The translations under genes and the position numbers were made by a program. 64,000 bases of DNA from Nocardia fluminea (GTDB taxonomy: Bacteria > Actinomycetota > Actinomycetes > Mycobacteriales > Mycobacteriaceae). This document shows positions 1 to 64,000 of this stretch, in pieces. The notes under the pieces were generated by a model that saw nothing but the letters and a program-made list of their open reading frames with translations, did not search any database and was not told the DNA's origin. Location of the stretch: NCBI RefSeq assembly GCF_002846365.1, contig NZ_PJMW01000002.1, forward strand, positions 4,526,001 to 4,590,000, written 5' to 3'. Position 1 is the stretch's first letter. Each line of letters opens with the position of its first letter.

Positions 1-2
1 CG

Positions 3-71
3 GGCACGGTGCAGAAGACCAGCAGCGGAAAGATCATGCGAGCAGCGGCGAGAAAGCGATACCTGCAATGA
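3..71 (+). CDS. C-terminus of an acyl-CoA synthetase / fatty acyl-AMP ligase (partial)
   Basis: Only the last 22 codons lie in the window. They encode GTVQKTSSGKIMRAAARKRY plus two residues. QKTSSGK(I)MR is the C-terminal signature of adenylate-forming acyl-activating enzymes (FadD/FAAL type), and its Gly-Lys carries the lysine needed for adenylation. The TGA stop (69-71) overlaps the ATG of the following P450 gene as ATGA. The two are therefore probably translationally coupled, and the P450 may act on the lipid activated here. Whether it is a CoA ligase or an AMP ligase cannot be told from this fragment. Confidence 0.8.
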   Translation, partial: GTVQKTSSGKIMRAAARKRYLQ

Positions 72-1276
72 GCACCGAGACCTTCGTCTTCGATCCCACC
101 ACACCGGGATTCGCCGAGGACCCCTATCCGCACTACGCCCAACTGCGCGCCGCGGGACCCGCGCAGCGACATCCGCTCGGATTCTGGATCATCTCCCGGC
201 ACGCCGATGTGGCCGCGCTGCAGCGCTCGCCGCACTCCGTCGACGAGCAGCACCTGCGTCATCTGCCTGCGTGGAAGAGCGGCAGCACCGAGGTCCGCAA
301 GGAGAGCCGGGTGATGGGCGGGCTGTCGATGCTGGACCAGGACCCGCCCGACCACACCCGGCTGCGACGGCTGGTGTCGAAGGCTTTCACGCCTCGGTCG
401 ATCGAGTCGTTGCAACCGCGCGTCGAGGAACTCGTCGAGGAGGCACTGGCCCGCATCGCGGCGGCCGGCACCGCGGATGTCATTGCCGAACTGGCCTTTC
501 CGCTGCCGTTCACCATCATCTCGGAGATGCTCGGCATCCCGGTCGGCGAGCACACCCGGCTGCGGGAACTGACCGAGACCGTCGTGCTGGTGTTCGAGCC
601 GTTCGCGAGCGCCGAGACCCAGGACCGGATCAGGGCCGCCAACCAGGAACTGTTCGGCATGGTCCGTGAACTGATCCGCTGGAAGCGCGCCAACCCGGGC
701 GACGATCTGCTCACCGCGTTGATCAGCGCCGAGGACAACGGTGACATGCTCAGCGAGGACGAACTGATCTCGCAGGTGATGTTCCTCTACATCGCCGGCC
801 ACGAGACCACGGTGACCCACCTCGGCAGCGGAATCCTGTCGCTGCTGCGGCATCCGGACCAGGCGCGGCGGCTGCGGGCCGAGCCCGGCCTGGCCGCGGG
901 CGCGGTCGACGAACTGATGCGCTTCGACACCCCGGTGCACCTCATGCGCCGGATCACCCTCGCACCGCTGCGGGTCGGCGAGCACGAGATCCCGGCGGGC
1001 AGCTGGGTGATCGGCGCACTGGCCGCCGCCAACCGGGACCCGGAATTCTGGGGCGCCGACGCCGGCGAACTGCGCCTGGACCGGCCGAACGCGCACCAGA
1101 ACGTCTCGCTCGGCGCCGGCATCCACCACTGCCTCGGTGCCGCCCTGGTCCGGATGGAGGCACGGATCGTGTTCCCGCGCTTCGTGACCCGCTTCCCCGA
1201 GGCCGCGGTGGTCGGCCAGACCTGGAACGGCCGGATCAACCTGCGCGGCCTCGCGACATTGACGGTCGCGGTGTAG
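68..1276 (+). CDS. cytochrome P450
   Basis: This 402-aa soluble heme monooxygenase has the usual length of bacterial CYPs. The I-helix oxygen-binding motif AGHETT is at residues 243-248, the K-helix ExxR at E282-R285, and the heme loop LGAGIHHCLG holds the proximal Cys at about residue 355. No membrane anchor is seen, so electrons should come from a separate ferredoxin and reductase; none is encoded nearby. The start ATG overlaps the stop of the upstream acyl-activating enzyme, which suggests that the oxidised substrate is an acyl chain or an acyl-linked natural product. The substrate cannot be predicted. Confidence 0.95.
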   Translation: MSTETFVFDPTTPGFAEDPYPHYAQLRAAGPAQRHPLGFWIISRHADVAALQRSPHSVDEQHLRHLPAWKSGSTEVRKESRVMGGLSMLDQDPPDHTRLRRLVSKAFTPRSIESLQPRVEELVEEALARIAAAGTADVIAELAFPLPFTIISEMLGIPVGEHTRLRELTETVVLVFEPFASAETQDRIRAANQELFGMVRELIRWKRANPGDDLLTALISAEDNGDMLSEDELISQVMFLYIAGHETTVTHLGSGILSLLRHPDQARRLRAEPGLAAGAVDELMRFDTPVHLMRRITLAPLRVGEHEIPAGSWVIGALAAANRDPEFWGADAGELRLDRPNAHQNVSLGAGIHHCLGAALVRMEARIVFPRFVTRFPEAAVVGQTWNGRINLRGLATLTVAV

Positions 1277-1279
1277 CGC

Positions 1280-2074
1280 TCAGCTCGGCTGTTCGGCGGG
1301 CACCGAGAACCGCATGCCGGGACGGCTCAGGTGCACGGGCCCGCCGAACTCGGCGGCCACCTCGTCGCACCGGGCCTGCTGCCATTGCTGGTGTGCCGAA
1401 CCGAGATGGGTCAGCACCACCGAGCGCGCGCCGGCGGCGGCCGCCGCGCGCCCGACTTCGGTGGCGCACAGATGGCCGTGTGCTGTGTGATCCGGCTCGG
1501 CGAGGGTGGACTCGGCGAGGAAGATGTCGACATCGGCGGCGAGCGCGACCAGGCTGTCGTTCCAGCCGGTGTCGCCGGTGAACGCGATACTGCCCGTAGG
1601 GCTTTCGATCCGCACCCCGCAGGCGGGTTCGGTGTGCACCATGGGCACCAGCTCGATGCTGCAGTCGGTGAGCGGGTAGGTCGCGCCGCGCTCGTATTCG
1701 ATGACCTCGTAGGCCAGATCGAATGCCCGGTTCAGGTCGGGGAAGGTCTTCACCGGAAACAGTGCGGCGAGCTGATCCAGCCGCGCGCGAGCGCCTTTCG
1801 GCACGAACAGCTTGATCCGGCTGTCCGGCGCGCCGGGCGCTCTGCGCATCGCCTGCTTGCCGATGGGCAGCACGTCGTAGCAGTGATCCAGGTGCAGGTG
1901 GCTGATGACGACCGCGTCGAGCATGCTCGCGTGCAGGTAGTTGCCGAGCAGCAGCGCGATGCCGGGACCACAGTCGAGCAGAATTCTCGACTGGCCGGTT
2001 TCGACCAGGTAGCCCGAACTGGCTGCGCCGTCGGCGGGCATACCGGCTCGATTTCCGACGATTGTCAGGTGCAT
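1280..2074 (-). CDS. metallo-beta-lactamase-fold hydrolase
   Basis: The 264-aa protein starts MHLTIVGNRAGMP and carries the zinc motif HLHLDH at residues 59-64. Further metal-binding landmarks are GDTGWN and the late Thr-His-Leu. The fold is that of RNase Z-like or arylsulfatase-like MBL enzymes that cleave phosphodiesters or esters. The ATG at 2074 is preferred over longer readings because a GAAAGG ribosome site precedes it and the protein begins directly with the MBL beta strand. It is convergent with the P450 gene, with three bases between the stops. The substrate is unknown. Confidence 0.85.
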   Translation of the reverse strand: MHLTIVGNRAGMPADGAASSGYLVETGQSRILLDCGPGIALLLGNYLHASMLDAVVISHLHLDHCYDVLPIGKQAMRRAPGAPDSRIKLFVPKGARARLDQLAALFPVKTFPDLNRAFDLAYEVIEYERGATYPLTDCSIELVPMVHTEPACGVRIESPTGSIAFTGDTGWNDSLVALAADVDIFLAESTLAEPDHTAHGHLCATEVGRAAAAAGARSVVLTHLGSAHQQWQQARCDEVAAEFGGPVHLSRPGMRFSVPAEQPS

Positions 2075-2327
2075 TCGACATACCTTTCGACACGGGAGTT
2101 TTCGGGCCGACGGTATCGATGCGAACAGTGGCCGACGAGTCGTATCGAATATTCCGATCCGTCCATCGCAGTTCGCGATCGAATCGCCATAGGAAACCCT
2201 CTGACCTGCGCAAATCATCCGAAGACCGTTCGGGGAGCGCGGATTTCGGAATGGTGGCCGCTCGGCACCGAATACCGTTGACCAACGTGTGTGAGCAGGT
2301 GCTGCGAAAAGGAGAACGGGGATTGTG

Positions 2328-3083
2328 ATGACCGACGGTGTGAGTTCTGCGATGGGCCGGGAACTGCCGCTGCGCGGTGCGGTGAACGCGCGTGATCTGG
2401 GCGGGTTGCGAACGGTGGACGGGCGGCAGGTGCGTCGCCTGCGGGTGTTCCGATCGGATCTGCTCACCGCGCTGGACGCCGGGGATGTGTCGTTTCTGCT
2501 GACCGACTGCGGACTTCGCACGATCGTCGACCTGCGCGCGCCGGGTGAGATCGTCACCGACGGTACGGGTGCCGTGGTCGATGCCGTCGCCGTCTACCGG
2601 AACCTGCACGTCTACGGCGCGGACCGGGTGCGGCTCGACCTCACCGAGGTCTCGCCCGACGGGAGCATGTTCGAGCGGTACTGCGAATACCTCGCGCACA
2701 GCAGCGAGAACATCGCCGCCGTGCTGCGGTTGCTCGCCGTCGAGGGGCAGTTGCCCGCGCTGATCCACTGCGCCGCGGGCAAGGATCGCACCGGGGTGGT
2801 GATCGCACTGCTGCTCGCGGTCGCCGGGGTGCGCGCCGACGACATCATCGCCGACTATGCCGCCACCACCCCGAACATCGCCGCGCTGCGGGCTCGCGGT
2901 GGCCGTCCGGCCGACGCGGTCGATCGGCTCCCGGCCTGGGTTTTCGCCGCCGAGGCGACCACCATGCGCCAGTTCCTGACGCACCTGGACGTCGAGCACG
3001 GTGGGCCCGCCGAGTGGGCGTCCCGGGCCGGTCTCGACCGCGCGACGCAGAGGCGGCTGGCGGACAACCTGCTCTGTGACTGA
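2328..3083 (+). CDS. tyrosine-protein phosphatase, PtpB-like
   Basis: The protein has about 251 residues. The N-terminal NARDLGGL signature and the P-loop HCAAGKDRTG (catalytic Cys near residue 148) identify the PtpB-like family (Y_phosphatase3). In M. tuberculosis PtpB the lysine in this loop allows hydrolysis of phosphoinositides as well as phospho-Tyr/Ser/Thr, and this protein keeps that lysine. A ribosome site AAGGAG lies at 2309-2314. ATG 2328 or the GTG immediately before it (2325) could be the start. No signal peptide is seen. It is divergent from the MBL gene across about 250 bp. Confidence 0.85.
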   Translation: MTDGVSSAMGRELPLRGAVNARDLGGLRTVDGRQVRRLRVFRSDLLTALDAGDVSFLLTDCGLRTIVDLRAPGEIVTDGTGAVVDAVAVYRNLHVYGADRVRLDLTEVSPDGSMFERYCEYLAHSSENIAAVLRLLAVEGQLPALIHCAAGKDRTGVVIALLLAVAGVRADDIIADYAATTPNIAALRARGGRPADAVDRLPAWVFAAEATTMRQFLTHLDVEHGGPAEWASRAGLDRATQRRLADNLLCD

Positions 3084-3147
3084 GGTCACAGAACGACGGC
3101 GATTCCGTCCCATTCTTCCCAGAACGTTTTCTAATGCTTGGGAAGTT

Positions 3148-3159
3148 CTTTACTATTAC
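3148..3159 (+). promoter_or_regulatory. motif shared upstream of both SulP-CA genes, copy 1
   Basis: CTTTACTATTAC lies about 100 bp before the first SulP-carbonic anhydrase start. It contains TACTAT (3151-3156), which fits an actinobacterial -10 box. A 10/12 match (CTTTACCAATAC) lies at 5566-5577 before the second paralog. It may be a duplicated promoter or operator, but no convincing -35 is seen. Confidence 0.3.
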
Positions 3160-3257
3160 TCCGACTCTGTGTCTGGAGTCCGATCAGCTCAGCATCGATT
3201 GCCAGTGCATGTTCGACCGATGAACCGGGAGCCCACCTGCCCCGGCGAAGGAGAATG

Positions 3258-5480
3258 ATGACCGACAATGATCCGGGCACCACTACCATCGCGACGACGC
3301 GCCCGCTGTCGTGCGCGTCACTGAAACCTCTTCTCCAGCAAGATCTTCCAGCATCACTTGTGGTCTTCCTCGTTGCCCTGCCGTTGTCGCTGGGCGTCGC
3401 GCTGGCATCCGGCGCGCCGGTCGTCGCCGGGCTCATCGCCGCCGCCGTCGGCGGGGTGGTCGCCGGGCTACTCGGCGGCTCGAAGGTTCAGGTCAGCGGG
3501 CCCACCGCGAGTCTCGCCGTTGTCGTGGCGGGAGCCGTTCAGCAATTCGGTTGGGCTGCCATGTGTTTCATCACTGTCGGCGCGGGTGTCCTGCAGATTC
3601 TGTTCGGGCTCAGCCGGATCGCGCGCGCCGCGCTGGGTATCGCGCCCGTCGTGGTGCACGCGATGCTCGCCGGCATCGGCGTGGTGATCGCGCTGCAGCA
3701 GGTACACGTCCTGCTCGGCGGAACGACGGTCAGCTCACCGTGGGCCAGTATCGTCGAGCTTCCGCGTCAGGCGATGTCGGTGCAGAAGGGTGATCTGTTC
3801 ATCGGGCTGCTCGTGATCGCCGTGCTGATCGGATGGCAGTACCTGCCGCGCCGCGTACGGGTGGTGCCCGGCCCGCTGGTCGCGGTGGTGGCGGCGACCG
3901 TGGTCTCGCTGGTGCTGCCGGTGACCGTGGAACGAGTGCGCCTGGACGGCTCGCTGCTCGACGGCATCGGGTTGCCCGCGTTGCCCCACGGCGGCTGGCT
4001 GCCGCTCGCGCTCACCATGCTCACCATCGCCCTCATCGCCAGCGTGGAGACGTTGCTCTCGGCTGTCGCGGTCGACAAATTGCGCCCCGACCAGCGCACC
4101 GACTTCGACCGGGAACTGCTCGGTCAGGGTGCGGCGAACATGGTCTCGGGTGTACTCGGCGGCCTGCCGATCGCGGCGGTCATCGTGCGCAGCATCACCA
4201 ACGCGAACGCGGGCGCGCGCAGCAGGGCGGCCACCGTGCTGCACGGTGGCTGGATCCTCGTGTTCGCGATCGCGCTGGTCGGCCTGGTCCGCCAGATCCC
4301 GACGGCGGCGCTGGCCGCGCTGCTGGTGCTGATCGGGGTGCAGCTGGTGAAACTGGCCCACATCAAGCGTGCCCGCCGCAACGGTGACATCTACGTCTAC
4401 CTGGTCACCGTGATCGCCGTCGTCGCACTGAACCTGTTGCAGGGCATGGTGATCGGACTGGTCGCCTCGTTCGCGCTGCTGCTGTGGCGGGTCGTGAAGT
4501 TCACCATCACCGCGGCGCCGCGCGCCGACGGGACCTGGTTGGTGCGTATCGCGGGCACCTGTACCTTCCTGGCCGCCCCCCGGCTCACGGCCGAACTGGC
4601 GAAGGTACCGGCGGAGGTGGACGTCACCGTGGAACTGAGCGTGGACTTCCTCGACCACGCGGCGTGCGAGTTGCTCTCGGACTGGGCCGGCGCCCGCGAA
4701 TCCGGCGGCGGCACAGTCGAGTTCGTCGAACTCGGGGCCGCGAGGATGGCCCGCACCCACGACGGACCGCCCGAGCACGGCCACGCGCGGAAAGCGGTCG
4801 ACGAGGCGATCCGGCCGTGGCGGCGCAGCGGCGGCGTCGACCCGATCGCCGCGGGCATCGCGGCCTACCACAGCCAGCACGCGCACCTGATGCGCCCGCA
4901 CCTGGACGGGTTGCGGCACCGGCCCGATGCCGACACCTTCTTCCTGGCCTGCGCCGACGCCCGCATCGTGCCCAACGTCATCACCAACAGTGGGCCCGGC
5001 GACCTGTTCACGGTGCGCAATGTCGGCAACCTGGTGCCGGTCGGCGGCTCCGACGTCTCGGTGGAAGCCGCGCTGATCTACGCGCTCGACAAGCTCGACG
5101 TGCGCTCGGTGGTGGTGTGCGGGCACAGTGGCTGCGGAGCGATGGAGGCGCTGTACCGGCAGGTGCCGGCCGGGCCGGGACTCGACGACTGGCTGGCTCA
5201 CGCCCAGCCGACGCTGACGGCGTTCCACGCGGGTCACCCCGTCGCCGAGGCCGCCAGGCTGGCGGGTTTCGGTCCGATCGATCAGCTCGGCATGGTGAAC
5301 GTGGCCCGGCAGGTGCAGACCCTGATCGACTATCCGGCGGTGCGCAGTGGCATCCAGGAGCGCGGGATCGCGGTGTCGGGGCTGTTCTTCGATCTGGCGA
5401 CCGCGCGGGTCATCGAGATCACCGCCGACGGGATCGCCGAGTTCGGCGAGGCCCGCCGCGCTGCCGCCGAACCGGTGTAA
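3258..5480 (+). CDS. SulP/SLC26-type anion transporter fused to beta-carbonic anhydrase (paralog 1)
   Basis: The 740-aa protein has three parts. Residues about 20-410 form a SulP transporter core with many hydrophobic segments and motifs such as LPLSLGVALASG and FGLSRIARAALG. Residues about 415-500 form a STAS-like domain. Residues about 530-740 form a beta-carbonic anhydrase. Zinc and catalytic residues are C565-A-D567-A-R569 and H623-SG-C626. The usual CxDSR here reads CADAR, so the serine is replaced while Cys, Asp and Arg remain. Such fusions are predicted bicarbonate or other anion importers in which the anhydrase interconverts CO2 and bicarbonate. ATG 3258 (or 3255) follows GAAGGAG; longer readings lack a ribosome site. 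Confidence 0.9.
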   Translation: MTDNDPGTTTIATTRPLSCASLKPLLQQDLPASLVVFLVALPLSLGVALASGAPVVAGLIAAAVGGVVAGLLGGSKVQVSGPTASLAVVVAGAVQQFGWAAMCFITVGAGVLQILFGLSRIARAALGIAPVVVHAMLAGIGVVIALQQVHVLLGGTTVSSPWASIVELPRQAMSVQKGDLFIGLLVIAVLIGWQYLPRRVRVVPGPLVAVVAATVVSLVLPVTVERVRLDGSLLDGIGLPALPHGGWLPLALTMLTIALIASVETLLSAVAVDKLRPDQRTDFDRELLGQGAANMVSGVLGGLPIAAVIVRSITNANAGARSRAATVLHGGWILVFAIALVGLVRQIPTAALAALLVLIGVQLVKLAHIKRARRNGDIYVYLVTVIAVVALNLLQGMVIGLVASFALLLWRVVKFTITAAPRADGTWLVRIAGTCTFLAAPRLTAELAKVPAEVDVTVELSVDFLDHAACELLSDWAGARESGGGTVEFVELGAARMARTHDGPPEHGHARKAVDEAIRPWRRSGGVDPIAAGIAAYHSQHAHLMRPHLDGLRHRPDADTFFLACADARIVPNVITNSGPGDLFTVRNVGNLVPVGGSDVSVEAALIYALDKLDVRSVVVCGHSGCGAMEALYRQVPAGPGLDDWLAHAQPTLTAFHAGHPVAEAARLAGFGPIDQLGMVNVARQVQTLIDYPAVRSGIQERGIAVSGLFFDLATARVIEITADGIAEFGEARRAAAEPV

Positions 5481-5565
5481 AGGGGGATAGTTGTGGGTCA
5501 CACCACAGACTGCCTGCCGTTATGGCGAGACCCACTGTTCGTGCGGCACACTGGCTTTGCCAACT

Positions 5566-5577
5566 CTTTACCAATAC
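5566..5577 (+). promoter_or_regulatory. motif shared upstream of both SulP-CA genes, copy 2
   Basis: CTTTACCAATAC lies about 125 bp before the second SulP-CA gene. It matches 10 of 12 bases of the motif at 3148-3159. The 221-bp gap holding it contains no other gene. Confidence 0.25.
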
Positions 5578-5701
5578 GTTGGATCCATCGGTAGCCGGTT
5601 CGCCGTCGCACCGGCGCCTGTCCAATGCTCCAGTCCCTTTGCTTCACCGTCCTTGTGATGATCGGCCCCGGCCCAGCGCCGGGAGCCGGCGAAGGAGAGT
5701 C

Positions 5702-7927
5702 ATGTCTGTCGAGAACGACCTTGCCCCACCCCACGCGGACGGCCCGTCGAACGCGTCGTCCCGTCCCGCGTGGCAACAGACGCTGCTGCGTCACGATCTG
5801 CCCGCCTCCATCGTAGTTTTCCTGGTGGCACTGCCACTGTCGCTCGGTATCGCGGTCGCCTCCGGTGCGCCGATCGCCGCCGGTCTCGTCGCCGCCGTGA
5901 TCGGTGGTGTGGTCGTGGGACTGCTCGGCGGCTCGGTGCTGCAGGTCAGCGGTCCCGCCGCGGGCCTGACCGTGGTCGTCGCCGAGTCCATCGCGCAATT
6001 CGGTTGGCGCCTCACCTGTTTCATCGTGGTCGCCGCGGGCGTGCTGCAGATCCTGTTCGGGCTCAGCCGGATCGCGCGGGCCGCGCTCGCCGTCGCCCCC
6101 GTGGTGGTCCACGCCATGCTGGCCGGCATCGGCATCACCATCGCCCTGCAGCAGATCCACGTGCTGCTCGGCGGTTCCTCGCACAGCACCGCGCTGCGCA
6201 ACCTGATCGAACTCCCCGGCCAGCTGCTCTCGCTGCACGGTGGTGACGCGCTCGTCGGCGCCGTGGTGATCGCGGTGATGCTCGGCTGGAAGTACGTCCC
6301 GTCGAAGCTGCGCGCGGTGCCGGGCCCGTTGGTCGCGGTGCTGGTCGGCACCGTCCTCTCACTCGGCCTGCCCGAGGTGGAGCGCATCGCCCTGAGCGGG
6401 TCGGTCTTCGACGCCCTCGGCCTGCCGGAACTACCCTCGGGCAATTGGTCCGCGGTCGCCATGATGGTGCTGACCATCGCGTTGATCGCCAGCGTGGAGA
6501 GCTTGCTCTCGGCCGTCGCGGTCGACAAGATGCACACCGGTCCGCGCACCGATTTCGATCGGGAACTCATCGGCCAGGGCACGGCGAATGTCGTCTCGGG
6601 TCTGGTCGGTGGCCTGCCGATCACCGGTGTGATCGTGCGCAGCGCCACCAATGTGCAGGCGGGGGCGCGCACGCGGGCCTCGACCGTCCTGCACGGACTC
6701 TGGATTCTGCTGTTCTCGGTGGCGCTGGTCGGTCTGGTGGAACAGATCCCCAAGGCCGCGCTGGCCGGCCTGCTCATCGTCATCGGCATACAGCTGGTGA
6801 AGCTGGCCCACATCCGGCTGGCCCGGCGCACCGGCGACCTGCTGGTCTATGTGGTGACCGTGCTCGGTGTGGTGTTCACCAACCTGCTCGAAGGCGTGGT
6901 CATCGGCCTCGCCCTGGCGTTCGGTCTGCTGCTGTGGCGGGTCGTGCGCGTGCAGGTGGCGGCGACCCCGATGCCCGACGGGCGCTGGCAGGTCCACATC
7001 GACGGCTCGTGCACCTTCCTCGCCCTGCCGAAACTGTCGGGCGAGCTGGCGAAGGTGCCCGCCGGCGTCGACGTGACCGTCGAGATGACCGTCGACTTCC
7101 TCGACCATGCCGCGTTCGAGGCGATCGAGGACTGGCAGCGTCAGCAGGAAAGCGGCGGTGGCCGTGTCGATTTCGTCGAAATCGGCAGTGCGCGCATGGC
7201 CGATACCCCGGCCGCGCCGCCGATCCGCGGATTCGGTCGCGCCGCCATCGACGACATGCTCGGTCCCTGGCGGCACCAGAAGTCCGGCGGCGACGCGGTG
7301 ACCGCGGGTGTCGCGGCCTACCATCGCGGCCACGCGCACGTCGTGCGACCGCATCTGGACGGGCTGCACGACAGTCAGGACCCCGACTCGTTCTTCCTGA
7401 CCTGCTCGGACTCGCGGATCGTGCCCAACGTCATCACCAACAGCGGTCCCGGTGACCTGTTCACCGTGCGCAATGTGGGCAATCTGGTTCCGGTCAGCGG
7501 TGACGACTCCGTCGAAGCGGCACTGAGTTTCGCGTTGGACAGTCTCGCGGTGCGCTCGGTGGTGGTGTGCGGGCACTCCTCGTGCGGTGCGATGAAGGCG
7601 GTCCGTTCCGCCGCCGCCACCGAAGGCGGCCTGAGCTCCTGGCTGCGGCACGCGGAACCGACGCTGGAGCGGTTCCTCGCCGGTCATCCCGTGGCGGTCG
7701 CGGCCGCGGCGGCGGGGTACGGCGAGGTGGATCAGCTCAGCATGGTCAACGTCGCGGTGCAGCTGGAGACACTGGGACGTAATCCCGCGGTGCGCCGTGC
7801 GGTGGCCGAGCGTGGGCTGACGGTGTCGGGGCTGTTCTTCGATATCGCGACCTCGCGGGTGCTCGAGGTGACTCTCGACGGGGTCGGCGCGATCGACGAC
7901 CACGCCGCACTCACCGTCACCGGGTGA
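5702..7927 (+). CDS. SulP/SLC26-type anion transporter fused to beta-carbonic anhydrase (paralog 2)
   Basis: The 741-aa protein is colinear with the preceding gene: SulP core, STAS-like region, beta-carbonic anhydrase. Here the zinc site is canonical, with C568-S-D570-S-R572 and H625-SS-C628. ATG 5702 follows AAGGAG at 5692-5697. The two genes clearly arose by tandem duplication and have diverged most in the N-terminal tail and in the linker before the anhydrase. They are separate transcription candidates because a 221-bp gap lies between them. The likely role is bicarbonate uptake coupled to hydration; the transported ion could also be sulfate or another anion. Confidence 0.9.
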   Translation: MSVENDLAPPHADGPSNASSRPAWQQTLLRHDLPASIVVFLVALPLSLGIAVASGAPIAAGLVAAVIGGVVVGLLGGSVLQVSGPAAGLTVVVAESIAQFGWRLTCFIVVAAGVLQILFGLSRIARAALAVAPVVVHAMLAGIGITIALQQIHVLLGGSSHSTALRNLIELPGQLLSLHGGDALVGAVVIAVMLGWKYVPSKLRAVPGPLVAVLVGTVLSLGLPEVERIALSGSVFDALGLPELPSGNWSAVAMMVLTIALIASVESLLSAVAVDKMHTGPRTDFDRELIGQGTANVVSGLVGGLPITGVIVRSATNVQAGARTRASTVLHGLWILLFSVALVGLVEQIPKAALAGLLIVIGIQLVKLAHIRLARRTGDLLVYVVTVLGVVFTNLLEGVVIGLALAFGLLLWRVVRVQVAATPMPDGRWQVHIDGSCTFLALPKLSGELAKVPAGVDVTVEMTVDFLDHAAFEAIEDWQRQQESGGGRVDFVEIGSARMADTPAAPPIRGFGRAAIDDMLGPWRHQKSGGDAVTAGVAAYHRGHAHVVRPHLDGLHDSQDPDSFFLTCSDSRIVPNVITNSGPGDLFTVRNVGNLVPVSGDDSVEAALSFALDSLAVRSVVVCGHSSCGAMKAVRSAAATEGGLSSWLRHAEPTLERFLAGHPVAVAAAAAGYGEVDQLSMVNVAVQLETLGRNPAVRRAVAERGLTVSGLFFDIATSRVLEVTLDGVGAIDDHAALTVTG

Positions 7928-7958
7928 GGACACCGTGACCGGGCGGCGGCCGGACTCG

Positions 7959-7964
7959 TAGGGT
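7959..7964 (+). promoter_or_regulatory. -10 box, probable leaderless promoter
   Basis: TAGGGT lies seven bases before ATG 7972. This spacing puts the transcription start at or next to the start codon. GGGTGGA could alternatively serve as a ribosome site. Confidence 0.4.
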
Positions 7965-7971
7965 GGAAATC

Positions 7972-8463
7972 ATGACCAGCGATCCGACCGCCGCCGAGCG
8001 TGTCACCGACGGCCCCGACTCCGCGGACGAGGAGGCTACAGCCGAGCCGGGGCGGTGGGACGGGTTGAAGGAACGCGGGCGCGCCTTCCGGGAACACATC
8101 GCCCAGCGCCCTACCCTCAACCTCGGCTACCGCATCGTCGTCGGCGTGGTCGGTGGGCTGGTCCTGCTCGTCGGGATCGTCACGATCCCGTACCCCGGAC
8201 CCGGCTGGGCGCTGGTGTTCGCGGGATTCGGCATCCTGGCCACCGAGTTCGTCTGGGCCCATCACACCCTCACCTGGGTGCGCGGCAAGTACCGGATCGT
8301 CATGGACTGGTACACCTCGCGCGGGTGGTTCATCAAGGTGCTCGGCGCGGTGGGCACCTTCGCCCTCGTCCTCGTGACGTTGTGGCTGCTCGGTACATTT
8401 TCGATGGTCGCAGGGTGGATCGGAGTCGATTGGCCATGGTTGCACAGTCCCCTGATGTCGTGA
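7972..8463 (+). CDS. PGPGW-family (TIGR02611-like) transmembrane protein
   Basis: The protein has 163 residues. A charged N-terminal tail (1-45) is followed by a hydrophobic segment, the diagnostic IPYPGPGWALVFAGFGILATEF motif (PYPGPGW here), a short amphipathic stretch and a final TM segment near residues 118-145. The family is widespread in actinobacteria and has no known function. The start is ATG 7972; a GTG at 7963 is possible. It overlaps the next gene, so the two probably form a small operon. Confidence 0.8.
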   Translation: MTSDPTAAERVTDGPDSADEEATAEPGRWDGLKERGRAFREHIAQRPTLNLGYRIVVGVVGGLVLLVGIVTIPYPGPGWALVFAGFGILATEFVWAHHTLTWVRGKYRIVMDWYTSRGWFIKVLGAVGTFALVLVTLWLLGTFSMVAGWIGVDWPWLHSPLMS

Positions 8464-9116
8464 GCACGGTTCCCGGGCATCTCCTCACCGACCCGGCCTG
8501 GGTCGCGGCACGCATCGACGCGATGAGCCGTGCCTGGGGCACCGATGCCCCCCGGGTCGCGGGCACCCTGTGGTGGTGCATGGTCGCCTCGACGCTCGTC
8601 GAGCAGATCGCCGTCGCCTACGCGGCGGGCACACCCGCTCCGGTCGCGGCCCTCGGCGACTTCGATTGTGTGGTCCGGCCCGACGGTGGTGTCGAACACG
8701 CGCAGTTCCGCCGCGTGCCGGTCGATGCCACCGGCCGTTCCGTGCGCTCGGACGTGGGTGGCGAGACCGGTGCGGCAGCCGCTGACGAGGTCGCGGCCGC
8801 CTTGCGTGACACCCTGACCGCCGTGATCTCCCAGGTCGCGGCCGTTTCGGGGGCCGGTGCTCCGGCGCTGTGGGCGGTGGTGTCCGACGCCATCGGCAAC
8901 CGGGCGCTGGACGCGGGCTCACCGGACGCGGCGACCAGGCTGGCCGCGGACGTGGGCGCGCGCCTACCCGCGCCACGGTTCGTCACCGTCGCGGGCCGTA
9001 CCTTCGTCCGCCGCGCCTCGTGCTGCCTGGTGTACGAAGCGCCCGGTCGCGAGATGTGCACGAGCTGCCCGAAGCGTTCGCCCGACGACCGCGCGCAGCG
9101 GCTGGCACGTCTCTGA
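8436..9116 (+). CDS. FhuF-like (2Fe-2S) protein
   Basis: The 226-aa protein ends with ASCCLVY-x6-MCTSCP, that is CC-x10-C-x2-C. This is the [2Fe-2S] motif of the FhuF C-terminal domain, which in FhuF proteins serves ferric-siderophore reduction. The N-terminal part matches the general FhuF layout but has no other recognisable motif. ATG 8436 has GGAG ten bases upstream and overlaps the preceding gene by 28 bp. GTG 8460 would give a GTGA overlap but lacks a ribosome site. A cytosolic ferric reductase acting on imported siderophores is the likeliest role; no siderophore genes are in view. Confidence 0.75.
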   Translation: MVAQSPDVVSTVPGHLLTDPAWVAARIDAMSRAWGTDAPRVAGTLWWCMVASTLVEQIAVAYAAGTPAPVAALGDFDCVVRPDGGVEHAQFRRVPVDATGRSVRSDVGGETGAAAADEVAAALRDTLTAVISQVAAVSGAGAPALWAVVSDAIGNRALDAGSPDAATRLAADVGARLPAPRFVTVAGRTFVRRASCCLVYEAPGREMCTSCPKRSPDDRAQRLARL

Positions 9117-9405
9117 GCGGTCGGCGGTTGCCGCCGATCTCGTCAGCCGGGCGCCACACCGCGACACCGGGCGCATCGCCGGTCCTGGCTGGACGCGCGC
9201 ACATGGGCAACGCGTGGGTACGGGCAAACCCGTCCCGGTCGTGACCGTCGGCCGCCCGACGAGATCGGCATGCGCCTGAGCCCGGCCGAGATTCCCGGGG
9301 AGGCGGGCTGCCCCGCGCGCGCTCCCGATAGCATGGGCGGGCGCAGGAAGGACCCTGCGAGAACTGCCGGATCGACCCGGCACCGAAGTCAAGGAGAGCA
9401 TCCCC

Positions 9406-11469
9406 GTGACCACCTCTGCACCCATCAGCCCAGTCGCCCTCGTTCGAGTGCCGGCCGGGACTACGGCGGGCGCGGCGGTTCGGGAAGCGGGTCTGCCCAC
9501 CAAGGGCCCCGACACCGTCGTGGTCGTGCGCGATGCCGACGGCGCGCTCAAGGACCTGTCCTGGATTCCGGACGAAGACGCCGACGTGGAGCCCGTTCCC
9601 GCGAACAGCGAGGACGGGCGCAGCGTGATCCGGCACTCGGCCGCGCATGTGCTGGCCCAGGCGGTGCAGCAGGAGTTCCCCGACGCGAAACTCGGGATCG
9701 GCCCGCCGATCAAGGACGGCTTCTACTACGACTTCCAGGTCGGCAAGCCTTTCACCCCCGAGGATCTGGCCAAGCTGGAATCGCGGATGAAGAAGATCAT
9801 CAAAGGCGCGCAACGCTTTTCGCGTCGCGTCGTCGAGGTCGACGACGCCCGCGTGGAACTCGCGAACGAGCCGTTCAAGCTCGAGCTGATCAGCGACAAG
9901 TCCGGCATCGACGACCCCGAGATCATGGAGGTCGGCGGCAACGAGCTGACCATCTACGACAACCTCGACCCGCGCACCGGCGAGAAGCTGTGGGGCGACC
10001 TGTGCCGCGGCCCGCACATCCCCACCACCAAGTTCATCCCCGCGTTCAAGCTCACCCGCTCCTCGGCCGCCTACTGGCGGGGCGACCAGGACCGCGAGGA
10101 CCTGCAGCGCGTGTACGGCACCGCGTGGGAATCCACCGAGGCGATGGACGCCTACCTGGAGCTGCTGGCCGAGGCCGAGCGCCGCGATCACCGCAAGCTG
10201 GGCCTCGAGCTGGACCTGTTCTCCTTCCCCGACGCGCTCGGTTCGGGTCTGCCGGTGTTCCACCCCAAGGGCGGCATCATCCGCAAGGAGATGGAGGAGT
10301 ACTCGCGTCAGCGCCACGTCGACGCGGGCTACGAGTTCGTCAACACCCCGCACCTCACCAAGGGGCATCTGTACGAGATCTCGGGCCATCTCGACTGGTA
10401 CAAGGACGGCATGTTCCCGGCCATGCACCTGGATGCCGAACTCAACGAGGACGGCACCGTACGCAAGCCCGGCCAGGACTACTACGTCAAGCCGATGAAC
10501 TGCCCGATGCACAACCTGATCTTCGGCGCGCGCGGGCGTTCCTACCGTGAGCTGCCGCTGCGGATGTTCGAGTTCGGTTCGGTGTACCGCTACGAGAAGT
10601 CCGGCGTGATCCACGGCCTGACCCGCGTGCGTGGCATGACCCAGGACGACGCGCACATCTACTGCACCAAAGAGCAGATGCACGCCGAGCTCACCAGCAC
10701 CCTGCAGTTCGTCCTCGGCCTGCTGAAGGATTACGGTCTCGACGACTTCTACCTCGAGCTGTCCACCAAGGACCCGAAGAAGTACGTGGGTTCGGACGAA
10801 CTCTGGGCCGAGGCCACCGAGACCCTGGAGAAGGTCGCCGAGGCTTCCGGCCTCGACCTGGTGCCCGACCCCGGCGGCGCCGCGTTCTACGGCCCGAAGA
10901 TCTCCGTGCAGGTCAAGGACGCGCTGGGCCGCACCTGGCAGATGTCGACCGTGCAGCTCGACTTCAACCTGCCCGATCGTTTCGACCTCGAGTACACCGC
11001 CTCCGACGGCACCAAGCAGCGTCCGGTGATGATCCACCGCGCCCTGTTCGGCTCGATCGAGCGCTTCTTCGGCGTGCTCACCGAGCACTACGCCGGTGCG
11101 TTCCCCGCCTGGCTCTCGCCGGTGCAGGTCGTGGGTATTCCGGTGGCGGAGAACTTCGCCCCGCACCTGGACGCGGTGATCGAGCGGCTGCGCGACGCCG
11201 GCGTGCGGGCCCAGGTGGACCGCAGCGACGACCGGATGCAGAAGAAGATCTACAACCAGACCGCGCAGAAGGTGCCGTTCATGCTGCTGGCAGGTGCGCG
11301 CGACGTCGAAGCCGGTGCGGTGAGCTTCCGGTTCCGCGACGGCACCCAGGTCAACGGTGTGCCGGTCGCCGACGCGGTCGCCACCATCACCACCTGGATC
11401 GCCCACCGCGTGAACGCCTCACCCACCGCCGAGGGGTTCGAGGTCGTCTCGGCGGCGGGTCGGGCATGA
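9406..11469 (+). CDS. thrS: threonine--tRNA ligase
   Basis: The 687-aa cytosolic enzyme charges tRNA-Thr. An N-terminal TGS domain covers about residues 5-75. The editing domain has HSAAH (HxxxH). The class II core includes motif 2 ([11 protein letters not shown]). The catalytic zinc ligands are recognisable as the Cys of MNCPMH, the His of QDDAH and the His of [11 protein letters not shown]-terminal anticodon-binding domain follows. GTG 9406 is preceded by AAGGAG. The 289-bp leader contains no recognisable T-box sequence. The gene opens the thrS-HIT-pgsA-patA-pimA block; its stop overlaps the HIT start as ATGA. Confidence 0.98.
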
Positions 11470-12020
11470 GCGAGAACCTCGCCCCCGACGCCGGTTCGAT
11501 CGTCGACGCCGGAGCGGGCCACCCCGACCGCCTGCAACGGTTGTGGACGCCCTACCGGATGTCCTACATCACCGGCGAGGTCAAGCCCAAGGACGCCACC
11601 GGGCATCCGTTCACCGACATCCCCAAGATGTCGGACGAGGACGGCCTGATCATCGCGCGCGGCGAGCACGTGTACGCCGTGCTCAACTTGTACCCGTACA
11701 ACCCCGGGCACATGATGGTGGTGCCGTACCGCCGGGTAGCCGACCTGGAGGACCTCACGACCGCCGAGAGCGCGGAACTGATGGCCTTCACGCAGCGGGC
11801 CATTCGGGTGATGAAGCAGGTTTCGCGGCCTGCCGGATTCAACGTGGGTCTCAATCTCGGTGGGGTGGCCGGTGGTTCGCTCGCCGACCACCTGCACCAG
11901 CACATCGTGCCGCGCTGGGGCGGGGACGCGAACTTCATCACCGTGGTCGGCGGGGTGAAGGTGATGCCTCAGCTGTTGCGCGACACGCGGCAGCTGCTGG
12001 CGGAGGCATGGGAGGCGTAG
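11466..12020 (+). CDS. HIT-family hydrolase/phosphorylase (Rv2613c-like)
   Basis: The protein has 184 residues. The histidine triad HLHQHIV(PRW) sits near the C-terminus, with [11 protein letters not shown] about 70 residues earlier as expected. In M. tuberculosis the gene at the same place after thrS encodes a diadenosine tetraphosphate phosphorylase. By position and sequence this is probably the orthologue, acting on Ap4A or related nucleotides made as by-products of aminoacyl-tRNA synthetases. It is translationally coupled to thrS by ATGA. Confidence 0.9.
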
Positions 12021-12100
12021 ATGTGTGATCATCGCGAGGCCGCACACATCGCAGCCGATCGGGTGCGGGTGTCCCGCAGGTCGCAGGAGGAATAGAGACC

Positions 12101-12772
12101 GTGCTCAGCTTCTTCGGCCGCCAGACGTTTGCGAAAGCGACTGCGCCGCTGGGCAAAGCGCTCGTCGGTACGGGGCTCACCCCGGATACGATGACCTTGA
12201 TCGGCACCACCGCGACGATCGCCGCCGCGGTGACGCTGTTCCCCACCGGGCACCTGTTCTGGGGAACGATGGTCATCTGGCTGTTCGTCATGTTCGACAT
12301 GCTCGACGGTGCGATGGCGCGTGCCCGCGGCGGCGGCACGAAGTACGGCGCCGTCCTCGACGCCACCTGTGACCGGGTGGCCGACGGCGCGATCTTCGGC
12401 GGACTCGCCTGGTGGGCGGTCTATCACGAGCACAGCAAGCAGCTGCTGGCGCTGACCCTGATCGTGCTGGTCACCTCGCAGGTGATCTCCTATGCCAAGG
12501 CCCGGGCCGAGGCGAGTGGCCTGTCCGCCGACGGTGGGCTCATCGAACGCCCGGACCGGCTGGTCATCGTGCTGGTCGGCGCCGGGCTCACCGGCATCGG
12601 CGGGCACTGGGGGATCGACTGGCTCACCTGGGCCGTGTACGTGGCGATGTGGGTGCTGGCGGTGCTGAGCATCGTGACGGTGTTCCAGCGGGTGCTGGCG
12701 GTGCGCAATTCGCCGGGCGCGCGGGTGGTCATCCCGCCCGCACCGCGGCCGGACTCGGGGTCGGCCTCGTGA
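12101..12772 (+). CDS. pgsA1: phosphatidylinositol phosphate synthase (CDP-alcohol phosphotransferase)
   Basis: The 223-aa integral membrane enzyme carries the CDP-alcohol phosphotransferase signature D-G-x2-A-R-x8-G-x3-D-x3-D starting in DMLDGAMARARGGG. About six TM segments are seen. By synteny with Rv2612c it makes phosphatidylinositol phosphate from CDP-diacylglycerol and inositol phosphate, the first committed step to PIMs, lipomannan and lipoarabinomannan. GTG 12101 has AGGAGGA (12085-12091) nine bases upstream. It overlaps patA as GTGA. Confidence 0.93.
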   Translation: MLSFFGRQTFAKATAPLGKALVGTGLTPDTMTLIGTTATIAAAVTLFPTGHLFWGTMVIWLFVMFDMLDGAMARARGGGTKYGAVLDATCDRVADGAIFGGLAWWAVYHEHSKQLLALTLIVLVTSQVISYAKARAEASGLSADGGLIERPDRLVIVLVGAGLTGIGGHWGIDWLTWAVYVAMWVLAVLSIVTVFQRVLAVRNSPGARVVIPPAPRPDSGSAS

Positions 12773-13692
12773 GCCTCGCGGATCGATTGAGCGACTGGGG
12801 ATACGCGGCAGGCTGGGGCCTCGTGCGTTCGGCGCCGGAAGGGTTGGCGCGCAAGGTCTTCGACCTCGGCGCCGACCGCGCGGTGAAGGACGGCGGGCCG
12901 GTACAGCTGCGCCGCAATCTCGCGCGCGTGCTCGGTGTACCCGCCGACGAGGTGCCCGAGGAGTTGATGCGGGCCAGCATGCGTTCCTACGCGCGCTACT
13001 GGCGTGAGGCTTTCCGGCTGCCGTCGATGGACCACACGAAGATCGACTACTACGTCGGTGGTCTCGAGAACGTCGACGCCGGGTTGGCGGCGGGGCGCGG
13101 GCTGATTCTGGTGCTGCCGCACTCGGGCAACTGGGACATGGCCGGGGTGTGGTTGGTGCAGCACTACCAAACCTTCACCACGGTGGCCGAACGGCTGAAG
13201 CCCGAATCGCTGTTCGAACGGTTCGTCGAATACCGCGAGAGCCTCGGGTTCGAGGTGTTCCCGCTGACCGGCGGCGAACAACCGCCCTTCGCCGCGCTCG
13301 CCGAACGCCTGCGCCAGAACCGGATCGTGTGCCTGATGGGCGAACGCGATCTCACCGGCAAGGGCGTGCCCGTCGATTTCTTCGGCGAGCGCACCTGGAT
13401 GCCCGGCGGCGCCGCGAAACTGGCCATCGAGACCGGCGCCGCGCTGGTTCCCGTGCACGGCTGGTTCACCGTCGACGACGACGGCACCGAAGGCTGGGGA
13501 CTGAAAGCCGAACCGCCGCTGGATGTTTCCGGCGGGGTGGCGACCGCGACGCAGGCCCTCGCCGACCGGTTCGCCGCCAATATCGCCGAGCACCCGGCCG
13601 ATTGGCACATGCTGCAACCGCTCTGGGAAGGCGATCTGTCGCCCGAACGTCTGGCGCGGATCACCGCGCGGCAGGCGGGAGGGCAGTCGTGA
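12769..13692 (+). CDS. patA: phosphatidylinositol mannoside acyltransferase
   Basis: The 307-aa protein of the LpxL/HtrB-like acyltransferase family has the catalytic HxxxxD in LPHSGNWD (H118, D123) and the conserved Glu in MGERD (E192). In mycobacteria PatA transfers palmitate to the mannose added by PimA. The product acts at the cytoplasmic face of the membrane. GTG 12769 overlaps the pgsA1 stop as GTGA, and the stop overlaps pimA the same way, so all three are co-translated. Confidence 0.93.
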   Translation: MSLADRLSDWGYAAGWGLVRSAPEGLARKVFDLGADRAVKDGGPVQLRRNLARVLGVPADEVPEELMRASMRSYARYWREAFRLPSMDHTKIDYYVGGLENVDAGLAAGRGLILVLPHSGNWDMAGVWLVQHYQTFTTVAERLKPESLFERFVEYRESLGFEVFPLTGGEQPPFAALAERLRQNRIVCLMGERDLTGKGVPVDFFGERTWMPGGAAKLAIETGAALVPVHGWFTVDDDGTEGWGLKAEPPLDVSGGVATATQALADRFAANIAEHPADWHMLQPLWEGDLSPERLARITARQAGGQS

Positions 13693-14813
13693 AGATCGGC
13701 ATGATCTGCCCGTATTCGTTCGATGTCCCCGGCGGTGTGCAGGCCCATGTGGTCGAGCTGGCCCGGGTGTTCATCGAACGCGGGCACAAGGTGAGCGTGC
13801 TCGCCCCGGCTTCCGACGACACCCCACTGCCCGATTTCGTCGTCTCGGCGGGTCGCGCGGTCGCGATTCCCTACAACGGGTCGGTGGCGCGGTTGTCGTT
13901 CGGCCCGATGGCCTACACCAGGATTCGGCGCTGGATCGACAGCAACGACTTCGACGTGCTCCACATCCACGAACCCAACGCCCCGAGCCTGTCGATGCTG
14001 GCGCTCAAGATCGCCGAGGGCCCGATCGTGGCTACCTTCCACACCTCCACCACGAAGTCGTTGGTGCTCAGCACTTTTCAGGGAGTGCTCCGCCCGTATC
14101 ACGAGAAGATCAGCGGGCGGATCGCCGTGTCCGAGCTGGCCAGGCGCTGGCAGGTCGAGGCGCTCGGATCCGACGCGGTCGAGATCCCCAACGGTGTCGA
14201 CGTGTCGGCGTTCGCGCGCGGTGAGCCACTCGACGGGTACCCGCGCGCGGGCCGCACGGTGCTGTTCCTCGGTCGCTTCGACGAACCGCGCAAGGGCATG
14301 GACGTGCTGCTCGGCGCGCTGCCCGCGCTCATCGAACACCACCCCGATGTGGAGATTCTCATCGTCGGGCGCGGTGACGAGGATCGGTTGCGTCGTGAAG
14401 CCGGGCAGCACGCGGGCCATCTGCGGTTCCTCGGACAGGTCTCCGACGAGGAGAAGGCGGCCGCGCTGCGCAGTGCGGATGTCTACGTCGCGCCGAACCT
14501 CGGCGGTGAGAGTTTCGGCATCATCCTGATCGAGGCGATGGCGGCGGGCACCCCGGTGGTCGCGAGCGAACTCGACGCTTTCCGTCGCGTGTTGCGTGAC
14601 GGCACCGCGGGCATGCTCACCCCGATCGGTGACTCCGACGCGCTGGCCACCGCCATCGACACGCTGCTCACCGACGACGAGACGCGGACGCGTCTGGTGA
14701 GCACCGCGACCCAGGTGGTCGCGGGCTACGACTGGCCGGTCGTGGCCGAACAGATCCTGCGGGTGTACGAGACCGTCACCGTCGGCGACACCCGGGTCCG
14801 GGCCGCCGGATGA
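13689..14813 (+). CDS. pimA: phosphatidylinositol alpha-mannosyltransferase
   Basis: The 374-aa GT-B (GT4) glycosyltransferase shows VPGGVQAHV near residue 13 in the acceptor/donor loop, NGVDVSAF in the hinge, and the EX7E element GGESFGIILIEAM near residues 274-282 that binds GDP-mannose. PimA adds the first mannose to phosphatidylinositol, peripherally at the inner leaflet. The length is close to that of M. tuberculosis PimA. It is coupled at both ends (GTGA before, ATGA after). Confidence 0.95.
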   Translation: MKIGMICPYSFDVPGGVQAHVVELARVFIERGHKVSVLAPASDDTPLPDFVVSAGRAVAIPYNGSVARLSFGPMAYTRIRRWIDSNDFDVLHIHEPNAPSLSMLALKIAEGPIVATFHTSTTKSLVLSTFQGVLRPYHEKISGRIAVSELARRWQVEALGSDAVEIPNGVDVSAFARGEPLDGYPRAGRTVLFLGRFDEPRKGMDVLLGALPALIEHHPDVEILIVGRGDEDRLRREAGQHAGHLRFLGQVSDEEKAAALRSADVYVAPNLGGESFGIILIEAMAAGTPVVASELDAFRRVLRDGTAGMLTPIGDSDALATAIDTLLTDDETRTRLVSTATQVVAGYDWPVVAEQILRVYETVTVGDTRVRAAG

Positions 14814-15859
14814 TCACCTTCTCCGCCACCACCGTCCTCGTTCTCGGGCTGATCGCGCTGCTCGTGCTCGCCCTCGGCGTGTGGGCCTACTCCACGGCGA
14901 ACCGGCTCGACCGGCTGCACGTGCGTTCCGATCAGTCCTGGCAGGCCCTCGATGCAGCGCTCGCCCGCCGGGCAGTGGTGGCGCGCGCTGTGGCCATGTC
15001 GGAGGCCGGGCCGGTGAGTGCCGATCCCCGCCGGGCCGAACGGGCCTCCCAGCTCGCCACCCTCGCCGACCGGGCCGAACGCGCCGATCGCGGTGACCGG
15101 GAAACGATCGAGAACCAGCTCTCCGCCGCGCTCTCCCTCGTCGACATCGACCACCTGCGACCGCAATTGGTGGCCGAGCTCGCCGACGCCGAGGCGCGCG
15201 TGCTGATCGCGCGCCGGTTCCACAACGACGCCGTGCGCGACACCTTGGCCCTGCGTACCCGCAGGCCCGTGCGCATCCTGCACCTCGGCGGCACCGCGCC
15301 GCTGCCGCACTATTTCGAGATCACCGAACGCGCGACGCCCGCCGCCGCGACCGGTCTCGTCGTGCACACCACCCGCACCACCGCGCGGGTGGTCCTGCTC
15401 GACGAGCAGAATCGCGTGCTGCTGCTTCGCGGCCACGACCCGATGATCCCCGAGGTGGCCTTCTGGTTCACCGTCGGCGGCGGGGTCGAACCGGGGGAGA
15501 GCCTGCGCGATGCCGCGGTCCGCGAGGTCTACGAGGAAACCGGGCAGCGGGTGGATCCGGCCGCGCTGCGTGGTCCGCTGTGGCGCCGGGTGGCGGTGTT
15601 CCCGTTCAACGGTGAGCTGATCCGCTCCGAAGAACTGTTCTTCACCCTGCGCTCTCCGGGCTTCGAATGGCGCCCGGCCGACCTGACCGCCCTGGAACGC
15701 CGCACGATCACCGACCACCGCTGGTGCACCGCCGAGGACATCCGCGCACTCGACGCCGCAGGCGAAGCCGTCTACCCCTACCACCTCGACGAACTGCTCG
15801 CCGAAGCCGTTTCCGCGGCCGAAGACGACACCCAGCACGTGGTCCGCTCGATCCGCTGA
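14810..15859 (+). CDS. membrane-anchored LemA-like/NUDIX hydrolase (Rv2609c-like)
   Basis: The protein has 349 residues. An N-terminal TM helix (about 8-28) is followed by a helical stretch (WQALDAALARRAVVARAVA) reminiscent of LemA proteins. A NUDIX domain covers about residues 180-340 with an intact box GGVEPGESLRDAAVREVYEE (G-x5-E-x7-RE-x2-EE). The catalytic residues look active. The orthologous gene closes the PIM operon in M. tuberculosis. A nucleotide-sugar or dinucleotide substrate at the membrane is plausible, but the real substrate is unknown. Confidence 0.85.
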   Translation: MITFSATTVLVLGLIALLVLALGVWAYSTANRLDRLHVRSDQSWQALDAALARRAVVARAVAMSEAGPVSADPRRAERASQLATLADRAERADRGDRETIENQLSAALSLVDIDHLRPQLVAELADAEARVLIARRFHNDAVRDTLALRTRRPVRILHLGGTAPLPHYFEITERATPAAATGLVVHTTRTTARVVLLDEQNRVLLLRGHDPMIPEVAFWFTVGGGVEPGESLRDAAVREVYEETGQRVDPAALRGPLWRRVAVFPFNGELIRSEELFFTLRSPGFEWRPADLTALERRTITDHRWCTAEDIRALDAAGEAVYPYHLDELLAEAVSAAEDDTQHVVRSIR

Positions 15860-15935
15860 GGCGCGGTGCGGGACAGCACTCAGCGCCTGGTCGGCTCGAT
15901 TCGCTGCCGCCTCGACGACCACGTCGGCAGTCGGG

Positions 15936-15974
15936 AAAACAGGTTGACGCCGTCGCTGTGGGCTCGCTTAGAGT
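15936..15974 (+). promoter_or_regulatory. sigma-A-type promoter with AT-rich box, possible WhiB7 target
   Basis: The order is AAAA (15936-15939), CAGG, -35 TTGACG (15944-15949), a 19-base spacer, and -10 TAGAGT (15969-15974). An AT-rich block just upstream of the -35 is the known recognition feature of WhiB7, the antibiotic-stress activator of mycolic-acid bacteria. The predicted transcription start is about 15981, at the GTG of a nine-codon ORF. The WhiB7 link is inference. Confidence 0.45.
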
Positions 15975-15980
15975 GGACGG

Positions 15981-16010
15981 GTGAACTCTCCGGAGGCGTC
16001 CAGAAGGTAG
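15981..16010 (+). CDS. nine-codon leaderless upstream ORF (candidate leader peptide)
   Basis: GTG at 15981 starts exactly where transcription should begin, six bases after the -10 box, and reads MNSPEASRR followed by TAG at 16008-16010. A 10-bp hairpin begins at the next base. The arrangement of start at the 5' end, short peptide and hairpin abutting the stop is that of ribosome-controlled attenuators. It is too short for statistical support on its own. Confidence 0.35.
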   Translation: MNSPEASRR

Positions 16011-16034
16011 CCGTCCGGCCTGCGGGCCGGGCGG
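16011..16034 (+). promoter_or_regulatory. 10-bp stem-loop directly after the upstream ORF
   Basis: CCGTCCGGCC (16011-16020) pairs with GGCCGGGCGG (16025-16034) with one G-U pair and a TGCG loop. GGACGG at 15975-15980 is complementary to CCGTCC and could form an alternative pairing if the transcript includes it. No T-run follows, so this may block translation or act with a termination factor rather than terminate alone. Confidence 0.45.
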
Positions 16035-16052
16035 CGTTGTGGGTCCATCAGC

Positions 16053-16072
16053 CATCGGTCCGCGGACCGATG
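16053..16072. promoter_or_regulatory. 20-bp perfect palindrome
   Basis: CATCGGTCCGCGGACCGATG is perfectly self-complementary over 20 bp. It lies in the 342-bp gap 15860-16201 before the MFS gene. It could be an operator or a second RNA hairpin in the leader. The rest of the gap shows no gene. Confidence 0.45.
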
Positions 16073-16201
16073 CGATGGGTCGTTCGCAACGCCGGATGAT
16101 CGTCGATCCCTCGCGGCCGAGCCACGATTCGCTCGATGCCGCCCCATCTCGGACACCGCGTGCGACGCCCGGTGTCCCGGTATCCGGAGAGTTGATCGAA
16201 T

Positions 16202-17386
16202 ATGCCCATCGGGGTTTTCGTGCTGGCTGCCGCGGTTTTCGCGCAGGGCACATCGGAATTCATGATGTCGGGGTTGCTGGCGCGGACTGCCGCCGACTTC
16301 GGTGTCTCGCTCGGCGCGGTGGGGTTGCTGACGTCGGTGTACGCCGTCGGCATGGTGCTGGGGGCGCCGGTGATGGCGGTCACCGCGGGTCGGTGGCCGC
16401 TACGGCGTTCGGCGACAACATTTCTCGCGCTTTTCTGCGTGGGGCATGTCATCGGTGCGCTGACGACCGATTTCGCGGTGCTGGTGGCGACGCGGGCAAT
16501 CGCCGCGGTCGCCAATGCCGGATTTCTGGCGATCCTGCTGGCCGCCCTGCCACGACTGGTCGGGCCCGCGCTGGTCGGGCGGGCGACCTCGATCATCGTG
16601 TCCGGAGTGACGGTGGCCTGCATCGCGGGCGTGCCGGCGGGGACGTTGCTCGGGCAGCTGTGGGGTTGGCGGGCGGCCTTCTGGGCCGTGGCGGTGGTGA
16701 GCGCGGTGGTCCTCGTCCCGGTGGCCTCGTTGGTGCCCCGCGACGGTGCCGGAGCGGGTGCCTCGGATCGATCGATGCGGTCCGAGTGGGCGGTGCTGGG
16801 GGTGCGCGCGGTGCGGACGGCCGTCATCGTCGGGGTTCTCGTCAACGCGGCGACGTTCGCGGCGTTCACCTATCTCGGCACCATCGCCGCTGCGATCGGG
16901 GGCACAACCACGGTCTGGGTCCCGCTGGTACTGGCGTTGTTCGGTCTCGGCTCCTTCGCCGGGGTGACGCTCACCGGTCGCTACAGCGACCGCCACGGGC
17001 ACTCCATCATCACCGTGGGGGCGGCCGGACTGGCCGGCGTGTGGGCGCTGGCGGCGATGACCGCGCACACGATGGCGGGGCTCGCGATCATGACGTTGCT
17101 CACGGGCGCGGCCGCGTTCGGCATCGGCTCCGCGCTGATCGCGACGATCGTGCGGACCGCCGCACCCGCCGCGCCTCGGCTCGCCGGAGCGTTGGCCACC
17201 ACCGCGCTCAATATCGGCGCGGTGCTCGGTCCGGTCGTCGCCGGCGTGGCCGTCGACGGCGCGAAAACCCCGGTCGCGGCGCTGTGGTGCGCGGCGGGAG
17301 CGTCGGTCCTCGCCGCGACGATCGTGCTGTCGGACCGAGCGCGGCGCGGCCCCGTGGTGGCGGGCGTAGGCGCCGCGGCGCAGTGA
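16202..17386 (+). CDS. MFS exporter of the chloramphenicol-exporter (Cml/Cmx/Cmr) type
   Basis: The 394-aa protein has about 12 TM segments. The N-terminus (VLAAAVFAQGTSEFMMSGLL), the loop after TM2 (AGRWPLRRSATTFLALF) and TM4-5 (IAAVANAGFLAILLA, AGVPAGTLLGQLWGWRAAFW) closely recall actinobacterial chloramphenicol exporters of the DHA1 group. Drug:proton antiport is inferred. ATG 16202 has GGAGA 11 bases upstream. The gene interrupts the NUDIX-to-pdxS interval and so looks like an insertion relative to M. tuberculosis. The leader described just upstream suggests inducible expression. Confidence 0.8.
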   Translation: MPIGVFVLAAAVFAQGTSEFMMSGLLARTAADFGVSLGAVGLLTSVYAVGMVLGAPVMAVTAGRWPLRRSATTFLALFCVGHVIGALTTDFAVLVATRAIAAVANAGFLAILLAALPRLVGPALVGRATSIIVSGVTVACIAGVPAGTLLGQLWGWRAAFWAVAVVSAVVLVPVASLVPRDGAGAGASDRSMRSEWAVLGVRAVRTAVIVGVLVNAATFAAFTYLGTIAAAIGGTTTVWVPLVLALFGLGSFAGVTLTGRYSDRHGHSIITVGAAGLAGVWALAAMTAHTMAGLAIMTLLTGAAAFGIGSALIATIVRTAAPAAPRLAGALATTALNIGAVLGPVVAGVAVDGAKTPVAALWCAAGASVLAATIVLSDRARRGPVVAGVGAAAQ

Positions 17387-17407
17387 ACGGCAGGCCATCG
17401 GAGCAGG

Positions 17408-17439
17408 CCAGCGGCGGGCGGCGAGCGCATCGCCGCTGG
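17408..17439 (+). terminator. stem-loop after the MFS gene
   Basis: CCAGCGGCG (17408-17416) pairs perfectly with CGCCGCTGG (17431-17439). A second small hairpin, GCCAGT/ACTGGC, lies at 17450-17469. Neither is followed by a T-run. Confidence 0.35.
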
Positions 17440-17556
17440 TCGTGACAAGGCCAGTGGTGCTCAACTGGCTATGAAGGCTGATTTCGGGCAGCTCTAGAAT
17501 CGACGGTGAACCGAATCCGAGCGACTTGATTGGCGCCCATGACACAGGAGACATTC

Positions 17557-18459
17557 GTGACTACGCCTGAGACCACCAACACCGTCGGCACCGCCCGCGT
17601 CAAGCGCGGCATGGCCGAGATGCTCAAGGGTGGCGTGATCATGGACGTGGTCAACGCCGAGCAGGCCAAGATCGCCGAAGACGCCGGCGCCGTGGCCGTG
17701 ATGGCGCTCGAGCGGGTACCCGCCGACATCCGCGCCCAGGGCGGCGTGTCCCGGATGAGCGACCCGGACATGATCGACGGCATCATCGCCGCGGTCTCCA
17801 TCCCGGTCATGGCCAAGGCCCGCATCGGCCACTTCGTCGAGGCGCAGATCCTGCAGAGCCTCGGCGTGGACTACATCGACGAGTCCGAGGTCCTCACCCC
17901 CGCCGACTACGCCAACCACATCGACAAGTGGAACTACACCGTCCCCTTCGTCTGTGGTGCCACCAACCTGGGTGAGGCCCTGCGCCGCATCACCGAGGGC
18001 GCGGCCATGATCCGCTCCAAGGGCGAGGCGGGCACCGGTGACGTGTCCAACGCGACCACCCACATGCGCACCATCCGCGGCGAGATCCGCCGCCTCACCT
18101 CGCTGTCCGAGGACGAGCTGTTCGTGGCCGCCAAGGAACTGCAGGCCCCCTACGAGCTGGTCCGTGAGGTCGCGCAGACCGGCAAGCTCCCGGTCGTCAT
18201 GTTCACCGCCGGTGGCATCGCCACCCCCGCCGACGCCGCCATGATGATGCAGCTCGGCGCCGAGGGTGTGTTCGTCGGCTCGGGCATCTTCAAGTCCGGC
18301 AACCCCGAACAGCGCGCCGCCGCCATCGTCAAGGCCACCACCTTCTACGACGACCCGGACGTGCTGGCCAAGGTCTCGCGCGGCCTGGGCGAGGCCATGG
18401 TCGGCATCAACGTCGAAGAGATCCCGCAGCCGCACCGTCTGGCCGAGCGCGGCTGGTGA
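17557..18459 (+). CDS. pdxS: pyridoxal 5'-phosphate synthase, PdxS subunit
   Basis: The 300-aa TIM-barrel enzyme condenses ribulose/ribose 5-phosphate, glyceraldehyde 3-phosphate and ammonia to PLP. The two catalytic lysines lie in VMAKARIGH (K87) and [10 protein letters not shown] (K155). The ammonia comes from PdxT, whose gene is at 27447. GTG 17557 is chosen because AGGAG (17546-17550) sits six bases upstream and the length fits the family; an ATG at 17539 would add six residues. A TAGAAT -10 lies at 17495-17500. Confidence 0.97.
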
Positions 18460-18495
18460 TCGTGGGCCCGACAGCGTTCGGGCACTGAAACATTC

Positions 18496-18539
18496 GCCTC
18501 GGCGGGCCTCGCGATCGCGACGCCCGCCGAGGCATTTTT
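18496..18539. terminator. rho-independent terminator of pdxS
   Basis: A perfect 12-bp stem GCCTCGGCGGGC (18496-18507) / GCCCGCCGAGGC (18522-18533) is followed by ATTTTT. The loop itself holds the palindrome TCGCGATCGCGA. It separates pdxS from the convergent SDR gene. Confidence 0.85.
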
Positions 18540-18550
18540 CGTGCGACGAC

Positions 18551-19378
18551 TCAGCGTTGCACGAGCTCGGCGGTCAGGGTGTCGAGGCGGATCGCGTTGT
18601 CCGGGTCGAAGTCTTTGCTCGTGAGGGGGAGCCGGGTCCGGCGGCGGAAGGCGGTCACTGGATCACCGGGTGGCTCGTCGAGGAGCTGGACTATCGGCGG
18701 GATCGCTCGAGCGACCGATCGGCCGAAGACGAATCCGGCGGCCTTGGTCAGTATCCGGTGGGGTGCGGGCAGCGGATCGGCCATCGCGGTCCGCACCATC
18801 ATCGGGTTGTAGAGCACGTAGCGAATGCGTGTGTTCGGGTGACGGTGCGGGAAGGCGACGCCGAGCAGGTCGTTGGCGCGTGAGGCCTGCATGGCGGCGC
18901 GTGTACCGGTGTAGCCCTCGCGCAAGGTCAGGTCGTCCCAGTGCAGGCGGCCAGGGAAGCCGCCGGGTCCGCAGATGTTCATGATGACCGGGGTGTCCGC
19001 CCGTGCCAGCGCATCGACGAGCCCGTGGCCGAGGACGAATCGGCTCAGATAGTGCAGCGCGAAGGTGAACTCGATGCCGTCCTCGGTGACCTCGCGTCGC
19101 GGGCGGAAGCGCTGAGCGCCGAAGACGAGGCCGTCGACGGTGTCGGCCAGATCGGCGACCCGGGCGAGCGTGGCCCGCATTCCCGTCAGGGTGCTCAGAT
19201 CGGCGCGCAGGAACACCGCGCGTTCACCTGCGCCGATCGCGGCAGCCTCCTGGAGGAACGCCCCGCCTTTCTTCGCGCTGCTGGCGACTGCGATCACCTG
19301 GTCGCCGCGTCGCAGAAAATGTAGGCCGAGCCCTTTGCCCATGCCGTCGGTACCGCCGGTGATGACATATGTGCGCAT
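18551..19378 (-). CDS. short-chain dehydrogenase/reductase-like protein with altered catalytic motif
   Basis: The 275-aa Rossmann protein has the cofactor motif TGGTDGMGKG at residues 7-16. The expected YxxxK is not present: the aligned stretch (before AND) reads MQASR, so Tyr is replaced by Met and Lys by Arg, and the catalytic Ser region reads NICGPGG. It is therefore either a non-catalytic binding protein or an enzyme with a different mechanism. The start at 19378 begins with MRTYVITGG. It is divergent from a TetR gene that probably controls it. Its 3' end faces the pdxS terminator. Confidence 0.75.
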   Translation of the reverse strand: MRTYVITGGTDGMGKGLGLHFLRRGDQVIAVASSAKKGGAFLQEAAAIGAGERAVFLRADLSTLTGMRATLARVADLADTVDGLVFGAQRFRPRREVTEDGIEFTFALHYLSRFVLGHGLVDALARADTPVIMNICGPGGFPGRLHWDDLTLREGYTGTRAAMQASRANDLLGVAFPHRHPNTRIRYVLYNPMMVRTAMADPLPAPHRILTKAAGFVFGRSVARAIPPIVQLLDEPPGDPVTAFRRRTRLPLTSKDFDPDNAIRLDTLTAELVQR

Positions 19379-19454
19379 CGAATTCCGTTCTACTCGAATC
19401 GATCTGGACTGCGTCATCGGCCGACGTATCGAGGCTAGAAACCGACGTGCTGTC

Positions 19455-19484
19455 AAGTCAACATCTGATGACTTAGCATGACTT
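19455..19484. promoter_or_regulatory. operator/promoter between SDR and TetR genes
   Basis: The inverted repeat AAGTCA (19455-19460) - 8 bp - TGACTT (19469-19474) is followed by a further TGACTT half-site at 19479-19484, just before the TetR ATG. On the minus strand TTGACT, 18 bases, TAGCCT gives a promoter for the SDR gene whose -35 overlaps the first half-site. Autoregulated repression of both genes is inferred. Confidence 0.5.
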
Positions 19485-19485
19485 C

Positions 19486-20058
19486 ATGCATCCGAAGCCC
19501 GCACCCCGTCGCCGCGACCGCGCGGCCACCCGCGCCGCGCTGCTCGACGTGGCGCGGATCCGCTTCGCGGCGCAGGGCTTCGACGGCACGGGACTGCGCG
19601 AGATCGCCGCCGAGGTCGGGGTCGATCCCGCCTTGGTGTCGCGCTACTTCGGTTCCAAGAAGGGGCTCTACGCCGAGGCGATGCGAATGGAGATCCCCAC
19701 CGGAGTGGCCGCCGATCCGCACCGCCCGGTCGTGAGCATCGCCGACGCCCTGCTCCACGATGTCGTGTACCAGGACTGGTCGCGGTACGGGGGCGAACAT
19801 CCGCTCCTGGCCATGCTCCGATCGGCAGGCCACGACGACGTGCGCGATCAGTTGCGCGCCCAACTCTGCGACGGCTACCTGCACGAATTCGCCGACCGGT
19901 TCGACGGACCCGACGCGGAACTGCGTGCCGAGCTGATCGGCGCCCTGTTGATCGGCCTCGGCGTGCTGCGCTCGGTGATCGGCACGCCCGCCGTGAGCGC
20001 GGCGCCGTTCGACCGGACCCGGGTTCTCGCGGCGCGCATGGTGAACGCCCTGACCTGA
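19486..20058 (+). CDS. TetR-family transcriptional regulator
   Basis: The protein has 190 residues. The N-terminal HTH (about residues 12-58) includes FAAQGFDGTGLREIAAEVGVDPALVSRYFGSKKGLY, typical of TetR. The C-terminal ligand-binding part is unassigned. It is divergent from the SDR-like gene with repeated TGACTT/AAGTCA elements between them, so it most likely regulates itself and that gene. ATG 19486 is the only sensible start; the ribosome site is weak. Confidence 0.9.
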   Translation: MHPKPAPRRRDRAATRAALLDVARIRFAAQGFDGTGLREIAAEVGVDPALVSRYFGSKKGLYAEAMRMEIPTGVAADPHRPVVSIADALLHDVVYQDWSRYGGEHPLLAMLRSAGHDDVRDQLRAQLCDGYLHEFADRFDGPDAELRAELIGALLIGLGVLRSVIGTPAVSAAPFDRTRVLAARMVNALT

Positions 20059-20075
20059 ACCCGTGTGCAGGAGTT

Positions 20076-20726
20076 TCAGAGGATGCCGTGTTCGTGGGCG
20101 TAGATGGCGGCTTGGGTGCGGTCACGGACGCCGAGGCGGTTCAGGATGCTCGAGATGTGGTTCTTGACGGTGCCCTCGCTGAGGTACAGAGTCCGGGCGA
20201 TCTCGCGGTTGGCGGCGCCGGTGGCGAGCAGGCGCAGGACCTCGGTTTCGCGGTCGGTGAGGTCGATGGTGGGGCGTGGTGTGCGCGATCGGACCATGGC
20301 GGCCAGGCGGGCGGAGACGGCGGCGGAGTACTGGTCGACGCCCGCGTGCGCGAGGCGGATCGCCTGGGCGAGTTCCGCGGCGGGCAGGTCCTTGAGGAGA
20401 TATCCGGATGCGCCCGCGTGCAAGGCAGCGACGATGTAGCCGTCGTCGTCGAAGGTCGTGAGCATCAGCACCGTCGCCCGGCCGCGCAGGAGGGCGGCTG
20501 CCTCGACTCCGCCCATGCCGGGCATGCGCACGTCCATCAGCACCACATCAGGCGCCAGAACGGCGGCCGATTCGACTGCCTCGGTGCCACTTTCGGCCGT
20601 GCCGACGACGTCGATGCCGGGCTGCAGGACGAGCAGTGCGGCGATCCCTTCCCGGACGAGACGCTCGTCGTCGGCGATCAGCACGCGGACCTCCGGCGCT
20701 GGTCCATCGGCACGGTGTCCGGTCAT
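20076..20726 (-). CDS. NarL/LuxR-family response regulator
   Basis: The protein has 216 residues. The receiver domain has acidic residues D19-D20, the phosphoacceptor D65 in LMDVRMPG, and a Lys in YLLKDLP. A C-terminal LuxR-type HTH follows (LTDRETEVLRLLATGAANREIARTLYLSEGTVKNHISSIL). Its ATG overlaps the stop of the histidine kinase gene as ATGA, so kinase and regulator are co-translated. The target is unknown; the divergent membrane protein gene at 22026 is the nearest candidate. Confidence 0.95.
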   Translation of the reverse strand: MTGHRADGPAPEVRVLIADDERLVREGIAALLVLQPGIDVVGTAESGTEAVESAAVLAPDVVLMDVRMPGMGGVEAAALLRGRATVLMLTTFDDDGYIVAALHAGASGYLLKDLPAAELAQAIRLAHAGVDQYSAAVSARLAAMVRSRTPRPTIDLTDRETEVLRLLATGAANREIARTLYLSEGTVKNHISSILNRLGVRDRTQAAIYAHEHGIL

Positions 20727-21886
20727 CGCGCGACCACCGGGATCGTGACGAGCAGACGAGTTCCCCTGATGCTGGAAGTGATGCGTACCTCGCCGCCCAC
20801 CAGTTCGAGACGTTCACGCATGCCGGCGAGTCCCTGCCCTTCGACCGCGCCCGGCGCGAAACCTGTTCCGTTGTCGGCGATGTCGAGGACACCGGTGGTC
20901 GGTGTCAGGTCGACCCGGATCGCCACGGCGGTGGCGCCGGAATGGCGGCGCGCGTTGGTGAGCGCTTCCTGCGCGGCGAGATACAGGGCGAGACGGCCGG
21001 GTTCGCCGACGGTGTCCTCGGTACCGGTGAGGTCGAGGGTCACGCCGAAGCCCGGGTCGTCGAGCCGGGCCGCGAGCGCCCGCAGCGCGCCGGCGAGCGT
21101 GAACCGGGTGTCGTCGGCGCGCAGCGTGCCCACCGCGCGCCGGACCTCGTCGAGGGCAAGGCGCGCGGAACGACGTCCTTCCGTCAGTGCCCGATCGGCG
21201 GTGTCGGTGTCCACTGTGCGGTACGCGGCCGATTTCTCCAGCTGGATCGCGATGACCACGAGGTGGTGGCCGACGCTGTCGTGGATATCGCGGGCCAGCC
21301 GGCTTCGCTCGGCGACGGTGGCCAGAGTGGCCGCCTGGTCCGCGTACTCGCGCAGCCTGGCATGCGTGTCGGACAACTCGGTGAGCAGCGTTTCGGCGCG
21401 GCGCCGCCCGGTCTGCTCACGTTCGGCGATCACCGCGATCGCGAGAGCGAAGACGACGCCGATCGCGAACATCAGCAAATCCGACAGTGCCTCGGGATCA
21501 TCGCGCAGCGCCGGTCGCCCGATGACCAGGACGCAGGCGAAAAGCAGCCCGCCACCGGCGAGGGCATAGGCGACCCGGTGCCCGGCGGTGAAATAGGCGG
21601 TGAGCGGGAGCAGGACGAACAGCACCTTCGCATTGCCACTGCTGTCGAGCGCGGTGATCACGGTGTACACGGCAGCGCGGACGACCAGCCCCGCGAGAGC
21701 GGCGACCCGGCTGGACGGCCCGCGCCGCTCGACGATCTCCAGCGCGCCTGCCACGAGGAGCGTGCCCGCGAAAGCGATCGACCGCACGGGATCCACGGGC
21801 GCGGTCGAGGCGACGGCGAGCCCGGCGATCAGGACCGAGGCGTAGAGGAAGCACGCCACCCAGGTCAGTGCGTGCGGTCGAGGCAT
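20723..21886 (-). CDS. sensor histidine kinase (HisKA_3 type)
   Basis: The protein has 387 residues. About five N-terminal TM segments (residues 8-155) are followed by a short coiled-coil linker. The dimerisation/phosphoacceptor helix ERSRLARDIHDSVGHHL has H202. The C-terminal HATPase domain has AAQEALTNARRHS and DNGTGF. With little extracytoplasmic sequence, it probably senses within the membrane. It is upstream of and overlaps its response regulator gene. Confidence 0.93.
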   Translation of the reverse strand: MPRPHALTWVACFLYASVLIAGLAVASTAPVDPVRSIAFAGTLLVAGALEIVERRGPSSRVAALAGLVVRAAVYTVITALDSSGNAKVLFVLLPLTAYFTAGHRVAYALAGGGLLFACVLVIGRPALRDDPEALSDLLMFAIGVVFALAIAVIAEREQTGRRRAETLLTELSDTHARLREYADQAATLATVAERSRLARDIHDSVGHHLVVIAIQLEKSAAYRTVDTDTADRALTEGRRSARLALDEVRRAVGTLRADDTRFTLAGALRALAARLDDPGFGVTLDLTGTEDTVGEPGRLALYLAAQEALTNARRHSGATAVAIRVDLTPTTGVLDIADNGTGFAPGAVEGQGLAGMRERLELVGGEVRITSSIRGTRLLVTIPVVAR

Positions 21887-21899
21887 TCGCTGAGCCTAT

Positions 21900-21949
21900 G
21901 GCCCTGTTCGGTACCCGGCCAGGGCCGCGCGGCGAAAGTAGCCGAAAGT
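21900..21949. promoter_or_regulatory. repeats between the two-component genes and the divergent membrane protein
   Basis: The inverted repeat GGCCCTG (21900-21906) / CAGGGCC (21920-21926) and the direct repeat CGAAAGT at 21933-21939 and 21943-21949 lie in the 139-bp divergent region. The direct repeats are spaced one helical turn apart, as response-regulator dimers often require. This is a candidate binding site only. Confidence 0.3.
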
Positions 21950-22025
21950 CATGGGCCACCCGGCACTTACCGCCGTGACCACCGGATTCCTACCGTCGCA
22001 CTCGACATCGAGAAGGGATTCGGAC

Positions 22026-22616
22026 ATGGACACACGAGCACTGCTGCGACTGGGCAGCGTCGCAGGACTCCTCTGCGGCGGAGCCATCGCCCTGGCGGGC
22101 GCGACCGAACTGGTCGCCGACGGTAAGACGCCATTCACCCAGGTTCTCAACGGGACGGCCGTCCCTTTCGGCATCGGATTGCTGGTGGCGTTGTACTCGC
22201 TGCTGCACCAGCGCCTCGGTCGCTTCGGGGCGCTCGGCTTCGTCGTCCAGTTTCTCGGCTTCGGCTTCTTCGCCGGCGTCGCGTTCGCCAGGAATTTCGT
22301 CCTGGTGTACCTGGACAAGCCGGTTGTCGACGAATTGTTCACCAGCCCAGCGAAAGTCGCGTTCCTGCTCACCGGTTTCCTCGCGCTGACCGGAACGCTG
22401 CTGTTCGGCTCGGCATTGATGCGAAGCCGGGCCGTCCCGGTCGCGGCCGCGACCCTCTACACGGCGGGCCTGTCCGTGCTGTGCCTGACCTTCCTGCTGC
22501 CCACGCCGCTGGTCCGTGCCGGGCACATTGCGGCCGGGGTGGGCATCGGGTGGCTGGCCTGGTGGGTCTGGTCGAGCGTCACCGCGAGACAGCCGGCTAC
22601 CGCACCCGCGGTCTAG
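22026..22616 (+). CDS. multi-pass membrane protein of unknown function
   Basis: The 196-aa protein has about six hydrophobic segments and small loops. It resembles small DUF-type membrane proteins of actinobacteria, and no family is recognised with certainty. ATG 22026 follows GAGAAGGGA. It is divergent from the histidine kinase operon, so it may be its regulatory target. Its stop (22614-22616) overlaps the stop of the opposite-strand gene. Confidence 0.65.
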   Translation: MDTRALLRLGSVAGLLCGGAIALAGATELVADGKTPFTQVLNGTAVPFGIGLLVALYSLLHQRLGRFGALGFVVQFLGFGFFAGVAFARNFVLVYLDKPVVDELFTSPAKVAFLLTGFLALTGTLLFGSALMRSRAVPVAAATLYTAGLSVLCLTFLLPTPLVRAGHIAAGVGIGWLAWWVWSSVTARQPATAPAV

Positions 22617-23410
22617 GGCTGGCCCGCCGCGCCTTCGGTATCGGCGGTGAGAGCGTCGGCGAAGTTCTCGGCGTAGCCGAGGATGAGCTGGCGCTGGGTG
22701 GGCAGCAGGACGGCCAGTTCGTGCCAGGCGATGGCGGTGGGGGAGCCGTAGAGGTGGGTCAGGTCGGTGACCAGCGCCGCTGCCTGTTCTGGGGTGGGCG
22801 CGGTGGGGCGGGCGAAGGCGAGCAGAGACGCGCCGATGGCGATGTGGCGGTAGCCGTGGGTGGTCATGCGGCGGATCACCGTGTGGTTGTCGTAGGTACT
22901 CCAGTCGTCGGCGAAGTACCCGTTGGGGATGCCGGCGATGGCGAGGTCGTCGCGGTCCACCGGGACACGCTGGATCAGCACGACGTCGTCGACCACGCGA
23001 TCGGGGAAACGGTTGGCGGCGACGAGCGCGGCCAGTTCGTCCTCGGACGCGTTGCGGGTGTCGCGCAACGCGTCCCAGGGAACGCGGGCGGACGGATTGT
23101 CGAGCAGCGCGGCGATGCGCGAGACCGTGGCGTTCTCGGCGCGGTGGGTGGCGGCGGGGTCGTCGGGGTCGTCGGGGCCGACGCCGCCCTCGCCTTCGAT
23201 GAGCCCGAGCGTGGCGTGCATGCTGGTGTACGCGCACTGGCCGAGATCGTCGAGCGTGCAGAGGATCCTGGCATCGGGATGATCCATCCGGACCAGCTCC
23301 AACGCATCGAGCAGCTGGGCGAAGGTGGTGACGTCGTCGAGGCGGGCAACGGTGTTGGAGTCCAGCCGGTTACGTCGAACGGGTGGTTCGCCCGGCTCGA
23401 AAGTCGTCAT
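22613..23410 (-). CDS. conserved-looking protein of unknown function
   Basis: The 265-aa soluble, acidic protein is not recognised. The middle is rich in Asp/Pro and contains DPDDPAATHRAENATVSRIAALL. The C-terminal part has a possible conserved patch YGSPTAIAWHELAVLLPTQRQLILGY. No signal peptide, TM segment or P-loop is seen. The start at 23410 (MTTFEPGEPP) has GGAG five bases upstream. It lies between two membrane-protein genes, on the opposite strand. Confidence 0.6.
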   Translation of the reverse strand: MTTFEPGEPPVRRNRLDSNTVARLDDVTTFAQLLDALELVRMDHPDARILCTLDDLGQCAYTSMHATLGLIEGEGGVGPDDPDDPAATHRAENATVSRIAALLDNPSARVPWDALRDTRNASEDELAALVAANRFPDRVVDDVVLIQRVPVDRDDLAIAGIPNGYFADDWSTYDNHTVIRRMTTHGYRHIAIGASLLAFARPTAPTPEQAAALVTDLTHLYGSPTAIAWHELAVLLPTQRQLILGYAENFADALTADTEGAAGQP

Positions 23411-23493
23411 CTGCACTCCGACATCCTGGCACGGCCGTCGGCGCGTCGGAGTGATCCCGGCGCATGTGGGCTCGTCATCGGTCGGCCCAGCAA

Positions 23494-23521
23494 TTGCTGC
23501 CAACTGGGCATACCGTACAGT
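23494..23521 (+). promoter_or_regulatory. promoter of the TauE/SafE gene
   Basis: -35 TTGCTG (23494-23499), 16-base spacer, -10 TACAGT (23516-23521). The GTG start lies six bases further on, so the mRNA is probably leaderless. Confidence 0.5.
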
Positions 23522-23527
23522 CGGTCC

Positions 23528-24262
23528 GTGACCGCGCTCGACTTCTCCTTGCTGGTCGTCGCGGGATTCTTCACCGGCTTGATCGGTTTCGTCACCGGGA
23601 TGGCCTCGATCGTCTCCTATCCGGCGCTGCTGGCCGCCGGTCTGCCGCCCGTCGCGGCCAATGTCACCAACACGGTCGCCATGGTCGCCGTCGGCGTCGG
23701 GGCGACCGCGAATTCCGGCCGTGAACTCGTCGGTCGCGGGCCCACGCTGGTGCGCTGGGCGGTACTGGCGGCCGTCGGCGGGCTGCTCGGCGCGCTCGCG
23801 CTGCTGGTCGCCCCGGACGGCGCGTTCGAGGTGGTCGTGCCGTTCCTGGTGGCGATGGCGTCGATCGCGCTGCTGGTGCAACCACTGGTGCGCCGCCACG
23901 TCGGCGAGCTCAGCGCGCCCTGGATCGTGCCGGCCGGCATCCTGCTGACGTCGGTGTACGGCGGGTATTTCGGTGCGGGCGCGGGCGTGATCTACCTGTC
24001 GATCATGCTGCTGTGCACCGCGGAATCCCTCTGGAGCGCCTCGATTCTCAAGAGCTTCCTGCTCGGCATCGCGAACCTGGTCGCCGCGGTCGGGTTCGCG
24101 GCCTTCGGACCGGTGCACTGGGGTGCGGCGCTGGCTCTCGGAGCGGGTGCGCTGGCGGGTGGCTGGTGTGGTCCGCCGGTGGTGAAAGTGATTCCACCGA
24201 GGGTCTTGCGGGTGACGGTCGGGATCTGCGGACTCGGTCTCGCCGTATACCTGGCTCGATAG
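23528..24262 (+). CDS. TauE/SafE-family sulfite/sulfonate-type exporter
   Basis: The 244-aa membrane protein has about eight TM segments. The two repeated half-motifs typical of the family are seen (GFVTGMASIVSYPALLAAGLPP in the first half; GGYFGAGAGVIYLSIM in the second). Family members export sulfite, sulfoacetate or other small organic anions; the substrate here is unknown. GTG 23528 is placed by the leaderless promoter just upstream. Confidence 0.8.
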   Translation: MTALDFSLLVVAGFFTGLIGFVTGMASIVSYPALLAAGLPPVAANVTNTVAMVAVGVGATANSGRELVGRGPTLVRWAVLAAVGGLLGALALLVAPDGAFEVVVPFLVAMASIALLVQPLVRRHVGELSAPWIVPAGILLTSVYGGYFGAGAGVIYLSIMLLCTAESLWSASILKSFLLGIANLVAAVGFAAFGPVHWGAALALGAGALAGGWCGPPVVKVIPPRVLRVTVGICGLGLAVYLAR

Positions 24263-24353
24263 TCGTCTTCCGGGCAGGACTGTTGCGTGTCTGTGCCCAT
24301 CGAGGCCGCTGTTTCGCCTGCTGGGCAGCGACGCGGTCCGTAGCCTGGAGACG

Positions 24354-25142
24354 GTGCACCACTCAGATAGTGAAATCGCAATCCACGCAACAGAAGTCGC
24401 TTCGGAAGTGATTCGGACGGCGTTCCACGCTCCGCTCACTCGCTACGCCAAACAGGGCGACGATTTCGCCACGCAGGCCGATATCGCGGCCGAGAAGGCC
24501 ATCCTCGACGTGCTCGCGACCGAATGTCCGGACGACCGGTTCGTCGCCGAGGAATCGGGCGTCACCGGCGCGAGCCTCAGCGATCGGACGTGGTTTGTCG
24601 ATCCACTCTGTGGCACCAGGAATTTCGCGGTCGACACCGCGTTCGTCGCGGTCAATGTCGCGCTGCGGGTCGGCGGCACGGTGACGGTGGCCGCGACCGC
24701 CGACCCGTTCGCCGACGAGGTGTTCTGGACCGCGGGGCAGGGTGGTTTCCTGCGCGCGGACGGCCGCGACGAGCCGTTGCGCCCGCACGCGGGCAGCCGC
24801 CTCGTCGACGTCGACCTCGACCACCCGTTCCCCTGGTCGACCCCGGCGCGGCTCTTCGACGCCGAAGGCTTTGCGGGAGAGTTCCATCCGCGGGTCTTAT
24901 CGACCTCGTTGGCGCTGGCCTGGGTCGCGGCCGGGCGCCGGGCCGCCTACGTCACCGGCGGCGATCTTCGCGACAGCGTGCATTTCAGCAGCGCGATCGC
25001 GGTGTGCCAGGCGGCCGGCTGCGTGGTCACCGGTCTGGCCGGGCAACCGCTGCACACCGCGCCACACGGACTCATCGCGGCGGCGGACACGCCGACCCAT
25101 GCGCGGCTGGTGGAGGCGGTGGCGGGCCTGCGCGCCGGGTAG
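24354..25142 (+). CDS. inositol monophosphatase-like protein with altered metal site
   Basis: The 262-aa protein has the IMPase fold. The EES (metal Glu) motif is FVAEESG. The main motif reads VDPLCGTRNF where DPxDGTxNF is usual, so the second Asp, a metal ligand, is a Cys. The C-terminal WD motif reads VHFSSA, with His at the place of the third Asp. Activity may be lost or the metal requirement changed. GTG 24354 has TAGCCT (24341-24346) seven bases upstream, fitting a leaderless mRNA. It could be a HisN/CysQ/IMPase relative. Confidence 0.7.
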   Translation: MHHSDSEIAIHATEVASEVIRTAFHAPLTRYAKQGDDFATQADIAAEKAILDVLATECPDDRFVAEESGVTGASLSDRTWFVDPLCGTRNFAVDTAFVAVNVALRVGGTVTVAATADPFADEVFWTAGQGGFLRADGRDEPLRPHAGSRLVDVDLDHPFPWSTPARLFDAEGFAGEFHPRVLSTSLALAWVAAGRRAAYVTGGDLRDSVHFSSAIAVCQAAGCVVTGLAGQPLHTAPHGLIAAADTPTHARLVEAVAGLRAG

Positions 25143-25172
25143 CGCTGGGGTGCATCACAATCGGGGGCATCT

Positions 25173-25193
25173 CACAGACCCGGGTTGTCTGTG
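25173..25193. promoter_or_regulatory. 7-bp inverted repeat before the MTB12-like lipoprotein gene
   Basis: CACAGAC (25173-25179) and GTCTGTG (25187-25193) flank seven bases, in the 176-bp gap 25143-25318. It could be an operator or a weak terminator of the preceding gene. Confidence 0.3.
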
Positions 25194-25318
25194 TCTCAGA
25201 GTTTCCTCAACATCACTGGGTACCGTCCTGCCCGTGGCATCGAGGCCTGCGCTGTGTGGCGCCGGTCCTTCGCCGTCGCCCGCAGGGCGAGATTCCGACC
25301 CGACGTAAGGACGAGTGG

Positions 25319-25816
25319 ATGAAGTTTCGTAGGACCGGACGAGTCGCGATCGCAGGACTGGCTGTGGTCGCCGCCCTCGGCCTGAGTGCGTGCAGTGACG
25401 ACAAGGGTGACAAGCCCGCGCCCAAGACCACCACCAGCGCCAGTGCTCAGGCTTCGGCAACCGCGGACCTGCCCGCGGTGCCGACGGTCGAACAGCTCAA
25501 CGCCCAGCTCGGCACCGCGCTGGATCCGTCGGTCCCCAACGACCAGAAGCTGGACTTCGTGCAGGGCATCGAGGCCGATCCGGAGCTGCCGAACCGCCTG
25601 GCCCAGGCCGTGCAGGACAACAACGTCCAGGTGCAGGTCACCGAGGTGACCTCCTTCGGTGACAGCGTCAACGCCAAGGCCAACTTCACGGTCAACGGTC
25701 AGACCAATGTCGTCGACGTGCCGTTCGTGGCCGAAGAGGGCAAGTGGAAGGTCCAGAAGTCGTGGGCCTGCGGCATGCTGACCAACCTGGGTCAGACCTC
25801 GGTCGCCTGCGCCTGA
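25319..25816 (+). CDS. MTB12/low-molecular-weight-antigen-like lipoprotein
   Basis: The 165-aa secreted protein has a lipoprotein signal peptide with lipobox LSAC (C25). A short Thr/Ser/Ala linker leads to a domain starting PTVEQLNAQLGTALDPSVP that resembles the MTB12 family of mycobacteria. The predicted location is the outer face of the membrane. ATG 25319 has AAGGA upstream. The function is unknown. Confidence 0.75.
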   Translation: MKFRRTGRVAIAGLAVVAALGLSACSDDKGDKPAPKTTTSASAQASATADLPAVPTVEQLNAQLGTALDPSVPNDQKLDFVQGIEADPELPNRLAQAVQDNNVQVQVTEVTSFGDSVNAKANFTVNGQTNVVDVPFVAEEGKWKVQKSWACGMLTNLGQTSVACA

Positions 25817-25828
25817 TCTTCGCGCTCG

Positions 25829-25858
25829 AGCCCCGTCCGTCTGCCGGGCGGGGCTTTC
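25829..25858 (+). terminator. terminator-like hairpin after the lipoprotein gene
   Basis: AGCCCCGTCCG (25829-25839) pairs with CGGGCGGGGCT (25845-25855) with one G-U pair, followed by TTC. It lies between convergent genes. Confidence 0.6.
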
Positions 25859-25892
25859 GCGTCTTCGGACCAGGTTCCGGCGGCCCCGGATG

Positions 25893-26501
25893 TCAGCCGC
25901 GCAGCGCCGCCCGATCGGGGTGATCCCAGCGCACGGTCCAGGTCGCTTCCTCGGGATGGTCGGCGGTGTGATCGCGCACAGCGGGCAGCGTCCATCGCTG
26001 GTCGGCGGGTGTGCGCCGCAGCGCCGCCTGCTCACTCAATTCCAAGCGGATCGCGAGATCGAAGTCCAGGCCGCGACCGAGCAGCATCGGCCCGGCGAGC
26101 ACCAGCACCAGGTCGGCCCGCGCGGCCCGAATCGCCGCCCGCGCGGACCTGTCGCGCTCCTCGTCCCACAGCGCGGGCAACCAGCGCCCTTCGGCGCGCA
26201 GGGCGACCAGGATCTCGCGGCGGATCGCCTCGTAGTCGAACCACGCTGTGCGATAGGACCATTCGTCATCGCGCCCGTACTCCATCCGCAGCGACGCCGG
26301 TCGCACGAAGTCGTGCGCCGAGACCACCGCCGCCGATCGGCCCCGGTCGGTGAGAGTCCGCGCGATCCGGTGGCCGAGTTCGACCGGCTCGGCGGCATCG
26401 GCGCCGTCGACCGCGAGTATCCGCCGTCCCGGCAGCTCGGCGAGCCGGTCGGCAACGAGCCGGGCGAGGGCGGAGGGCGAGGTGGGCGTGAACGTCGGCA
26501 C
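25893..26501 (-). CDS. uridine kinase-like protein lacking the P-loop
   Basis: The 202-aa protein shows the general plan of actinobacterial uridine-kinase-like nucleotide kinases: LAVDG at the first strand, VVSAHDFVRP at the substrate site, and the later WRxxWFDYEAIRREIL region. The Walker A GxSGSGKT is replaced by VDGADAAEPVELG, with no Gly-Lys-Ser/Thr. ATP binding in the usual way is therefore unlikely. The reading frame is otherwise intact, so it may have another role or be decaying. Confidence 0.6.
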   Translation of the reverse strand: MPTFTPTSPSALARLVADRLAELPGRRILAVDGADAAEPVELGHRIARTLTDRGRSAAVVSAHDFVRPASLRMEYGRDDEWSYRTAWFDYEAIRREILVALRAEGRWLPALWDEERDRSARAAIRAARADLVLVLAGPMLLGRGLDFDLAIRLELSEQAALRRTPADQRWTLPAVRDHTADHPEEATWTVRWDHPDRAALRG

Positions 26502-26580
26502 CGGACCATCTCAGCAAATTCCGGGCCTTCGTGCCGAGCCGGACATACCGCCCGGTCGGCAAGGCGATAATCTCGAGCGC

Positions 26581-27402
26581 ATGGCGACAATCGAAGAGGC
26601 TCTCGCGATCGAGCGACTGGAGCGCGACATCTTCCGCGGTGCTTCCACGGAGTCTCAGTTACCGCGCACCTTCGGCGGTCAGGTGGCCGGGCAGGCGCTG
26701 GTCTCGGCGGTCCGTACCGTCGATCGCAGCTTCCAGGTGCATTCCCTGCACGGCTACTTCCTGCGCCCGGGCAATCCGGAGGAACCCACCGTCTACCTGG
26801 TGGAGCGCATCCGCGACGGCCGGTCGTTCTGCACCAGACGGGTCACCGGCGTGCAGGACGGGCAGGCGATCTTCACGATGTCGGCCTCGTTCCATCACGG
26901 TGACGAAGGGCCGGAACACCAGGACGTGATGCCCTCGGTCGACGGTCCCGACGACCTGCCCGACGCCAGCGTGACCATGACCCCCGAGCGGCTGTGGGCC
27001 ATGCGCGAATGGGAGCACTGGGACATCCGCACGGTCCCCCAGGAGCAGGTCGTCGCGCGCGACGGCGCCGTCTCCCCGCAGCAGGTGTGGTTCCGGTACC
27101 GGCACCCGCTGCCCGACGACCCGATGTTCCACGTCTGCACGCTGGCCTACATGAGCGATATGACGCTGCTCGGCTCGTCGAAGGTGATCCACCCCGACGA
27201 ACCGACCCAGAACGCGTCGCTGGACCACGCGATGTGGTTCCTGCGCCCGTTCCGTGCCGACGAATGGCTGCTCTACGACCAGTCCTCGCCCTCGGCCGGT
27301 TTCGGTCGCGCGCTGACCGGCGGCAAGATCTGGGACCGGGCGGGCAACCTGGTCGCCGCCGTGGTCCAGGAGGGCCTGATCCGCACGCCGCGCCACAAGT
27401 GA
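26581..27402 (+). CDS. tesB: acyl-CoA thioesterase II
   Basis: The 273-aa double-hotdog enzyme hydrolyses acyl-CoA to free acid and CoA. The catalytic Asp of TesB lies in [12 protein letters not shown] (D215), the Gln in VVQEGLIR (Q263), and the Ser/Thr near QSSPSAG. The family is N-terminally [12 protein letters not shown]. It occupies the same place as tesB2 (Rv2605c) next to pdxT in M. tuberculosis. ATG 26581 has TAATCT (26568-26573) seven bases upstream, suggesting a leaderless mRNA. Confidence 0.93.
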
Positions 27403-27446
27403 GCGTGAGCGGGCCCACATCGGGCGCGCTCGTAAGCTCAACGGCT

Positions 27447-28067
27447 GTGAACGCAACCTCGACTCCCACCCGGCCGGTCATCGGTGTCCTCGCGCTACAG
27501 GGTGACGTGCGTGAACACGTTGCCGCGCTGGAGCACTGCGGAGCCGACCCGGTGCTGGTGCGGCGCGAGTCGGAGCTGGCGGCGGTCGACGCGATCGTGC
27601 TGCCCGGCGGGGAGTCGACCGCGATCTCCAAGCTGTTGCAGGCATTCGACCTGCTGGAACCGTTGCGGGCGCGGCTGCGCGACGGGCTGCCCGCGTTCGG
27701 GTCCTGCGCGGGCATGATCCTGCTGGCCTCGGAGGTCCTCGACACCAGGCCCGACGCCCAGCACCTGTCCGGCATCGATATGACGGTGCGGCGCAACGCG
27801 TTCGGTCGGCAGGTCGACTCCTTCGAGACCGACCTGGACTTCACCGGCCTCGACACGCCCGTGCGCGCGGTGTTCATTCGCGCGCCGTGGGTGGAGCGGG
27901 TGGGTGACGGCGTCGAGGTGCTGGCACGGGTGCCGCACGGGCCCGCCGAGGGCCGGATCGTGGCTGCCAGACAGGGCAACGTGGTGGCGACCTCGTTCCA
28001 CCCCGAGGTGACCGGCGATCTTCGCGTGCACGAACTGTTCGTCGACCTGGTTCGCGCAGCGCGATAA
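27447..28067 (+). CDS. pdxT: pyridoxal 5'-phosphate synthase, glutaminase subunit PdxT
   Basis: The 206-aa class I glutamine amidotransferase supplies ammonia to PdxS (17557). The nucleophile is C87 in [10 protein letters not shown] and the dyad is H185/E187 in HPEV. The family motif LPGGEST is present. GTG 27447 has a TAAGCT -10 at 27433-27438. pdxS and pdxT are separated by about 9 kb of accessory genes here, more than in M. tuberculosis, yet both are intact. Confidence 0.96.
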
Positions 28068-28068
28068 A

Positions 28069-28084
28069 GCCCGCGTCGGCGGGC
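28069..28084 (+). terminator. short stem-loop after pdxT
   Basis: GCCCGC (28069-28074), loop GTCG, GCGGGC (28079-28084). No T-run follows, so it is a weak candidate. Confidence 0.25.
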
Positions 28085-28159
28085 GTGGCCGACGGTGAGT
28101 AGGCTGGATCGAGCTTGTCCGCCCGGGCAGACGCGCAACCGACTTGAAGGAAGTAGGGC

Positions 28160-28915
28160 ATGAGCGGCCACTCCAAATGGGCCACCACCAAGCACAAGAA
28201 GGCGGGAATCGACGCCAAGCGCGGCAAACTCTTCGCCAAGCTGATCAAGAACATCGAGGTGGCGGCCCGCACTGGTGGTAGTGACCCTGCGGGCAATCCG
28301 ACGCTGTTCGACGCCATCCAGAAGGCGAAGAAGACATCGGTCCCCAACGACAACATCGAGCGCGCCCGCAAGCGCGGCGGTGGTGAAGAGGCCGGCGGCG
28401 CCGACTGGCAGACGATCATGTACGAGGGCTACGGTCCCAACGGTGTCGCCGTGCTGATCGAGTGCCTCACCGACAACCGCAACCGCGCCGCCGGCGAGGT
28501 CCGGCTGGCGATGACCCGCAACGGCGGCAACATGGCCGACCCGGGTTCGGTATCGTACCTGTTCGCGCGCAAGGGCGTGGTGACCCTCGAGAAGAACGGT
28601 CTGTCCGAGGACGACGTCCTCGAGACGGTCCTCGACGCGGGCGCCGAGGACGTCAACGACCACGGCGACGTCTTCGAGATCATCTCCGAGCCGGGCGATC
28701 TGATCGCGGTGCGTTCGGCGCTGCAGGCCGCGAACATCGACTACGACTCCGCCGAGTCCGGTTTCCAGGCGTCGGTGTCGGTCGCGGTCGACGCCGAGGG
28801 TGCGCGCAAGGTGTTCAAGCTGGTCGACGCGCTCGAAGACAGCGACGACGTCCAGAACGTATACACCAATGTCGACATCTCCGACGAGGTCGCCGCGGAA
28901 CTCGACGACGAGTAG
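28160..28915 (+). CDS. yebC: YebC/TACO1-family protein
   Basis: The 251-aa protein starts [20 protein letters not shown], the hallmark of the family. Members act as translation factors relieving ribosome stalling or as DNA-binding regulators. In actinobacteria the gene often precedes ruvCAB; here two genes (SRPBCC and macro domain) lie between. ATG 28160 follows GAAGGAA. A terminator follows the gene. Confidence 0.95.
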
Positions 28916-28931
28916 TTCGTCCTCCGTCGAA

Positions 28932-28965
28932 CCCGCCCCGGCCGTGAATTCGGCCGGGGCGGTTC
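28932..28965. terminator. bidirectional terminator between yebC and the SRPBCC gene
   Basis: CCGCCCCGGCCG (28933-28944) and CGGCCGGGGCGG (28951-28962) form a perfect 12-bp stem with a TGAATT loop, between convergent genes. Confidence 0.7.
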
Positions 28966-28974
28966 ACGTTTCGG

Positions 28975-29475
28975 TCAGGACGCCCGCTGCTGGTAGTAGC
29001 CCGACATCGACGGATAGTAGTCGGCGAAATCCGGTCGTTCGGTGTGCGTGCAGGCGGCGACGAACATGTCCGCGTAGTACTCCCACCCCGGACCGATCTG
29101 CGGGATCTCGGCCAGCTGATATTCCGACGTCAGATGCTGGACCAGGCGAAGTTCGGTGGCCGCGCCGACGTCGAGCAATGTCACCTCGAGCCGCCACAGA
29201 CCGATCTGGTCGGTCGAGGAGAGGCCGAGACGAATCGGTGGGGTGCAGTCGTCGATGCGCATCGACGACCACGGCTCGCCCTCCTCGAACCGCATCTGTA
29301 CCCGGATGGTGTTGCCGGCCCCCGCATCCCCCTCCCAGGTGCCGTACCACCCCGAGGTCAGATGCGGATCGGTCAGCCGTGCCCACACCTCCTCGATCGG
29401 CAAACCCAACGACCGGGTGATCACCAGATCCCGCCCGTCGGGCGTCGCGACGATGTCACCGGTGGGTATGGCCAT
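28975..29475 (-). CDS. SRPBCC/AHSA1-type domain protein
   Basis: The 166-aa protein has the START-like layout of Aha1-homology proteins: ITRSLGLPIEEVWARLTDPHLTSGWYGTWEG at the N-terminus and a long C-terminal helix (PGWEYYADMFVAA). Such proteins bind hydrophobic ligands or act in toxin/stress contexts; no ligand can be inferred. It is on the strand opposite its neighbours, with a terminator at its 3' end. Confidence 0.8.
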   Translation of the reverse strand: MAIPTGDIVATPDGRDLVITRSLGLPIEEVWARLTDPHLTSGWYGTWEGDAGAGNTIRVQMRFEEGEPWSSMRIDDCTPPIRLGLSSTDQIGLWRLEVTLLDVGAATELRLVQHLTSEYQLAEIPQIGPGWEYYADMFVAACTHTERPDFADYYPSMSGYYQQRAS

Positions 29476-29557
29476 GTGTGGTTCTCCTCGCCTCGGACGG
29501 ACCGGCCAAGCCTGATCACTCGACGGTACCCGTGGTCGAACCCTCTACCCCGGCACA

Positions 29558-30076
29558 ATGGGGATCATGACGCGAATCGAGACGGTCCGGGGCGACATCA
29601 CCGAGCAGCAGGTGGACGCGGTGGTCAATGCCGCGAACTCCTCGCTGCTCGGCGGTGGCGGCGTCGACGGCGCGATCCATCGCAAGGGCGGTCCGCGGAT
29701 TCTGTCGGAATGCCGTGACCTGCGCGCCTCGCACTACGGCAAAGGGCTGCGCACCGGGCAGGCGGTGGCGACCACCGCGGGGCTGCTCCCCGCCCGCTGG
29801 GTGATCCACACGGTGGGCCCCGTCTGGTCGGCCACCGAGGACCGCTCCGAGCTGCTCGCCTCCTGCTATCGCCAATCCTTGCGCGTGGCAGACGAATTGG
29901 GGGCGGCGACCGTCGCTTTCCCGGCGATCTCCACCGGCATCTACGGCTGGCCGATGGATGACGGCGCGCGGATCGCGGTCGAAACGGTCCGCACGGCCGA
30001 GACGCGGGTGACGCTGGTGCGGTTCGTGCTGTTCGACGCTCGTGCGCTCGAAGCCTTCACCACCGCAGTGGGATAG
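29558..30076 (+). CDS. macro-domain protein (ADP-ribose binding / O-acetyl-ADP-ribose deacetylase type)
   Basis: The protein has 172 residues. NAANSSLLGGGGVDGAIH forms the catalytic and ribose loop, with Asn and Asp as in active MacroD-type enzymes, and FPAISTGIYGWP forms the phosphate loop. It probably removes ADP-ribose or acetyl from ADP-ribose derivatives. ATG 29567 (MTRIETVRGDIT) is a possible start nine bases downstream and matches where homologues begin. A link with the NrtR-like operon at 44765 through ADP-ribose is speculative. Confidence 0.9.
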   Translation: MGIMTRIETVRGDITEQQVDAVVNAANSSLLGGGGVDGAIHRKGGPRILSECRDLRASHYGKGLRTGQAVATTAGLLPARWVIHTVGPVWSATEDRSELLASCYRQSLRVADELGAATVAFPAISTGIYGWPMDDGARIAVETVRTAETRVTLVRFVLFDARALEAFTTAVG

Positions 30077-30127
30077 CGGAACGGTGTGCGGGTCGTGTCG
30101 CTGGTCGGCCGGAACTCGGGAATGCTC

Positions 30128-30150
30128 TAGACTTTCGAACAACTGTTCGT
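30128..30150 (+). promoter_or_regulatory. ruvC promoter -10 with LexA SOS box
   Basis: TAGACT (30128-30133) is followed by TCGAACAACTGTTCGT (30135-30150). It matches the actinobacterial LexA consensus TCGAAC-N4-GTTCGA at 11 of 12 positions. LexA bound here would cover the transcription start, so ruvCAB should be DNA-damage inducible. Confidence 0.8.
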
Positions 30151-30169
30151 GTCTTCGAAGGGGTGGCCG

Positions 30170-30739
30170 GTGCGGGTGATGGGCGTCGATCCGGGGCTTA
30201 CCCGGTGCGGGCTCAGCATGGTGGACAGCGGACCGGGCCGGAAGGTGGTCGCCCTCGATGTGGGGGTGGTGCGGACCCCGCCCGACGCCGAGCTGGCGCT
30301 GCGGTTGATGGCCGTCGCGGATGCCGCCGAGGAGTGGATGGACACGCATCGGCCCGAAGCGGTCGCGATCGAGCGGGTGTTCGCGCAACACAATGTGCGC
30401 ACCGCGATGGGGACAGCGCAGGCCGGTGGGGTGATCGCGCTGGCCGCGGCGCGGCGCGGGATCCGGGTGGCGTTCCATACGCCCAGTGAGGTGAAAGCGG
30501 CCGTCACCGGCAACGGAACGGCGGACAAAGCACAGGTCACCGCGATGGTGACGCGGATTCTCGGTTTGCAGGTAGCGCCGAAACCGGCCGATGCCGCCGA
30601 CGCGCTCGCGCTGGCGATCTGTCATTGTTGGCGGGCGCCGCTGATGGACCGGATGGCGGCCGCGCAGGCACAGGCGGACGAGGTCCGCCGCCGCTACGAA
30701 CAACGGCTCGCCGAACAACGGAAGGTGGTGCGCGGGTGA
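30170..30739 (+). CDS. ruvC: crossover junction endodeoxyribonuclease RuvC
   Basis: The 189-aa Holliday-junction resolvase has the RNase H-fold acidic residues in GVDPG and IERVF and near [12 protein letters not shown] 30170 is chosen over GTG 30149 because AAGGGG sits six bases upstream, the product MRVMGVDPG matches the family, and the earlier GTG lies inside the SOS box. The stop overlaps ruvA as GTGA. Confidence 0.97.
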
Positions 30740-31335
30740 TCGCGTCGGTACGCGGGGAGGTACTCGAGGTCGCGCTCGATCACGTGGTGATCGAAGCCGC
30801 GGGTGTCGGGTATCGCCTCAATGCCACCCCGGCCACGCTGGCCGGGCTCACCCGCGGCGAACAGATTCGGCTCTACACCGCGATGATCGTGCGCGAGGAC
30901 TCGATGACCCTGTTCGGGTTCGCCGACACCGAAGCGCGCGAACTGTTCGGGCTGCTGCAGACCGTCTCCGGTGTCGGCCCCCGCCTGGCGATGGCGGTGC
31001 TCGCCGTGCTCGAACCCGAAGCTCTGCGAAAGGCGCTGGCCGAGAGCAATGTCGCCGCGCTGACCAGGGTCCCCGGCATCGGCAAACGCGGTGCCGAGCG
31101 GATGGTCGTCGAACTGCGCGACAAGGTGAACCAGGTGGCGGTCCCCACCGGTGCGCCCGGCGCCCGGACACCGAGCACTCCGGTGCGCGAACAGGTGGCC
31201 GAAGCGCTCATCGGCCTCGGGTTCCCGGCGAAGCAGGCCGAACAGGCCGTCGACACCGTTCTCGCCGACCAGCCCGCGGCCACCACCTCGGTGGCGCTGC
31301 GCGCTGCGCTCGGCCTGCTCGGCAAGAACAGGTAG
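30736..31335 (+). CDS. ruvA: Holliday junction DNA helicase RuvA
   Basis: The 199-aa protein forms the junction-binding tetramer that recruits RuvB. It has an N-terminal OB fold, two HhH motifs ([16 protein letters not shown] and [15 protein letters not shown]), an acidic/flexible linker and the C-terminal domain III ([23 protein letters not shown]) that contacts RuvB. It is coupled to ruvC by GTGA. Confidence 0.97.
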
Positions 31336-31338
31336 ATC

Positions 31339-32433
31339 GTGGACGACGACTTCGACAGCTTCGCCGAGACCGACGAATCCGACCTCACCGCCCGGTATCT
31401 CAGCACCGACGGCGAAGCCGAAACCGGCCTGCGTCCCACCTCGCTCGACGAGTTCATCGGCCAGCCCCGCGTGCGCGAACAGCTCGCGCTGGTCCTGCGT
31501 GGCGCGCGTCAGCGCGGCGCCACCCCCGATCACGTCCTGTTGTCGGGACCGCCCGGCCTCGGCAAGACCAGCATGGCGATGATCATCGCGGGCGAACTCG
31601 GCACCGCCCTGCGCATCACCTCGGGGCCTGCGCTGGAACGCGCGGGCGACCTCGCCGCCATGCTGTCCAACCTGGTCGAAGGCGATGTCCTGTTCATCGA
31701 CGAGATCCACCGCATGGCCCGCCCGGCCGAGGAAATGCTGTACCTGGCGATGGAGGACTTCCGTGTCGATGTGGTCGTCGGCAAAGGCCCCGGCGCGACC
31801 TCGATCCCACTCGACATCGCCCCGTTCACCCTGGTCGGCGCCACCACCCGCTCGGGCGCGCTCACGGGCCCGCTGCGCGATCGCTTCGGCTTCACCGGGC
31901 ACATGGACTTCTACGATCCCGCCGAGCTGCTCCAGATCCTCACCCGCTCGGCACGGATCCTCGGCGTGCACATCGACCACGACGCCGCCGCCGAAGTCGC
32001 CGGGCGCTCCCGGGGCACGCCACGGATCGCCAACCGGCTGCTGCGCCGGGTCCGCGACTACGCCGAGGTCAGGGCCGACGGTGTGATCACCCATTCGATC
32101 GCGATGGCGGCGCTCGAGGTCTACGACGTCGACGAGCTCGGTCTCGACCGGCTCGACCGAGCCGTACTCGGTGCGCTCGTGCGTGGCTTCGGCGGGGGAC
32201 CGGTGGGTGTCTCGACGCTGGCGGTCGCGGTCGGCGAGGAGGCCGCCACCGTGGAAGAGGTCTGTGAACCGTTCCTGGTGCGCGCCGGACTCGTCGCCCG
32301 CACCCCCCGCGGCCGGGTGGCGACCGCGGGCGCCTGGGAACATCTCGGTCTGGTCCCTCCGCCGGATCTGGTCATCGGGGCCATCGAAGTGCGCGGTCGC
32401 GAACCGCAACCGAGTGCCGACCGCTACGACTGA
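31339..32433 (+). CDS. ruvB: Holliday junction DNA helicase RuvB
   Basis: The 364-aa AAA+ motor has Walker [10 protein letters not shown] at residues 70-78, Walker B/DEIHR (LFIDEIHRM), sensor [18 protein letters not shown], and the C-terminal winged helix that binds DNA. The start is GTG, three bases after the ruvA stop. It ends the SOS-controlled ruvCAB operon. Confidence 0.97.
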
Positions 32434-32487
32434 CATACCGCGGCTCCGGGCGGGCACGGCGCCGCGACGTCGTCTACTGTCGATTCG

Positions 32488-33000
32488 GTGGCAGTCCTAG
32501 AGGTGGTGCAACGACTCCCCGAGCCGTTGCGTTCCCTGCTCCTGAAGCACCGGGAACTTCTGAAATTCGCCGTGGTCGGTGCGATCACCTGGTTCATCGA
32601 CACGGGTGTCGTGTACGCGGTGAAGCTGACGGTGCTCGGCGACAAGCCGCTCACCGCGCGCCTGCTCGGCGCGCTGATCGCGACCATCGCCTCCTACATC
32701 CTCAATCGCGAGTGGTCGTTCCGTGCCCGTGGCGGCAGGCAACGCAGTCATGAAGCCGCCCTGTTCTTCGCGGTCAGCGCCCTGGGCATCGTGGTCACCA
32801 TGATTCCGCAGGCACTGTCGCTCTACGCGCTGAATCTGCGTGTGCCGCACGTGGATCCGACGGTGCAGATGGTCGCCAACTTCATCTCGGGACAGATCCT
32901 CGGCGTCCTGCTGGCCATGGCGTTCCGCTTCTGGGCCTTCCGCCGCTACGTCTTCCCCGACGACCTGCGCGAAGCCGAACTGCACAGCATCCAAGGGTAG
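32488..33000 (+). CDS. GtrA-family membrane protein
   Basis: The 170-aa protein has four TM segments. It shows the family pattern FAVVGAITWFIDTGVVYAV in TM1 and the SYILNREWSFR motif after TM2, with RFWAFRRYVF at the C-terminus. GtrA proteins assist transfer of lipid-linked sugars across the membrane in cell-wall polysaccharide synthesis. TACTGT (32475-32480) seven bases before GTG 32488 suggests a leaderless transcript. Confidence 0.85.
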   Translation: MAVLEVVQRLPEPLRSLLLKHRELLKFAVVGAITWFIDTGVVYAVKLTVLGDKPLTARLLGALIATIASYILNREWSFRARGGRQRSHEAALFFAVSALGIVVTMIPQALSLYALNLRVPHVDPTVQMVANFISGQILGVLLAMAFRFWAFRRYVFPDDLREAELHSIQG

Positions 33001-33014
33001 AAACCGGGTATAGC

Positions 33015-33122
33015 CGCCGATGGGGGTTTTCGGCCGCCTTGATCTGGACTGACCAGAGGGTGCGACGAAGGAGTACCCGGCGGGAGGGAAGATCAAGGTT
33101 CCCAGGCCGAAAACCAGCGGCG
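33015..33122. repeat. long interrupted inverted repeat between convergent genes
   Basis: Three paired blocks are seen: CGCCG (33015-33019) with CGGCG (33118-33122); GGTTTTCGGCC (33025-33035) with GGCCGAAAACC (33105-33115); CCTTGATCT (33037-33045) with AGATCAAGG (33090-33098). That is 25 base pairs with small internal loops around a 44-base centre. It fills nearly the whole gap between the GtrA and DivIVA-repeat genes. It may be a bidirectional terminator, a structured RNA or a miniature element. Confidence 0.7.
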
Positions 33123-33135
33123 CCAGCCGCCAATA

Positions 33136-33714
33136 TCACTGCCGGCGTTCGGGGTGTTCCAGTGCGGTGATCACCAGGTCGATGAAGGCGTCGACTTCCT
33201 CGCGGGAGTAGCCGCGCGTGCCGAGGCGGGTGTCGGTGAAGCGGACGCCGCGCACATCGGCGGTGGTGAGGCTGCCGGGGCCGTTGTGGGCCAGGGTCGC
33301 CGCGACCAGGTCGAGGAAGGCGTCGACCTCTTCTTCGTGGTATCCGCGCCTGCCGACGGCGGACTGGGTGAACCGCATGCGGTGCACGTCGTCGGGGGTG
33401 AGCATCTCGGCGACGTCGTCGCCCGCGCGCGCCGCCGGAACGGGGGCGCCGCCCTTCTGGCGATGTTCGAGTTCGGTCCGCACCCGGTCGAGGAAGTCGT
33501 CGACCTGGTCGGCCTGGTATCCGCGCCCGCCGAAACGCGGTGCGCCGAAGTGCACGTGGCGGATGTCGTCGGCGGTGAGCGCGCCTTGCCCGTCGAGGGT
33601 GGCCGACACACGTTCCAGGAAGGCGTCGACCTCGTCTGCGTGGTAGCCGCGGTGCCCCAGGGTCGGCATGGCGAAGTGGGTGCGGCTCACATCGTCGGGC
33701 GTCACAGCGGTCAT
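33136..33714 (-). CDS. protein of four tandem DivIVA-type repeats
   Basis: The 192-aa protein consists of four copies of a ~40-residue unit. The pattern is L-T-x-D-D-V-x-x-x-x-F, then x-RGY-x-x-x-E-V-D-x-F-(L/I)-D-x-V, near residues 4-40, 46-83, 105-142 and 147-184. The unit matches the short DivIVA domain (TIGR03543/03544 type) that starts polar-growth protein Wag31. Unlike Wag31 it has no long coiled coil. It may bind membrane curvature or poles, or compete with Wag31. The role is unknown. Confidence 0.8.
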
Positions 33715-33750
33715 TGTCTCAGGATTGCCCTTCTATCCCACGGCTTTTCG

Positions 33751-34380
33751 TTATCGGGCAGCGGCGCGCACGCCATCGATGAACAGCCGCCGTACGGCGT
33801 GACTGTACACCGACATCGATGCCGGATCAGGGGTTCGCATCCCCGCGACCAGCCCGGCGACGATCATGCCGAGCGCGGCCTTGGCGGTATTGGCGGTATC
33901 GATATCGGCGCGCAGGTAGCCGACGCGCACACCGTGATCGAGGTAGCGCGTCATGAGGATCTCGGTGGCGTCGACGAGGCCGTACACCCGTTCGGTGAGT
34001 TCGTCGTCGATCCCGGTGGCGTGGAACAGCAACAGGTGCGCGGTCCGTGGATCGTCGAGCAGCACGCGGTTGAGTGAATCGCTGATCCGATCGATCAGCG
34101 CGGCGTATTCCTCGATGGTGGCGGCGCTTTCGGGCTCGGTGCCGGTGCCGAGCGCGCCGAAGATGCGACCGCTCACCTCGTCGATGACGTGGTCGATGAT
34201 GTCGCGTTTGTTCGCGAAGTAGCGGTAGAAGGTGCCGTGCCCGATGCCGAGACGGGTGGCGATGTCGGCGATTCCGGTGGCGTGATAGCCCTTCTCGGCG
34301 AAGCAGTCGAACGCGGTATCGATGATCTCCCTGCGCAATTCGGCTTTGCGCTGGTCGATTCGCGAGGGTGGCTTCGTCAC
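33751..34380 (-). CDS. TetR-family transcriptional regulator
   Basis: The 209-aa protein has an N-terminal HTH containing FAEKGYHATGIADIATRLGIGHGTFYRYFANKRDI. GTG 34380 (MTKPPSRIDQ) is preferred. The longer reading from 34422 would place two palindromes (34391-34405 and 34408-34425) inside or across the coding start, which fits an operator better than coding sequence. It is divergent from the flavin monooxygenase gene that it probably controls. Confidence 0.85.
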   Translation of the reverse strand: MTKPPSRIDQRKAELRREIIDTAFDCFAEKGYHATGIADIATRLGIGHGTFYRYFANKRDIIDHVIDEVSGRIFGALGTGTEPESAATIEEYAALIDRISDSLNRVLLDDPRTAHLLLFHATGIDDELTERVYGLVDATEILMTRYLDHGVRVGYLRADIDTANTAKAALGMIVAGLVAGMRTPDPASMSVYSHAVRRLFIDGVRAAAR

Positions 34381-34390
34381 ATTGACGATG

Positions 34391-34425
34391 TTACATTCGA
34401 TGTAATCAGAATGACGTGTCATTCT
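34391..34425. promoter_or_regulatory. paired palindromic operators between TetR and monooxygenase genes
   Basis: TTACAT-TCG-ATGTAA (34391-34405) is followed two bases later by AGAATGAC-GT-GTCATTCT (34408-34425). Both have perfect arms. The different sequences could mean two regulators, or one site plus a promoter element. They are the most likely binding sites of the adjacent TetR protein. Confidence 0.65.
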
Positions 34426-34464
34426 GTGACGGGAGCATTCTCGATCTCAGTGTGGAGGTTCGGC

Positions 34465-35955
34465 GTGGTACCTCAGTTCGACGCGGTCGTGGTCGGAGCG
34501 GGTTTCGGTGGCATCGGCGCCGGAATCGAGCTCGACCGGCTCGGGTTGCGTGATTTCGTCATCCTGGAACGGGAGGACGACCTGGGCGGCACCTGGCACG
34601 TGAACCGGTACCCGGGTCTGGCGGTCGACATCGCCTCGGTGACCTACTCCTACTCCTTCGAGCCGAACCCGCGCTGGAGCCGCTTGTTCGCGCCCGGCGC
34701 CGAGCTGAAGGAATACGCCGAGCACGTCGCCGACAAATACGATCTGCGCAGGCGGATGCGGTTCGGGACCGTCGTCGACGGTGCGCGCTGGGACGCCGAG
34801 CACCAGCAGTGGGTGGTGACGATCGCCGGCGGTGAGACGCTGACCGCGCGCTATCTGCTCGCGGCGACGGGGTTCCTGTCCCAGCCCTACACGCCGCCGT
34901 TCCCCGGTATCGAGTCCTTCGCGGGCAAGATCATCCACACCACCGACTGGGACGCCGGCTACGACCTGACCGGCCGCAGGGCCGCCGTCATCGGCACCGG
35001 CGCCACCGCGGTGCAGCTGGTGCCCGAGGTGGCGAAGCGGGTCGACGAACTGACCGTGTTCCAGCGGACCCCGATCTGGGTGGTGCCCAAGGTCGACGCC
35101 CCGATTCCGGATGTGGTGCGGGAATTGTTCGACAGGGTTCCGCTCACCCAGAAGGCGGCGCGGCTGGTGAACACGGGCATGCTCGAGGCCTTGATGGTGG
35201 TCGGCGTGCTGCACTACAAGCAGGCCAAACCGTTGAACCGGGCAGCTGCCGCGTTGGCCAAGGCGCACCTGTTCGCGCAGGTGCGTGACCCGCAGACCAG
35301 GGACAAGCTCACCCCGCACTACGACTTCGGCTGCAAGCGCCCGACGTTCTCCAACACCTACTTCAAGACGTTCAACCAACCGCATGTGCGGCTGGAGACG
35401 AACTCGATCGACCATGTGGAGCCCGACGGCATCGTCACCGCGGACGGCCACAAGACCGAGATCGACACCTTGCTGCTGGCCACCGGGTTCAACCTGTGGG
35501 ACGTGAACTTCCCGGCCATCGAGATCGTCGGCCGCGACGGGGTGAACCTCGGAAAGTTCTGGCGCGACCACCGTTTTCAGGCCTACGAGGGCATCACCGT
35601 GCCCAAGTTTCCCAACTTCCTCAGCCTCAACAGTCCCTACTCCTACAGCGGCCTGTCGTACTTCACCACCATCGAGGCGCAGATGAAGCACATGGGCCGG
35701 TTGTTCACCGAACTGTTCCGTCGCGGCGAGCACACCTTCGAGGTCACCGAGGCGGCCAACGCGCAGTTCCTCGACCGGATGACCGACAAGCTGGGTTCCT
35801 CGGTCTTCTACGGCGGTGACTGCGCTTCCGCGCGCAGCTACTACTTCAACCAGCACGGTGAAGCCGCGCTGTTGCGCCCGACCAGCACCGCCACCGCGCA
35901 CCGTGAGGCGGTCACGTTCCCGCTCGACGACTACATCTACGGCAGCATCGCCTGA
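34465..35955 (+). CDS. flavin-containing Baeyer-Villiger-type monooxygenase
   Basis: The 496-aa protein starts with the FAD motif GAGFGGIGAG. It has the BVMO fingerprint FxGxxxHxxxW as FAGKIIHTTDW (residues about 152-162) and the NADPH motif GTGATA near residue 178. It should insert oxygen next to a ketone or oxidise a heteroatom using NADPH and O2. GTG 34465 has GGAGG six bases upstream; GTG 34450 is less likely. Control by the divergent TetR gene is expected. Confidence 0.93.
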   Translation: MVPQFDAVVVGAGFGGIGAGIELDRLGLRDFVILEREDDLGGTWHVNRYPGLAVDIASVTYSYSFEPNPRWSRLFAPGAELKEYAEHVADKYDLRRRMRFGTVVDGARWDAEHQQWVVTIAGGETLTARYLLAATGFLSQPYTPPFPGIESFAGKIIHTTDWDAGYDLTGRRAAVIGTGATAVQLVPEVAKRVDELTVFQRTPIWVVPKVDAPIPDVVRELFDRVPLTQKAARLVNTGMLEALMVVGVLHYKQAKPLNRAAAALAKAHLFAQVRDPQTRDKLTPHYDFGCKRPTFSNTYFKTFNQPHVRLETNSIDHVEPDGIVTADGHKTEIDTLLLATGFNLWDVNFPAIEIVGRDGVNLGKFWRDHRFQAYEGITVPKFPNFLSLNSPYSYSGLSYFTTIEAQMKHMGRLFTELFRRGEHTFEVTEAANAQFLDRMTDKLGSSVFYGGDCASARSYYFNQHGEAALLRPTSTATAHREAVTFPLDDYIYGSIA

Positions 35956-35963
35956 ACACCCCG

Positions 35964-35999
35964 GGTCCCGGTACCCGCCCCTGCGGACCGGGGCCGTTT
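35964..35999 (+). terminator. terminator-like hairpin after the monooxygenase gene
   Basis: GGTCCCGGT (35964-35972) pairs with ACCGGGGCC (35987-35995) with one G-U pair, then GTTTC. Confidence 0.5.
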
Positions 36000-36098
36000 C
36001 ACTCGCGCGTCGGTGTCCGGTGTGTCGCCGCGGCGGGGAACTGGCAGACTGTCAGGCGTACTTGCACGTCCACCACTGACTAGGGACTGACTTCGACG

Positions 36099-36440
36099 AT
36101 GGACTTCCTGTTTCCGCTGCTGATCCTGGCCCTGCTCGTGCCGATGTTCTTCGGTATCCGCAAACAGAAGCGGGAGGCCGAGAAGGTCTCGACGATGCAG
36201 GAGGCCTTGAAGGTCGGTGACGCTGTCGTCACCACCTCGGGTCTGTACGGCACCGTCGTCGATCTCGACGAGAACACCGTCGACCTGGAGATCGCCGAGG
36301 ATGTGGTCACCACGTGGCTGCGCCAGGCGATCCGTGAGGTACGTGCCGACGAGCAGGTGGTCGAGGAGACCCCCGAGGTCACCGACGCCCCCGCCGAGGA
36401 AGCCGTGGAACAGACCGAGACCCGGCTGACCAAGGACTGA
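36099..36440 (+). CDS. yajC: preprotein translocase accessory protein YajC
   Basis: The 113-aa protein has one N-terminal TM helix (about residues 2-22) followed by the family motif RKQKREAEKVSTMQEALKVGDAVVTTSGLYGTV. An acidic Glu/Thr/Pro-rich tail follows. YajC belongs to the SecDF-YajC complex at the membrane. It lies 98 bp before secD in the same direction. Confidence 0.95.
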   Translation: MDFLFPLLILALLVPMFFGIRKQKREAEKVSTMQEALKVGDAVVTTSGLYGTVVDLDENTVDLEIAEDVVTTWLRQAIREVRADEQVVEETPEVTDAPAEEAVEQTETRLTKD

Positions 36441-36538
36441 CCAGTCTCTTTTCCCGCCCGGGCGCGTACAGCGTTCCGGGCCGGGCACCGTTGTGCCTAC
36501 CGATTCAGCCTCGACTTCCGCCTAGGAGATGACCTGCT

Positions 36539-38236
36539 GTGCCACCTTCCCAAGGATCGGCGCATCCGTTCCGGTTGCTCGGCGTCTACGCCGCGCTGCT
36601 GGCCGTGATCTACGCGCTGGTGTTCTTCACCGGTGACCATTCCCCGTCGGCCAAGCTCGGCATCGACTTGCAGGGCGGTACCCGCGTCACGTTGACCGCG
36701 CGTACCCCCGACGGCAACAAGCCGAGCCAGGAGAGCCTGAAGAAGGCGCAGGAGATCATCGAGAGCCGTGTCAACGGTCTCGGCGTCTCCGGCTCCGAGG
36801 TGGTCATCGACGGTGACAACCTGGTCATCACGGTGCCCGGCGAGGACAGCCAGCAGGCGCGCGCGCTGGCCACCACCGCCAAGCTCTACATCCGCCCGGT
36901 GCTGTTCGCGACCGAGCCGCAGGCAGGCGGGGCGGCTCCGCCGGCCACCGGCACCGCGCCACCGGGCGGCACCACGCCCCCGGCGGCCACGGAGACTCCG
37001 GTACCCGCGCCCGGCGAATCGGTCCCGCCGGCCGACGGCGCGACCACTCCGGCACCGCAGTCGCGGGTGTTCCCCGCGCAGGCACCGCCGACGCCGACGC
37101 CGCCGCCCGGTGGGCTCACCACCCAGCAGCAGCAGGCCAAGGAGATCGCCGACGCCAAGGCGCTGCGGCAGAGCACCGACCAGCAGGTCCAGCAGGTCGC
37201 CCTGGCGGCCATGGACTGCACCAAGCCCGATCCGCTGACCGGTAACGACGATCCGGCCCTGCCGCTGGTCACCTGCTCGCAGGACGGCACCGAGGTGTTC
37301 CTGCTCGGCCCGAGCCGCATCGACGGCCAGGAGATCGCCGACGCGACCTCCGGCCTGAACTCGCAGCAGGCCCGGCACGAGGTGAACCTCGAATTCAAGT
37401 CGGCCGGTGCCGACGCCTGGTCGAAGCTGACCGGTGAGTACGTCAACAAGCGAGTCGCGTTCGTGCTCGACTCGAAGGTCGTGAGCGCGCCGCAGGTGCA
37501 GCAGGGCCCGCAGCTGGGTGGTCGTACCTCGATCTCGGGCAGCTTCACCGCCGACAGCGCGGCAGAGCTGGCCAACACGCTCAAGTACGGTTCGCTGCCG
37601 CTGTCGTTCCAGACCTCGGAAGCGGAGACGGTCTCGGCGACGCTGGGTCTGTCCTCGCTGAAGGCGGGTCTGCTGGCCGGCGCCGTCGGCCTCATCGCGG
37701 TGCTGCTGTACTGCCTGCTCGTGTACCGGATGCTCGGCCTGCTGGCCGGGTTCTCGCTGATCGCGGCCGGTGTCGCGGTCTACGGCATCATCGTGCTGCT
37801 CGGGCGGTGGATCGGGTTCACCCTCGATCTCGCCGGCATCGCCGGTCTGATCATCGGTATCGGTTTGACGGCCGACTCGTTCGTGGTGTTCTTCGAGCGC
37901 ATCAAGGACGAGATGCGCGAGGGCCGCAGCTTCCGCTCTGCGGTGCCGCGCGGCTGGCAGCGAGCGCAGCGCACCAACCTGTCCGGTAAGACGGTCAGCT
38001 TGATCGCCTCGGTCGTGCTGTACCTGCTCGCCGCCGGTCAGGTGAAGGGCTTCGCCTTCACCCTCGGTGTCACCACAGTCCTCGACGTGATCGTGCTGTA
38101 CCTGGTCACCGCACCGCTGCTGATGCTCGCCTCGCGCTCGCCGTTCTGGGCCAAGCCCTCGGTGAACGGACTCGGCTCGGTTCAGCAGATCGCCAGGGAA
38201 CGCGGCCAGGCCAGGTCGAAGGAGATGTCACGATGA
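36539..38236 (+). CDS. secD: protein translocase subunit SecD
   Basis: The 565-aa RND-type protein has TM1 near residues 13-33, then GIDLQGGTRV of the first periplasmic domain. Five more TMs lie in the last 200 residues, with the proton-relay region IAGLIIGIGLTADSFVVFFERIKDE. Residues about 125-200 form a Pro/Ala/Thr-rich insert not typical of enterobacterial SecD. With SecF it uses the proton-motive force to pull secreted proteins outward. GTG 36539 has AGGAG upstream. It overlaps secF as ATGA. Confidence 0.96.
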   Translation: MPPSQGSAHPFRLLGVYAALLAVIYALVFFTGDHSPSAKLGIDLQGGTRVTLTARTPDGNKPSQESLKKAQEIIESRVNGLGVSGSEVVIDGDNLVITVPGEDSQQARALATTAKLYIRPVLFATEPQAGGAAPPATGTAPPGGTTPPAATETPVPAPGESVPPADGATTPAPQSRVFPAQAPPTPTPPPGGLTTQQQQAKEIADAKALRQSTDQQVQQVALAAMDCTKPDPLTGNDDPALPLVTCSQDGTEVFLLGPSRIDGQEIADATSGLNSQQARHEVNLEFKSAGADAWSKLTGEYVNKRVAFVLDSKVVSAPQVQQGPQLGGRTSISGSFTADSAAELANTLKYGSLPLSFQTSEAETVSATLGLSSLKAGLLAGAVGLIAVLLYCLLVYRMLGLLAGFSLIAAGVAVYGIIVLLGRWIGFTLDLAGIAGLIIGIGLTADSFVVFFERIKDEMREGRSFRSAVPRGWQRAQRTNLSGKTVSLIASVVLYLLAAGQVKGFAFTLGVTTVLDVIVLYLVTAPLLMLASRSPFWAKPSVNGLGSVQQIARERGQARSKEMSR

Positions 38237-39411
38237 GCAACGACAACCCCACCGAGGAATCGGTGAACCTGGACAACTACGAGCCCGCACAGGGTCCGAA
38301 GCACGGGTTCTTCGAACGCCTCTACACCGGCACCGGCGGCTTCCCGATCGTCAGCAGGCGCAAGTTCTTCTACACGTTGTCGGCGGTGCTGCTGCTGATC
38401 TCGCTGCTCAGCATCGGCGTACGCGGTTTCACCCTCGGTATCGACTTCGAGGGCGGCTCGCGCATCCAGATCCCCGCGGCCGAGGGTGTCACCACCCAGG
38501 AGGTGGAAGACGTCTACTCGCAGGCGCTCGGCCACGGACCGGTGTCGGTACAGAAGGTCGGTTCCGGCGAAGCGGCCACCATCCAGGTGCGGTCGGAGAC
38601 CCTGAACCTCGAACAGATCGAACAGCTCCAGACCGCGCTCTACGACGAATTCCAGCCCGAGGACTCGTCCGGGCAGGTGAGCCGCAACGCCATCAGCATC
38701 GCCGAGATCAGCGAGACCTGGGGCGGGCAGATCACCCAGAAGGCGCTGATCGCGCTGGCGGTGTTCGTGTTGCTGACGATGATCTACATCGCCATCCGCT
38801 TCGAACGGGACATGTCCATCGCGGCGATCGTGTCGCTGTTCTTCAACCTGTTCGTGACGGCGGGCATCTACTCGCTGGTCGGGTTCGAGGTGACACCGGC
38901 CGCGGTGATCGGTCTGCTCACGATCCTGGGTTACGTGCTCTACGACAACGTGGTCGTGTTCGACAAGGTCGAGGAGAACACCCGCGGCGTCCTGCACCTG
39001 AACAAGCGCACCTACGCCGAACAGGCCAACCTGGCCGCCAACCAGACGCTGATGCGCTCGATCAGCACCACCGTGATCGGCATCCTGCCGATCATCGGCA
39101 TGCTGGTGATCGCGGTGTGGCTGCTCGGGGTCGGTACGCTCAAGGACCTCGCGCTGGTGCAGCTGGTCGGCATGATCGTCGGCGCCTACTCCTCGATCTT
39201 CCTCGCCGTGCCGGTGCTGGTCTCGATCAAGGAACGCTGGGGTCCGGTGGCCGCGCACACCAAGAAGGTGCTGGACAAGCGCGCCGGCGTCGGTGCGGGC
39301 GCTCGGGTGCCGGTGGGCGCGACGGCTGCCCGTGGTCCGCGACCGACCGACAGCCGCGCGCCGCGGCCGGGTTCGCGTCCGAGCGGGAAGCGGCAGCAGA
39401 GAAGGCACTGA
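38233..39411 (+). CDS. secF: protein translocase subunit SecF
   Basis: The 392-aa partner of SecD has TM1 near residues 45-63, GIDFEGGSRIQIP, then five TM segments with TILGYVLYDNVVVFDKVEEN. A basic Arg/Pro-rich C-terminal tail (about 340-392) is cytoplasmic. ATG 38233 overlaps the secD stop, so the two are made stoichiometrically. Confidence 0.96.
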   Translation: MSNDNPTEESVNLDNYEPAQGPKHGFFERLYTGTGGFPIVSRRKFFYTLSAVLLLISLLSIGVRGFTLGIDFEGGSRIQIPAAEGVTTQEVEDVYSQALGHGPVSVQKVGSGEAATIQVRSETLNLEQIEQLQTALYDEFQPEDSSGQVSRNAISIAEISETWGGQITQKALIALAVFVLLTMIYIAIRFERDMSIAAIVSLFFNLFVTAGIYSLVGFEVTPAAVIGLLTILGYVLYDNVVVFDKVEENTRGVLHLNKRTYAEQANLAANQTLMRSISTTVIGILPIIGMLVIAVWLLGVGTLKDLALVQLVGMIVGAYSSIFLAVPVLVSIKERWGPVAAHTKKVLDKRAGVGAGARVPVGATAARGPRPTDSRAPRPGSRPSGKRQQRRH

Positions 39412-39436
39412 CGACCGACTAGCAGGGGGTCTCATC

Positions 39437-41149
39437 ATGCGACGCAGCACGATTCGACTGATCACCGTGCTCGCCACGGCGGCAGTGACCACCTCCGTGG
39501 TGGCCGGGTGCTCGACCAAGAACCAGGTGCCCTCCATCGGGTACGCGGTCGACGCCGCGGTCGCCAGCTACAACGGCGCGAGCACCCTCGGCGCGAGCAG
39601 CGGTGCGGCGGCGGTGTTCGGCCGCGTGCTGACCGGGTTCTTCTACACCGGGCCCGACGGTCAGCAGGTGGCCGACACCGACGTCGGCACGGCCAAGGAA
39701 GTGCCGGGCGAGACGCAGACGGTGCAGTACCGGCTCAACCCGGACGGGGTGTACTCCGACGGGGTGAAGACCTCATGCGACGACCTGGTGCTGGCGTGGT
39801 CGGCGCGCTCGGGCAAGTTCACCCGCCCCGGTGACCGCGGGCCCGTGTCGTTGTTCGACGCGGCGAGCACCGTGGGCTACGAGGAGATCGAACGGATCGA
39901 CTGCCAGCCCGGGTCGAAGGACGCGACCGTGGTGTTCCGGCCGGGCAAGCACTACCTGCCGTGGCGGACGCTGTTCACCGCGGCCGAGATGATGCCCGCG
40001 CACGTGGTGGCGCAGGCGGTCGGTGTGCCGAACGTGGTGAACGCCTTGCAGACCGGCGACGGTGCGGTGATCGGCCGGATCGCCGAGTTCTGGAACACCG
40101 GCTGGACTGTGAACGCCGGAGCGCTCGATCTGACGAAGTTCCCCTCGTCGGGCCCGTACCGGATCGAATCCTTCAGCGCGAAGGACGGGTTGGTGCTGGT
40201 CGCCAACGAGAAGTGGTGGGGTGCCGCGCCCGAGACGAAGCGGATCGTGGTGTGGCCCAAGGGCACCGACTTCGCCGCCAAGGCGAAGGAGAACGCGCTC
40301 GGGGTCGTCGATCTCGGGGCCGGGTCGGTCGCGGATCTGAAGCTCGACGGTTTCGACGAGCAGACCGTCGCGAGCCGCAGTGCCGAACAGCTCGTGCTCG
40401 CCACCGGTGGAGTGTTCTCGCGGGTGGAGGTGCGCCGGGCGTTCGCGCAGTGTGTGCCGCGTCAGGCGCTGTTCGACACGCTGGGCAAGGCGGGTGAGCC
40501 CCCGCAGCACGGACTCGGTGCGGGTGTGCTGAACGCCCATGTGGTGCAGCAGGATTCGCTGTACTACCCCGCCGTGATCGGGGGCGCCGATCGGTATCGC
40601 GGCGCCGACATCCCGGCGGCCACCGCCACGTTGGCCTCCGCGGGCACGGCGCAGCCGACGGTGCGGATCGGGTATCAGGGCCCGGACGCGCGCCGCGCGC
40701 AGACCGTGGCGATGATCGCCGAATCCTGCCGTGGAGCGGGCATCACCGTCGTCGACGCGGGGTCGCCCGACTTCACGCCGGTGCGACTTCGTGAGGGCGC
40801 GGTCGACGCGGTACTCGGCGGCACCGGCGCGGTGCCGGGCCCGGCGGGATCGAGCGCGGGCGTTGTCGCGTTCGCCGCGTTGCGGGCTGGTAGCGGCCTC
40901 GATTTCGGTGGCTTTGCTAATGGTCGCTACGATGCGATCACCGATCAGCTTGCGGGCGAGGCCAACTCGACCGCGACGCTGAACCTGCTGACCGAGGCCG
41001 AGAACCTGCTGTGGGCGCAGCTACCGAGCATTCCGCTGTTCGCGACGCCGCGCGTCATCGCGTTCGGCAACGGTATGCAGAACGGGATCGCCGGGCCGAC
41101 ACAGGCCGGTACCGGGTGGAACATGGATCGCTGGGTGTTGCAGCGATGA
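39437..41149 (+). CDS. SBP_bac_5-type peptide-binding lipoprotein
   Basis: The 570-aa lipoprotein has signal peptide and lipobox VAGC (C25). The solute-binding fold of dipeptide/oligopeptide ABC importers follows (FVFRPGKHY-like, SSGPYRIESF, VANEKWWG). The same gene follows secF in M. tuberculosis. No permease or ATPase is adjacent, so it either works with distant subunits or has another role. ATG 39437 follows AGGGGG. It overlaps or closely precedes apt. Confidence 0.88.
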   Translation: MRRSTIRLITVLATAAVTTSVVAGCSTKNQVPSIGYAVDAAVASYNGASTLGASSGAAAVFGRVLTGFFYTGPDGQQVADTDVGTAKEVPGETQTVQYRLNPDGVYSDGVKTSCDDLVLAWSARSGKFTRPGDRGPVSLFDAASTVGYEEIERIDCQPGSKDATVVFRPGKHYLPWRTLFTAAEMMPAHVVAQAVGVPNVVNALQTGDGAVIGRIAEFWNTGWTVNAGALDLTKFPSSGPYRIESFSAKDGLVLVANEKWWGAAPETKRIVVWPKGTDFAAKAKENALGVVDLGAGSVADLKLDGFDEQTVASRSAEQLVLATGGVFSRVEVRRAFAQCVPRQALFDTLGKAGEPPQHGLGAGVLNAHVVQQDSLYYPAVIGGADRYRGADIPAATATLASAGTAQPTVRIGYQGPDARRAQTVAMIAESCRGAGITVVDAGSPDFTPVRLREGAVDAVLGGTGAVPGPAGSSAGVVAFAALRAGSGLDFGGFANGRYDAITDQLAGEANSTATLNLLTEAENLLWAQLPSIPLFATPRVIAFGNGMQNGIAGPTQAGTGWNMDRWVLQR

Positions 41150-41172
41150 GCGCACGTGATGAAAGAGGGTTG

Positions 41173-41745
41173 ATGAGCAAGCACGCGGTGGTCGAGTCCG
41201 ACGAGCGGGCCGGTGAGCGCGCCGCCGAGGCGGCCGAGGCGGTCACCCGTCTGACTCGCTGGCACGACGACTTCCCCACGCCGGGTGTGCGTTTCGCCGA
41301 CCTCACCCCCGTGTTCGCCGACGCCGAGGGCTTCCGCGCGGTCATCGACTGCTTCGCCGCCATCGCCCCCGACGCCGACCTCGTGGCCGGCGTCGACGCG
41401 CGTGGCTTCCTGCTCGGCGCGGGCGTCGCCGCGGCGCTCGGCACCGGCGTGCTCGCCATCCGCAAGGGCGGCAAGCTCCCGCCGCCGGTCGTCTCGCGCG
41501 AGTACGAGCTCGAATACGGTTCCGCCGCACTGGAGATCCCCGCCGACGGCGTCGCCCTCGAGGGCAAGCGGATCCTGCTGCTCGACGACGTCCTCGCCAC
41601 CGGCGGCACCCTCGCCGCCGCGGCCGCCCTGTTCAAGGAGGTCGGCGCCGAGGTGGTCGCCGCCGCCGTGGTGCTGGAACTGGAGTTCCTGAAGGGGCGC
41701 GAGCACCAGGGTGACTACCCGGTGAGCTCGATCGTCAAGCTCTGA
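41173..41745 (+). CDS. apt: adenine phosphoribosyltransferase
   Basis: The 190-aa cytosolic enzyme salvages adenine with PRPP to AMP. The PRPP loop is ILLLDDVLATGGTLAAA, and the N-terminal family motif DFPTPGVRFADLTPVF is present. ATG 41173 follows GAAAGAGGG. ATG 41146, overlapping the upstream stop as ATGA, would add nine residues and is also possible. In actinobacteria the order secF - lipoprotein - apt - rel is conserved; here rel is displaced by about 7.5 kb of inserted genes. Confidence 0.95.
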   Translation: MSKHAVVESDERAGERAAEAAEAVTRLTRWHDDFPTPGVRFADLTPVFADAEGFRAVIDCFAAIAPDADLVAGVDARGFLLGAGVAAALGTGVLAIRKGGKLPPPVVSREYELEYGSAALEIPADGVALEGKRILLLDDVLATGGTLAAAAALFKEVGAEVVAAAVVLELEFLKGREHQGDYPVSSIVKL

Positions 41746-41746
41746 C

Positions 41747-42355
41747 TCAGCGCGCTGCCCGCAGCATCGGCCACAGCGCCGGGCCGCCGGGGATCCGCAG
41801 TTCGCCGGTCACGACGAAGCCGAAGCGTTCGTAGTACGGGACGTTGACCGGGTTGCTGGATTCGAGATACGCGACAGCGTGTTCGGCGTCGACACGGTCG
41901 AGCCGGCTGTGGAGCAGGGCGCTGCCGTAACCCTCGCCCCGGACGTCAGGGGCGGATCCGAGCATCGCCAGATACCAGTGTGGTTCGGTCGGGTGGTGCT
42001 TCTTCAGCAGGTCGCCGACCTGTTTGCCGGCCAGGGCGCGACGGCCGAACGCGCGCCAGATACCCGGCAGTGTGCGGAGTTCGGCCAGCGTCGACGGGTT
42101 CCCGCGGTGCGGTGGGGTCCACAGGGCCACGCCGCCCGCCGTGTCGGCCGGGCGCAGTGCGAGGTCGGAGGCGTCCGCCGGCAGGAAGAGGTGGCGCGCC
42201 ATCGTGGCGAAGAACCGGGGCAGGCCCGCGGCGCGCCGATCCGGATCCGGCAGGATCCAGCTCATCACCGGGTCGTGCTGGAACGCCGCGGCCAGCGTCC
42301 GGGCCGCCGCGTCGGCATCGTGTCGGGCGGCCTTGCGTACCACGATCGTCGCCAT
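41747..42355 (-). CDS. GNAT-family N-acetyltransferase
   Basis: The 202-aa protein has the acetyl-CoA loop VRGEGYGSALL (R-G-x-G-x-G) and the late GNAT strand pair YYERFGFVVTGEL. The substrate is unknown; small-molecule or antibiotic acetylation is as likely as protein acetylation. It is convergent with apt, one base between stops. It lies in the block that separates apt from rel. Confidence 0.88.
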   Translation of the reverse strand: MATIVVRKAARHDADAAARTLAAAFQHDPVMSWILPDPDRRAAGLPRFFATMARHLFLPADASDLALRPADTAGGVALWTPPHRGNPSTLAELRTLPGIWRAFGRRALAGKQVGDLLKKHHPTEPHWYLAMLGSAPDVRGEGYGSALLHSRLDRVDAEHAVAYLESSNPVNVPYYERFGFVVTGELRIPGGPALWPMLRAAR

Positions 42356-42475
42356 CGCACTCCTTCGATCCGGGTTCGCCCGCGAGATGGCGACTCGCGT
42401 TCAGGCTAGCTTCTCCATGACGGGGCTCACAGGAGGGAAAAAGGGGTGGCGCGTCGGGGCCACTCGGTGTTATCA

Positions 42476-42523
42476 ATGGAGGGTCTTGTTCCCGGCGATC
42501 GGAGCCATGCGTTGATTTCTTGA
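42476..42523 (+). other. short ORF in the ABC-F leader
   Basis: ATG 42476 reads 15 codons (MEGLVPGDRSHALIS) to TGA. ATG 42507 gives a two-codon ORF (MR-stop) in another frame. Both lie in the 233-bp leader of the ABC-F gene. Antibiotic-responsive ABC-F genes often have such leaders, but no ribosome site or clear promoter supports these. Confidence 0.2.
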
Positions 42524-42588
42524 GGTAGCGCTCTCGGACGGTCCGCATTCCGCGCACCGTGTTTCCGTCGCACCTCCAGGGGATCCGC

Positions 42589-44259
42589 ATGACCTCTCTT
42601 TCTTTTTCCGATCTCACCTTTCACTGGCCGGATGGGACCGTTGTCTTCGACGGGCTCGATGCTGTCGTCGGCCCCGGTCAGATCGGTCTCGTCGGCAGCA
42701 ACGGCGCCGGGAAATCGACGCTGCTGCGGCTGGTCGCCGGTGAACTGAAGCCGGTGCGTGGGTCGATCTCGGTGCCGGGCAGCCTCGGCTACCTGCGTCA
42801 GGATCTGGGCATGCGGACCGGTCAGCGAGTGGACGCCGTGCTCGGTATCGCCGATGTCCGCCGCGCGCTGCACCGCATCGAGACCGGTACGGGCGAGCCC
42901 GCCGACTTCGACACGGTCGGCATGTCCTGGCAGGTCGAGGACGGGGCTGTCGCGTTGCTCGGCAAGCTCGGGCTCGACTACGTCGCCGGGTCGGTCGACG
43001 ATCTCGACCGCACCCTGGACACCCTCTCCGGCGGCGAGACCGTGCTGCTCGGCCTGGTCGCCGAACTGCTGCGCGAACCCGACGTGCTGCTGCTCGACGA
43101 ACCGACCAACAACCTCGACGCGGTCGCGCGCGGGCGGCTCTACGAGGTGATCCGGCAGTTCGCCGGCACCGTGATCGTGGTCAGCCACGATCGCGAGCTG
43201 CTCGACCGGATGGACGGCATCGCCGAACTGCGCGCGGGGGAGATCCGTTCCTTCGGTGGTGGTTTCAGCGACTACGAGCGGATCATCGAGGCCGAGCAGG
43301 AGGCGGCGCGCGCCGCCGTTCGCGACGCGCGCAGCGATGTGCGCAAGCAGGCGCGCGAACTCGTCGACGCCCGAACGAAACTGGACCGGCGGGCACGCTT
43401 CGCGCAGAAGATGCAGGACAACAAGCGAGTACCGAAAATCGTCGCGGGTCTGCGCAAGAACGCCGCGGAGGTATCGGCGGGCAAACTGCGCAGCTCCCAT
43501 CTCGACAAACTCGACGCCGCCCGCGAAACCCTCGACCACGCGGCGGAATCGGTGCGCGCGGACCGGGAGATCCGTGTCGAGCTGCCCGGCACCCGATTGT
43601 ACCCCGGGCAGGATGTGCTCGACCTACGGCAGGTCGAGCTGGCCAACGGCCCGGTGGTCGACCTGCGCGTGAGCGGACCGGAGCGGATCGCGTTGACCGG
43701 GCGCAACGGCGCGGGCAAGACCACCCTGCTGCGCCGGATCGTCGAGGAAGGCCCAAAAGTGCCGTGGCGGTTGCTGCCACAGCGTCTCGACGTCTTCGAC
43801 GACACGCGCACGGTGTTCGAGAATGTCGCCGCCGCGGCACCGCACGCGACACCGGAACAGATCCGCGGTCAGCTCGCGCGCTTCCTGTTCCGTGGTGCCG
43901 ACGCCGACATCGCCGCCGCCGCGCTCTCGGGCGGCGAACGGCTACGCGCCGCCCTGGCCACCCTGCTGCTCGCCGAACCGGCCCCCAGGCTGCTGATGCT
44001 CGACGAGCCGACCAACAACCTCGACCTGCCCAGCCTGGCCCATCTCACGCAGGCGCTGGCGAGTTTCGAGGGCGCGCTGATCGTGGTGAGCCACGACGAG
44101 CGTTTCCTCGACGACATCGGGATCACCCGCAGGCTCGAACTCACCCCGGACGGCGTGGTCGAAGACGGACCGGTGGCTACCGCCCAGAACTCGCGGCCCG
44201 GCGCACCGCTCCCGGATACCGGAGCAGATTCGGGCCCAACCACATTGCCACCGCGGTGA
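42589..44259 (+). CDS. ABC-F family ATPase
   Basis: The 556-aa soluble protein has two ABC domains and no TM segments. The first domain has GSNGAGKST, LSGGE and LLLDEPTNNLD; the second has GRNGAGKTT, ALSGGERLR and LMLDEPTNNLD. A charged linker helix pair (about residues 230-330) separates them. ABC-F proteins act on the ribosome, either as translation factors or as antibiotic-resistance proteins displacing drugs. Which one cannot be decided here. ATG 42589 follows AGGGG. Confidence 0.9.
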   Translation: MTSLSFSDLTFHWPDGTVVFDGLDAVVGPGQIGLVGSNGAGKSTLLRLVAGELKPVRGSISVPGSLGYLRQDLGMRTGQRVDAVLGIADVRRALHRIETGTGEPADFDTVGMSWQVEDGAVALLGKLGLDYVAGSVDDLDRTLDTLSGGETVLLGLVAELLREPDVLLLDEPTNNLDAVARGRLYEVIRQFAGTVIVVSHDRELLDRMDGIAELRAGEIRSFGGGFSDYERIIEAEQEAARAAVRDARSDVRKQARELVDARTKLDRRARFAQKMQDNKRVPKIVAGLRKNAAEVSAGKLRSSHLDKLDAARETLDHAAESVRADREIRVELPGTRLYPGQDVLDLRQVELANGPVVDLRVSGPERIALTGRNGAGKTTLLRRIVEEGPKVPWRLLPQRLDVFDDTRTVFENVAAAAPHATPEQIRGQLARFLFRGADADIAAAALSGGERLRAALATLLLAEPAPRLLMLDEPTNNLDLPSLAHLTQALASFEGALIVVSHDERFLDDIGITRRLELTPDGVVEDGPVATAQNSRPGAPLPDTGADSGPTTLPPR

Positions 44260-44620
44260 GCGCGAGCCAGGGGCGCAGATGGGGGCGCATCCGCCGGATG
44301 CGGCCGTCGGAATCGAGCTCGAGCACCATCGCCTCGGTCATCCGGAAAGGCCCGAACTTGGCTTCGCCCAACAGGACTCGGGTGTCGCCGGTGCCGAGCG
44401 TGTCGGTCCACCGCAGATCGCTGACCGCGCGATAGACGAGGGTGAGCAAAGGGGCGAGGTCGGTTCGGCCACGGAAGACGAGGCGCCCCGACACCGGCGA
44501 GATGAGTTCGGCATCGTCGGTCAAGGTGTCGAGCAGGGCGGGGATGTCGTTGTCGGTGGTCGCACGCCGGAACCGGGCGACCGAATCGGTGGATGCTGAA
44601 TCGGCGAGGGCATCGGACAT
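44177..44620 (-). CDS. SnoaL/NTF2-like protein
   Basis: The 147-aa protein has an N-terminal helix pair and the pattern DIPALLDTLTDDAELISPVSGRLVFRGR, typical of NTF2-like folds. A C-terminal hydrophobic stretch (LALTAVAMWLGPNLL) is unusual for soluble members. The start at 44620 (MSDALADSAS) is preferred over upstream codons. Its 3' end overlaps the 3' end of the ABC-F gene by 83 bp on the opposite strand. The function is unknown. Confidence 0.75.
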   Translation of the reverse strand: MSDALADSASTDSVARFRRATTDNDIPALLDTLTDDAELISPVSGRLVFRGRTDLAPLLTLVYRAVSDLRWTDTLGTGDTRVLLGEAKFGPFRMTEAMVLELDSDGRIRRMRPHLRPWLALTAVAMWLGPNLLRYPGAVRRAASSGR

Positions 44621-44701
44621 GTTGCGACGGTAACCGAACCGGACCGAGTGCGGGGTCACCGAGCGCGGTGATCTCAACCCCGTGCGGGGCGGCGGCACCT
44701 C

Positions 44702-44736
44702 TTGACGTTCCTTGTTTTAGTGGAATAGACTAAAAC
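44702..44736 (+). promoter_or_regulatory. promoter with perfect palindrome, candidate NrtR-type operator
   Basis: -35 TTGACG (44702-44707), 18-base spacer, -10 TAGACT (44726-44731). The palindrome GTTTTAGT (44714-44721) - 7 bp - ACTAAAAC (44729-44736) covers spacer and -10. A TAGT-N7-ACTA core resembles sites of NrtR, and an NrtR-like gene ends the operon downstream. Autoregulated repression is inferred. Confidence 0.65.
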
Positions 44737-44764
44737 TACGAAATCGCGAAAGGGAGTGGTTCGG

Positions 44765-45712
44765 ATGGGGTACGGGAACTGGGATGACACCGCCTACCGG
44801 GCGGGCAAGACGTATCGGGCGCGGCAGGGAGTGGACGACTTCGGATACACCGCCGAGATGCGGGCGAAGCCGTATGACACGTGGTGCGCGCATCCGCTGC
44901 TCGATCCGTTCGGGGTCGGCAAGCGTGAGTGCCGGGACTCCGCCGAACACGGGAACTCGCTGCCGGTGGCCGTGCTGTTCGATGTGACCGGGTCGATGGG
45001 CCGGGTGCCGCGCATCATGCAGGACAAGCTCGGAAAACTGCACGGGCTGCTGAAGAACAAGGGCTACGCGCAGGACCCGCAGGTCCTGTTCGGCGCGATC
45101 GGCGACGCCGACACCGATCGAGTGCCGTTGCAGGTCGGGCAGTTCGAATCCGACAACCGGATGGACGAACAACTGCGGGCGATCCTGCTCGAAGGCGGCG
45201 GTGGCGGGCAGAAGTCCGAAAGCTATGAACTGGCGGCCTATTTCATGGCCGAGCACGTCGCGACGGACGCGTGGGACAAGCGCGGGAAGAAGGGGTATCT
45301 GTTCCTGATCGGCGACGAGCTGAACAAGCCTCGTCTGGCGGCCCGGCACATCAGGGCGGTGATCGGCGACCATGTGCGCCGCGACGTGTCCGTCGAGTCG
45401 ATCTACCGCGAACTCGAGCAGCGCTGGCACGTCTACTACATCCTGCCGAATCAGTCGTCGTACTACCGTGATCCGGAGATCGCCGAACACTGGACGGCAT
45501 TGCTCGGGCAGAACTTCCTGAAACTCGACGACCCCGGCGCGGTGTGCGAATTGATCGCGCTGACCATCGGATTGGGCGAGGACAGAATCGATCTCGACAC
45601 CGGTCTGGCTGATCTGCGCGACGTCGGATCGAGTGACGAGGCCGACGCGGTCGGCCGAGCTCTCGGCTCGAAGCCGGGTCCGACGCTGCGCGCCCTGCCG
45701 CCGGGGCGATGA
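44765..45712 (+). CDS. VWA-like (MIDAS-containing) protein of the NrtR/PurA-like operon
   Basis: The 315-aa soluble protein has VAVLFDVTGSMGR at residues 68-80, a MIDAS-type DxTxS (D73) of von Willebrand A domains. Later strands (LFGAIGDADTDR, LFLIGDELN) fit the fold. The N-terminal 65 residues (Tyr/Arg/Asp-rich) and the C-terminal 60 are unassigned. It has no signal peptide and should act in the cytosol as a metal-dependent scaffold. ATG 44765 follows AAAGGGAG. Its stop overlaps the synthetase-like gene as ATGA. Confidence 0.75.
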   Translation: MGYGNWDDTAYRAGKTYRARQGVDDFGYTAEMRAKPYDTWCAHPLLDPFGVGKRECRDSAEHGNSLPVAVLFDVTGSMGRVPRIMQDKLGKLHGLLKNKGYAQDPQVLFGAIGDADTDRVPLQVGQFESDNRMDEQLRAILLEGGGGGQKSESYELAAYFMAEHVATDAWDKRGKKGYLFLIGDELNKPRLAARHIRAVIGDHVRRDVSVESIYRELEQRWHVYYILPNQSSYYRDPEIAEHWTALLGQNFLKLDDPGAVCELIALTIGLGEDRIDLDTGLADLRDVGSSDEADAVGRALGSKPGPTLRALPPGR

Positions 45713-47010
45713 GCCCGATGTTCGGAGACCGTCACCTCGTCGTCGTCGACCTGGGCTTCGGTGACGCGGGCAAAGGTGCCACGGTCGACTGGTTGTGCTC
45801 GCCCGAGGCCGATCTCGGGGTGGCGGCCGTGGTGCGGTTCAACGGCGGTGGGCAGGCCGCGCACAATGTCGTGGCCGACGGCCGCCACCACACCTTCGCG
45901 CAGTTCGGATCGGGGACGCTCGCGGGAGTGCCGACCCTGTTGTCGCGGCACATGCTGGTCGAGCCGATCGCGCTCGCCGCGGAATCCGAGCAGCTGGCCG
46001 CGCTCGGTGTTCCCGATCCGCTGGGCCTGCTCGCCGTCGACGGACGCGCCCTGCTGACCACACCGATCCACATCGCGGCGAACCGTGCGCGCGAGGACGC
46101 GAGGGGTACTTCGCGGCACGGTTCCTGCGGGCGCGGCATCGGCGAAACAGCTTGGTACGCACTGGAGAACGACGCGCCGACCGTCGCCGACTGCCGGGCG
46201 CCGGACGTGCTGCGCGCCAAGCTGGACCGGCTCGCGGCGCACTACGAAGATCTCATCGGCCCCAGCGCGCACGGGTACGAATCGGTCGACGCGCTGGTGG
46301 CGATGTACCGCGATTTCGCGCGCGCCGTCCGCATCACCGGCCCGGCGGAACTCGCCCGGCTCGCGCAGGCGGGGCGTTTGGTGTTCGAGGGCGCGCAGGG
46401 TGTGCTGCTCGACGAGTGGCGCGGGCTGCACCCGCACACCACCTGGTCGACGGTCGAGCCCCGTAACGCCCGCGCGATGATTCGCGACATCGGCGCGACC
46501 GCGGCGGTTCTCGGCGTCACCCGCACCTATATGACCCGGCACGGCGCGGGCCCGTTGCCGACCGAAGCGCCGCTCGGATTTCCCGAACCACACAACGGCA
46601 CCGGGCATTATCAGGGCGCGTTCCGGCAGGGACACCTCGATCCGATCCTGCTGCGCTACGCGATCGATGTGTGCGGCGGGATCGACGGTCTTGTCGTCAA
46701 CCACCTGGACGTGCCCGGAACTCTGTGCGCCGCAGTGGCGTACGAGACTTCGACGGGCAGGACAACCGAAGTCGTTCCCGGCCGGTGGCGTGATCTCGAT
46801 CACCAGCAGCGGCTCACCGATCAACTCTTCGACGCGACACCGATTCTCGCGCCGATCGAGACCGATCCGGCAGCGTGGCTGGCCGAGCGGTTGCGGGTGC
46901 CGGTGGTGCTGACCGGGCACGGCCCCGATCGGCGCGACCGCGCTACCGACTCGGGGAAGCGTGCCGCTGAGGTCGGCGAACAGGGAAGAATCGGAGCACA
47001 CGTACCCTGA
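45709..47010 (+). CDS. divergent adenylosuccinate synthetase-like enzyme
   Basis: The 433-aa GTPase-ligase-like protein relates to PurA. Its P-loop reads GFGDAGKG (PurA: WGDEGKG) with the catalytic Asp kept (D19). The catalytic His is kept in QAAHNVV (H52). CGRGIGE, EGAQGVLLD and GAGPLPTE match family blocks. The aspartate-binding loop, TTGRxRR in PurA, reads NGTGHYQGAFRQG near residues 295-307, so the amino-acid co-substrate may differ. It is too divergent to be the housekeeping purA, and it sits with VWA and NrtR-like genes. Confidence 0.8.
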   Translation: MSPMFGDRHLVVVDLGFGDAGKGATVDWLCSPEADLGVAAVVRFNGGGQAAHNVVADGRHHTFAQFGSGTLAGVPTLLSRHMLVEPIALAAESEQLAALGVPDPLGLLAVDGRALLTTPIHIAANRAREDARGTSRHGSCGRGIGETAWYALENDAPTVADCRAPDVLRAKLDRLAAHYEDLIGPSAHGYESVDALVAMYRDFARAVRITGPAELARLAQAGRLVFEGAQGVLLDEWRGLHPHTTWSTVEPRNARAMIRDIGATAAVLGVTRTYMTRHGAGPLPTEAPLGFPEPHNGTGHYQGAFRQGHLDPILLRYAIDVCGGIDGLVVNHLDVPGTLCAAVAYETSTGRTTEVVPGRWRDLDHQQRLTDQLFDATPILAPIETDPAAWLAERLRVPVVLTGHGPDRRDRATDSGKRAAEVGEQGRIGAHVP

Positions 47011-47077
47011 ACCGCGGTATCGGCCGGTGAAACGCACTGCGCGCGCGACAGGGCAGTTCGAGGCAGGATGGGATGAC

Positions 47078-47707
47078 GTGGAGCAATCCGTTGTGTCGAT
47101 CGATGTGGTGACCTTGCGGTGCTGGGAGACCGACAGCGGCGTTCGGATCGGCATCGCCCCCCGCGAGTTCGAGCCGTTCACCGGCGAACTCGCGCTACCG
47201 GGTGTGCTGCTCGGTCGCGGCGAACGTCTCGTCGACGCCGCCCGGCGGGCCGTCCACACCAAACTCGGTGTGCCGACCGAGGCGATCGGCGCTGTCGGCC
47301 AGCTCGTCACGTTCGACGAACCGCATCGCGACCCGCGCGGCCCGACGCTGGCCATCGCGATGTGGGCGGTGGTCGCCGAGCACGAAGGGCCCGCCGAGTG
47401 GGTGGGCTTCGACGAGGTCCCGCCATTGGCGTTCGACCACAATCGCATCGTCGAAACCAGCCGTGCGTTGCTGGCCGGCCTCCTCTGGAAGGACGCGACG
47501 CTCACACGAGCATTGGCGGGCACCGAATTTCCCGCTACCCGCGCGGTCGATCTCAGTACCTCGCTGCACGGCACGCGTCCCGATCCGGCCAACCTCAACC
47601 GCACACTCGCCGCGATTCCGGGGCTCGGCCGGACCGGTGAACGTCGCCGGGTGAAAGCCACCGGGCGGCCTGCTGTGGTGTGGGCGTTCGACGTCGACGG
47701 AAACTGA
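47078..47707 (+). CDS. NrtR-like regulator (degenerate NUDIX domain plus winged helix)
   Basis: The 209-aa protein has an N-terminal NUDIX-fold domain whose box (GVLLGRGERLVDAARRAV, then HTKLG) has lost the catalytic RE and EE residues. A C-terminal part with LAFDHNRIVETSRALLAGLL and a winged-helix ending GRPAVVWAF follows. This is the architecture of NrtR, repressors of NAD metabolism that bind ADP-ribose. GTG 47078 has AGGATGG upstream; GTG 47027 would add 17 residues. It probably binds the palindrome at 44714-44736. Confidence 0.8.
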   Translation: MEQSVVSIDVVTLRCWETDSGVRIGIAPREFEPFTGELALPGVLLGRGERLVDAARRAVHTKLGVPTEAIGAVGQLVTFDEPHRDPRGPTLAIAMWAVVAEHEGPAEWVGFDEVPPLAFDHNRIVETSRALLAGLLWKDATLTRALAGTEFPATRAVDLSTSLHGTRPDPANLNRTLAAIPGLGRTGERRRVKATGRPAVVWAFDVDGN

Positions 47708-47944
47708 GCCGCGGCGAACGGATTTCCGGCTCGCGCTCGGCGGCGCCATCGGTGAGATCGCTTGCCTGCGGCAGTATTCGGCGTGCGTGCCGAGGCGGCG
47801 GAACCCCGATCGCCCGTTCGCGAGTCGACCTGTGGTTCGCGGGTTGTTCAGCGAGGCGTCCGACGCGTGCGAAACCGATGAAACGTCGATGAACACCGCC
47901 GCGTCGGCCTCACCGCGACGGCGCCGATCCCGCATCGTGAGGAC

Positions 47945-48961
47945 ATGCGCGAGATGTCGGCTCCGGCGAAAGTGCTCGCAGCGCTGGTCACCGCATTGGT
48001 GACGATTCCGCTGGTGGGGTCGGCGGCAGGTTCGGTAGCGGCGTTCGACGATGTGGGCTCGACCGTCGACGCGGCGGAAGCGTTCGGTGCTCCGCGGCGC
48101 GGGACGGGCGAGGTGGTGAACAAGGTCGTCGTCATCGGGATCGATGGGCTGATGTTCGACAAGGCAGATGCGGCACAGGCACCGCGTTTGCGGCGTCTCG
48201 CCGCGCAAGGGCTGCTGTCGCAGGGGACCATCGCGGGGCACATCACGATTTCCGGGCCGTCATGGGCGAGCGCGCTGACCGGGGTGTGGGATACCGAGCA
48301 CGGGATCACCGGCAACGAATTCGACGCGAGTCCGTTCCTGGCGCACCCGAGCGTGTTCACCCGGATCGAACGGGCCGATCCCGCTCGGCACACGGTGTCG
48401 ATCGGCACCTGGCACCAGATCGCGACGATCGCCGCCTCCGGTGACCGGCGCGCCGACATCGCCCTCACCACCGCACCCGTCGTCGACGATCCCGACGAGT
48501 CGGCCACCGATGCCGCGACCGCTACCGAAGTGGTGTCCGCGATCGAGCGGTCCGGCCCCGATCTGGTCTTCACCCACCTCGACCAGATCGACCTGGCGGG
48601 CCACCGGCACGGCGGTGCGTCCCGCGCCTATCTCGCCGCGATTCGCCGGGTGGACGGGCTCGTCGGCCGGATCGTCGCGGCGGTCGACCAGCGCGCGCGA
48701 GCTCATCCCCGCGAACAGTGGACGGTCCTGGTCACCACCGACCACGGCCATCTCCCGACCGGCGGCCACGGCGGCCGGACCCCCGCCGAATCCGCCAACT
48801 TCGTCATCGCCCGCGGCCCCGACTTCACCCCGGGCACCGTGACCAGCGCCCACACCCTGGTGGACCTCACGCCCACCGTCCTCGACCTCCTCGCTGCCCC
48901 GCCCGGCCGTCTCGACGGCCACAGTCTTCGCGCCCGCCCGACCCGAGGCGATGAGCGCTGA
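47945..48961 (+). CDS. secreted type I phosphodiesterase / nucleotide pyrophosphatase-like protein
   Basis: The 338-aa protein has an N-terminal hydrophobic signal sequence (residues about 7-32) and the alkaline-phosphatase superfamily fold. Metal residues lie in VIGIDGLMF, the probable nucleophile Ser in GPSWASALTG, and further ligands in THLDQIDLAGHRHG and TTDHGHL. Substrates could be nucleotide pyrophosphates, phosphodiesters or phospholipid head groups. ATG 47945 has GAGG close upstream; ATG 47954 is an alternative. The 237-bp gap before it shows no clear element. Confidence 0.8.
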   Translation: MREMSAPAKVLAALVTALVTIPLVGSAAGSVAAFDDVGSTVDAAEAFGAPRRGTGEVVNKVVVIGIDGLMFDKADAAQAPRLRRLAAQGLLSQGTIAGHITISGPSWASALTGVWDTEHGITGNEFDASPFLAHPSVFTRIERADPARHTVSIGTWHQIATIAASGDRRADIALTTAPVVDDPDESATDAATATEVVSAIERSGPDLVFTHLDQIDLAGHRHGGASRAYLAAIRRVDGLVGRIVAAVDQRARAHPREQWTVLVTTDHGHLPTGGHGGRTPAESANFVIARGPDFTPGTVTSAHTLVDLTPTVLDLLAAPPGRLDGHSLRARPTRGDER

Positions 48962-49266
48962 CAGCTCGCCCCCAAGCGCTACTGGTTGGGCGAGATCCGC
49001 GACTCGGGTCGGCGCGAAACCGCTGATCACGCTGGGAGAGGGGTGACTCGCCGGGGACGTCCAAACCTGTCGAACGTCTATCCGCGAGCCCGGAAACTCA
49101 CTACGCTTCCCGGGAACGACCGGGAGAAACCGCGAAGAGGCGGATTAGCCGCAGGCCTGTGACCCCGGTGACTCGAACGCCAGGTCGGTACGAGGACTAA
49201 AGTGAGGACCTGGGCGGTTGCAGCACTCGGCCGACACGGTCCGAATGCAGCGTGAGAGGTGGTGGC
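48962..49266. other. 305-bp intergenic region before rel
   Basis: No ORF with coding character is seen. TAAAGT at 49198-49203 fits a -10 box about 60 bp before the rel ATG, but no convincing -35 is visible. No riboswitch or terminator hairpin is recognised. Confidence 0.4.
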
Positions 49267-51639
49267 ATGACTCGACAACTGGGCGAGGCGAAGGTTGGGC
49301 AGGAATCCACCGGCGCCACGCCGAGCCAGGGTGCACCGGCGAAGACCCCCGAAACCGCCAAGCAGTCCCCGACAGCCTCGGTGCCCAGTTCGGCGTCGCG
49401 GCGGGTTCGTGCGCGGCTGGCTCGGCGGATGACCGGTCAACGGGGGATCGCGGCGGTCAAGCCGGTCCTCGAACCGTTGGCCACCGTCCACCGCGAGCTG
49501 TATCCGAAGGCCAACCTCGGCCTGCTCCAGCGCGCCTTCGACGTCGCCGACGAACGCCACGCCAAGCAGTTCCGCAAATCCGGCGACCCCTACATCACGC
49601 ACCCGCTCGCGGTCGCCAACATCCTGGCCGAACTCGGCATGGACACGACCACCCTGGTCGCGGCCCTGCTGCACGACACCGTCGAGGACACCGGCTACTC
49701 GCTCGAGCAGCTCAAGGAGGAGTTCGGGCAGGAAGTCGCCCACCTCGTCGACGGCGTCACCAAACTCGACAAGGTCAATCTGGGCGCGGCGGCCGAGGCC
49801 GAGACCATCCGCAAGATGATCATCGCCATGGCGCGCGACCCGCGGGTGCTGGTGATCAAGGTCGCCGACCGGCTGCACAACATGCGCACCATGCGTTTCC
49901 TGCCGCCGGAGAAGCAGGCCAAGAAGGCCAAGGAAACCTTGGAGGTGATCGCGCCGCTGGCGCATCGCCTCGGTATGGCCACGGTCAAATGGGAGCTGGA
50001 GGACCTCGCCTTCGCGATCCTGCACCCCAAGAAATACGACGAGATCGTGCGCCTGGTCGCCGATCGCGCACCCTCGCGCGACACCTACCTGGCGAAGGTG
50101 CGCGCGGAGATCACCAACACCCTGGCCGCCTCGCGGATCAACGCGATCGTCGAAGGCAGGCCCAAGCACTACTGGTCGATCTATCAGAAGATGATCGTCA
50201 AGGGCAAAGATTTCGACGACATCCATGACCTGGTCGGCATGCGGATCCTGTGCGAGGAGGTCCGCGACTGCTACGCCGCGGTCGGCGTCGTGCACTCGCT
50301 GTGGCAGCCCATGGCGGGGCGGTTCAAGGACTACATCGCGCAGCCGCGCTACGGGGTCTACCAATCGCTGCACACCACGGTCGTCGGCCCCGACGGCAAG
50401 CCGCTCGAGGTGCAGATCCGCACCCAGGACATGCACCGGACCGCCGAGTTCGGGATCGCCGCGCACTGGCGGTACAAGGAGACCAAGGGCAAGCACTCCG
50501 GTGACGCCGCCGAAGTCGACGACATGGCGTGGATGCGTCAGCTGCTCGACTGGCAGCGGGAGGCCGCCGATCCCGCGGAGTTCCTGGAATCGCTGCGCTT
50601 CGATCTGAAGTCCCCGGAGATCTTCGTGTTCACGCCCAAGGGCGATGTGATCACGCTGCCGCAGAAGTCCACCCCGGTCGACTTCGCGTACGCGGTGCAC
50701 ACCGAGGTCGGGCACAAGTGCATCGGCGCGCGGGTGAACGGTCGCCTGGTGGCGCTGGAACGGCAGCTCGAGAACGGCGAGGTCGTGGAGGTCTTCACCT
50801 CCAAGGCGCAGAACGCCGGACCCAGCCGGGACTGGCAGAAGTTCGTGGTCTCACCGCGCGCGAAAGCCAAGATTCGCCAGTGGTTTGCCAAGGAACGGCG
50901 CGAGGAAGCGCTCGAGAGCGGCAAGGAGCAGATCTCCAAGGAGGTCCGTCGCGTCGGGCTGCCGCTGCAGCGGCTGATGAGCGTCGAGGCGATGACCGCG
51001 GTCGCGCACGAGCTGCACTACAGCGACATCTCCACCCTCTACACCGCGGTCGGCGAGCACCAGGTGTCGGCGCATCATGTGGTGCAGCGGCTCATGGCCC
51101 AGCTCGGCGGCATCGGCGATGTCGAGAACGAGCTGGCCGAGCGGTCGACGCCGTCGACCACGCCCGCGCGTCAACGGGTCACCGGTGACGCGGGCGTGCT
51201 CATCCCCGGTGCGCCGGGAACGGTCGCGAAGCTGGCCAAGTGCTGCACCCCGGTCCCGGGCGACGAGATCATGGGCTTCGTGACCCGTGGTGGCGCGGTG
51301 AGCGTGCACCGGACCGACTGCACCAACGCCGATTCGCTGCAGGAACAGTCGGAGCGGATCATCGAGGTCGAATGGGCGCCATCGCCCTCGTCGGTGTTCC
51401 TGGTCGCGATCCAGATCGAGGCCCTCGACCGCACCCGCCTGCTCTCGGACGTGACCAAGGTACTGGCCGACGAGAAGGTCAACATCCTGTCCGCCTCGGT
51501 GGCCACCCACGGCGACCGCGTCGCGATCAGCAAGTTCACCTTCGAGATGGGCGACCCCAAGCATCTGGGTCACCTGCTCAATGTGGTCCGCAATGTCGAA
51601 GGCGTCTACGACGTGTACCGCGTGACCTCCGCCGCCTGA
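49267..51639 (+). CDS. relA: bifunctional (p)ppGpp synthetase/hydrolase Rel
   Basis: The 790-aa stringent-response enzyme has an N-terminal HD hydrolase domain ([13 protein letters not shown]), a synthetase domain ([28 protein letters not shown]), a TGS domain ([22 protein letters not shown]), a zinc-finger/helical region with [10 protein letters not shown], and a C-terminal ACT domain. Both active sites look intact. ATG 49267 follows AGAGG. A strong hairpin follows the gene. Confidence 0.97.
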
Positions 51640-51650
51640 TATCCGACCCA

Positions 51651-51684
51651 CGGCCCGGGCATCCTCGCGAGGGTGCCCGGGCCG
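51651..51684 (+). terminator. 16-bp hairpin after rel
   Basis: CGGCCCGGGCATCCTC (51651-51666) pairs with GAGGGTGCCCGGGCCG (51669-51684), with one G-U pair and a two-base nominal loop. It lies 12 bases after the rel stop. No T-run follows. Confidence 0.6.
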
Positions 51685-51836
51685 CTGTCTGCCCAGGTGA
51701 TCGCCGAAAGGTTGCTGGTCGCATCGGGTTTGCCGGGGGCAGTGAAAGGGCCGTTTAGGGCAGCGGTCGGGTTACCCGGAATCTGTTACGGTTTAGTGCG
51801 TTTCAACGCTCCACTGGTCAGCCGAAACGGACTGTG

Positions 51837-53486
51837 ATGCGGATCGATATGGCTCGGTGCACGACACGACTCACGGTGACGCTGATCGCGTTCACCGTCG
51901 CTTCGCTGTCGGTTACGGCGGGGGTGGCCGGCGCGGAAGACGGTACACCCACCACGCCGTCTACACACGTATCCATCGCGGCGTGTCCGGCGCTCTACGC
52001 CTTGGGAATTCAGGGGACGGGCGAATCCTCGCCCGACGCGGCGCCCAGTACCGACACCGGGATGCTGTCGACGGTGTTCCGTCCGATGCTGGCCCGTGCG
52101 GCCGACCCGGGACTGGTCGATCGCGCCTATGTGCCGTACGAGGCGGGTTTCGGCGGCGCGGTCCAGGGCGGTGCGGTGCCGTACACCGAGTCGGTGGCCG
52201 GGGGCCTGGAGCGGCTGCGTTCGATGGCGACCCAGGTGACGCAGCGCTGCCCGGACACCCGGATCGCGGTCGTCGGGTATTCGCAAGGCGCCCACGTCGC
52301 CTCGCTGTTCGCCCAGGAGGTCGGTGCGGGCACCGGGGTGCTGGCCGCGGACAAGGTCGCCGCGGTCGCGTTGTTCGCCGATCCGACCCGCGGCGCGAAC
52401 GCGCCACTGTTCCCCGGCGCGCCCGACCTGACAGCACCGCTGGCGGCACCGGGAACCTCCGGTGACGCCGTGACGAGTATCGGCGCGGTGCGCCAAGGGG
52501 TCGCCTCCGGTGGCGGGCTCGCCCCGCAGAGCGACCAGACCGACCACTTCGGTAAGCTCACCGGTCGTGTCGCAAGCTTTTGTGCCACAGGCGATCTCGC
52601 GTGTGATGCACCGCAGGGCGCGCCGATCGTGCGTGCCGTCACCAACCTCATGAGCCAGTCGAAACTGTCCGGCGGCGATCCGATCGGCTCGTTGACCTCC
52701 ATCGCGCAGGCGCTGGCGTTCACCTCCATCAAAACCGCCACCGCGGCGGTCGAGGAGGACCTGTCCGGCACCACCATGGCCGACGTCTCGATCTCGCCGA
52801 AGAAGTCGATCTCGCAGCGACTGTCCGATGCCTCGGACCCGAACAGCACGCTCGACGTGAACGCCGCCTACCGGGCGCTGCTGAAGGTCGGCGTGATCGG
52901 TCTCAACGCCGTCGCCACAGTGGTGAAATCGGTGATCAGCCCGGCGAGTATCAGCGAATTGGCCACGGCCACACTGTCGAATCCGCTGGCCGGGCTGACG
53001 CTGCTCGGCACGAAACTGGCCGGCGCAGTGCCGCAACTGGTACCGCCGACCACCGGGGTGCGGCTGGTCAACGAGGCGTTCAGCGCGGTGCGGCAGAACG
53101 TGACCGACAACGCCGAACTCCTCGACGTCACCACCTGGGTGCGCTACTGGAACACGCTGCAACGCCATGACGCGTACTCGCGCATGGGCGTCGGCGCGAA
53201 CGGCGCCACCCCGACACAGTACGTCGGCGAGTGGTTCGCCGCGCTCGCCCGTGACGCCGCAGGCGTTTCCGGGAAGGGAACCGTACCGGTCGGCGGGTCC
53301 GACTCGCGTGGTATGGGAATATTCGAGAGCGGGACCGGCGCGTCTACGACAACCAAACCCTCCGGTGGGGGACAATTTCCGTTCGGGACAGGAGCCGATG
53401 GCGCCTCATCCGGCGGCGCGACGACTCCGCCTGCCGCGACACCCGTAACCACCGCACCCACCACCCGTCCGTTCTCTGTGAACTGA
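51837..53486 (+). CDS. secreted cutinase-family serine hydrolase with long C-terminal extension
   Basis: The 549-aa protein has a signal peptide (cleavage after about residue 33, VAGAED). The cutinase domain covers about residues 45-250 with nucleophile elbow GYSQGA (S149), CATGDLACD and the late HFGKL. Residues about 290-470 are a further Ala/Val-rich region and the end is Thr/Pro/Gly-rich. Mycolate bacteria use cutinase-like proteins as esterases on lipids or waxes. ATG 51837 is taken; ATG 51849 is possible. It lies 52 bp before the secretion-like cluster, so it may be a substrate or a cell-wall hydrolase for it. Confidence 0.8.
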   Translation: MRIDMARCTTRLTVTLIAFTVASLSVTAGVAGAEDGTPTTPSTHVSIAACPALYALGIQGTGESSPDAAPSTDTGMLSTVFRPMLARAADPGLVDRAYVPYEAGFGGAVQGGAVPYTESVAGGLERLRSMATQVTQRCPDTRIAVVGYSQGAHVASLFAQEVGAGTGVLAADKVAAVALFADPTRGANAPLFPGAPDLTAPLAAPGTSGDAVTSIGAVRQGVASGGGLAPQSDQTDHFGKLTGRVASFCATGDLACDAPQGAPIVRAVTNLMSQSKLSGGDPIGSLTSIAQALAFTSIKTATAAVEEDLSGTTMADVSISPKKSISQRLSDASDPNSTLDVNAAYRALLKVGVIGLNAVATVVKSVISPASISELATATLSNPLAGLTLLGTKLAGAVPQLVPPTTGVRLVNEAFSAVRQNVTDNAELLDVTTWVRYWNTLQRHDAYSRMGVGANGATPTQYVGEWFAALARDAAGVSGKGTVPVGGSDSRGMGIFESGTGASTTTKPSGGGQFPFGTGADGASSGGATTPPAATPVTTAPTTRPFSVN

Positions 53487-53538
53487 TCACCGAGAGGTCT
53501 TCGATGCGAACTGTGCCCGGCGCCGTGGAAAGGGGGGA

Positions 53539-54852
53539 ATGTTGAAGTCGTACAACGAATTGTCGCGCTGGTACTCGGCGCTGGAGCCCGAGACCGAGAC
53601 CGGAGCCCCCGCGCGCCCGGACACCACCGAGCCGGTGGCCGGCGACGACGACGGCGTCGACCGGCATGCGACGAGTCCCGATGCCGCCTCGGCCGCCGAG
53701 CCGGTACCGGAGCCGGTCGCAACGGGAGAGCCCGCGCCGGAACCGTTCAGCCTCACCCTCGATTTCCAGCCGAACGCCGTCGATGATTCGCACGGCCGGG
53801 ACGGAGGGCGCCAGTCGAGCGCCGTCGACGACCCGCACAACCCGGACGGAGGGCGCCAGTCGAGCGCCGTCGACGACCCGCACAACCCGGACGGAGGGCG
53901 GCAGTCGAGCGCCGTCGACGACCCGCACAGCCGCAACGTAGGTCGCGAGGCGAAGGTCGCCGGCGACCCACATGGCTGGAACATGGAGTTCGAGCCGAAA
54001 GCCGGCGACCCGTTCGACCGGCCCACCGAGTTCGATGACGCGACAAGTGAATCCGCCGACTCCGGCGCGGCCGAGTACGAGAAGCGGCCGTACCCGGTCG
54101 AACCGGAGCCAGAGCCCGCTCCGCCACCGCCCGCGCAACTGGCCGGACGCCGCAGTGACTTCACCGGCGGTTGGTCGGACTGGGTCGCCGACCCGGCACC
54201 CGGCCCCGACGACGACTACGACGCCGAACTCGTCCAGTTCCCCTGGCCCGAGGCCGCCGCCGACGAATACGACGACGCCCGCGTGCTCGAACCGTCCGGC
54301 GCGCTGCGCGCGAACCGGAAACGTCAGCGCGTCTGGGTGGTCCTCGCGCTCTCGGTGCTCGTACTCGTGCTCGCTGCGACCGGCGTGTTCTTTTTGCTCT
54401 TCGGGCGCGGCGACAGCGACACCGCCCGCGGCGCCGTCCCACCACTGCACTTCACCGCGGGCAACCTGACCGCCGACACCGCGGGCTCGTGCCCGACCGA
54501 ACGCACCGAGACCGTGCTGCGCAGCGCCGAAGCGGGCGGCACCGACTCGGGCCCCGACGCCGTCCTCGCCTTCCAGTACGCCTACTACGTGACCCGATCG
54601 GGGGAGCAGGCCAGAGCGGTGGTCACTCCCGACGCCGATGTCTCGCCGGCCGCCGTGATCCAGCGCGGTATCGACACCATCCCGGTGGGGACCACCCACT
54701 GCGTGCGGATCACCACCGTCGCTGCCGACCGGTTCACGGTGGAGGTCACCGAGTTCCGGCCCGCGGGCGCACCGGCCACCTACACCAAGCAATCGGTGCG
54801 GACAGCGCTGGTCGGCGATCGCACGCTCATCACGGGCATCGCGGCAGGGTAA
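53539..54852 (+). CDS. single-TM protein with cytoplasmic tandem repeats (T4SS-like cluster)
   Basis: The 437-aa protein has an acidic, low-complexity N-terminal half containing 15-residue repeats (SAVDDPHNPDGGRQS). One TM helix lies near residues 264-290 (VWVVLALSVLVLVLAATGVF). A C-terminal extracytoplasmic domain has Cys-Pro (SCPTE) and a paired Cys near THCVR. No family is recognised. ATG 53539 follows AAGGGGGG. It is the first gene of the tightly spaced secretion-like block; a scaffold or anchoring role is inference. Confidence 0.7.
   Translation: MLKSYNELSRWYSALEPETETGAPARPDTTEPVAGDDDGVDRHATSPDAASAAEPVPEPVATGEPAPEPFSLTLDFQPNAVDDSHGRDGGRQSSAVDDPHNPDGGRQSSAVDDPHNPDGGRQSSAVDDPHSRNVGREAKVAGDPHGWNMEFEPKAGDPFDRPTEFDDATSESADSGAAEYEKRPYPVEPEPEPAPPPPAQLAGRRSDFTGGWSDWVADPAPGPDDDYDAELVQFPWPEAAADEYDDARVLEPSGALRANRKRQRVWVVLALSVLVLVLAATGVFFLLFGRGDSDTARGAVPPLHFTAGNLTADTAGSCPTERTETVLRSAEAGGTDSGPDAVLAFQYAYYVTRSGEQARAVVTPDADVSPAAVIQRGIDTIPVGTTHCVRITTVAADRFTVEVTEFRPAGAPATYTKQSVRTALVGDRTLITGIAAG
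53776..53932 (+). repeat. 45-bp tandem coding repeats
   Basis: A 45-bp unit recurs with exact period (GGACGGAGGG at 53799, 53844 and 53889) and encodes NAVDD/SAVDDPHNPDGGRQS. The two central copies are nearly identical in DNA, so the array expanded recently. Degenerate copies flank it. Confidence 0.85.
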
Positions 54853-54861
54853 GGAGAGGCG

Positions 54862-55716
54862 ATGACAGACGATTGGAGCCGATGGCTCGACGAGGCCCCC
54901 GAGGGGGACCCGTCCGATGACCTGGCGCGTGATCCGGCTCCGGTGGTGCGGTTGCGGCGCCGCAACGGTGAGCGCCGCGACGGCACCCGCAGGCCGATCC
55001 TGGTGGTCGGCGGCTGCGGCGGCGCGGGCACCACGACGACAGCGCTCGGCCTGGCCGCGGAACTGGTCACCGCCGGTGCGACCACAGTGGCGGTCGACGC
55101 GACCGCGGCGGGAAGCGACATCGCGCTGCGCGGGGCGGACAAGCACCTGCACCCGGTGAACCTGCAGTCCTGGGTCTACGGCCGGGGCGACGACGAACCG
55201 GCACCGCTGGAAGAGTGCCTTTCCCGCTCCACCTCCGGTTTCGGGCTGCTCTGGCGGGACGCGACCCCGCTGCGCCGCCGCGCGACATTTCTCACTGTCG
55301 CGCGGGCGCTGGACACCGGGGGATACACCGCGGTGTACGACGGCGGCAACCCGATTGCCGGGCGGCAACTGCGGCCGCTGCTCGACGACGCCGATATCGC
55401 GCTGGTACTGGCCATCCCGGCCCGCGTCGACGCCGCCAACCGGCTGCGCGTGACCCTGGAATGGCTCGACGACCACTACGGCGACGACGGTGCCGGTGTG
55501 GTCGCCGACACCACCATCGTTGTCTCGCATCAGTATTCACACGACGACTCGCGCGTAGCGGAGCATTTGCGCGAACACCTGTCGGGCTGGGTGCGTGAGG
55601 TCGTCGAGATCCCCTACGATCCGCATCTCGCGCGCGGGGAACTGGTCCGCCACGCCGAGCTGGCCGAGGCGACGCGTTCGGCGTATGCGAGCTTGCTCGC
55701 GGGAGTGGCATCATGA
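54862..55716 (+). CDS. MinD/Ssd-like protein with deviant P-loop
   Basis: The 284-aa protein has an N-terminal acidic tail, then VVGGCGGAGTTTTALGLA near residues 46-64. This resembles the GGxGGAGATT of CpaE/Ssd-type MinD relatives and lacks the canonical KGGxGKT lysines. Later VDATAAGSDIALRG and ALVLAIPARVDAAN fit the fold. It may bind a nucleotide weakly or serve as a positioning scaffold for the membrane machine. It overlaps the next gene as ATGA. Confidence 0.75.
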   Translation: MTDDWSRWLDEAPEGDPSDDLARDPAPVVRLRRRNGERRDGTRRPILVVGGCGGAGTTTTALGLAAELVTAGATTVAVDATAAGSDIALRGADKHLHPVNLQSWVYGRGDDEPAPLEECLSRSTSGFGLLWRDATPLRRRATFLTVARALDTGGYTAVYDGGNPIAGRQLRPLLDDADIALVLAIPARVDAANRLRVTLEWLDDHYGDDGAGVVADTTIVVSHQYSHDDSRVAEHLREHLSGWVREVVEIPYDPHLARGELVRHAELAEATRSAYASLLAGVAS

Positions 55717-56354
55717 CGGCAGCCATGAATCTTCGTCGTCGTCGTGAACCGGACGCCCCCGCCGGTGTAGTCGCGCCGCCAGAATCGCTGCGCGCCAAGA
55801 TCTGGGAGCGCCCGGTGCCCGGGGTCGGCCGGGCACCGCTGGTGTGGTTGCTCGGCGTGCACGGTGGCGCGGGCGCGACCACGCTGTCGCACGTGCTCGC
55901 TCCGGCCGCCGACGCGCGCGGGCGCTGGCCCGGCGTGTTCGACCGCGAATCCCCCTATGTCGTCCTGGTCGCCAGGGAGACCATCTCCGGACTCACCCGC
56001 GCGCACGATCTGCTGCGCCAGCACCACGCCGGGCTCGCGGGCCCGGCGCTGGTTCTCGGCCTGATCACCGTGGCCGCGCGTCCCGGCCGGATGGCGCCGG
56101 AGATCCGGCGCTACCGGGAGGTGGTCGGCTCGCTGGCCGGGCACGTCTGGCAGGTGCCGTGGTTCGAGGAATGGACTCTGGTGGAGTCCCACGTGCTTCC
56201 GGTGTGGTCGCCTGGCGACGAGGTGGCGGTCAGGAAACGCCGCCCCGACCCGCTCGACGACGTACCGGTCGAAATCGGTGACCTCGGTACCGATGTGGTC
56301 GCCGCGATCCGCACGAGTCTCGGCGCGGCTGCGCCGGGCGAGGGTCGATCATGA
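55713..56354 (+). CDS. second P-loop-like protein of the T4SS-like cluster (DUF6668-like)
   Basis: The 213-aa protein has LLGVHGGAGATTLSHVLA near residues 45-63, again a MinD-like loop without the Walker lysine. YVVLVARETISGLTRAHDLLRQ matches the region that in MinD follows switch II. I recall similar short proteins (DUF6668) in Streptomyces T4SS-like loci, but cannot verify this. It is coupled to the preceding paralog-like gene by ATGA, so the two may form a heterodimer. Confidence 0.65.
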   Translation: MTAAMNLRRRREPDAPAGVVAPPESLRAKIWERPVPGVGRAPLVWLLGVHGGAGATTLSHVLAPAADARGRWPGVFDRESPYVVLVARETISGLTRAHDLLRQHHAGLAGPALVLGLITVAARPGRMAPEIRRYREVVGSLAGHVWQVPWFEEWTLVESHVLPVWSPGDEVAVRKRRPDPLDDVPVEIGDLGTDVVAAIRTSLGAAAPGEGRS

Positions 56355-56448
56355 ACGCCGGGCGGGTTGCCGGTCGGTGGTGTACAAACGTGTGTCGTCG
56401 TCGAAGTGTTTGTGGCACAACACCTTTACTGTGGGAGAAAGGCACCCG

Positions 56449-56742
56449 ATGAGCATGCTCCTCCTCGCCGTGCAGGACACGTACGGCACCGTGCTGGCCC
56501 AGGTCGGTAATCCGACCCCGGAGGCTCCTCCCGGCTCGGAGAAGATCCTGCAGCTGGTGCGATACCTCACCTGGTTCGTGCTGCTGTCGGGTATCTGCGG
56601 CATCACCTACGCGGGCGGCAAGTTCGCGTGGGAGCGCTGGACCGGTGGTGGCCTCGAATCGCCGAAGATGGTGGCGGGCGCCATGATCGGTGGCGTCGTG
56701 GCGACCAGCGCCGGCACGATCATGAGTGCGGTCATCGGTTAG
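56449..56742 (+). CDS. small two-TM protein, VirB2/TrbC pilin-like
   Basis: The 97-aa protein has two hydrophobic helices (about residues 34-54 and 69-95) separated by a short basic loop (KFAWERWTGGG). This is the layout of VirB2/TrbC pilins. The N-terminal 30 residues might be cleaved or extracellular. ATG 56449 follows AAAGG. The stop shares a base with the next start (TAGTG). The pilin assignment rests on topology and context. Confidence 0.6.
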   Translation: MSMLLLAVQDTYGTVLAQVGNPTPEAPPGSEKILQLVRYLTWFVLLSGICGITYAGGKFAWERWTGGGLESPKMVAGAMIGGVVATSAGTIMSAVIG

Positions 56743-56996
56743 TGATCACCGTGCTCGCCTACAAACAGATCCCGGCCGACGTGCTGGCGCCGATGATGCA
56801 GTTGCTCAACTGGCTGCTCTGGTTCGTCCTGCTGTCGTGCCTGGCCTGGATGATCCTGTCGGCGGGTCGATTGTGGATCGCGTTCCGCAGCGACCTGGCG
56901 GTCAACGACGCCTCCCACGGCGTCCTGATGAGTCTGATCGGTGCCTCGGTCGCCAGTACCGCGTCCGCGATCGCGCTGGCCTTCCTGCCGGCATGA
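56742..56996 (+). CDS. second small two-TM pilin-like protein
   Basis: The 84-aa protein begins with GTG. Its two TM helices (about residues 19-40 and 60-82) and the segment MMQLLNWLLWFVLLSCLAWMI recall QLVRYLTWFVLLSGICGIT of the preceding protein, so the pair is probably a tandem duplication. Its start overlaps the upstream stop by one base and its stop overlaps the next start as ATGA. Confidence 0.6.
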   Translation: MITVLAYKQIPADVLAPMMQLLNWLLWFVLLSCLAWMILSAGRLWIAFRSDLAVNDASHGVLMSLIGASVASTASAIALAFLPA

Positions 56997-57601
56997 ATTC
57001 CACAGTGACACGACCGGTTGCGGTCGGTATCGCATTGCTCGCCGCGGCCGTCGGCTGCGGAAGCGGCGGTGATACCGGCCCTGACCTGGCAGCCGCCCCC
57101 ACCGGGGTGGGCTGGCAGGAGTATCAGGGCATCGCGCTGCCGCACACCGACCAGGGCCCGAAAACGGTGGGCCAGGGCGCCGCGACGGGGTTCGAGCATT
57201 CCCCGCGCGGGGCGGGCCTGGCGGCACTGACCCACACCATTCGCTTGTCGGTGGCGCCGGACAGTCAGTGGGCCCAGGTGGTGAACGCCGAACTCGTCCC
57301 GGGGCAGGCGCGGGACGAGTGGGCGATCAACCGGGTACAGCTGTCGATCACCGGACCCGCCACAGCGGAGTACGCGCCGAAATTGTTGGGTTACAAAATT
57401 ACCGAATATCGTGACGACCGAACGACTGTCGACGTCTATACCGAATACTCCGACCGGTCACGGGCGGTGAACCACACCACGGTCAGCTGGTACGGCGGAG
57501 ACTGGCGGCTGCAGTTACCCGATCCACGCTCCACCGACCGACCGGTCGACCCGATCGATGAATTACCGCAGGGCATTGTGACATTGGAGGCACCGCAGTG
57601 A
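56993..57601 (+). CDS. lipoprotein of the T4SS-like cluster
   Basis: The 202-aa protein has a signal peptide and lipobox AVGC (C22). The mature part has GWQEYQGIALPHTDQGPKTVGQGAATGF followed by PRGAGLAALTHTIRL. The same pattern occurs in the next protein, so they are paralogs. The C-terminal half (VSWYGGDWRLQLP) suggests an NTF2-like fold, as in VirB8/TcpC-type components, but this is inferred. It overlaps both neighbours (ATGA, GTGA). Confidence 0.65.
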   Translation: MNSTVTRPVAVGIALLAAAVGCGSGGDTGPDLAAAPTGVGWQEYQGIALPHTDQGPKTVGQGAATGFEHSPRGAGLAALTHTIRLSVAPDSQWAQVVNAELVPGQARDEWAINRVQLSITGPATAEYAPKLLGYKITEYRDDRTTVDVYTEYSDRSRAVNHTTVSWYGGDWRLQLPDPRSTDRPVDPIDELPQGIVTLEAPQ

Positions 57602-58413
57602 GCGAGAAGGAGCCGGGCACGCGCGACCGCGCGTCCTTCGGCATGATCGCCTCCGGTGCCCTGCTCGCCCTGATCATGGTCGCGGGCGCCGTCGTGTACT
57701 TCACCCGCGACGGCGGCAGCGAGGTGGACAACGCGCCACCGCCCGCTCAGGCCGCGGGCGGAACGGGATTCGCCGAACCCGAGGTCGACCTGCTCGGCAG
57801 GCGAGTGGACATCCCGAACAACCCGGCGGGTCAGCCGCTGGCCCAGCAACCGGGTACGCAACGTACCCCCGCAGACCCCGATTGGCTGACCGGCGCGCCG
57901 GAGGGCACCAAGAAACCGCACGGCTGGCAGCGTGTCTACGGCGCGTCGGTGCCGTTCTCCACCTCCGACGGGCCGTCGCGGATCGAGGACGGGCTCGCCG
58001 TCGGCTACGCGCGCACACCGCAGGGCGCCGCGCTGGCCGCCGCGCAGATCACCTACCGGCTCAATGCCCGCCCGGCCGACCGCGACCTGTACGTGACGCA
58101 AGTGCGGGTCAGCACAGCGCAACTGGCCGCCTACGACTCCGCGTTGTCGGGCGAGCGGCTGCCCAAACAGCAGCCGGAGAAGGTCACCAGGTACTTCGTG
58201 GCCTCCGACGCGTTCAAGATCGACGATTTCGCCGAGGATCTGGCGATCGTGCGGCTGGCCTCGCGCGGTCCGGTGATCGACGGCAAGCAGTTGTACGCCG
58301 CCATGCGGATGATCGTGGTCTGGGACGCCGGTGACTGGCGGCTCAAACCGTCGACGACAGCAAATACCCAGACCGAGTACGTGGAATCGCTGGCGGGGTG
58401 GACGACATGGTGA
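57598..58413 (+). CDS. single-TM envelope protein, paralog of the preceding lipoprotein
   Basis: The 271-aa protein has one TM helix near residues 15-35, a Pro/Ala-rich linker, then GWQRVYGASVPFSTSDGPSRIEDGLAVGYARTPQGAALAAAQITYRL aligned with the lipoprotein (GWQ, P, GP, G-A-x-G, P-x-GA-x-LAA, RL). The end, VVWDAGDWRLKP, matches its partner too. It is probably an extracytoplasmic VirB8-like scaffold. GTG 57598 overlaps the previous stop. Confidence 0.65.
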   Translation: MSEKEPGTRDRASFGMIASGALLALIMVAGAVVYFTRDGGSEVDNAPPPAQAAGGTGFAEPEVDLLGRRVDIPNNPAGQPLAQQPGTQRTPADPDWLTGAPEGTKKPHGWQRVYGASVPFSTSDGPSRIEDGLAVGYARTPQGAALAAAQITYRLNARPADRDLYVTQVRVSTAQLAAYDSALSGERLPKQQPEKVTRYFVASDAFKIDDFAEDLAIVRLASRGPVIDGKQLYAAMRMIVVWDAGDWRLKPSTTANTQTEYVESLAGWTTW

Positions 58414-58469
58414 TCGAGGTACAGCACAGCCCGGATCGATTCCGCGCGGACCATCGAGGGGTGCCAACA

Positions 58470-59924
58470 ATGCTGAGGCGGATCGTCACCATTTTCGCGG
58501 TGATCTTCACCGTGATGATCGCGACGCCGACGGTGGCCTACGGCCAGACCTACGGCTTCGACGAGGCGTGCAACGAACTACACGACACCCTCGACAGCGT
58601 CGCGATCCCCGGAGTCTCACTCGGCGACGCGGCATCGGCGGTGTGCAAGGCGGGCAATGCCGCCTCCCACCCCGGCGACGCGGCCACCGCGGTCAAGGAC
58701 AAGGCGTGGGATTCGACCTTCGGCAAGGTGGTCGACTCGCTGATGAAGGGCCTCGGCGAGGCGCTGATCCTGGCGCTGACCTTCTGGATGAAGGTGCCCA
58801 ACGAGGCGGTGAGCGACTCGGGGGCACTGTTCACCAAGATCAACGACTACACCTATCAGATCCAGATATTGCTGTTGATCGCCTCGGTGATCATCACCGG
58901 CGGCCGATTGGCCGAGGCCAGACGCGGGGCGGCCGTGAGCGAGGCCGCCGAATCGTTCCGCCTGTTCGCCAGAGTGGTGTTCAGTTCGTGGATGCTGGGC
59001 GCGGTGATCGTCGCTGGTACGCGCGCCTCGGACAAGTTCTCCGAGTGGATCATCGAGGACGCCACCGGCGGCAATGCCAAGAACATGGCCGAGCTGATGG
59101 TGAAAACCAGTAAGCTACAAGCCTTTTCGCCGGGCCTGGTGCTGATCATCGCCATCGTCGGCCTGCTCGGCGCGCTCGCCCAGATCGTACTGGCCATCGT
59201 GCGGCAGGGTCTGCTGGTGGTCGCCGCGGGCGTGCTGCCGCTGGCCGCCGCCGCCTCGGCGACCGGCACCGGCAAGCAGTCCTATCAGAAACTGGTGGGC
59301 TGGATCATCGCGTTCATGCTGTTCAAACCGGTGGCCGCGATCGTGTACATGATCGCGTTCACCACCGCGGGCCACGTCGACGAGACCACGGAATCGGGCG
59401 GCCTGCCCAGCGGCGAGGACGCGCAGCGGATGCTGGTCGCGCTGGTGCTGCTGTGCAGCGTGGCGTTCGTACTGCCCGCGCTGATGCGCCTGGTCGCGCC
59501 CGCGGTCGCCACCGTCGGCACCGGTGGTTCGGGTCTGATGGTGGCCGGTGGTGCGGCGGTAGCCGCGATGGGTCTCGGCGCGATCGGCACCAAGGCGGTC
59601 GCCTCCCGGCCGGTGGCGGCGCCCGGCTCCGCGGGTTACTTCGGTAGCGGCGGTGCGGGTCCGCGGCCCAGTGGACCCGGCGGCGGTACCGGTGGCGGTG
59701 GCGGCAACGCTCCGCGACCCGCGCCGCCACCGCGTGGAGGCGGGGCCGCGCCGCCGCAGACGACCAGTTCGGGCTCGGTGCCCGCGGGCGCCGCCCGCAA
59801 TGTGGCGGTCGCCCGGACCGCGGCCAACACCACCGGGCGCGCGGACCAATCGATGGGCGACGTCGCCGGTGACCGCTGGTCGAATCGTTCACCCGACCTC
59901 GGCAGGAGCACGATTCCGCGATGA
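58470..59924 (+). CDS. TrbL/VirB6-like polytopic membrane protein
   Basis: The 484-aa protein has a signal peptide (MLRRIVTIFAVIFTVMIATPTVAYG), an extracytoplasmic segment with two Cys, then about six TM helices between residues 95 and 390, and a long Gly/Pro/Ala-rich C-terminal tail. The topology is that of TrbL/VirB6 channel proteins. ATG 58470 is chosen because it begins a clean signal peptide and has GAGGGG upstream; GTG 58410 would overlap the previous stop. It overlaps the next gene as ATGA. Confidence 0.7.
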   Translation: MLRRIVTIFAVIFTVMIATPTVAYGQTYGFDEACNELHDTLDSVAIPGVSLGDAASAVCKAGNAASHPGDAATAVKDKAWDSTFGKVVDSLMKGLGEALILALTFWMKVPNEAVSDSGALFTKINDYTYQIQILLLIASVIITGGRLAEARRGAAVSEAAESFRLFARVVFSSWMLGAVIVAGTRASDKFSEWIIEDATGGNAKNMAELMVKTSKLQAFSPGLVLIIAIVGLLGALAQIVLAIVRQGLLVVAAGVLPLAAAASATGTGKQSYQKLVGWIIAFMLFKPVAAIVYMIAFTTAGHVDETTESGGLPSGEDAQRMLVALVLLCSVAFVLPALMRLVAPAVATVGTGGSGLMVAGGAAVAAMGLGAIGTKAVASRPVAAPGSAGYFGSGGAGPRPSGPGGGTGGGGGNAPRPAPPPRGGGAAPPQTTSSGSVPAGAARNVAVARTAANTTGRADQSMGDVAGDRWSNRSPDLGRSTIPR

Positions 59925-61416
59925 CGACCTCGGCGACCGACACCTACGAGCGCCGCTCGTACGGGCTGTGGCAGAAACCGCGCAGCGCGGGCCTTTTCGG
60001 CCTGCGCTGGGAAGAGACCGTGATCGGTTTCGTCGTGGTGATCACGGCACTGATCTGCGCGATGGTCGGTGGATTCAAATGGGGCTTCGTCGTCGGCGGG
60101 CTCGGCGCGTTGGTGATGGTGCCCCTGGTGTGGCGGACGGGGGGCCGCTCGGGCTATGAGACGGGACTGATGATGTTCAACTGGAGGCGCTCGCGCAACA
60201 ACGGCGAGCACGTGTATCGCGGTGGCCGGTTCTCCCGGATCCCCGGCGGTGTCACGAAATTGCCGGGGCTGCTCGCGCCGTCGAAGCTCTACGAAGGCAT
60301 CGACGCCGGGGGCTATCACTTCGGGATGATCCATCTACCCGCGTTCGCGCAGTACACGGTGGTGTTGCGAGCGTGGCCGCAGGGACACGAGGCGGTGGAC
60401 CAGCCGGTGATCGACCGCTGGGTCGCGGCCTGGGGAACCTCCTCGCCTCGGTCGGGCAGACCAGCGACATCGTCGCGGTGGTCCCGGTGATCGACACGGT
60501 GCCCGAGACCGGGAACCGGTTGCTCAACGAGGTGTCCACGATCACCCGCCCCGAAGCCCCCGAGCTGGCCCAGCAGGTGATGTACGAGCTGGCCACCGAA
60601 TTGCCGCAGGAGCGTGTGCAATTGCTGCCCCGGGTGGCGATCACGTTCAAGGCCACCACCGCCGAGCGGCGCAAGAACCCGGCCGAGGAAGCGGTGGAGA
60701 TCGGGCGCAGGCTGCCCGGTATCTGCGCGGCGCTGGCCGAGGCGGGCGTGCGCGCGCAGCCGATGTCGGCGGAGGAGGTCATCTCCTTCATCCGCCGCAG
60801 CTACGACCCGGCCGCGCAGGCCGACCTCGAGGTGGCCGCCGCCGATCCCGGCGGGCACGGCCTCGGCTGGGACGACGCGGGCCCGGTGTCCTACGACGAG
60901 AAATGGGATCACCTGATCCACGACGGTGGCCGCTCGGTGACCTGGGAGATGGACGCGGCGCCCGAGGGTGCGGTGGACGAGCGGGTGCTGCAGCGACTGC
61001 TCGCGCCCAATCCCGAAGTGCCACGCAAGCGCATCGCGATCGTCTACCGGCCGCACTCGGCCGCCGACGCCGCCGAGATCGTCGACGACGACTTCAAGAA
61101 TGCGCTCGTGGCGCAGCAGAGCGAACGCGGTGTGGTCTCGGCGGCGGCCACGCTGCGTGTCGGCGCCACCCAGCAGGCGCGCGAGGAACAGGCACGCGGA
61201 CACGGTGTCACCCGTTTCGGGGCGCTGGTCACCATCACCGAACCGCTGCGCGGTGACCTGCCCCGCATCGAGGCCATCACCCGCGACCTCTCCACGCAGG
61301 CCCGGCTCAAGATCCGGCGCTGCTACCGCTACCAGTCCGCGGCGTTCGCGGCATCTCTGGGTTGCGGCGTGATCCTGCCCGAACACGCAACCATTCCGAA
61401 GGCATTGGCGGGGTGA
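59921..61416 (+). pseudogene. SCO6880-family protein interrupted by a -1 frameshift
   Basis: Frame 1 runs from ATG 59921 to a stop at 60490 and begins with two TM helices after TYERRSYGLWQKPRSAGLFGL, typical of SCO6880/PrgI-type subunits. Family-like sequence then changes frame at about 60431-60436 (TGGGGAAC) and continues as NLLASVGQTSDIVAVVPVID to a stop at 61416. One extra G in the G4 run would restore a ~498-aa protein. The junction reads VAAWG/NLLAS. It may be a base-call error, a true mutation, or slippage. Confidence 0.8.
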
Positions 61417-61423
61417 GGCGATT

Positions 61424-63781
61424 ATGGGACGCGACTACGAACCCCCGGTGCGCGATCGCGACGACGTCGCGCTGCGCCCGGTCCACCGGCCGCCGCGCAT
61501 CCGCGGCGAACGCGAGCCACGGCCCGCGGGGAGCGCACCGCGGGTGAGCGACGACGTGCTCGGCCTCGACGAGCGCACCGACCGCGACGAGCGCGAAAGC
61601 TCGGCGCGGGGATCACGCGTGCCCGAAGAACGTCCGCCGGGCGAGCGCAGGTCGCGTGAGGAACCCCGGGGCGACCGAGGCCGCCAGGCCCGGCCGCGTG
61701 GTGAGGAACCGCGCAGGCCGAGAGCGGACGAGGACGGTCGCGTTCGCTCCCGTGGTGAGGAGATACGCGGTCGCGCGGACGGACCGCGCCCGGCCGGCCG
61801 CGACGGGTCGGGGGAGCGACGCACCCGGCGCCCGCATCCCGATGCGGACCGGGCCGCCAAGGCACGGGCCGATCGTGGGCTGCGCGACGAGGATCACGGC
61901 CCACGTCTGGAACACCAACGCCCCCAGAGCGATCCGCGGCGACGGCCGAAGCAGGCCGAACCCAAGCTGACGAAGAAGAAGCCGAGGCCCGCGAAGGCTG
62001 TCCGCCCGATCCGGCCAGACGAGGCCGCCGACCGCGCGATGGGTTCGGGTCGATCCGCGAAATCGACCAAGCCGGACCGGCGTTCGCAGTCCGGGCCCGC
62101 CCTACTCGACGACGCCACTCGCGCCCGGTACGAGATGATCGCCCGCGAGCAGTCGGGTCTGCGCGCGGCCTGGGCGACCTTCCGGATCCACACCGACGAC
62201 CTGCGCCGTAACAACGCGCACGCCCGCACCGAGGCCGTGGTCAAGGACGGGTTCGACCGCACCACCGCCGAATTGACCGACCGCGGGTACTCGGGCGCGG
62301 GCGGCGGCAAGATGAACGTCGTCGGCCGTCCGGTCGAGTATCGCGCCACCACCGCCCAGGTCGCGGGTCTGTGGCCGTGGTCGGTCGGTGCCGGTGCGCC
62401 GCTGATCGGTACCCCCCTCGGCTCGCACCTGCACACCGGCGCCCCGGTGTGCTTCGACCCGATGAACTGGTTCATGCGCGGCAGCTTCATCACCGCGCCC
62501 AGCCTGTTCGTGCTCGGCCTCAACGGTTTCGGCAAGTCCTCGCTGGTGCGCCGGATCGTGCTCGGCGGCATCGCGCAGGGCATCACCCCGCTGATCCTGG
62601 CCGACGTGAAACCCGACTATCGCAAGATGGTCGAACTCGTCGGTGGTCAGGTGATCGACCTCGGCTACGGGCACGGCAAGCTGAACCCTCTGGCCGCGGG
62701 CGTGCTCGGTTCGGTGGTGCCGCGCCTGGCCGACAAGCCCGCACTGCAGCGTCAGGTGCTGCAGGATCTGCGCGCCCGGCAGGTGACGCTGATCGCGGGC
62801 CTGGTGGAACTGGTCCGCGGCGCCCGCGTCGCCGACTTCGAGGAAACGCTCATCGCCACGGCGCTGCGCATCCTCTACCAGCCCGGCGGCTTCACCCCCG
62901 ACAAACCGCCGATCATGGAGAACCTGCTCGAGGTGATCGTCGGCGGCGGCGCCGAGATGATGCTCGACGCGGGCGCCGACAACGCCGACGAATACCAGAA
63001 CGCGATCAAGGGTCTGCGCCGTTCGCTGCGCGCGCTCACCCAGGGCCCGTTCGGCGCGATCTTCAACGGCCAGACCAGCGTTCCGATCGACACCGGGGCG
63101 GTGGCGGTGTGCATCGATGTCTCGCACATCCCCAGCGGTGACAAGAAGCTCAAGGCCGCCGTCATGCTGGCCTGCTGGGCAGACGGTTTCGCCTCGGTCG
63201 AGGCCGCGCACGTGCTGGCCGACGCCGACCTCGGCCCGCAGCGCTACTTCCAGGTGGTGATGGACGAGCTGTGGCAGGTGCTCGGGCTCGGCGACTTCAT
63301 GGTCGACCGCGTCGACGAGCTGACCCGTCTGCAGCGTGGTCTGGCCACCGCCCTGATCATGATCAGCCACACGATCAAGGATCTGCAGGCGCTCGGCTCG
63401 GACGCGGCGATCGCCAAGGCCATCGGCTTCCTGGAACGCGCGCGCGCCAAGATCTTCGGCGCGCTGCCCGCCGAGGAGATCAGCAGGCTCGACTCCACGG
63501 TGCCGTTCACCTCGGCCGAGCAGGAGATGGTCACCAGTTGGTCGGCGCCGCAAGCACTCACGGGTGAGGCGCTCAAGCCCGGCCAGCAACGACCGTCCCC
63601 GCCCGGTACCGGCAAGTTCCTGCTGAAGGTCGGCGAGGATCGCCGCCCCGGCATTCCTTTCCACATGGAGTTCACGGTGTCGGAACGAGAAAGCGGAATC
63701 CACGACACGAACCAGCGCTTCAGCGAGTTCGGCGACAACCCGAGGGGCACGCCGGACTACTCGAACGGGAGTGAGCAATGA
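61424..63781 (+). CDS. VirB4-like ATPase of the T4SS-like cluster
   Basis: The 785-aa protein has an Arg/Glu/Asp/Pro-rich N-terminal extension (about residues 1-220) that looks disordered. The ATPase core follows, with Walker A GLNGFGKSS (about 364-372), Walker B QVVMDELW (D614, E615) and the VirB4/TraC-type motif ALIMISHTIKDL. It should energise pilus assembly or substrate export from the cytoplasmic face. It follows the SCO6880-family gene by seven bases and overlaps the next gene as ATGA. Confidence 0.85.
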   Translation: MGRDYEPPVRDRDDVALRPVHRPPRIRGEREPRPAGSAPRVSDDVLGLDERTDRDERESSARGSRVPEERPPGERRSREEPRGDRGRQARPRGEEPRRPRADEDGRVRSRGEEIRGRADGPRPAGRDGSGERRTRRPHPDADRAAKARADRGLRDEDHGPRLEHQRPQSDPRRRPKQAEPKLTKKKPRPAKAVRPIRPDEAADRAMGSGRSAKSTKPDRRSQSGPALLDDATRARYEMIAREQSGLRAAWATFRIHTDDLRRNNAHARTEAVVKDGFDRTTAELTDRGYSGAGGGKMNVVGRPVEYRATTAQVAGLWPWSVGAGAPLIGTPLGSHLHTGAPVCFDPMNWFMRGSFITAPSLFVLGLNGFGKSSLVRRIVLGGIAQGITPLILADVKPDYRKMVELVGGQVIDLGYGHGKLNPLAAGVLGSVVPRLADKPALQRQVLQDLRARQVTLIAGLVELVRGARVADFEETLIATALRILYQPGGFTPDKPPIMENLLEVIVGGGAEMMLDAGADNADEYQNAIKGLRRSLRALTQGPFGAIFNGQTSVPIDTGAVAVCIDVSHIPSGDKKLKAAVMLACWADGFASVEAAHVLADADLGPQRYFQVVMDELWQVLGLGDFMVDRVDELTRLQRGLATALIMISHTIKDLQALGSDAAIAKAIGFLERARAKIFGALPAEEISRLDSTVPFTSAEQEMVTSWSAPQALTGEALKPGQQRPSPPGTGKFLLKVGEDRRPGIPFHMEFTVSERESGIHDTNQRFSEFGDNPRGTPDYSNGSEQ

Positions 63782-64000
63782 TGCCGCACCGGTCCTATCG
63801 CCGGGTCTCGCCGGAGGTCCGCAACGCCGCCGTCGCCCAGGTGGTGGCGCTGACCGACAAGCTGCGCAGCGAATCGGAGGCTTGCCGCATGGTGGCCGAA
63901 CAGATCGGCGTGCACGCCAATTCGGTGCGCAACTGGGTCCGCGCGACCCAGGACCCGAGCCTGGACCGCCTGGACGCCACCGCGCTACGCCGCAAAGTGG
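63778..64000 (+). CDS. HTH protein resembling IS3 OrfA, cut by the window end
   Basis: The 74 codons in view begin MMPHRSYRRVSPEVRNAAVAQV and continue with VAEQIGVHANSVRNWVR, an IS3-type transposase HTH pattern. The ATG overlaps the VirB4-like stop as ATGA, which an inserted element would hardly achieve, so it is probably a domesticated DNA-binding subunit of the operon. The rest is outside the window. Confidence 0.6.
   Translation, partial: MMPHRSYRRVSPEVRNAAVAQVVALTDKLRSESEACRMVAEQIGVHANSVRNWVRATQDPSLDRLDATALRRKV

Follow-up and report, generated by a model that had tools for sequence, protein, structure and literature searches.

Gene content of the locus

The window analyzed here, a stretch of 64,000 nucleotides from the genome of Nocardia fluminea, carries a run of co-directional and mostly overlapping type IV secretion system (T4SS) genes at positions 53539-63781, with a further gene that begins at 63778 and leaves the window at its right edge. 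A first reading made from the letters alone (hereafter, the sequence-only reading) had recognized this run from 53539 onward and placed it beside rel; the run and its neighbor are real, but the true start lies one gene earlier, at 51834, with a cutinase gene that had been left out. Beyond the window, the run goes on with genes for a lysin, VirD4, and a DUF4913 protein and stops ahead of hisS (Table 1). The apparent lack of VirD4 was an effect of the window edge, as the rightward extension recovered it. In contrast, the statement that no relaxase or integrase is visible held: neither was found among the ORFs scanned in the window and the L009 flank.

Table 1 Features of the N. fluminea T4SS locus and its borders. 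Positions refer to the window or, with the prefix L009, to the right-flank sequence (window position = L009 position + 52999)
Feature	Position	Strand	Description
rel	49252..51639	+	left border of the insertion, outside the machine
cutinase	51834..53486	+	cutinase-family esterase, 550 aa; PF01083 1.5e-18, 67.8 vs 25.9 bits
gene 1	53539..54852	+	single-TM, long acidic N-terminal part; no Pfam match
gene 2	54862..55716	+	MinD/ParA-like P-loop protein; PF01656 8.8e-5, under cut-off
gene 3	55713..56354	+	DUF6668-like P-loop protein; PF20373 4e-4, under cut-off
gene 4	56449..56742	+	small membrane protein, pilin-like by size, place, and hydrophobic stretches only
gene 5	56742..56996	+	second small pilin-like protein
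gene 6	56993..57601	+	lipoprotein-like; profile relationship to gene 7
gene 7	57598..58413	+	one-TM; VirB8-like from place; NTF2-like only as a tendency
gene 8	58398..59924	+	polytopic; VirB6-like from place and topology
gene 9, first piece	59921..60490	+	SCO6880; NF042935 3.3e-48, profile 1-162
gene 9, second piece	60373..61416	+	SCO6880, other frame; NF042935 6.7e-114, profile 158-477
gene 10	61424..63781	+	VirB4-type ATPase; NF045975 4e-13, PDB 4ag5
gene 11	63778..64000, ends L009:11087	+	small HTH protein; crosses the window edge
lysin	L009:11149-12804		M23+SLT+NlpC/P60; after the HTH gene
ORF	ends L009:13370		lipoprotein-like; between lysin and VirD4
VirD4/TraG	L009:13402-15228		coupling protein; PF02534 4.5e-26, PF12696 2.4e-30
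DUF4913	L009:15225-15650		between VirD4 and hisS
hisS	L009:17143		right-hand border gene, after DUF4913

Gene 10 was confirmed as VirB4-like, with a match to NF045975 that stays under that model's own cut-off and a match to the VirB4 structure 4ag5 (2.7e-4); its Walker A motif is kept in 81/81 VirB4 loci, and the length of its N-terminal region is highly variable among Nocardia. Walker A is likewise kept in 79 of 80 VirD4 proteins, the exception being a piece cut by a contig end. The sequence-only reading was also right about the SCO6880 family, as both pieces of gene 9 exceed the 60-bit cut-off of NF042935, but the gene is split over two frames and is not one open gene. SCO6880 is in a single frame in 66 of the 67 loci with both halves, this assembly being the sole exception; the N. 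fluminea copy of the locus may therefore be inactive or misassembled. A profile search of solved structures with SCO6880 gave no match under E 0.8, and its predicted structure (pLDDT 37; input alignment of 8 rows, all near-identical proteins from Nocardia) was unusable. SCO6880 might hypothetically represent the N-terminal domain of VirB4, split off as a separate protein.

The assignment of two MinD/Ssd proteins is weak. Genes 2 and 3 reach 24.9 and 14.8 bits, respectively, against the 154-bit cut-off of the Ssd model TIGR03815, and the best family for gene 3 is DUF6668 (20.8 vs a cut-off of 27), an annotation that named plasmids carry on the gene at the same operon place. The VirB6, pilin, and VirB8 roles are assigned from size, place, and membrane helices and should be read as putative. 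The VirB6-like gene 8 has no family match in Pfam or NCBIfam, nor has the first small protein, and genes 5-7 have no match over cut-off in Pfam. For the VirB8-like gene 7, the predicted model is weak (pLDDT 52), with no Foldseek match under 1e-3. Gene 6 was not recognized in 21 of the 48 Nocardia loci having genes 5 and 7, and the lysin is missing from 9/80 Nocardia loci. Three orphan copies of gene 4 lie at other sites of the same genome.

A fixed insertion under purifying selection

The T4SS block is an insertion of roughly 16-19 kb between rel and hisS. The synteny comparison bore out its residence: the rel-hisS gap measures 18.5-21.6 kb in all 14 Nocardia genomes with both genes on one contig (the two are split over contigs in the other 2 of 16), 16.1 kb in one genome of the sister genus (G145), and 1.1-3.4 kb in 16/16 other genomes of the family, a 17th being split over contigs. 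Among 80 Nocardia loci, hisS follows the T4SS genes in 76, the contig ending earlier in the remaining 4, and rel is present at all 18 with a long enough flank. SCO6880 was detected in all 16 Nocardia sampled, N. fluminea among them, and is patchy in the rest of the family. A scan of viral contigs returned 25 stretches that fit a pattern, none of which is a relative.

Purifying selection acts on the measured genes of the resident locus. With hisS at a dN/dS of 0.133, the C-terminal part of SCO6880 is at 0.022 and the pilin-like gene 4 at 0.037, followed by DUF4913 (0.122), the lysin (0.139), VirD4 (0.155), and VirB4 (0.161); the cutinase values, from domain pieces of which some have ~35 codons, are not usable. 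A decaying remnant of an integrated ICE or plasmid would account for a plasmid-type gene order with no relaxase, for the broken SCO6880 of N. fluminea, and for those Nocardia loci that have no cutinase, lysin, or gene 6. However, the dN/dS values disfavor decay, every sampled Nocardia has the locus, its SCO6880 is open in nearly every copy, the window, L009, and L010 yielded no tRNA, and no integrase was found among the scanned ORFs, which makes a remnant very improbable. The integrase and patchy distribution by which an ICE would be recognized are replaced here by presence in every sampled Nocardia at the same place. The sequence-only reading of a resident machine rather than a mobile element is thus supported by the fixed place, the presence in all sampled Nocardia, and the purifying selection, with no relaxase or integrase found in the locus. 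Candidate functions of such a machine are secretion, adhesion, and assistance to the transfer of other elements.

A resident channel could also have been retained as a helper, used in trans by relaxase-bearing plasmids or ICEs, so that its function would still be conjugation. The DNA-side parts VirD4 and DUF4913 are indeed under selection, and MobF relaxases occur in 5/16 Nocardia, with two in the N. fluminea genome, where no MobP was found. Nevertheless, 10 of the 16 genomes have neither MobF nor MobP and all 16 have SCO6880, and the two N. fluminea MobF genes lie ~25 and 49 kb past the VirD4 of two other T4SS islands, not beside the resident rel-hisS locus. We regard the helper role as rather improbable.

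A cutinase subfamily linked to the T4SS

The window cutinase has a signal peptide-like N-terminus by our reading and a catalytic Ser150/Asp254/His445 triad with ~190 residues from Asp to His. Its best solved relatives, 3aja (1.2e-17) and 5w95 (9e-17), are entries that we take to be the mycobacterial Culp6/Rv3802c. Culp6/Rv3802c and phage LysB are members of the cutinase family with a GYSQG serine, as in the linked cutinases; the latter differ from Culp6/Rv3802c in the long spacing between the catalytic Asp and His, found in 29/34. All 34 linked ORFs scanned match PF01083. On the Nocardia profile, none of 20 cutinases from elsewhere exceeds 101 bits, whereas most linked ones of the main clade score 272-640, and by these sequence scores the T4SS-linked cutinases form a distinct long subfamily.

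A long cutinase lies 5' of SCO6880 in 31/40 stretches of the window's family and in 0/20 of other families (Fisher p 2e-9, which ignores relatedness and is not a probability). The two genes are on the same strand with the cutinase upstream in 31/31, and the lysin gene directly follows the cutinase, 4-163 bases on, in 7 of the 31. The same arrangement of cutinase and SCO6880, at a distance of 4.9-7.8 kb, occurs in all 12 records common to two listings. Chance linkage is excluded by the background density of 0.021 cutinases per 20 kb. The linkage has about two origins on the tree, and an independent-pairs test, underpowered, gave p = 1. The cutinase is not an invariable operon head: of the 25 stretches having both genes, 11 have gene 1 first.

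Could the cutinase be a cargo or nutrient esterase, a chance passenger of these plasmids outside the machine? Some loci persist without it: it was not found in 6 of the 40 Nocardia loci with a visible upstream side, in the resident locus of G145, or in 9/40 stretches of the family, one of them cut by a contig end. The catalytic serine is also absent from 5/34 linked cutinases, although a second cutinase with GYSQG is present in 4 of those 5 elements. Against a passenger stand the constant strand and position, the lysin directly behind, the distinct long subfamily, and the loss of the cutinase along with the lysin: Nocardia loci have both in 34 cases, neither in 4, the lysin alone in 2, and the cutinase alone in 0 (Fisher p 1.6e-4, again ignoring relatedness and not a probability). 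We consider a passenger unlikely. As both genes are missing from some loci, the core can persist without cutinase and lysin.

Kinship with plasmid conjugation modules

The gene order of the Nocardia locus is shared with five named plasmids that have a relaxase, from Rhodococcus, Hoyosella, Gordonia, Dietzia, and Corynebacterium. In pKNR (Rhodococcus opacus B4), pGKT1 (Gordonia sp. KTR9), and pAS9A-2 (Hoyosella), the SCO6880-type T4SS shares with that of Nocardia the order of a cutinase, hypothetical genes at the gene 1 and MinD places, and a DUF6668 or hypothetical gene; then small proteins, envelope proteins, the VirB6-like place, SCO6880, and VirB4; and then a small gene at the HTH place, lysin, VirD4, and DUF4913. 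The plasmids encode a relaxase, MobF or MobP+MobC, close to the operon, whereas the Nocardia locus has none and a fixed rel-hisS position. What the sequence-only reading overlooked is that the locus is a near-whole plasmid conjugation module, bar the relaxase, and that the upstream cutinase belongs to it.

The T4SSs of Arthrobacter, Cryobacterium arcticum, Kocuria, Micromonospora, and Streptomyces also have a small pilin-like gene, the VirB6-like place, SCO6880, the VirB4 place, and VirD4, with DUF6668 annotated in 3/5 and DUF4913 in 4/5. These five non-mycolata stretches differ in having no cutinase by annotation or profile and one annotated pilin-like gene. Gene 1 was recognized by profile in 28/40 stretches of the window's family, gene 5 in 22/40, and gene 8 in 36/40; among the 20 stretches from other families, 10 match the gene 8 profile and none matches that of gene 1, 5, or 13. 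On named plasmids, the cutinase is present in 6/6 from mycolata (3 of which have co-directional hypothetical genes ahead of it) and in 0/5 others, and mycolata account for 150 of the 151 plasmid records with the linked cutinase type (E 1e-20). The whole module, cutinase included, is also present on one plasmid whose assigned host, Cryobacterium sp. ANT_H26B, lies outside the mycolata.

Discussion

The resident T4SS is probably a mycolata plasmid conjugation module without a relaxase, inserted between rel and hisS before the split of Nocardia and a sister genus and kept by selection. In such a machine, VirD4 would take up the substrate, VirB4 would power transport with SCO6880 as its putative membrane partner, and a VirB6/VirB8-like channel with two small pilin-like subunits would form the path. 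The secreted M23/SLT/NlpC enzyme would open the peptidoglycan, and the secreted cutinase would cleave ester-linked lipids (mycolates or mycomembrane lipids) where the channel passes. The cutinase may be the mycomembrane-opening partner of the lysin, acting on lipids in parallel to lytic transglycosylases on peptidoglycan. As the locus has no relaxase of its own, we infer that its cargo is most likely protein; DNA mobilized in trans is less likely. No substrate or effector was found.

A broader reading, which we put forward tentatively as a possibility, is that of a mycolata-specific outer-envelope T4SS, in which the long-insert cutinase, gene 1, and the second pilin-like and extra lipoprotein-like proteins would take the machine across the mycomembrane, the Nocardia locus being its core, relaxase-free secretion version. 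This envelope module would play the role of VirB7-VirB9-VirB10, the outer-membrane core of Gram-negative T4SSs. A lipid-ester hydrolase whose gene lies 5' of those for the channel, in some cases right before a lysin, offers a directly testable answer to how conjugation machines cross the mycomembrane. Nocardia are soil bacteria that include opportunists; fixed throughout the genus, and with one component under tighter constraint than hisS, their T4SS is a candidate for a core secretion system.

Gene content and frame break

The 8.06-Mb N. fluminea genome (G000) comprises four contigs (C1 to C4), and the window is C2:4526001-4590000. The operon parts of the resident locus, the type IV secretion (T4SS) gene block between rel and hisS, were read from ORF, Pfam and NCBIfam scans and are listed in the table below. 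The sequence-only reading had seen no relaxase or integrase in this part of the window, and this still holds with the right-hand extension, as none was found among the scanned ORFs of the locus. The extension also brought in the VirD4 gene that it had proposed looking for, beyond the window edge. It had further proposed two MinD/Ssd-like proteins; gene 2 is MinD/ParA-like by a weak match, and gene 3 weakly matches DUF6668. The pilin, VirB6 and VirB8 names are putative, having been assigned from place, size and topology.

Order of genes in the resident locus of N. fluminea, from rel (left) to hisS (right)
Feature	Window position	Strand	Remark
Cutinase	51834-53486	+	directly after rel; PF01083
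Gene 1		+	after cutinase
Gene 2		+	MinD/ParA-like, weak match
Gene 3		+	DUF6668-like, weak match
Genes 4 and 5		+	two small pilin-like proteins, after gene 3
Genes 6 and 7		+	two envelope proteins
Genes 8, 9 and 10		+	VirB6-like membrane protein, SCO6880, VirB4; after envelope proteins
HTH protein, then lysin	right of window	+	lysin, three-domain wall hydrolase (M23, SLT, NlpC/P60)
Gene 13, VirD4, DUF4913, hisS	right of window	+	gene 13, lipoprotein-like ORF; after lysin

In N. fluminea, the resident SCO6880 is split between two overlapping frames, which align with neighbouring portions of a single profile. It is a single frame in 66 of the 67 loci with both halves (66 relatives and the window), the window being the sole exception, and the break is either an assembly error or recent. 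SCO6880 has 94% mean column identity across eight Nocardia rows. Its second piece (window 60373-61416) also gave a weak, below-cut-off hit to the type VII secretion protein EccE (PF11203, 0.0056). Weak SCO6880-like matches occur in long ORFs at C1:1018365, C2:3759158, C3:87996 and C2:5958216, the first two with a GYGQG cutinase about 10-11 kb away. VirB4 of the window shares 97% identity with that of Nocardia salmonicida NBRC 13393. The VirB4 N-terminal part is variable, with open frames of 584-1661 residues, the shortest being cut by contig ends; this length variability is seen at window 61424-62050, where the region is charged and of low complexity, and in Nocardia loci such as L041, L052, L064, L081 and L093.

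A fixed insertion between rel and hisS

We found 136 relatives of the resident locus and used the best 80, all from Nocardia. Synteny bears out the view of a resident machine in the backbone: the block occupies one rel-hisS site in Nocardia, and gene order is constant across these best 80 of 136 loci, though some lack certain parts. Among them, hisS lies downstream in 76, the other four (L022, L045, L062 and L077) ending at a contig end; VirD4 was seen in 79, the lysin is absent from nine, and the rel tail is visible in the 18 whose flank extends that far. Gene 6 was unrecognised in 21 of 48 Nocardia loci having genes 5 and 7. The rel-hisS distance is 18.5-21.6 kb in all 14 Nocardia genomes with both genes on one contig (two of 16 are split) and 16.1 kb in G145, from another genus of the family, vs 1.1-3.4 kb in 16 of 16 other family genomes (one of 17 is split). 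The G145 locus reads rel, genes 1, 3-5 and 7-10, lysin, gene 13, VirD4, DUF4913 and hisS; no gene 2, HTH gene or cutinase was recognised in it. From these distances and this content, the block was acquired before Nocardia and the genus of G145 separated and has been retained since. In two Nocardia genomes (G265:C11 and G293:C1), rel is on the strand opposite to the T4SS block and hisS, so the border is inverted there. The N. fluminea genome has a second hisS-like gene (C1:1060789-1062042, 306 bits).

The resident locus is maintained by selection. Median dN/dS values over nine close pairs (six for rel) were as follows: SCO6880 (larger part), 0.022; first pilin-like protein, 0.037; lysin, 0.139; VirD4, 0.155; VirB4, 0.161. 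The comparators were hisS at 0.133 and the visible part of rel at 0.008; gene 1 was highest (0.376). Walker A is present in 81/81 VirB4 and 79/80 VirD4 proteins, the exception being a contig-cut piece. SCO6880 was found in 69 of 201 genomes overall, including every one of the 16 Nocardia genomes sampled from the family.

Linkage of a cutinase to the T4SS genes

Profiles built from the Nocardia loci were searched in stretches of up to 20 kb around SCO6880 (three were shorter, 12.7-19.8 kb), hand-picked to cover many genera: 40 from the window's GTDB family (37 from other genera and three Nocardia second copies; some genomes contributed two or three stretches) and 20 from the order's other families. 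Cutinases were present in 31/40 family stretches vs 0/20 from other families. None was found in L159, L160, L166 (where the contig ends first), L169, L177, L178, L182, L184 and L190; without the distant branch that includes L160, L178 and L190, the counts are 31/37 vs 0/10. All 31 cutinases lie upstream of SCO6880 on the same strand, seven with a lysin gene directly behind (4-163 bases), and gene 1 precedes the cutinase in 11 of 25 stretches with both, so the cutinase need not come first. The background is about 1.05 cutinases per Mb, or 0.021 per 20 kb (33 other family genomes, linked ones counted). A cutinase match occurs in 8/20 other-family genomes, none near SCO6880. Other parts were likewise found in 0/20 other-family stretches each vs 28/40 family stretches for gene 1, 22/40 for the second small protein, 18/40 for the HTH gene, 13/40 for gene 2 and 28/40 for gene 13. 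G128, from the same family, has two SCO6880 genes yet no PF01083 match genome-wide.

The upstream side is visible in 40 Nocardia loci, including the window: 34 carry cutinase and lysin, two the lysin only, and four (L074, L075, L083 and L084) neither; these four have an opposite-strand SDR-type gene at the expected place of the cutinase, upstream of the T4SS genes. A tree of 81 SCO6880 proteins places 47 rows in the main mycolata branch, of which 42 have the cutinase, and four further cutinase rows in a second branch. The change count is 7, and the independent-pairs test is too weak here to reach significance. This pattern points to an old, consistent linkage that arose about twice, not to many separate gains.

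PF01083 matched all 34 linked ORFs scanned, including that of the window, and the catalytic Asp, His and Ser are present in 34, 31 and 29 of them. The Asp-His spacing is 189-199 residues in 29/34, 128 in L171, L172 and L174, and 252 and 238 in L181 and L183. With the Nocardia profile, most main-clade linked cutinases score 272-640 bits and 20 cutinases from elsewhere in the genomes at most 101; the divergent linked ones (L171, L172, L174, L180, L183 and L224) score 42-124 bits, so this profile fails to separate them from unlinked cutinases.

Plasmid relatives and proposed role

The same operon type is found on six named plasmids, from Nocardia, Rhodococcus, Hoyosella, Gordonia, Dietzia and Corynebacterium, five with a relaxase annotated nearby. 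The sixth, the Nocardia sp. NBC_01377 plasmid, shows neither VirD4 nor a relaxase in the stretch examined and has transposition genes behind VirB4. SCO6880 matched 456 plasmid records at E 1e-5, including 94 from Streptomyces and 52 from Arthrobacter, and a cutinase of the linked type matched 151 at E 1e-20. All but one of the latter are from Rhodococcus, Prescottella, Gordonia, Nocardia, Dietzia, Corynebacterium or Hoyosella; the 151st, attributed to Cryobacterium sp. ANT_H26B, carries the whole mycolata-type module, cutinase included, and is either a cross-family plasmid or a wrong strain label. When 60 records spread over the ranking of each search were listed, the cutinase lay upstream of SCO6880 on the same strand, 4.9-7.8 kb away, in all 12 common to both. 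We infer that the resident locus derives from plasmids of mycolic-acid bacteria, moving from plasmid to chromosome. We take the window's GTDB family to be equivalent to the mycolic-acid bacteria.

From its distribution and its pairing with the lysin, we think that the cutinase may act at the point of channel passage, opening ester-linked mycomembrane lipids in the way that the lysin would open peptidoglycan. We also think that the Nocardia locus may export protein, because the relaxase is missing. Searched for relaxases of the MobF (PF08751) and MobP (PF03432) families, 5/16 Nocardia genomes had MobF, 2/16 had MobP and 10/16 had neither. The two MobF genes of N. fluminea lie about 25 and 49 kb past VirD4 of two other T4SS islands.

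These further islands (C2:2616000-2656000 and C2:4290000-4330000; L011-L014) are about 28-30 kb each and, where pieces align, 89-97% alike. The first pilin-like gene has three orphan copies, at C4:163144-163898 (two, divergent) and C1:326307-326595, with 65-77% protein identity; no T4SS genes were recognised in the surrounding 20-kb stretches, which were read without a family scan. Each of the two islands carries tandem cutinases, one without the catalytic serine. Such tandems occur in four Nocardia islands (these two, L197 and L198), one cutinase having GYSQG and the other Ala or Gly replacing the serine.
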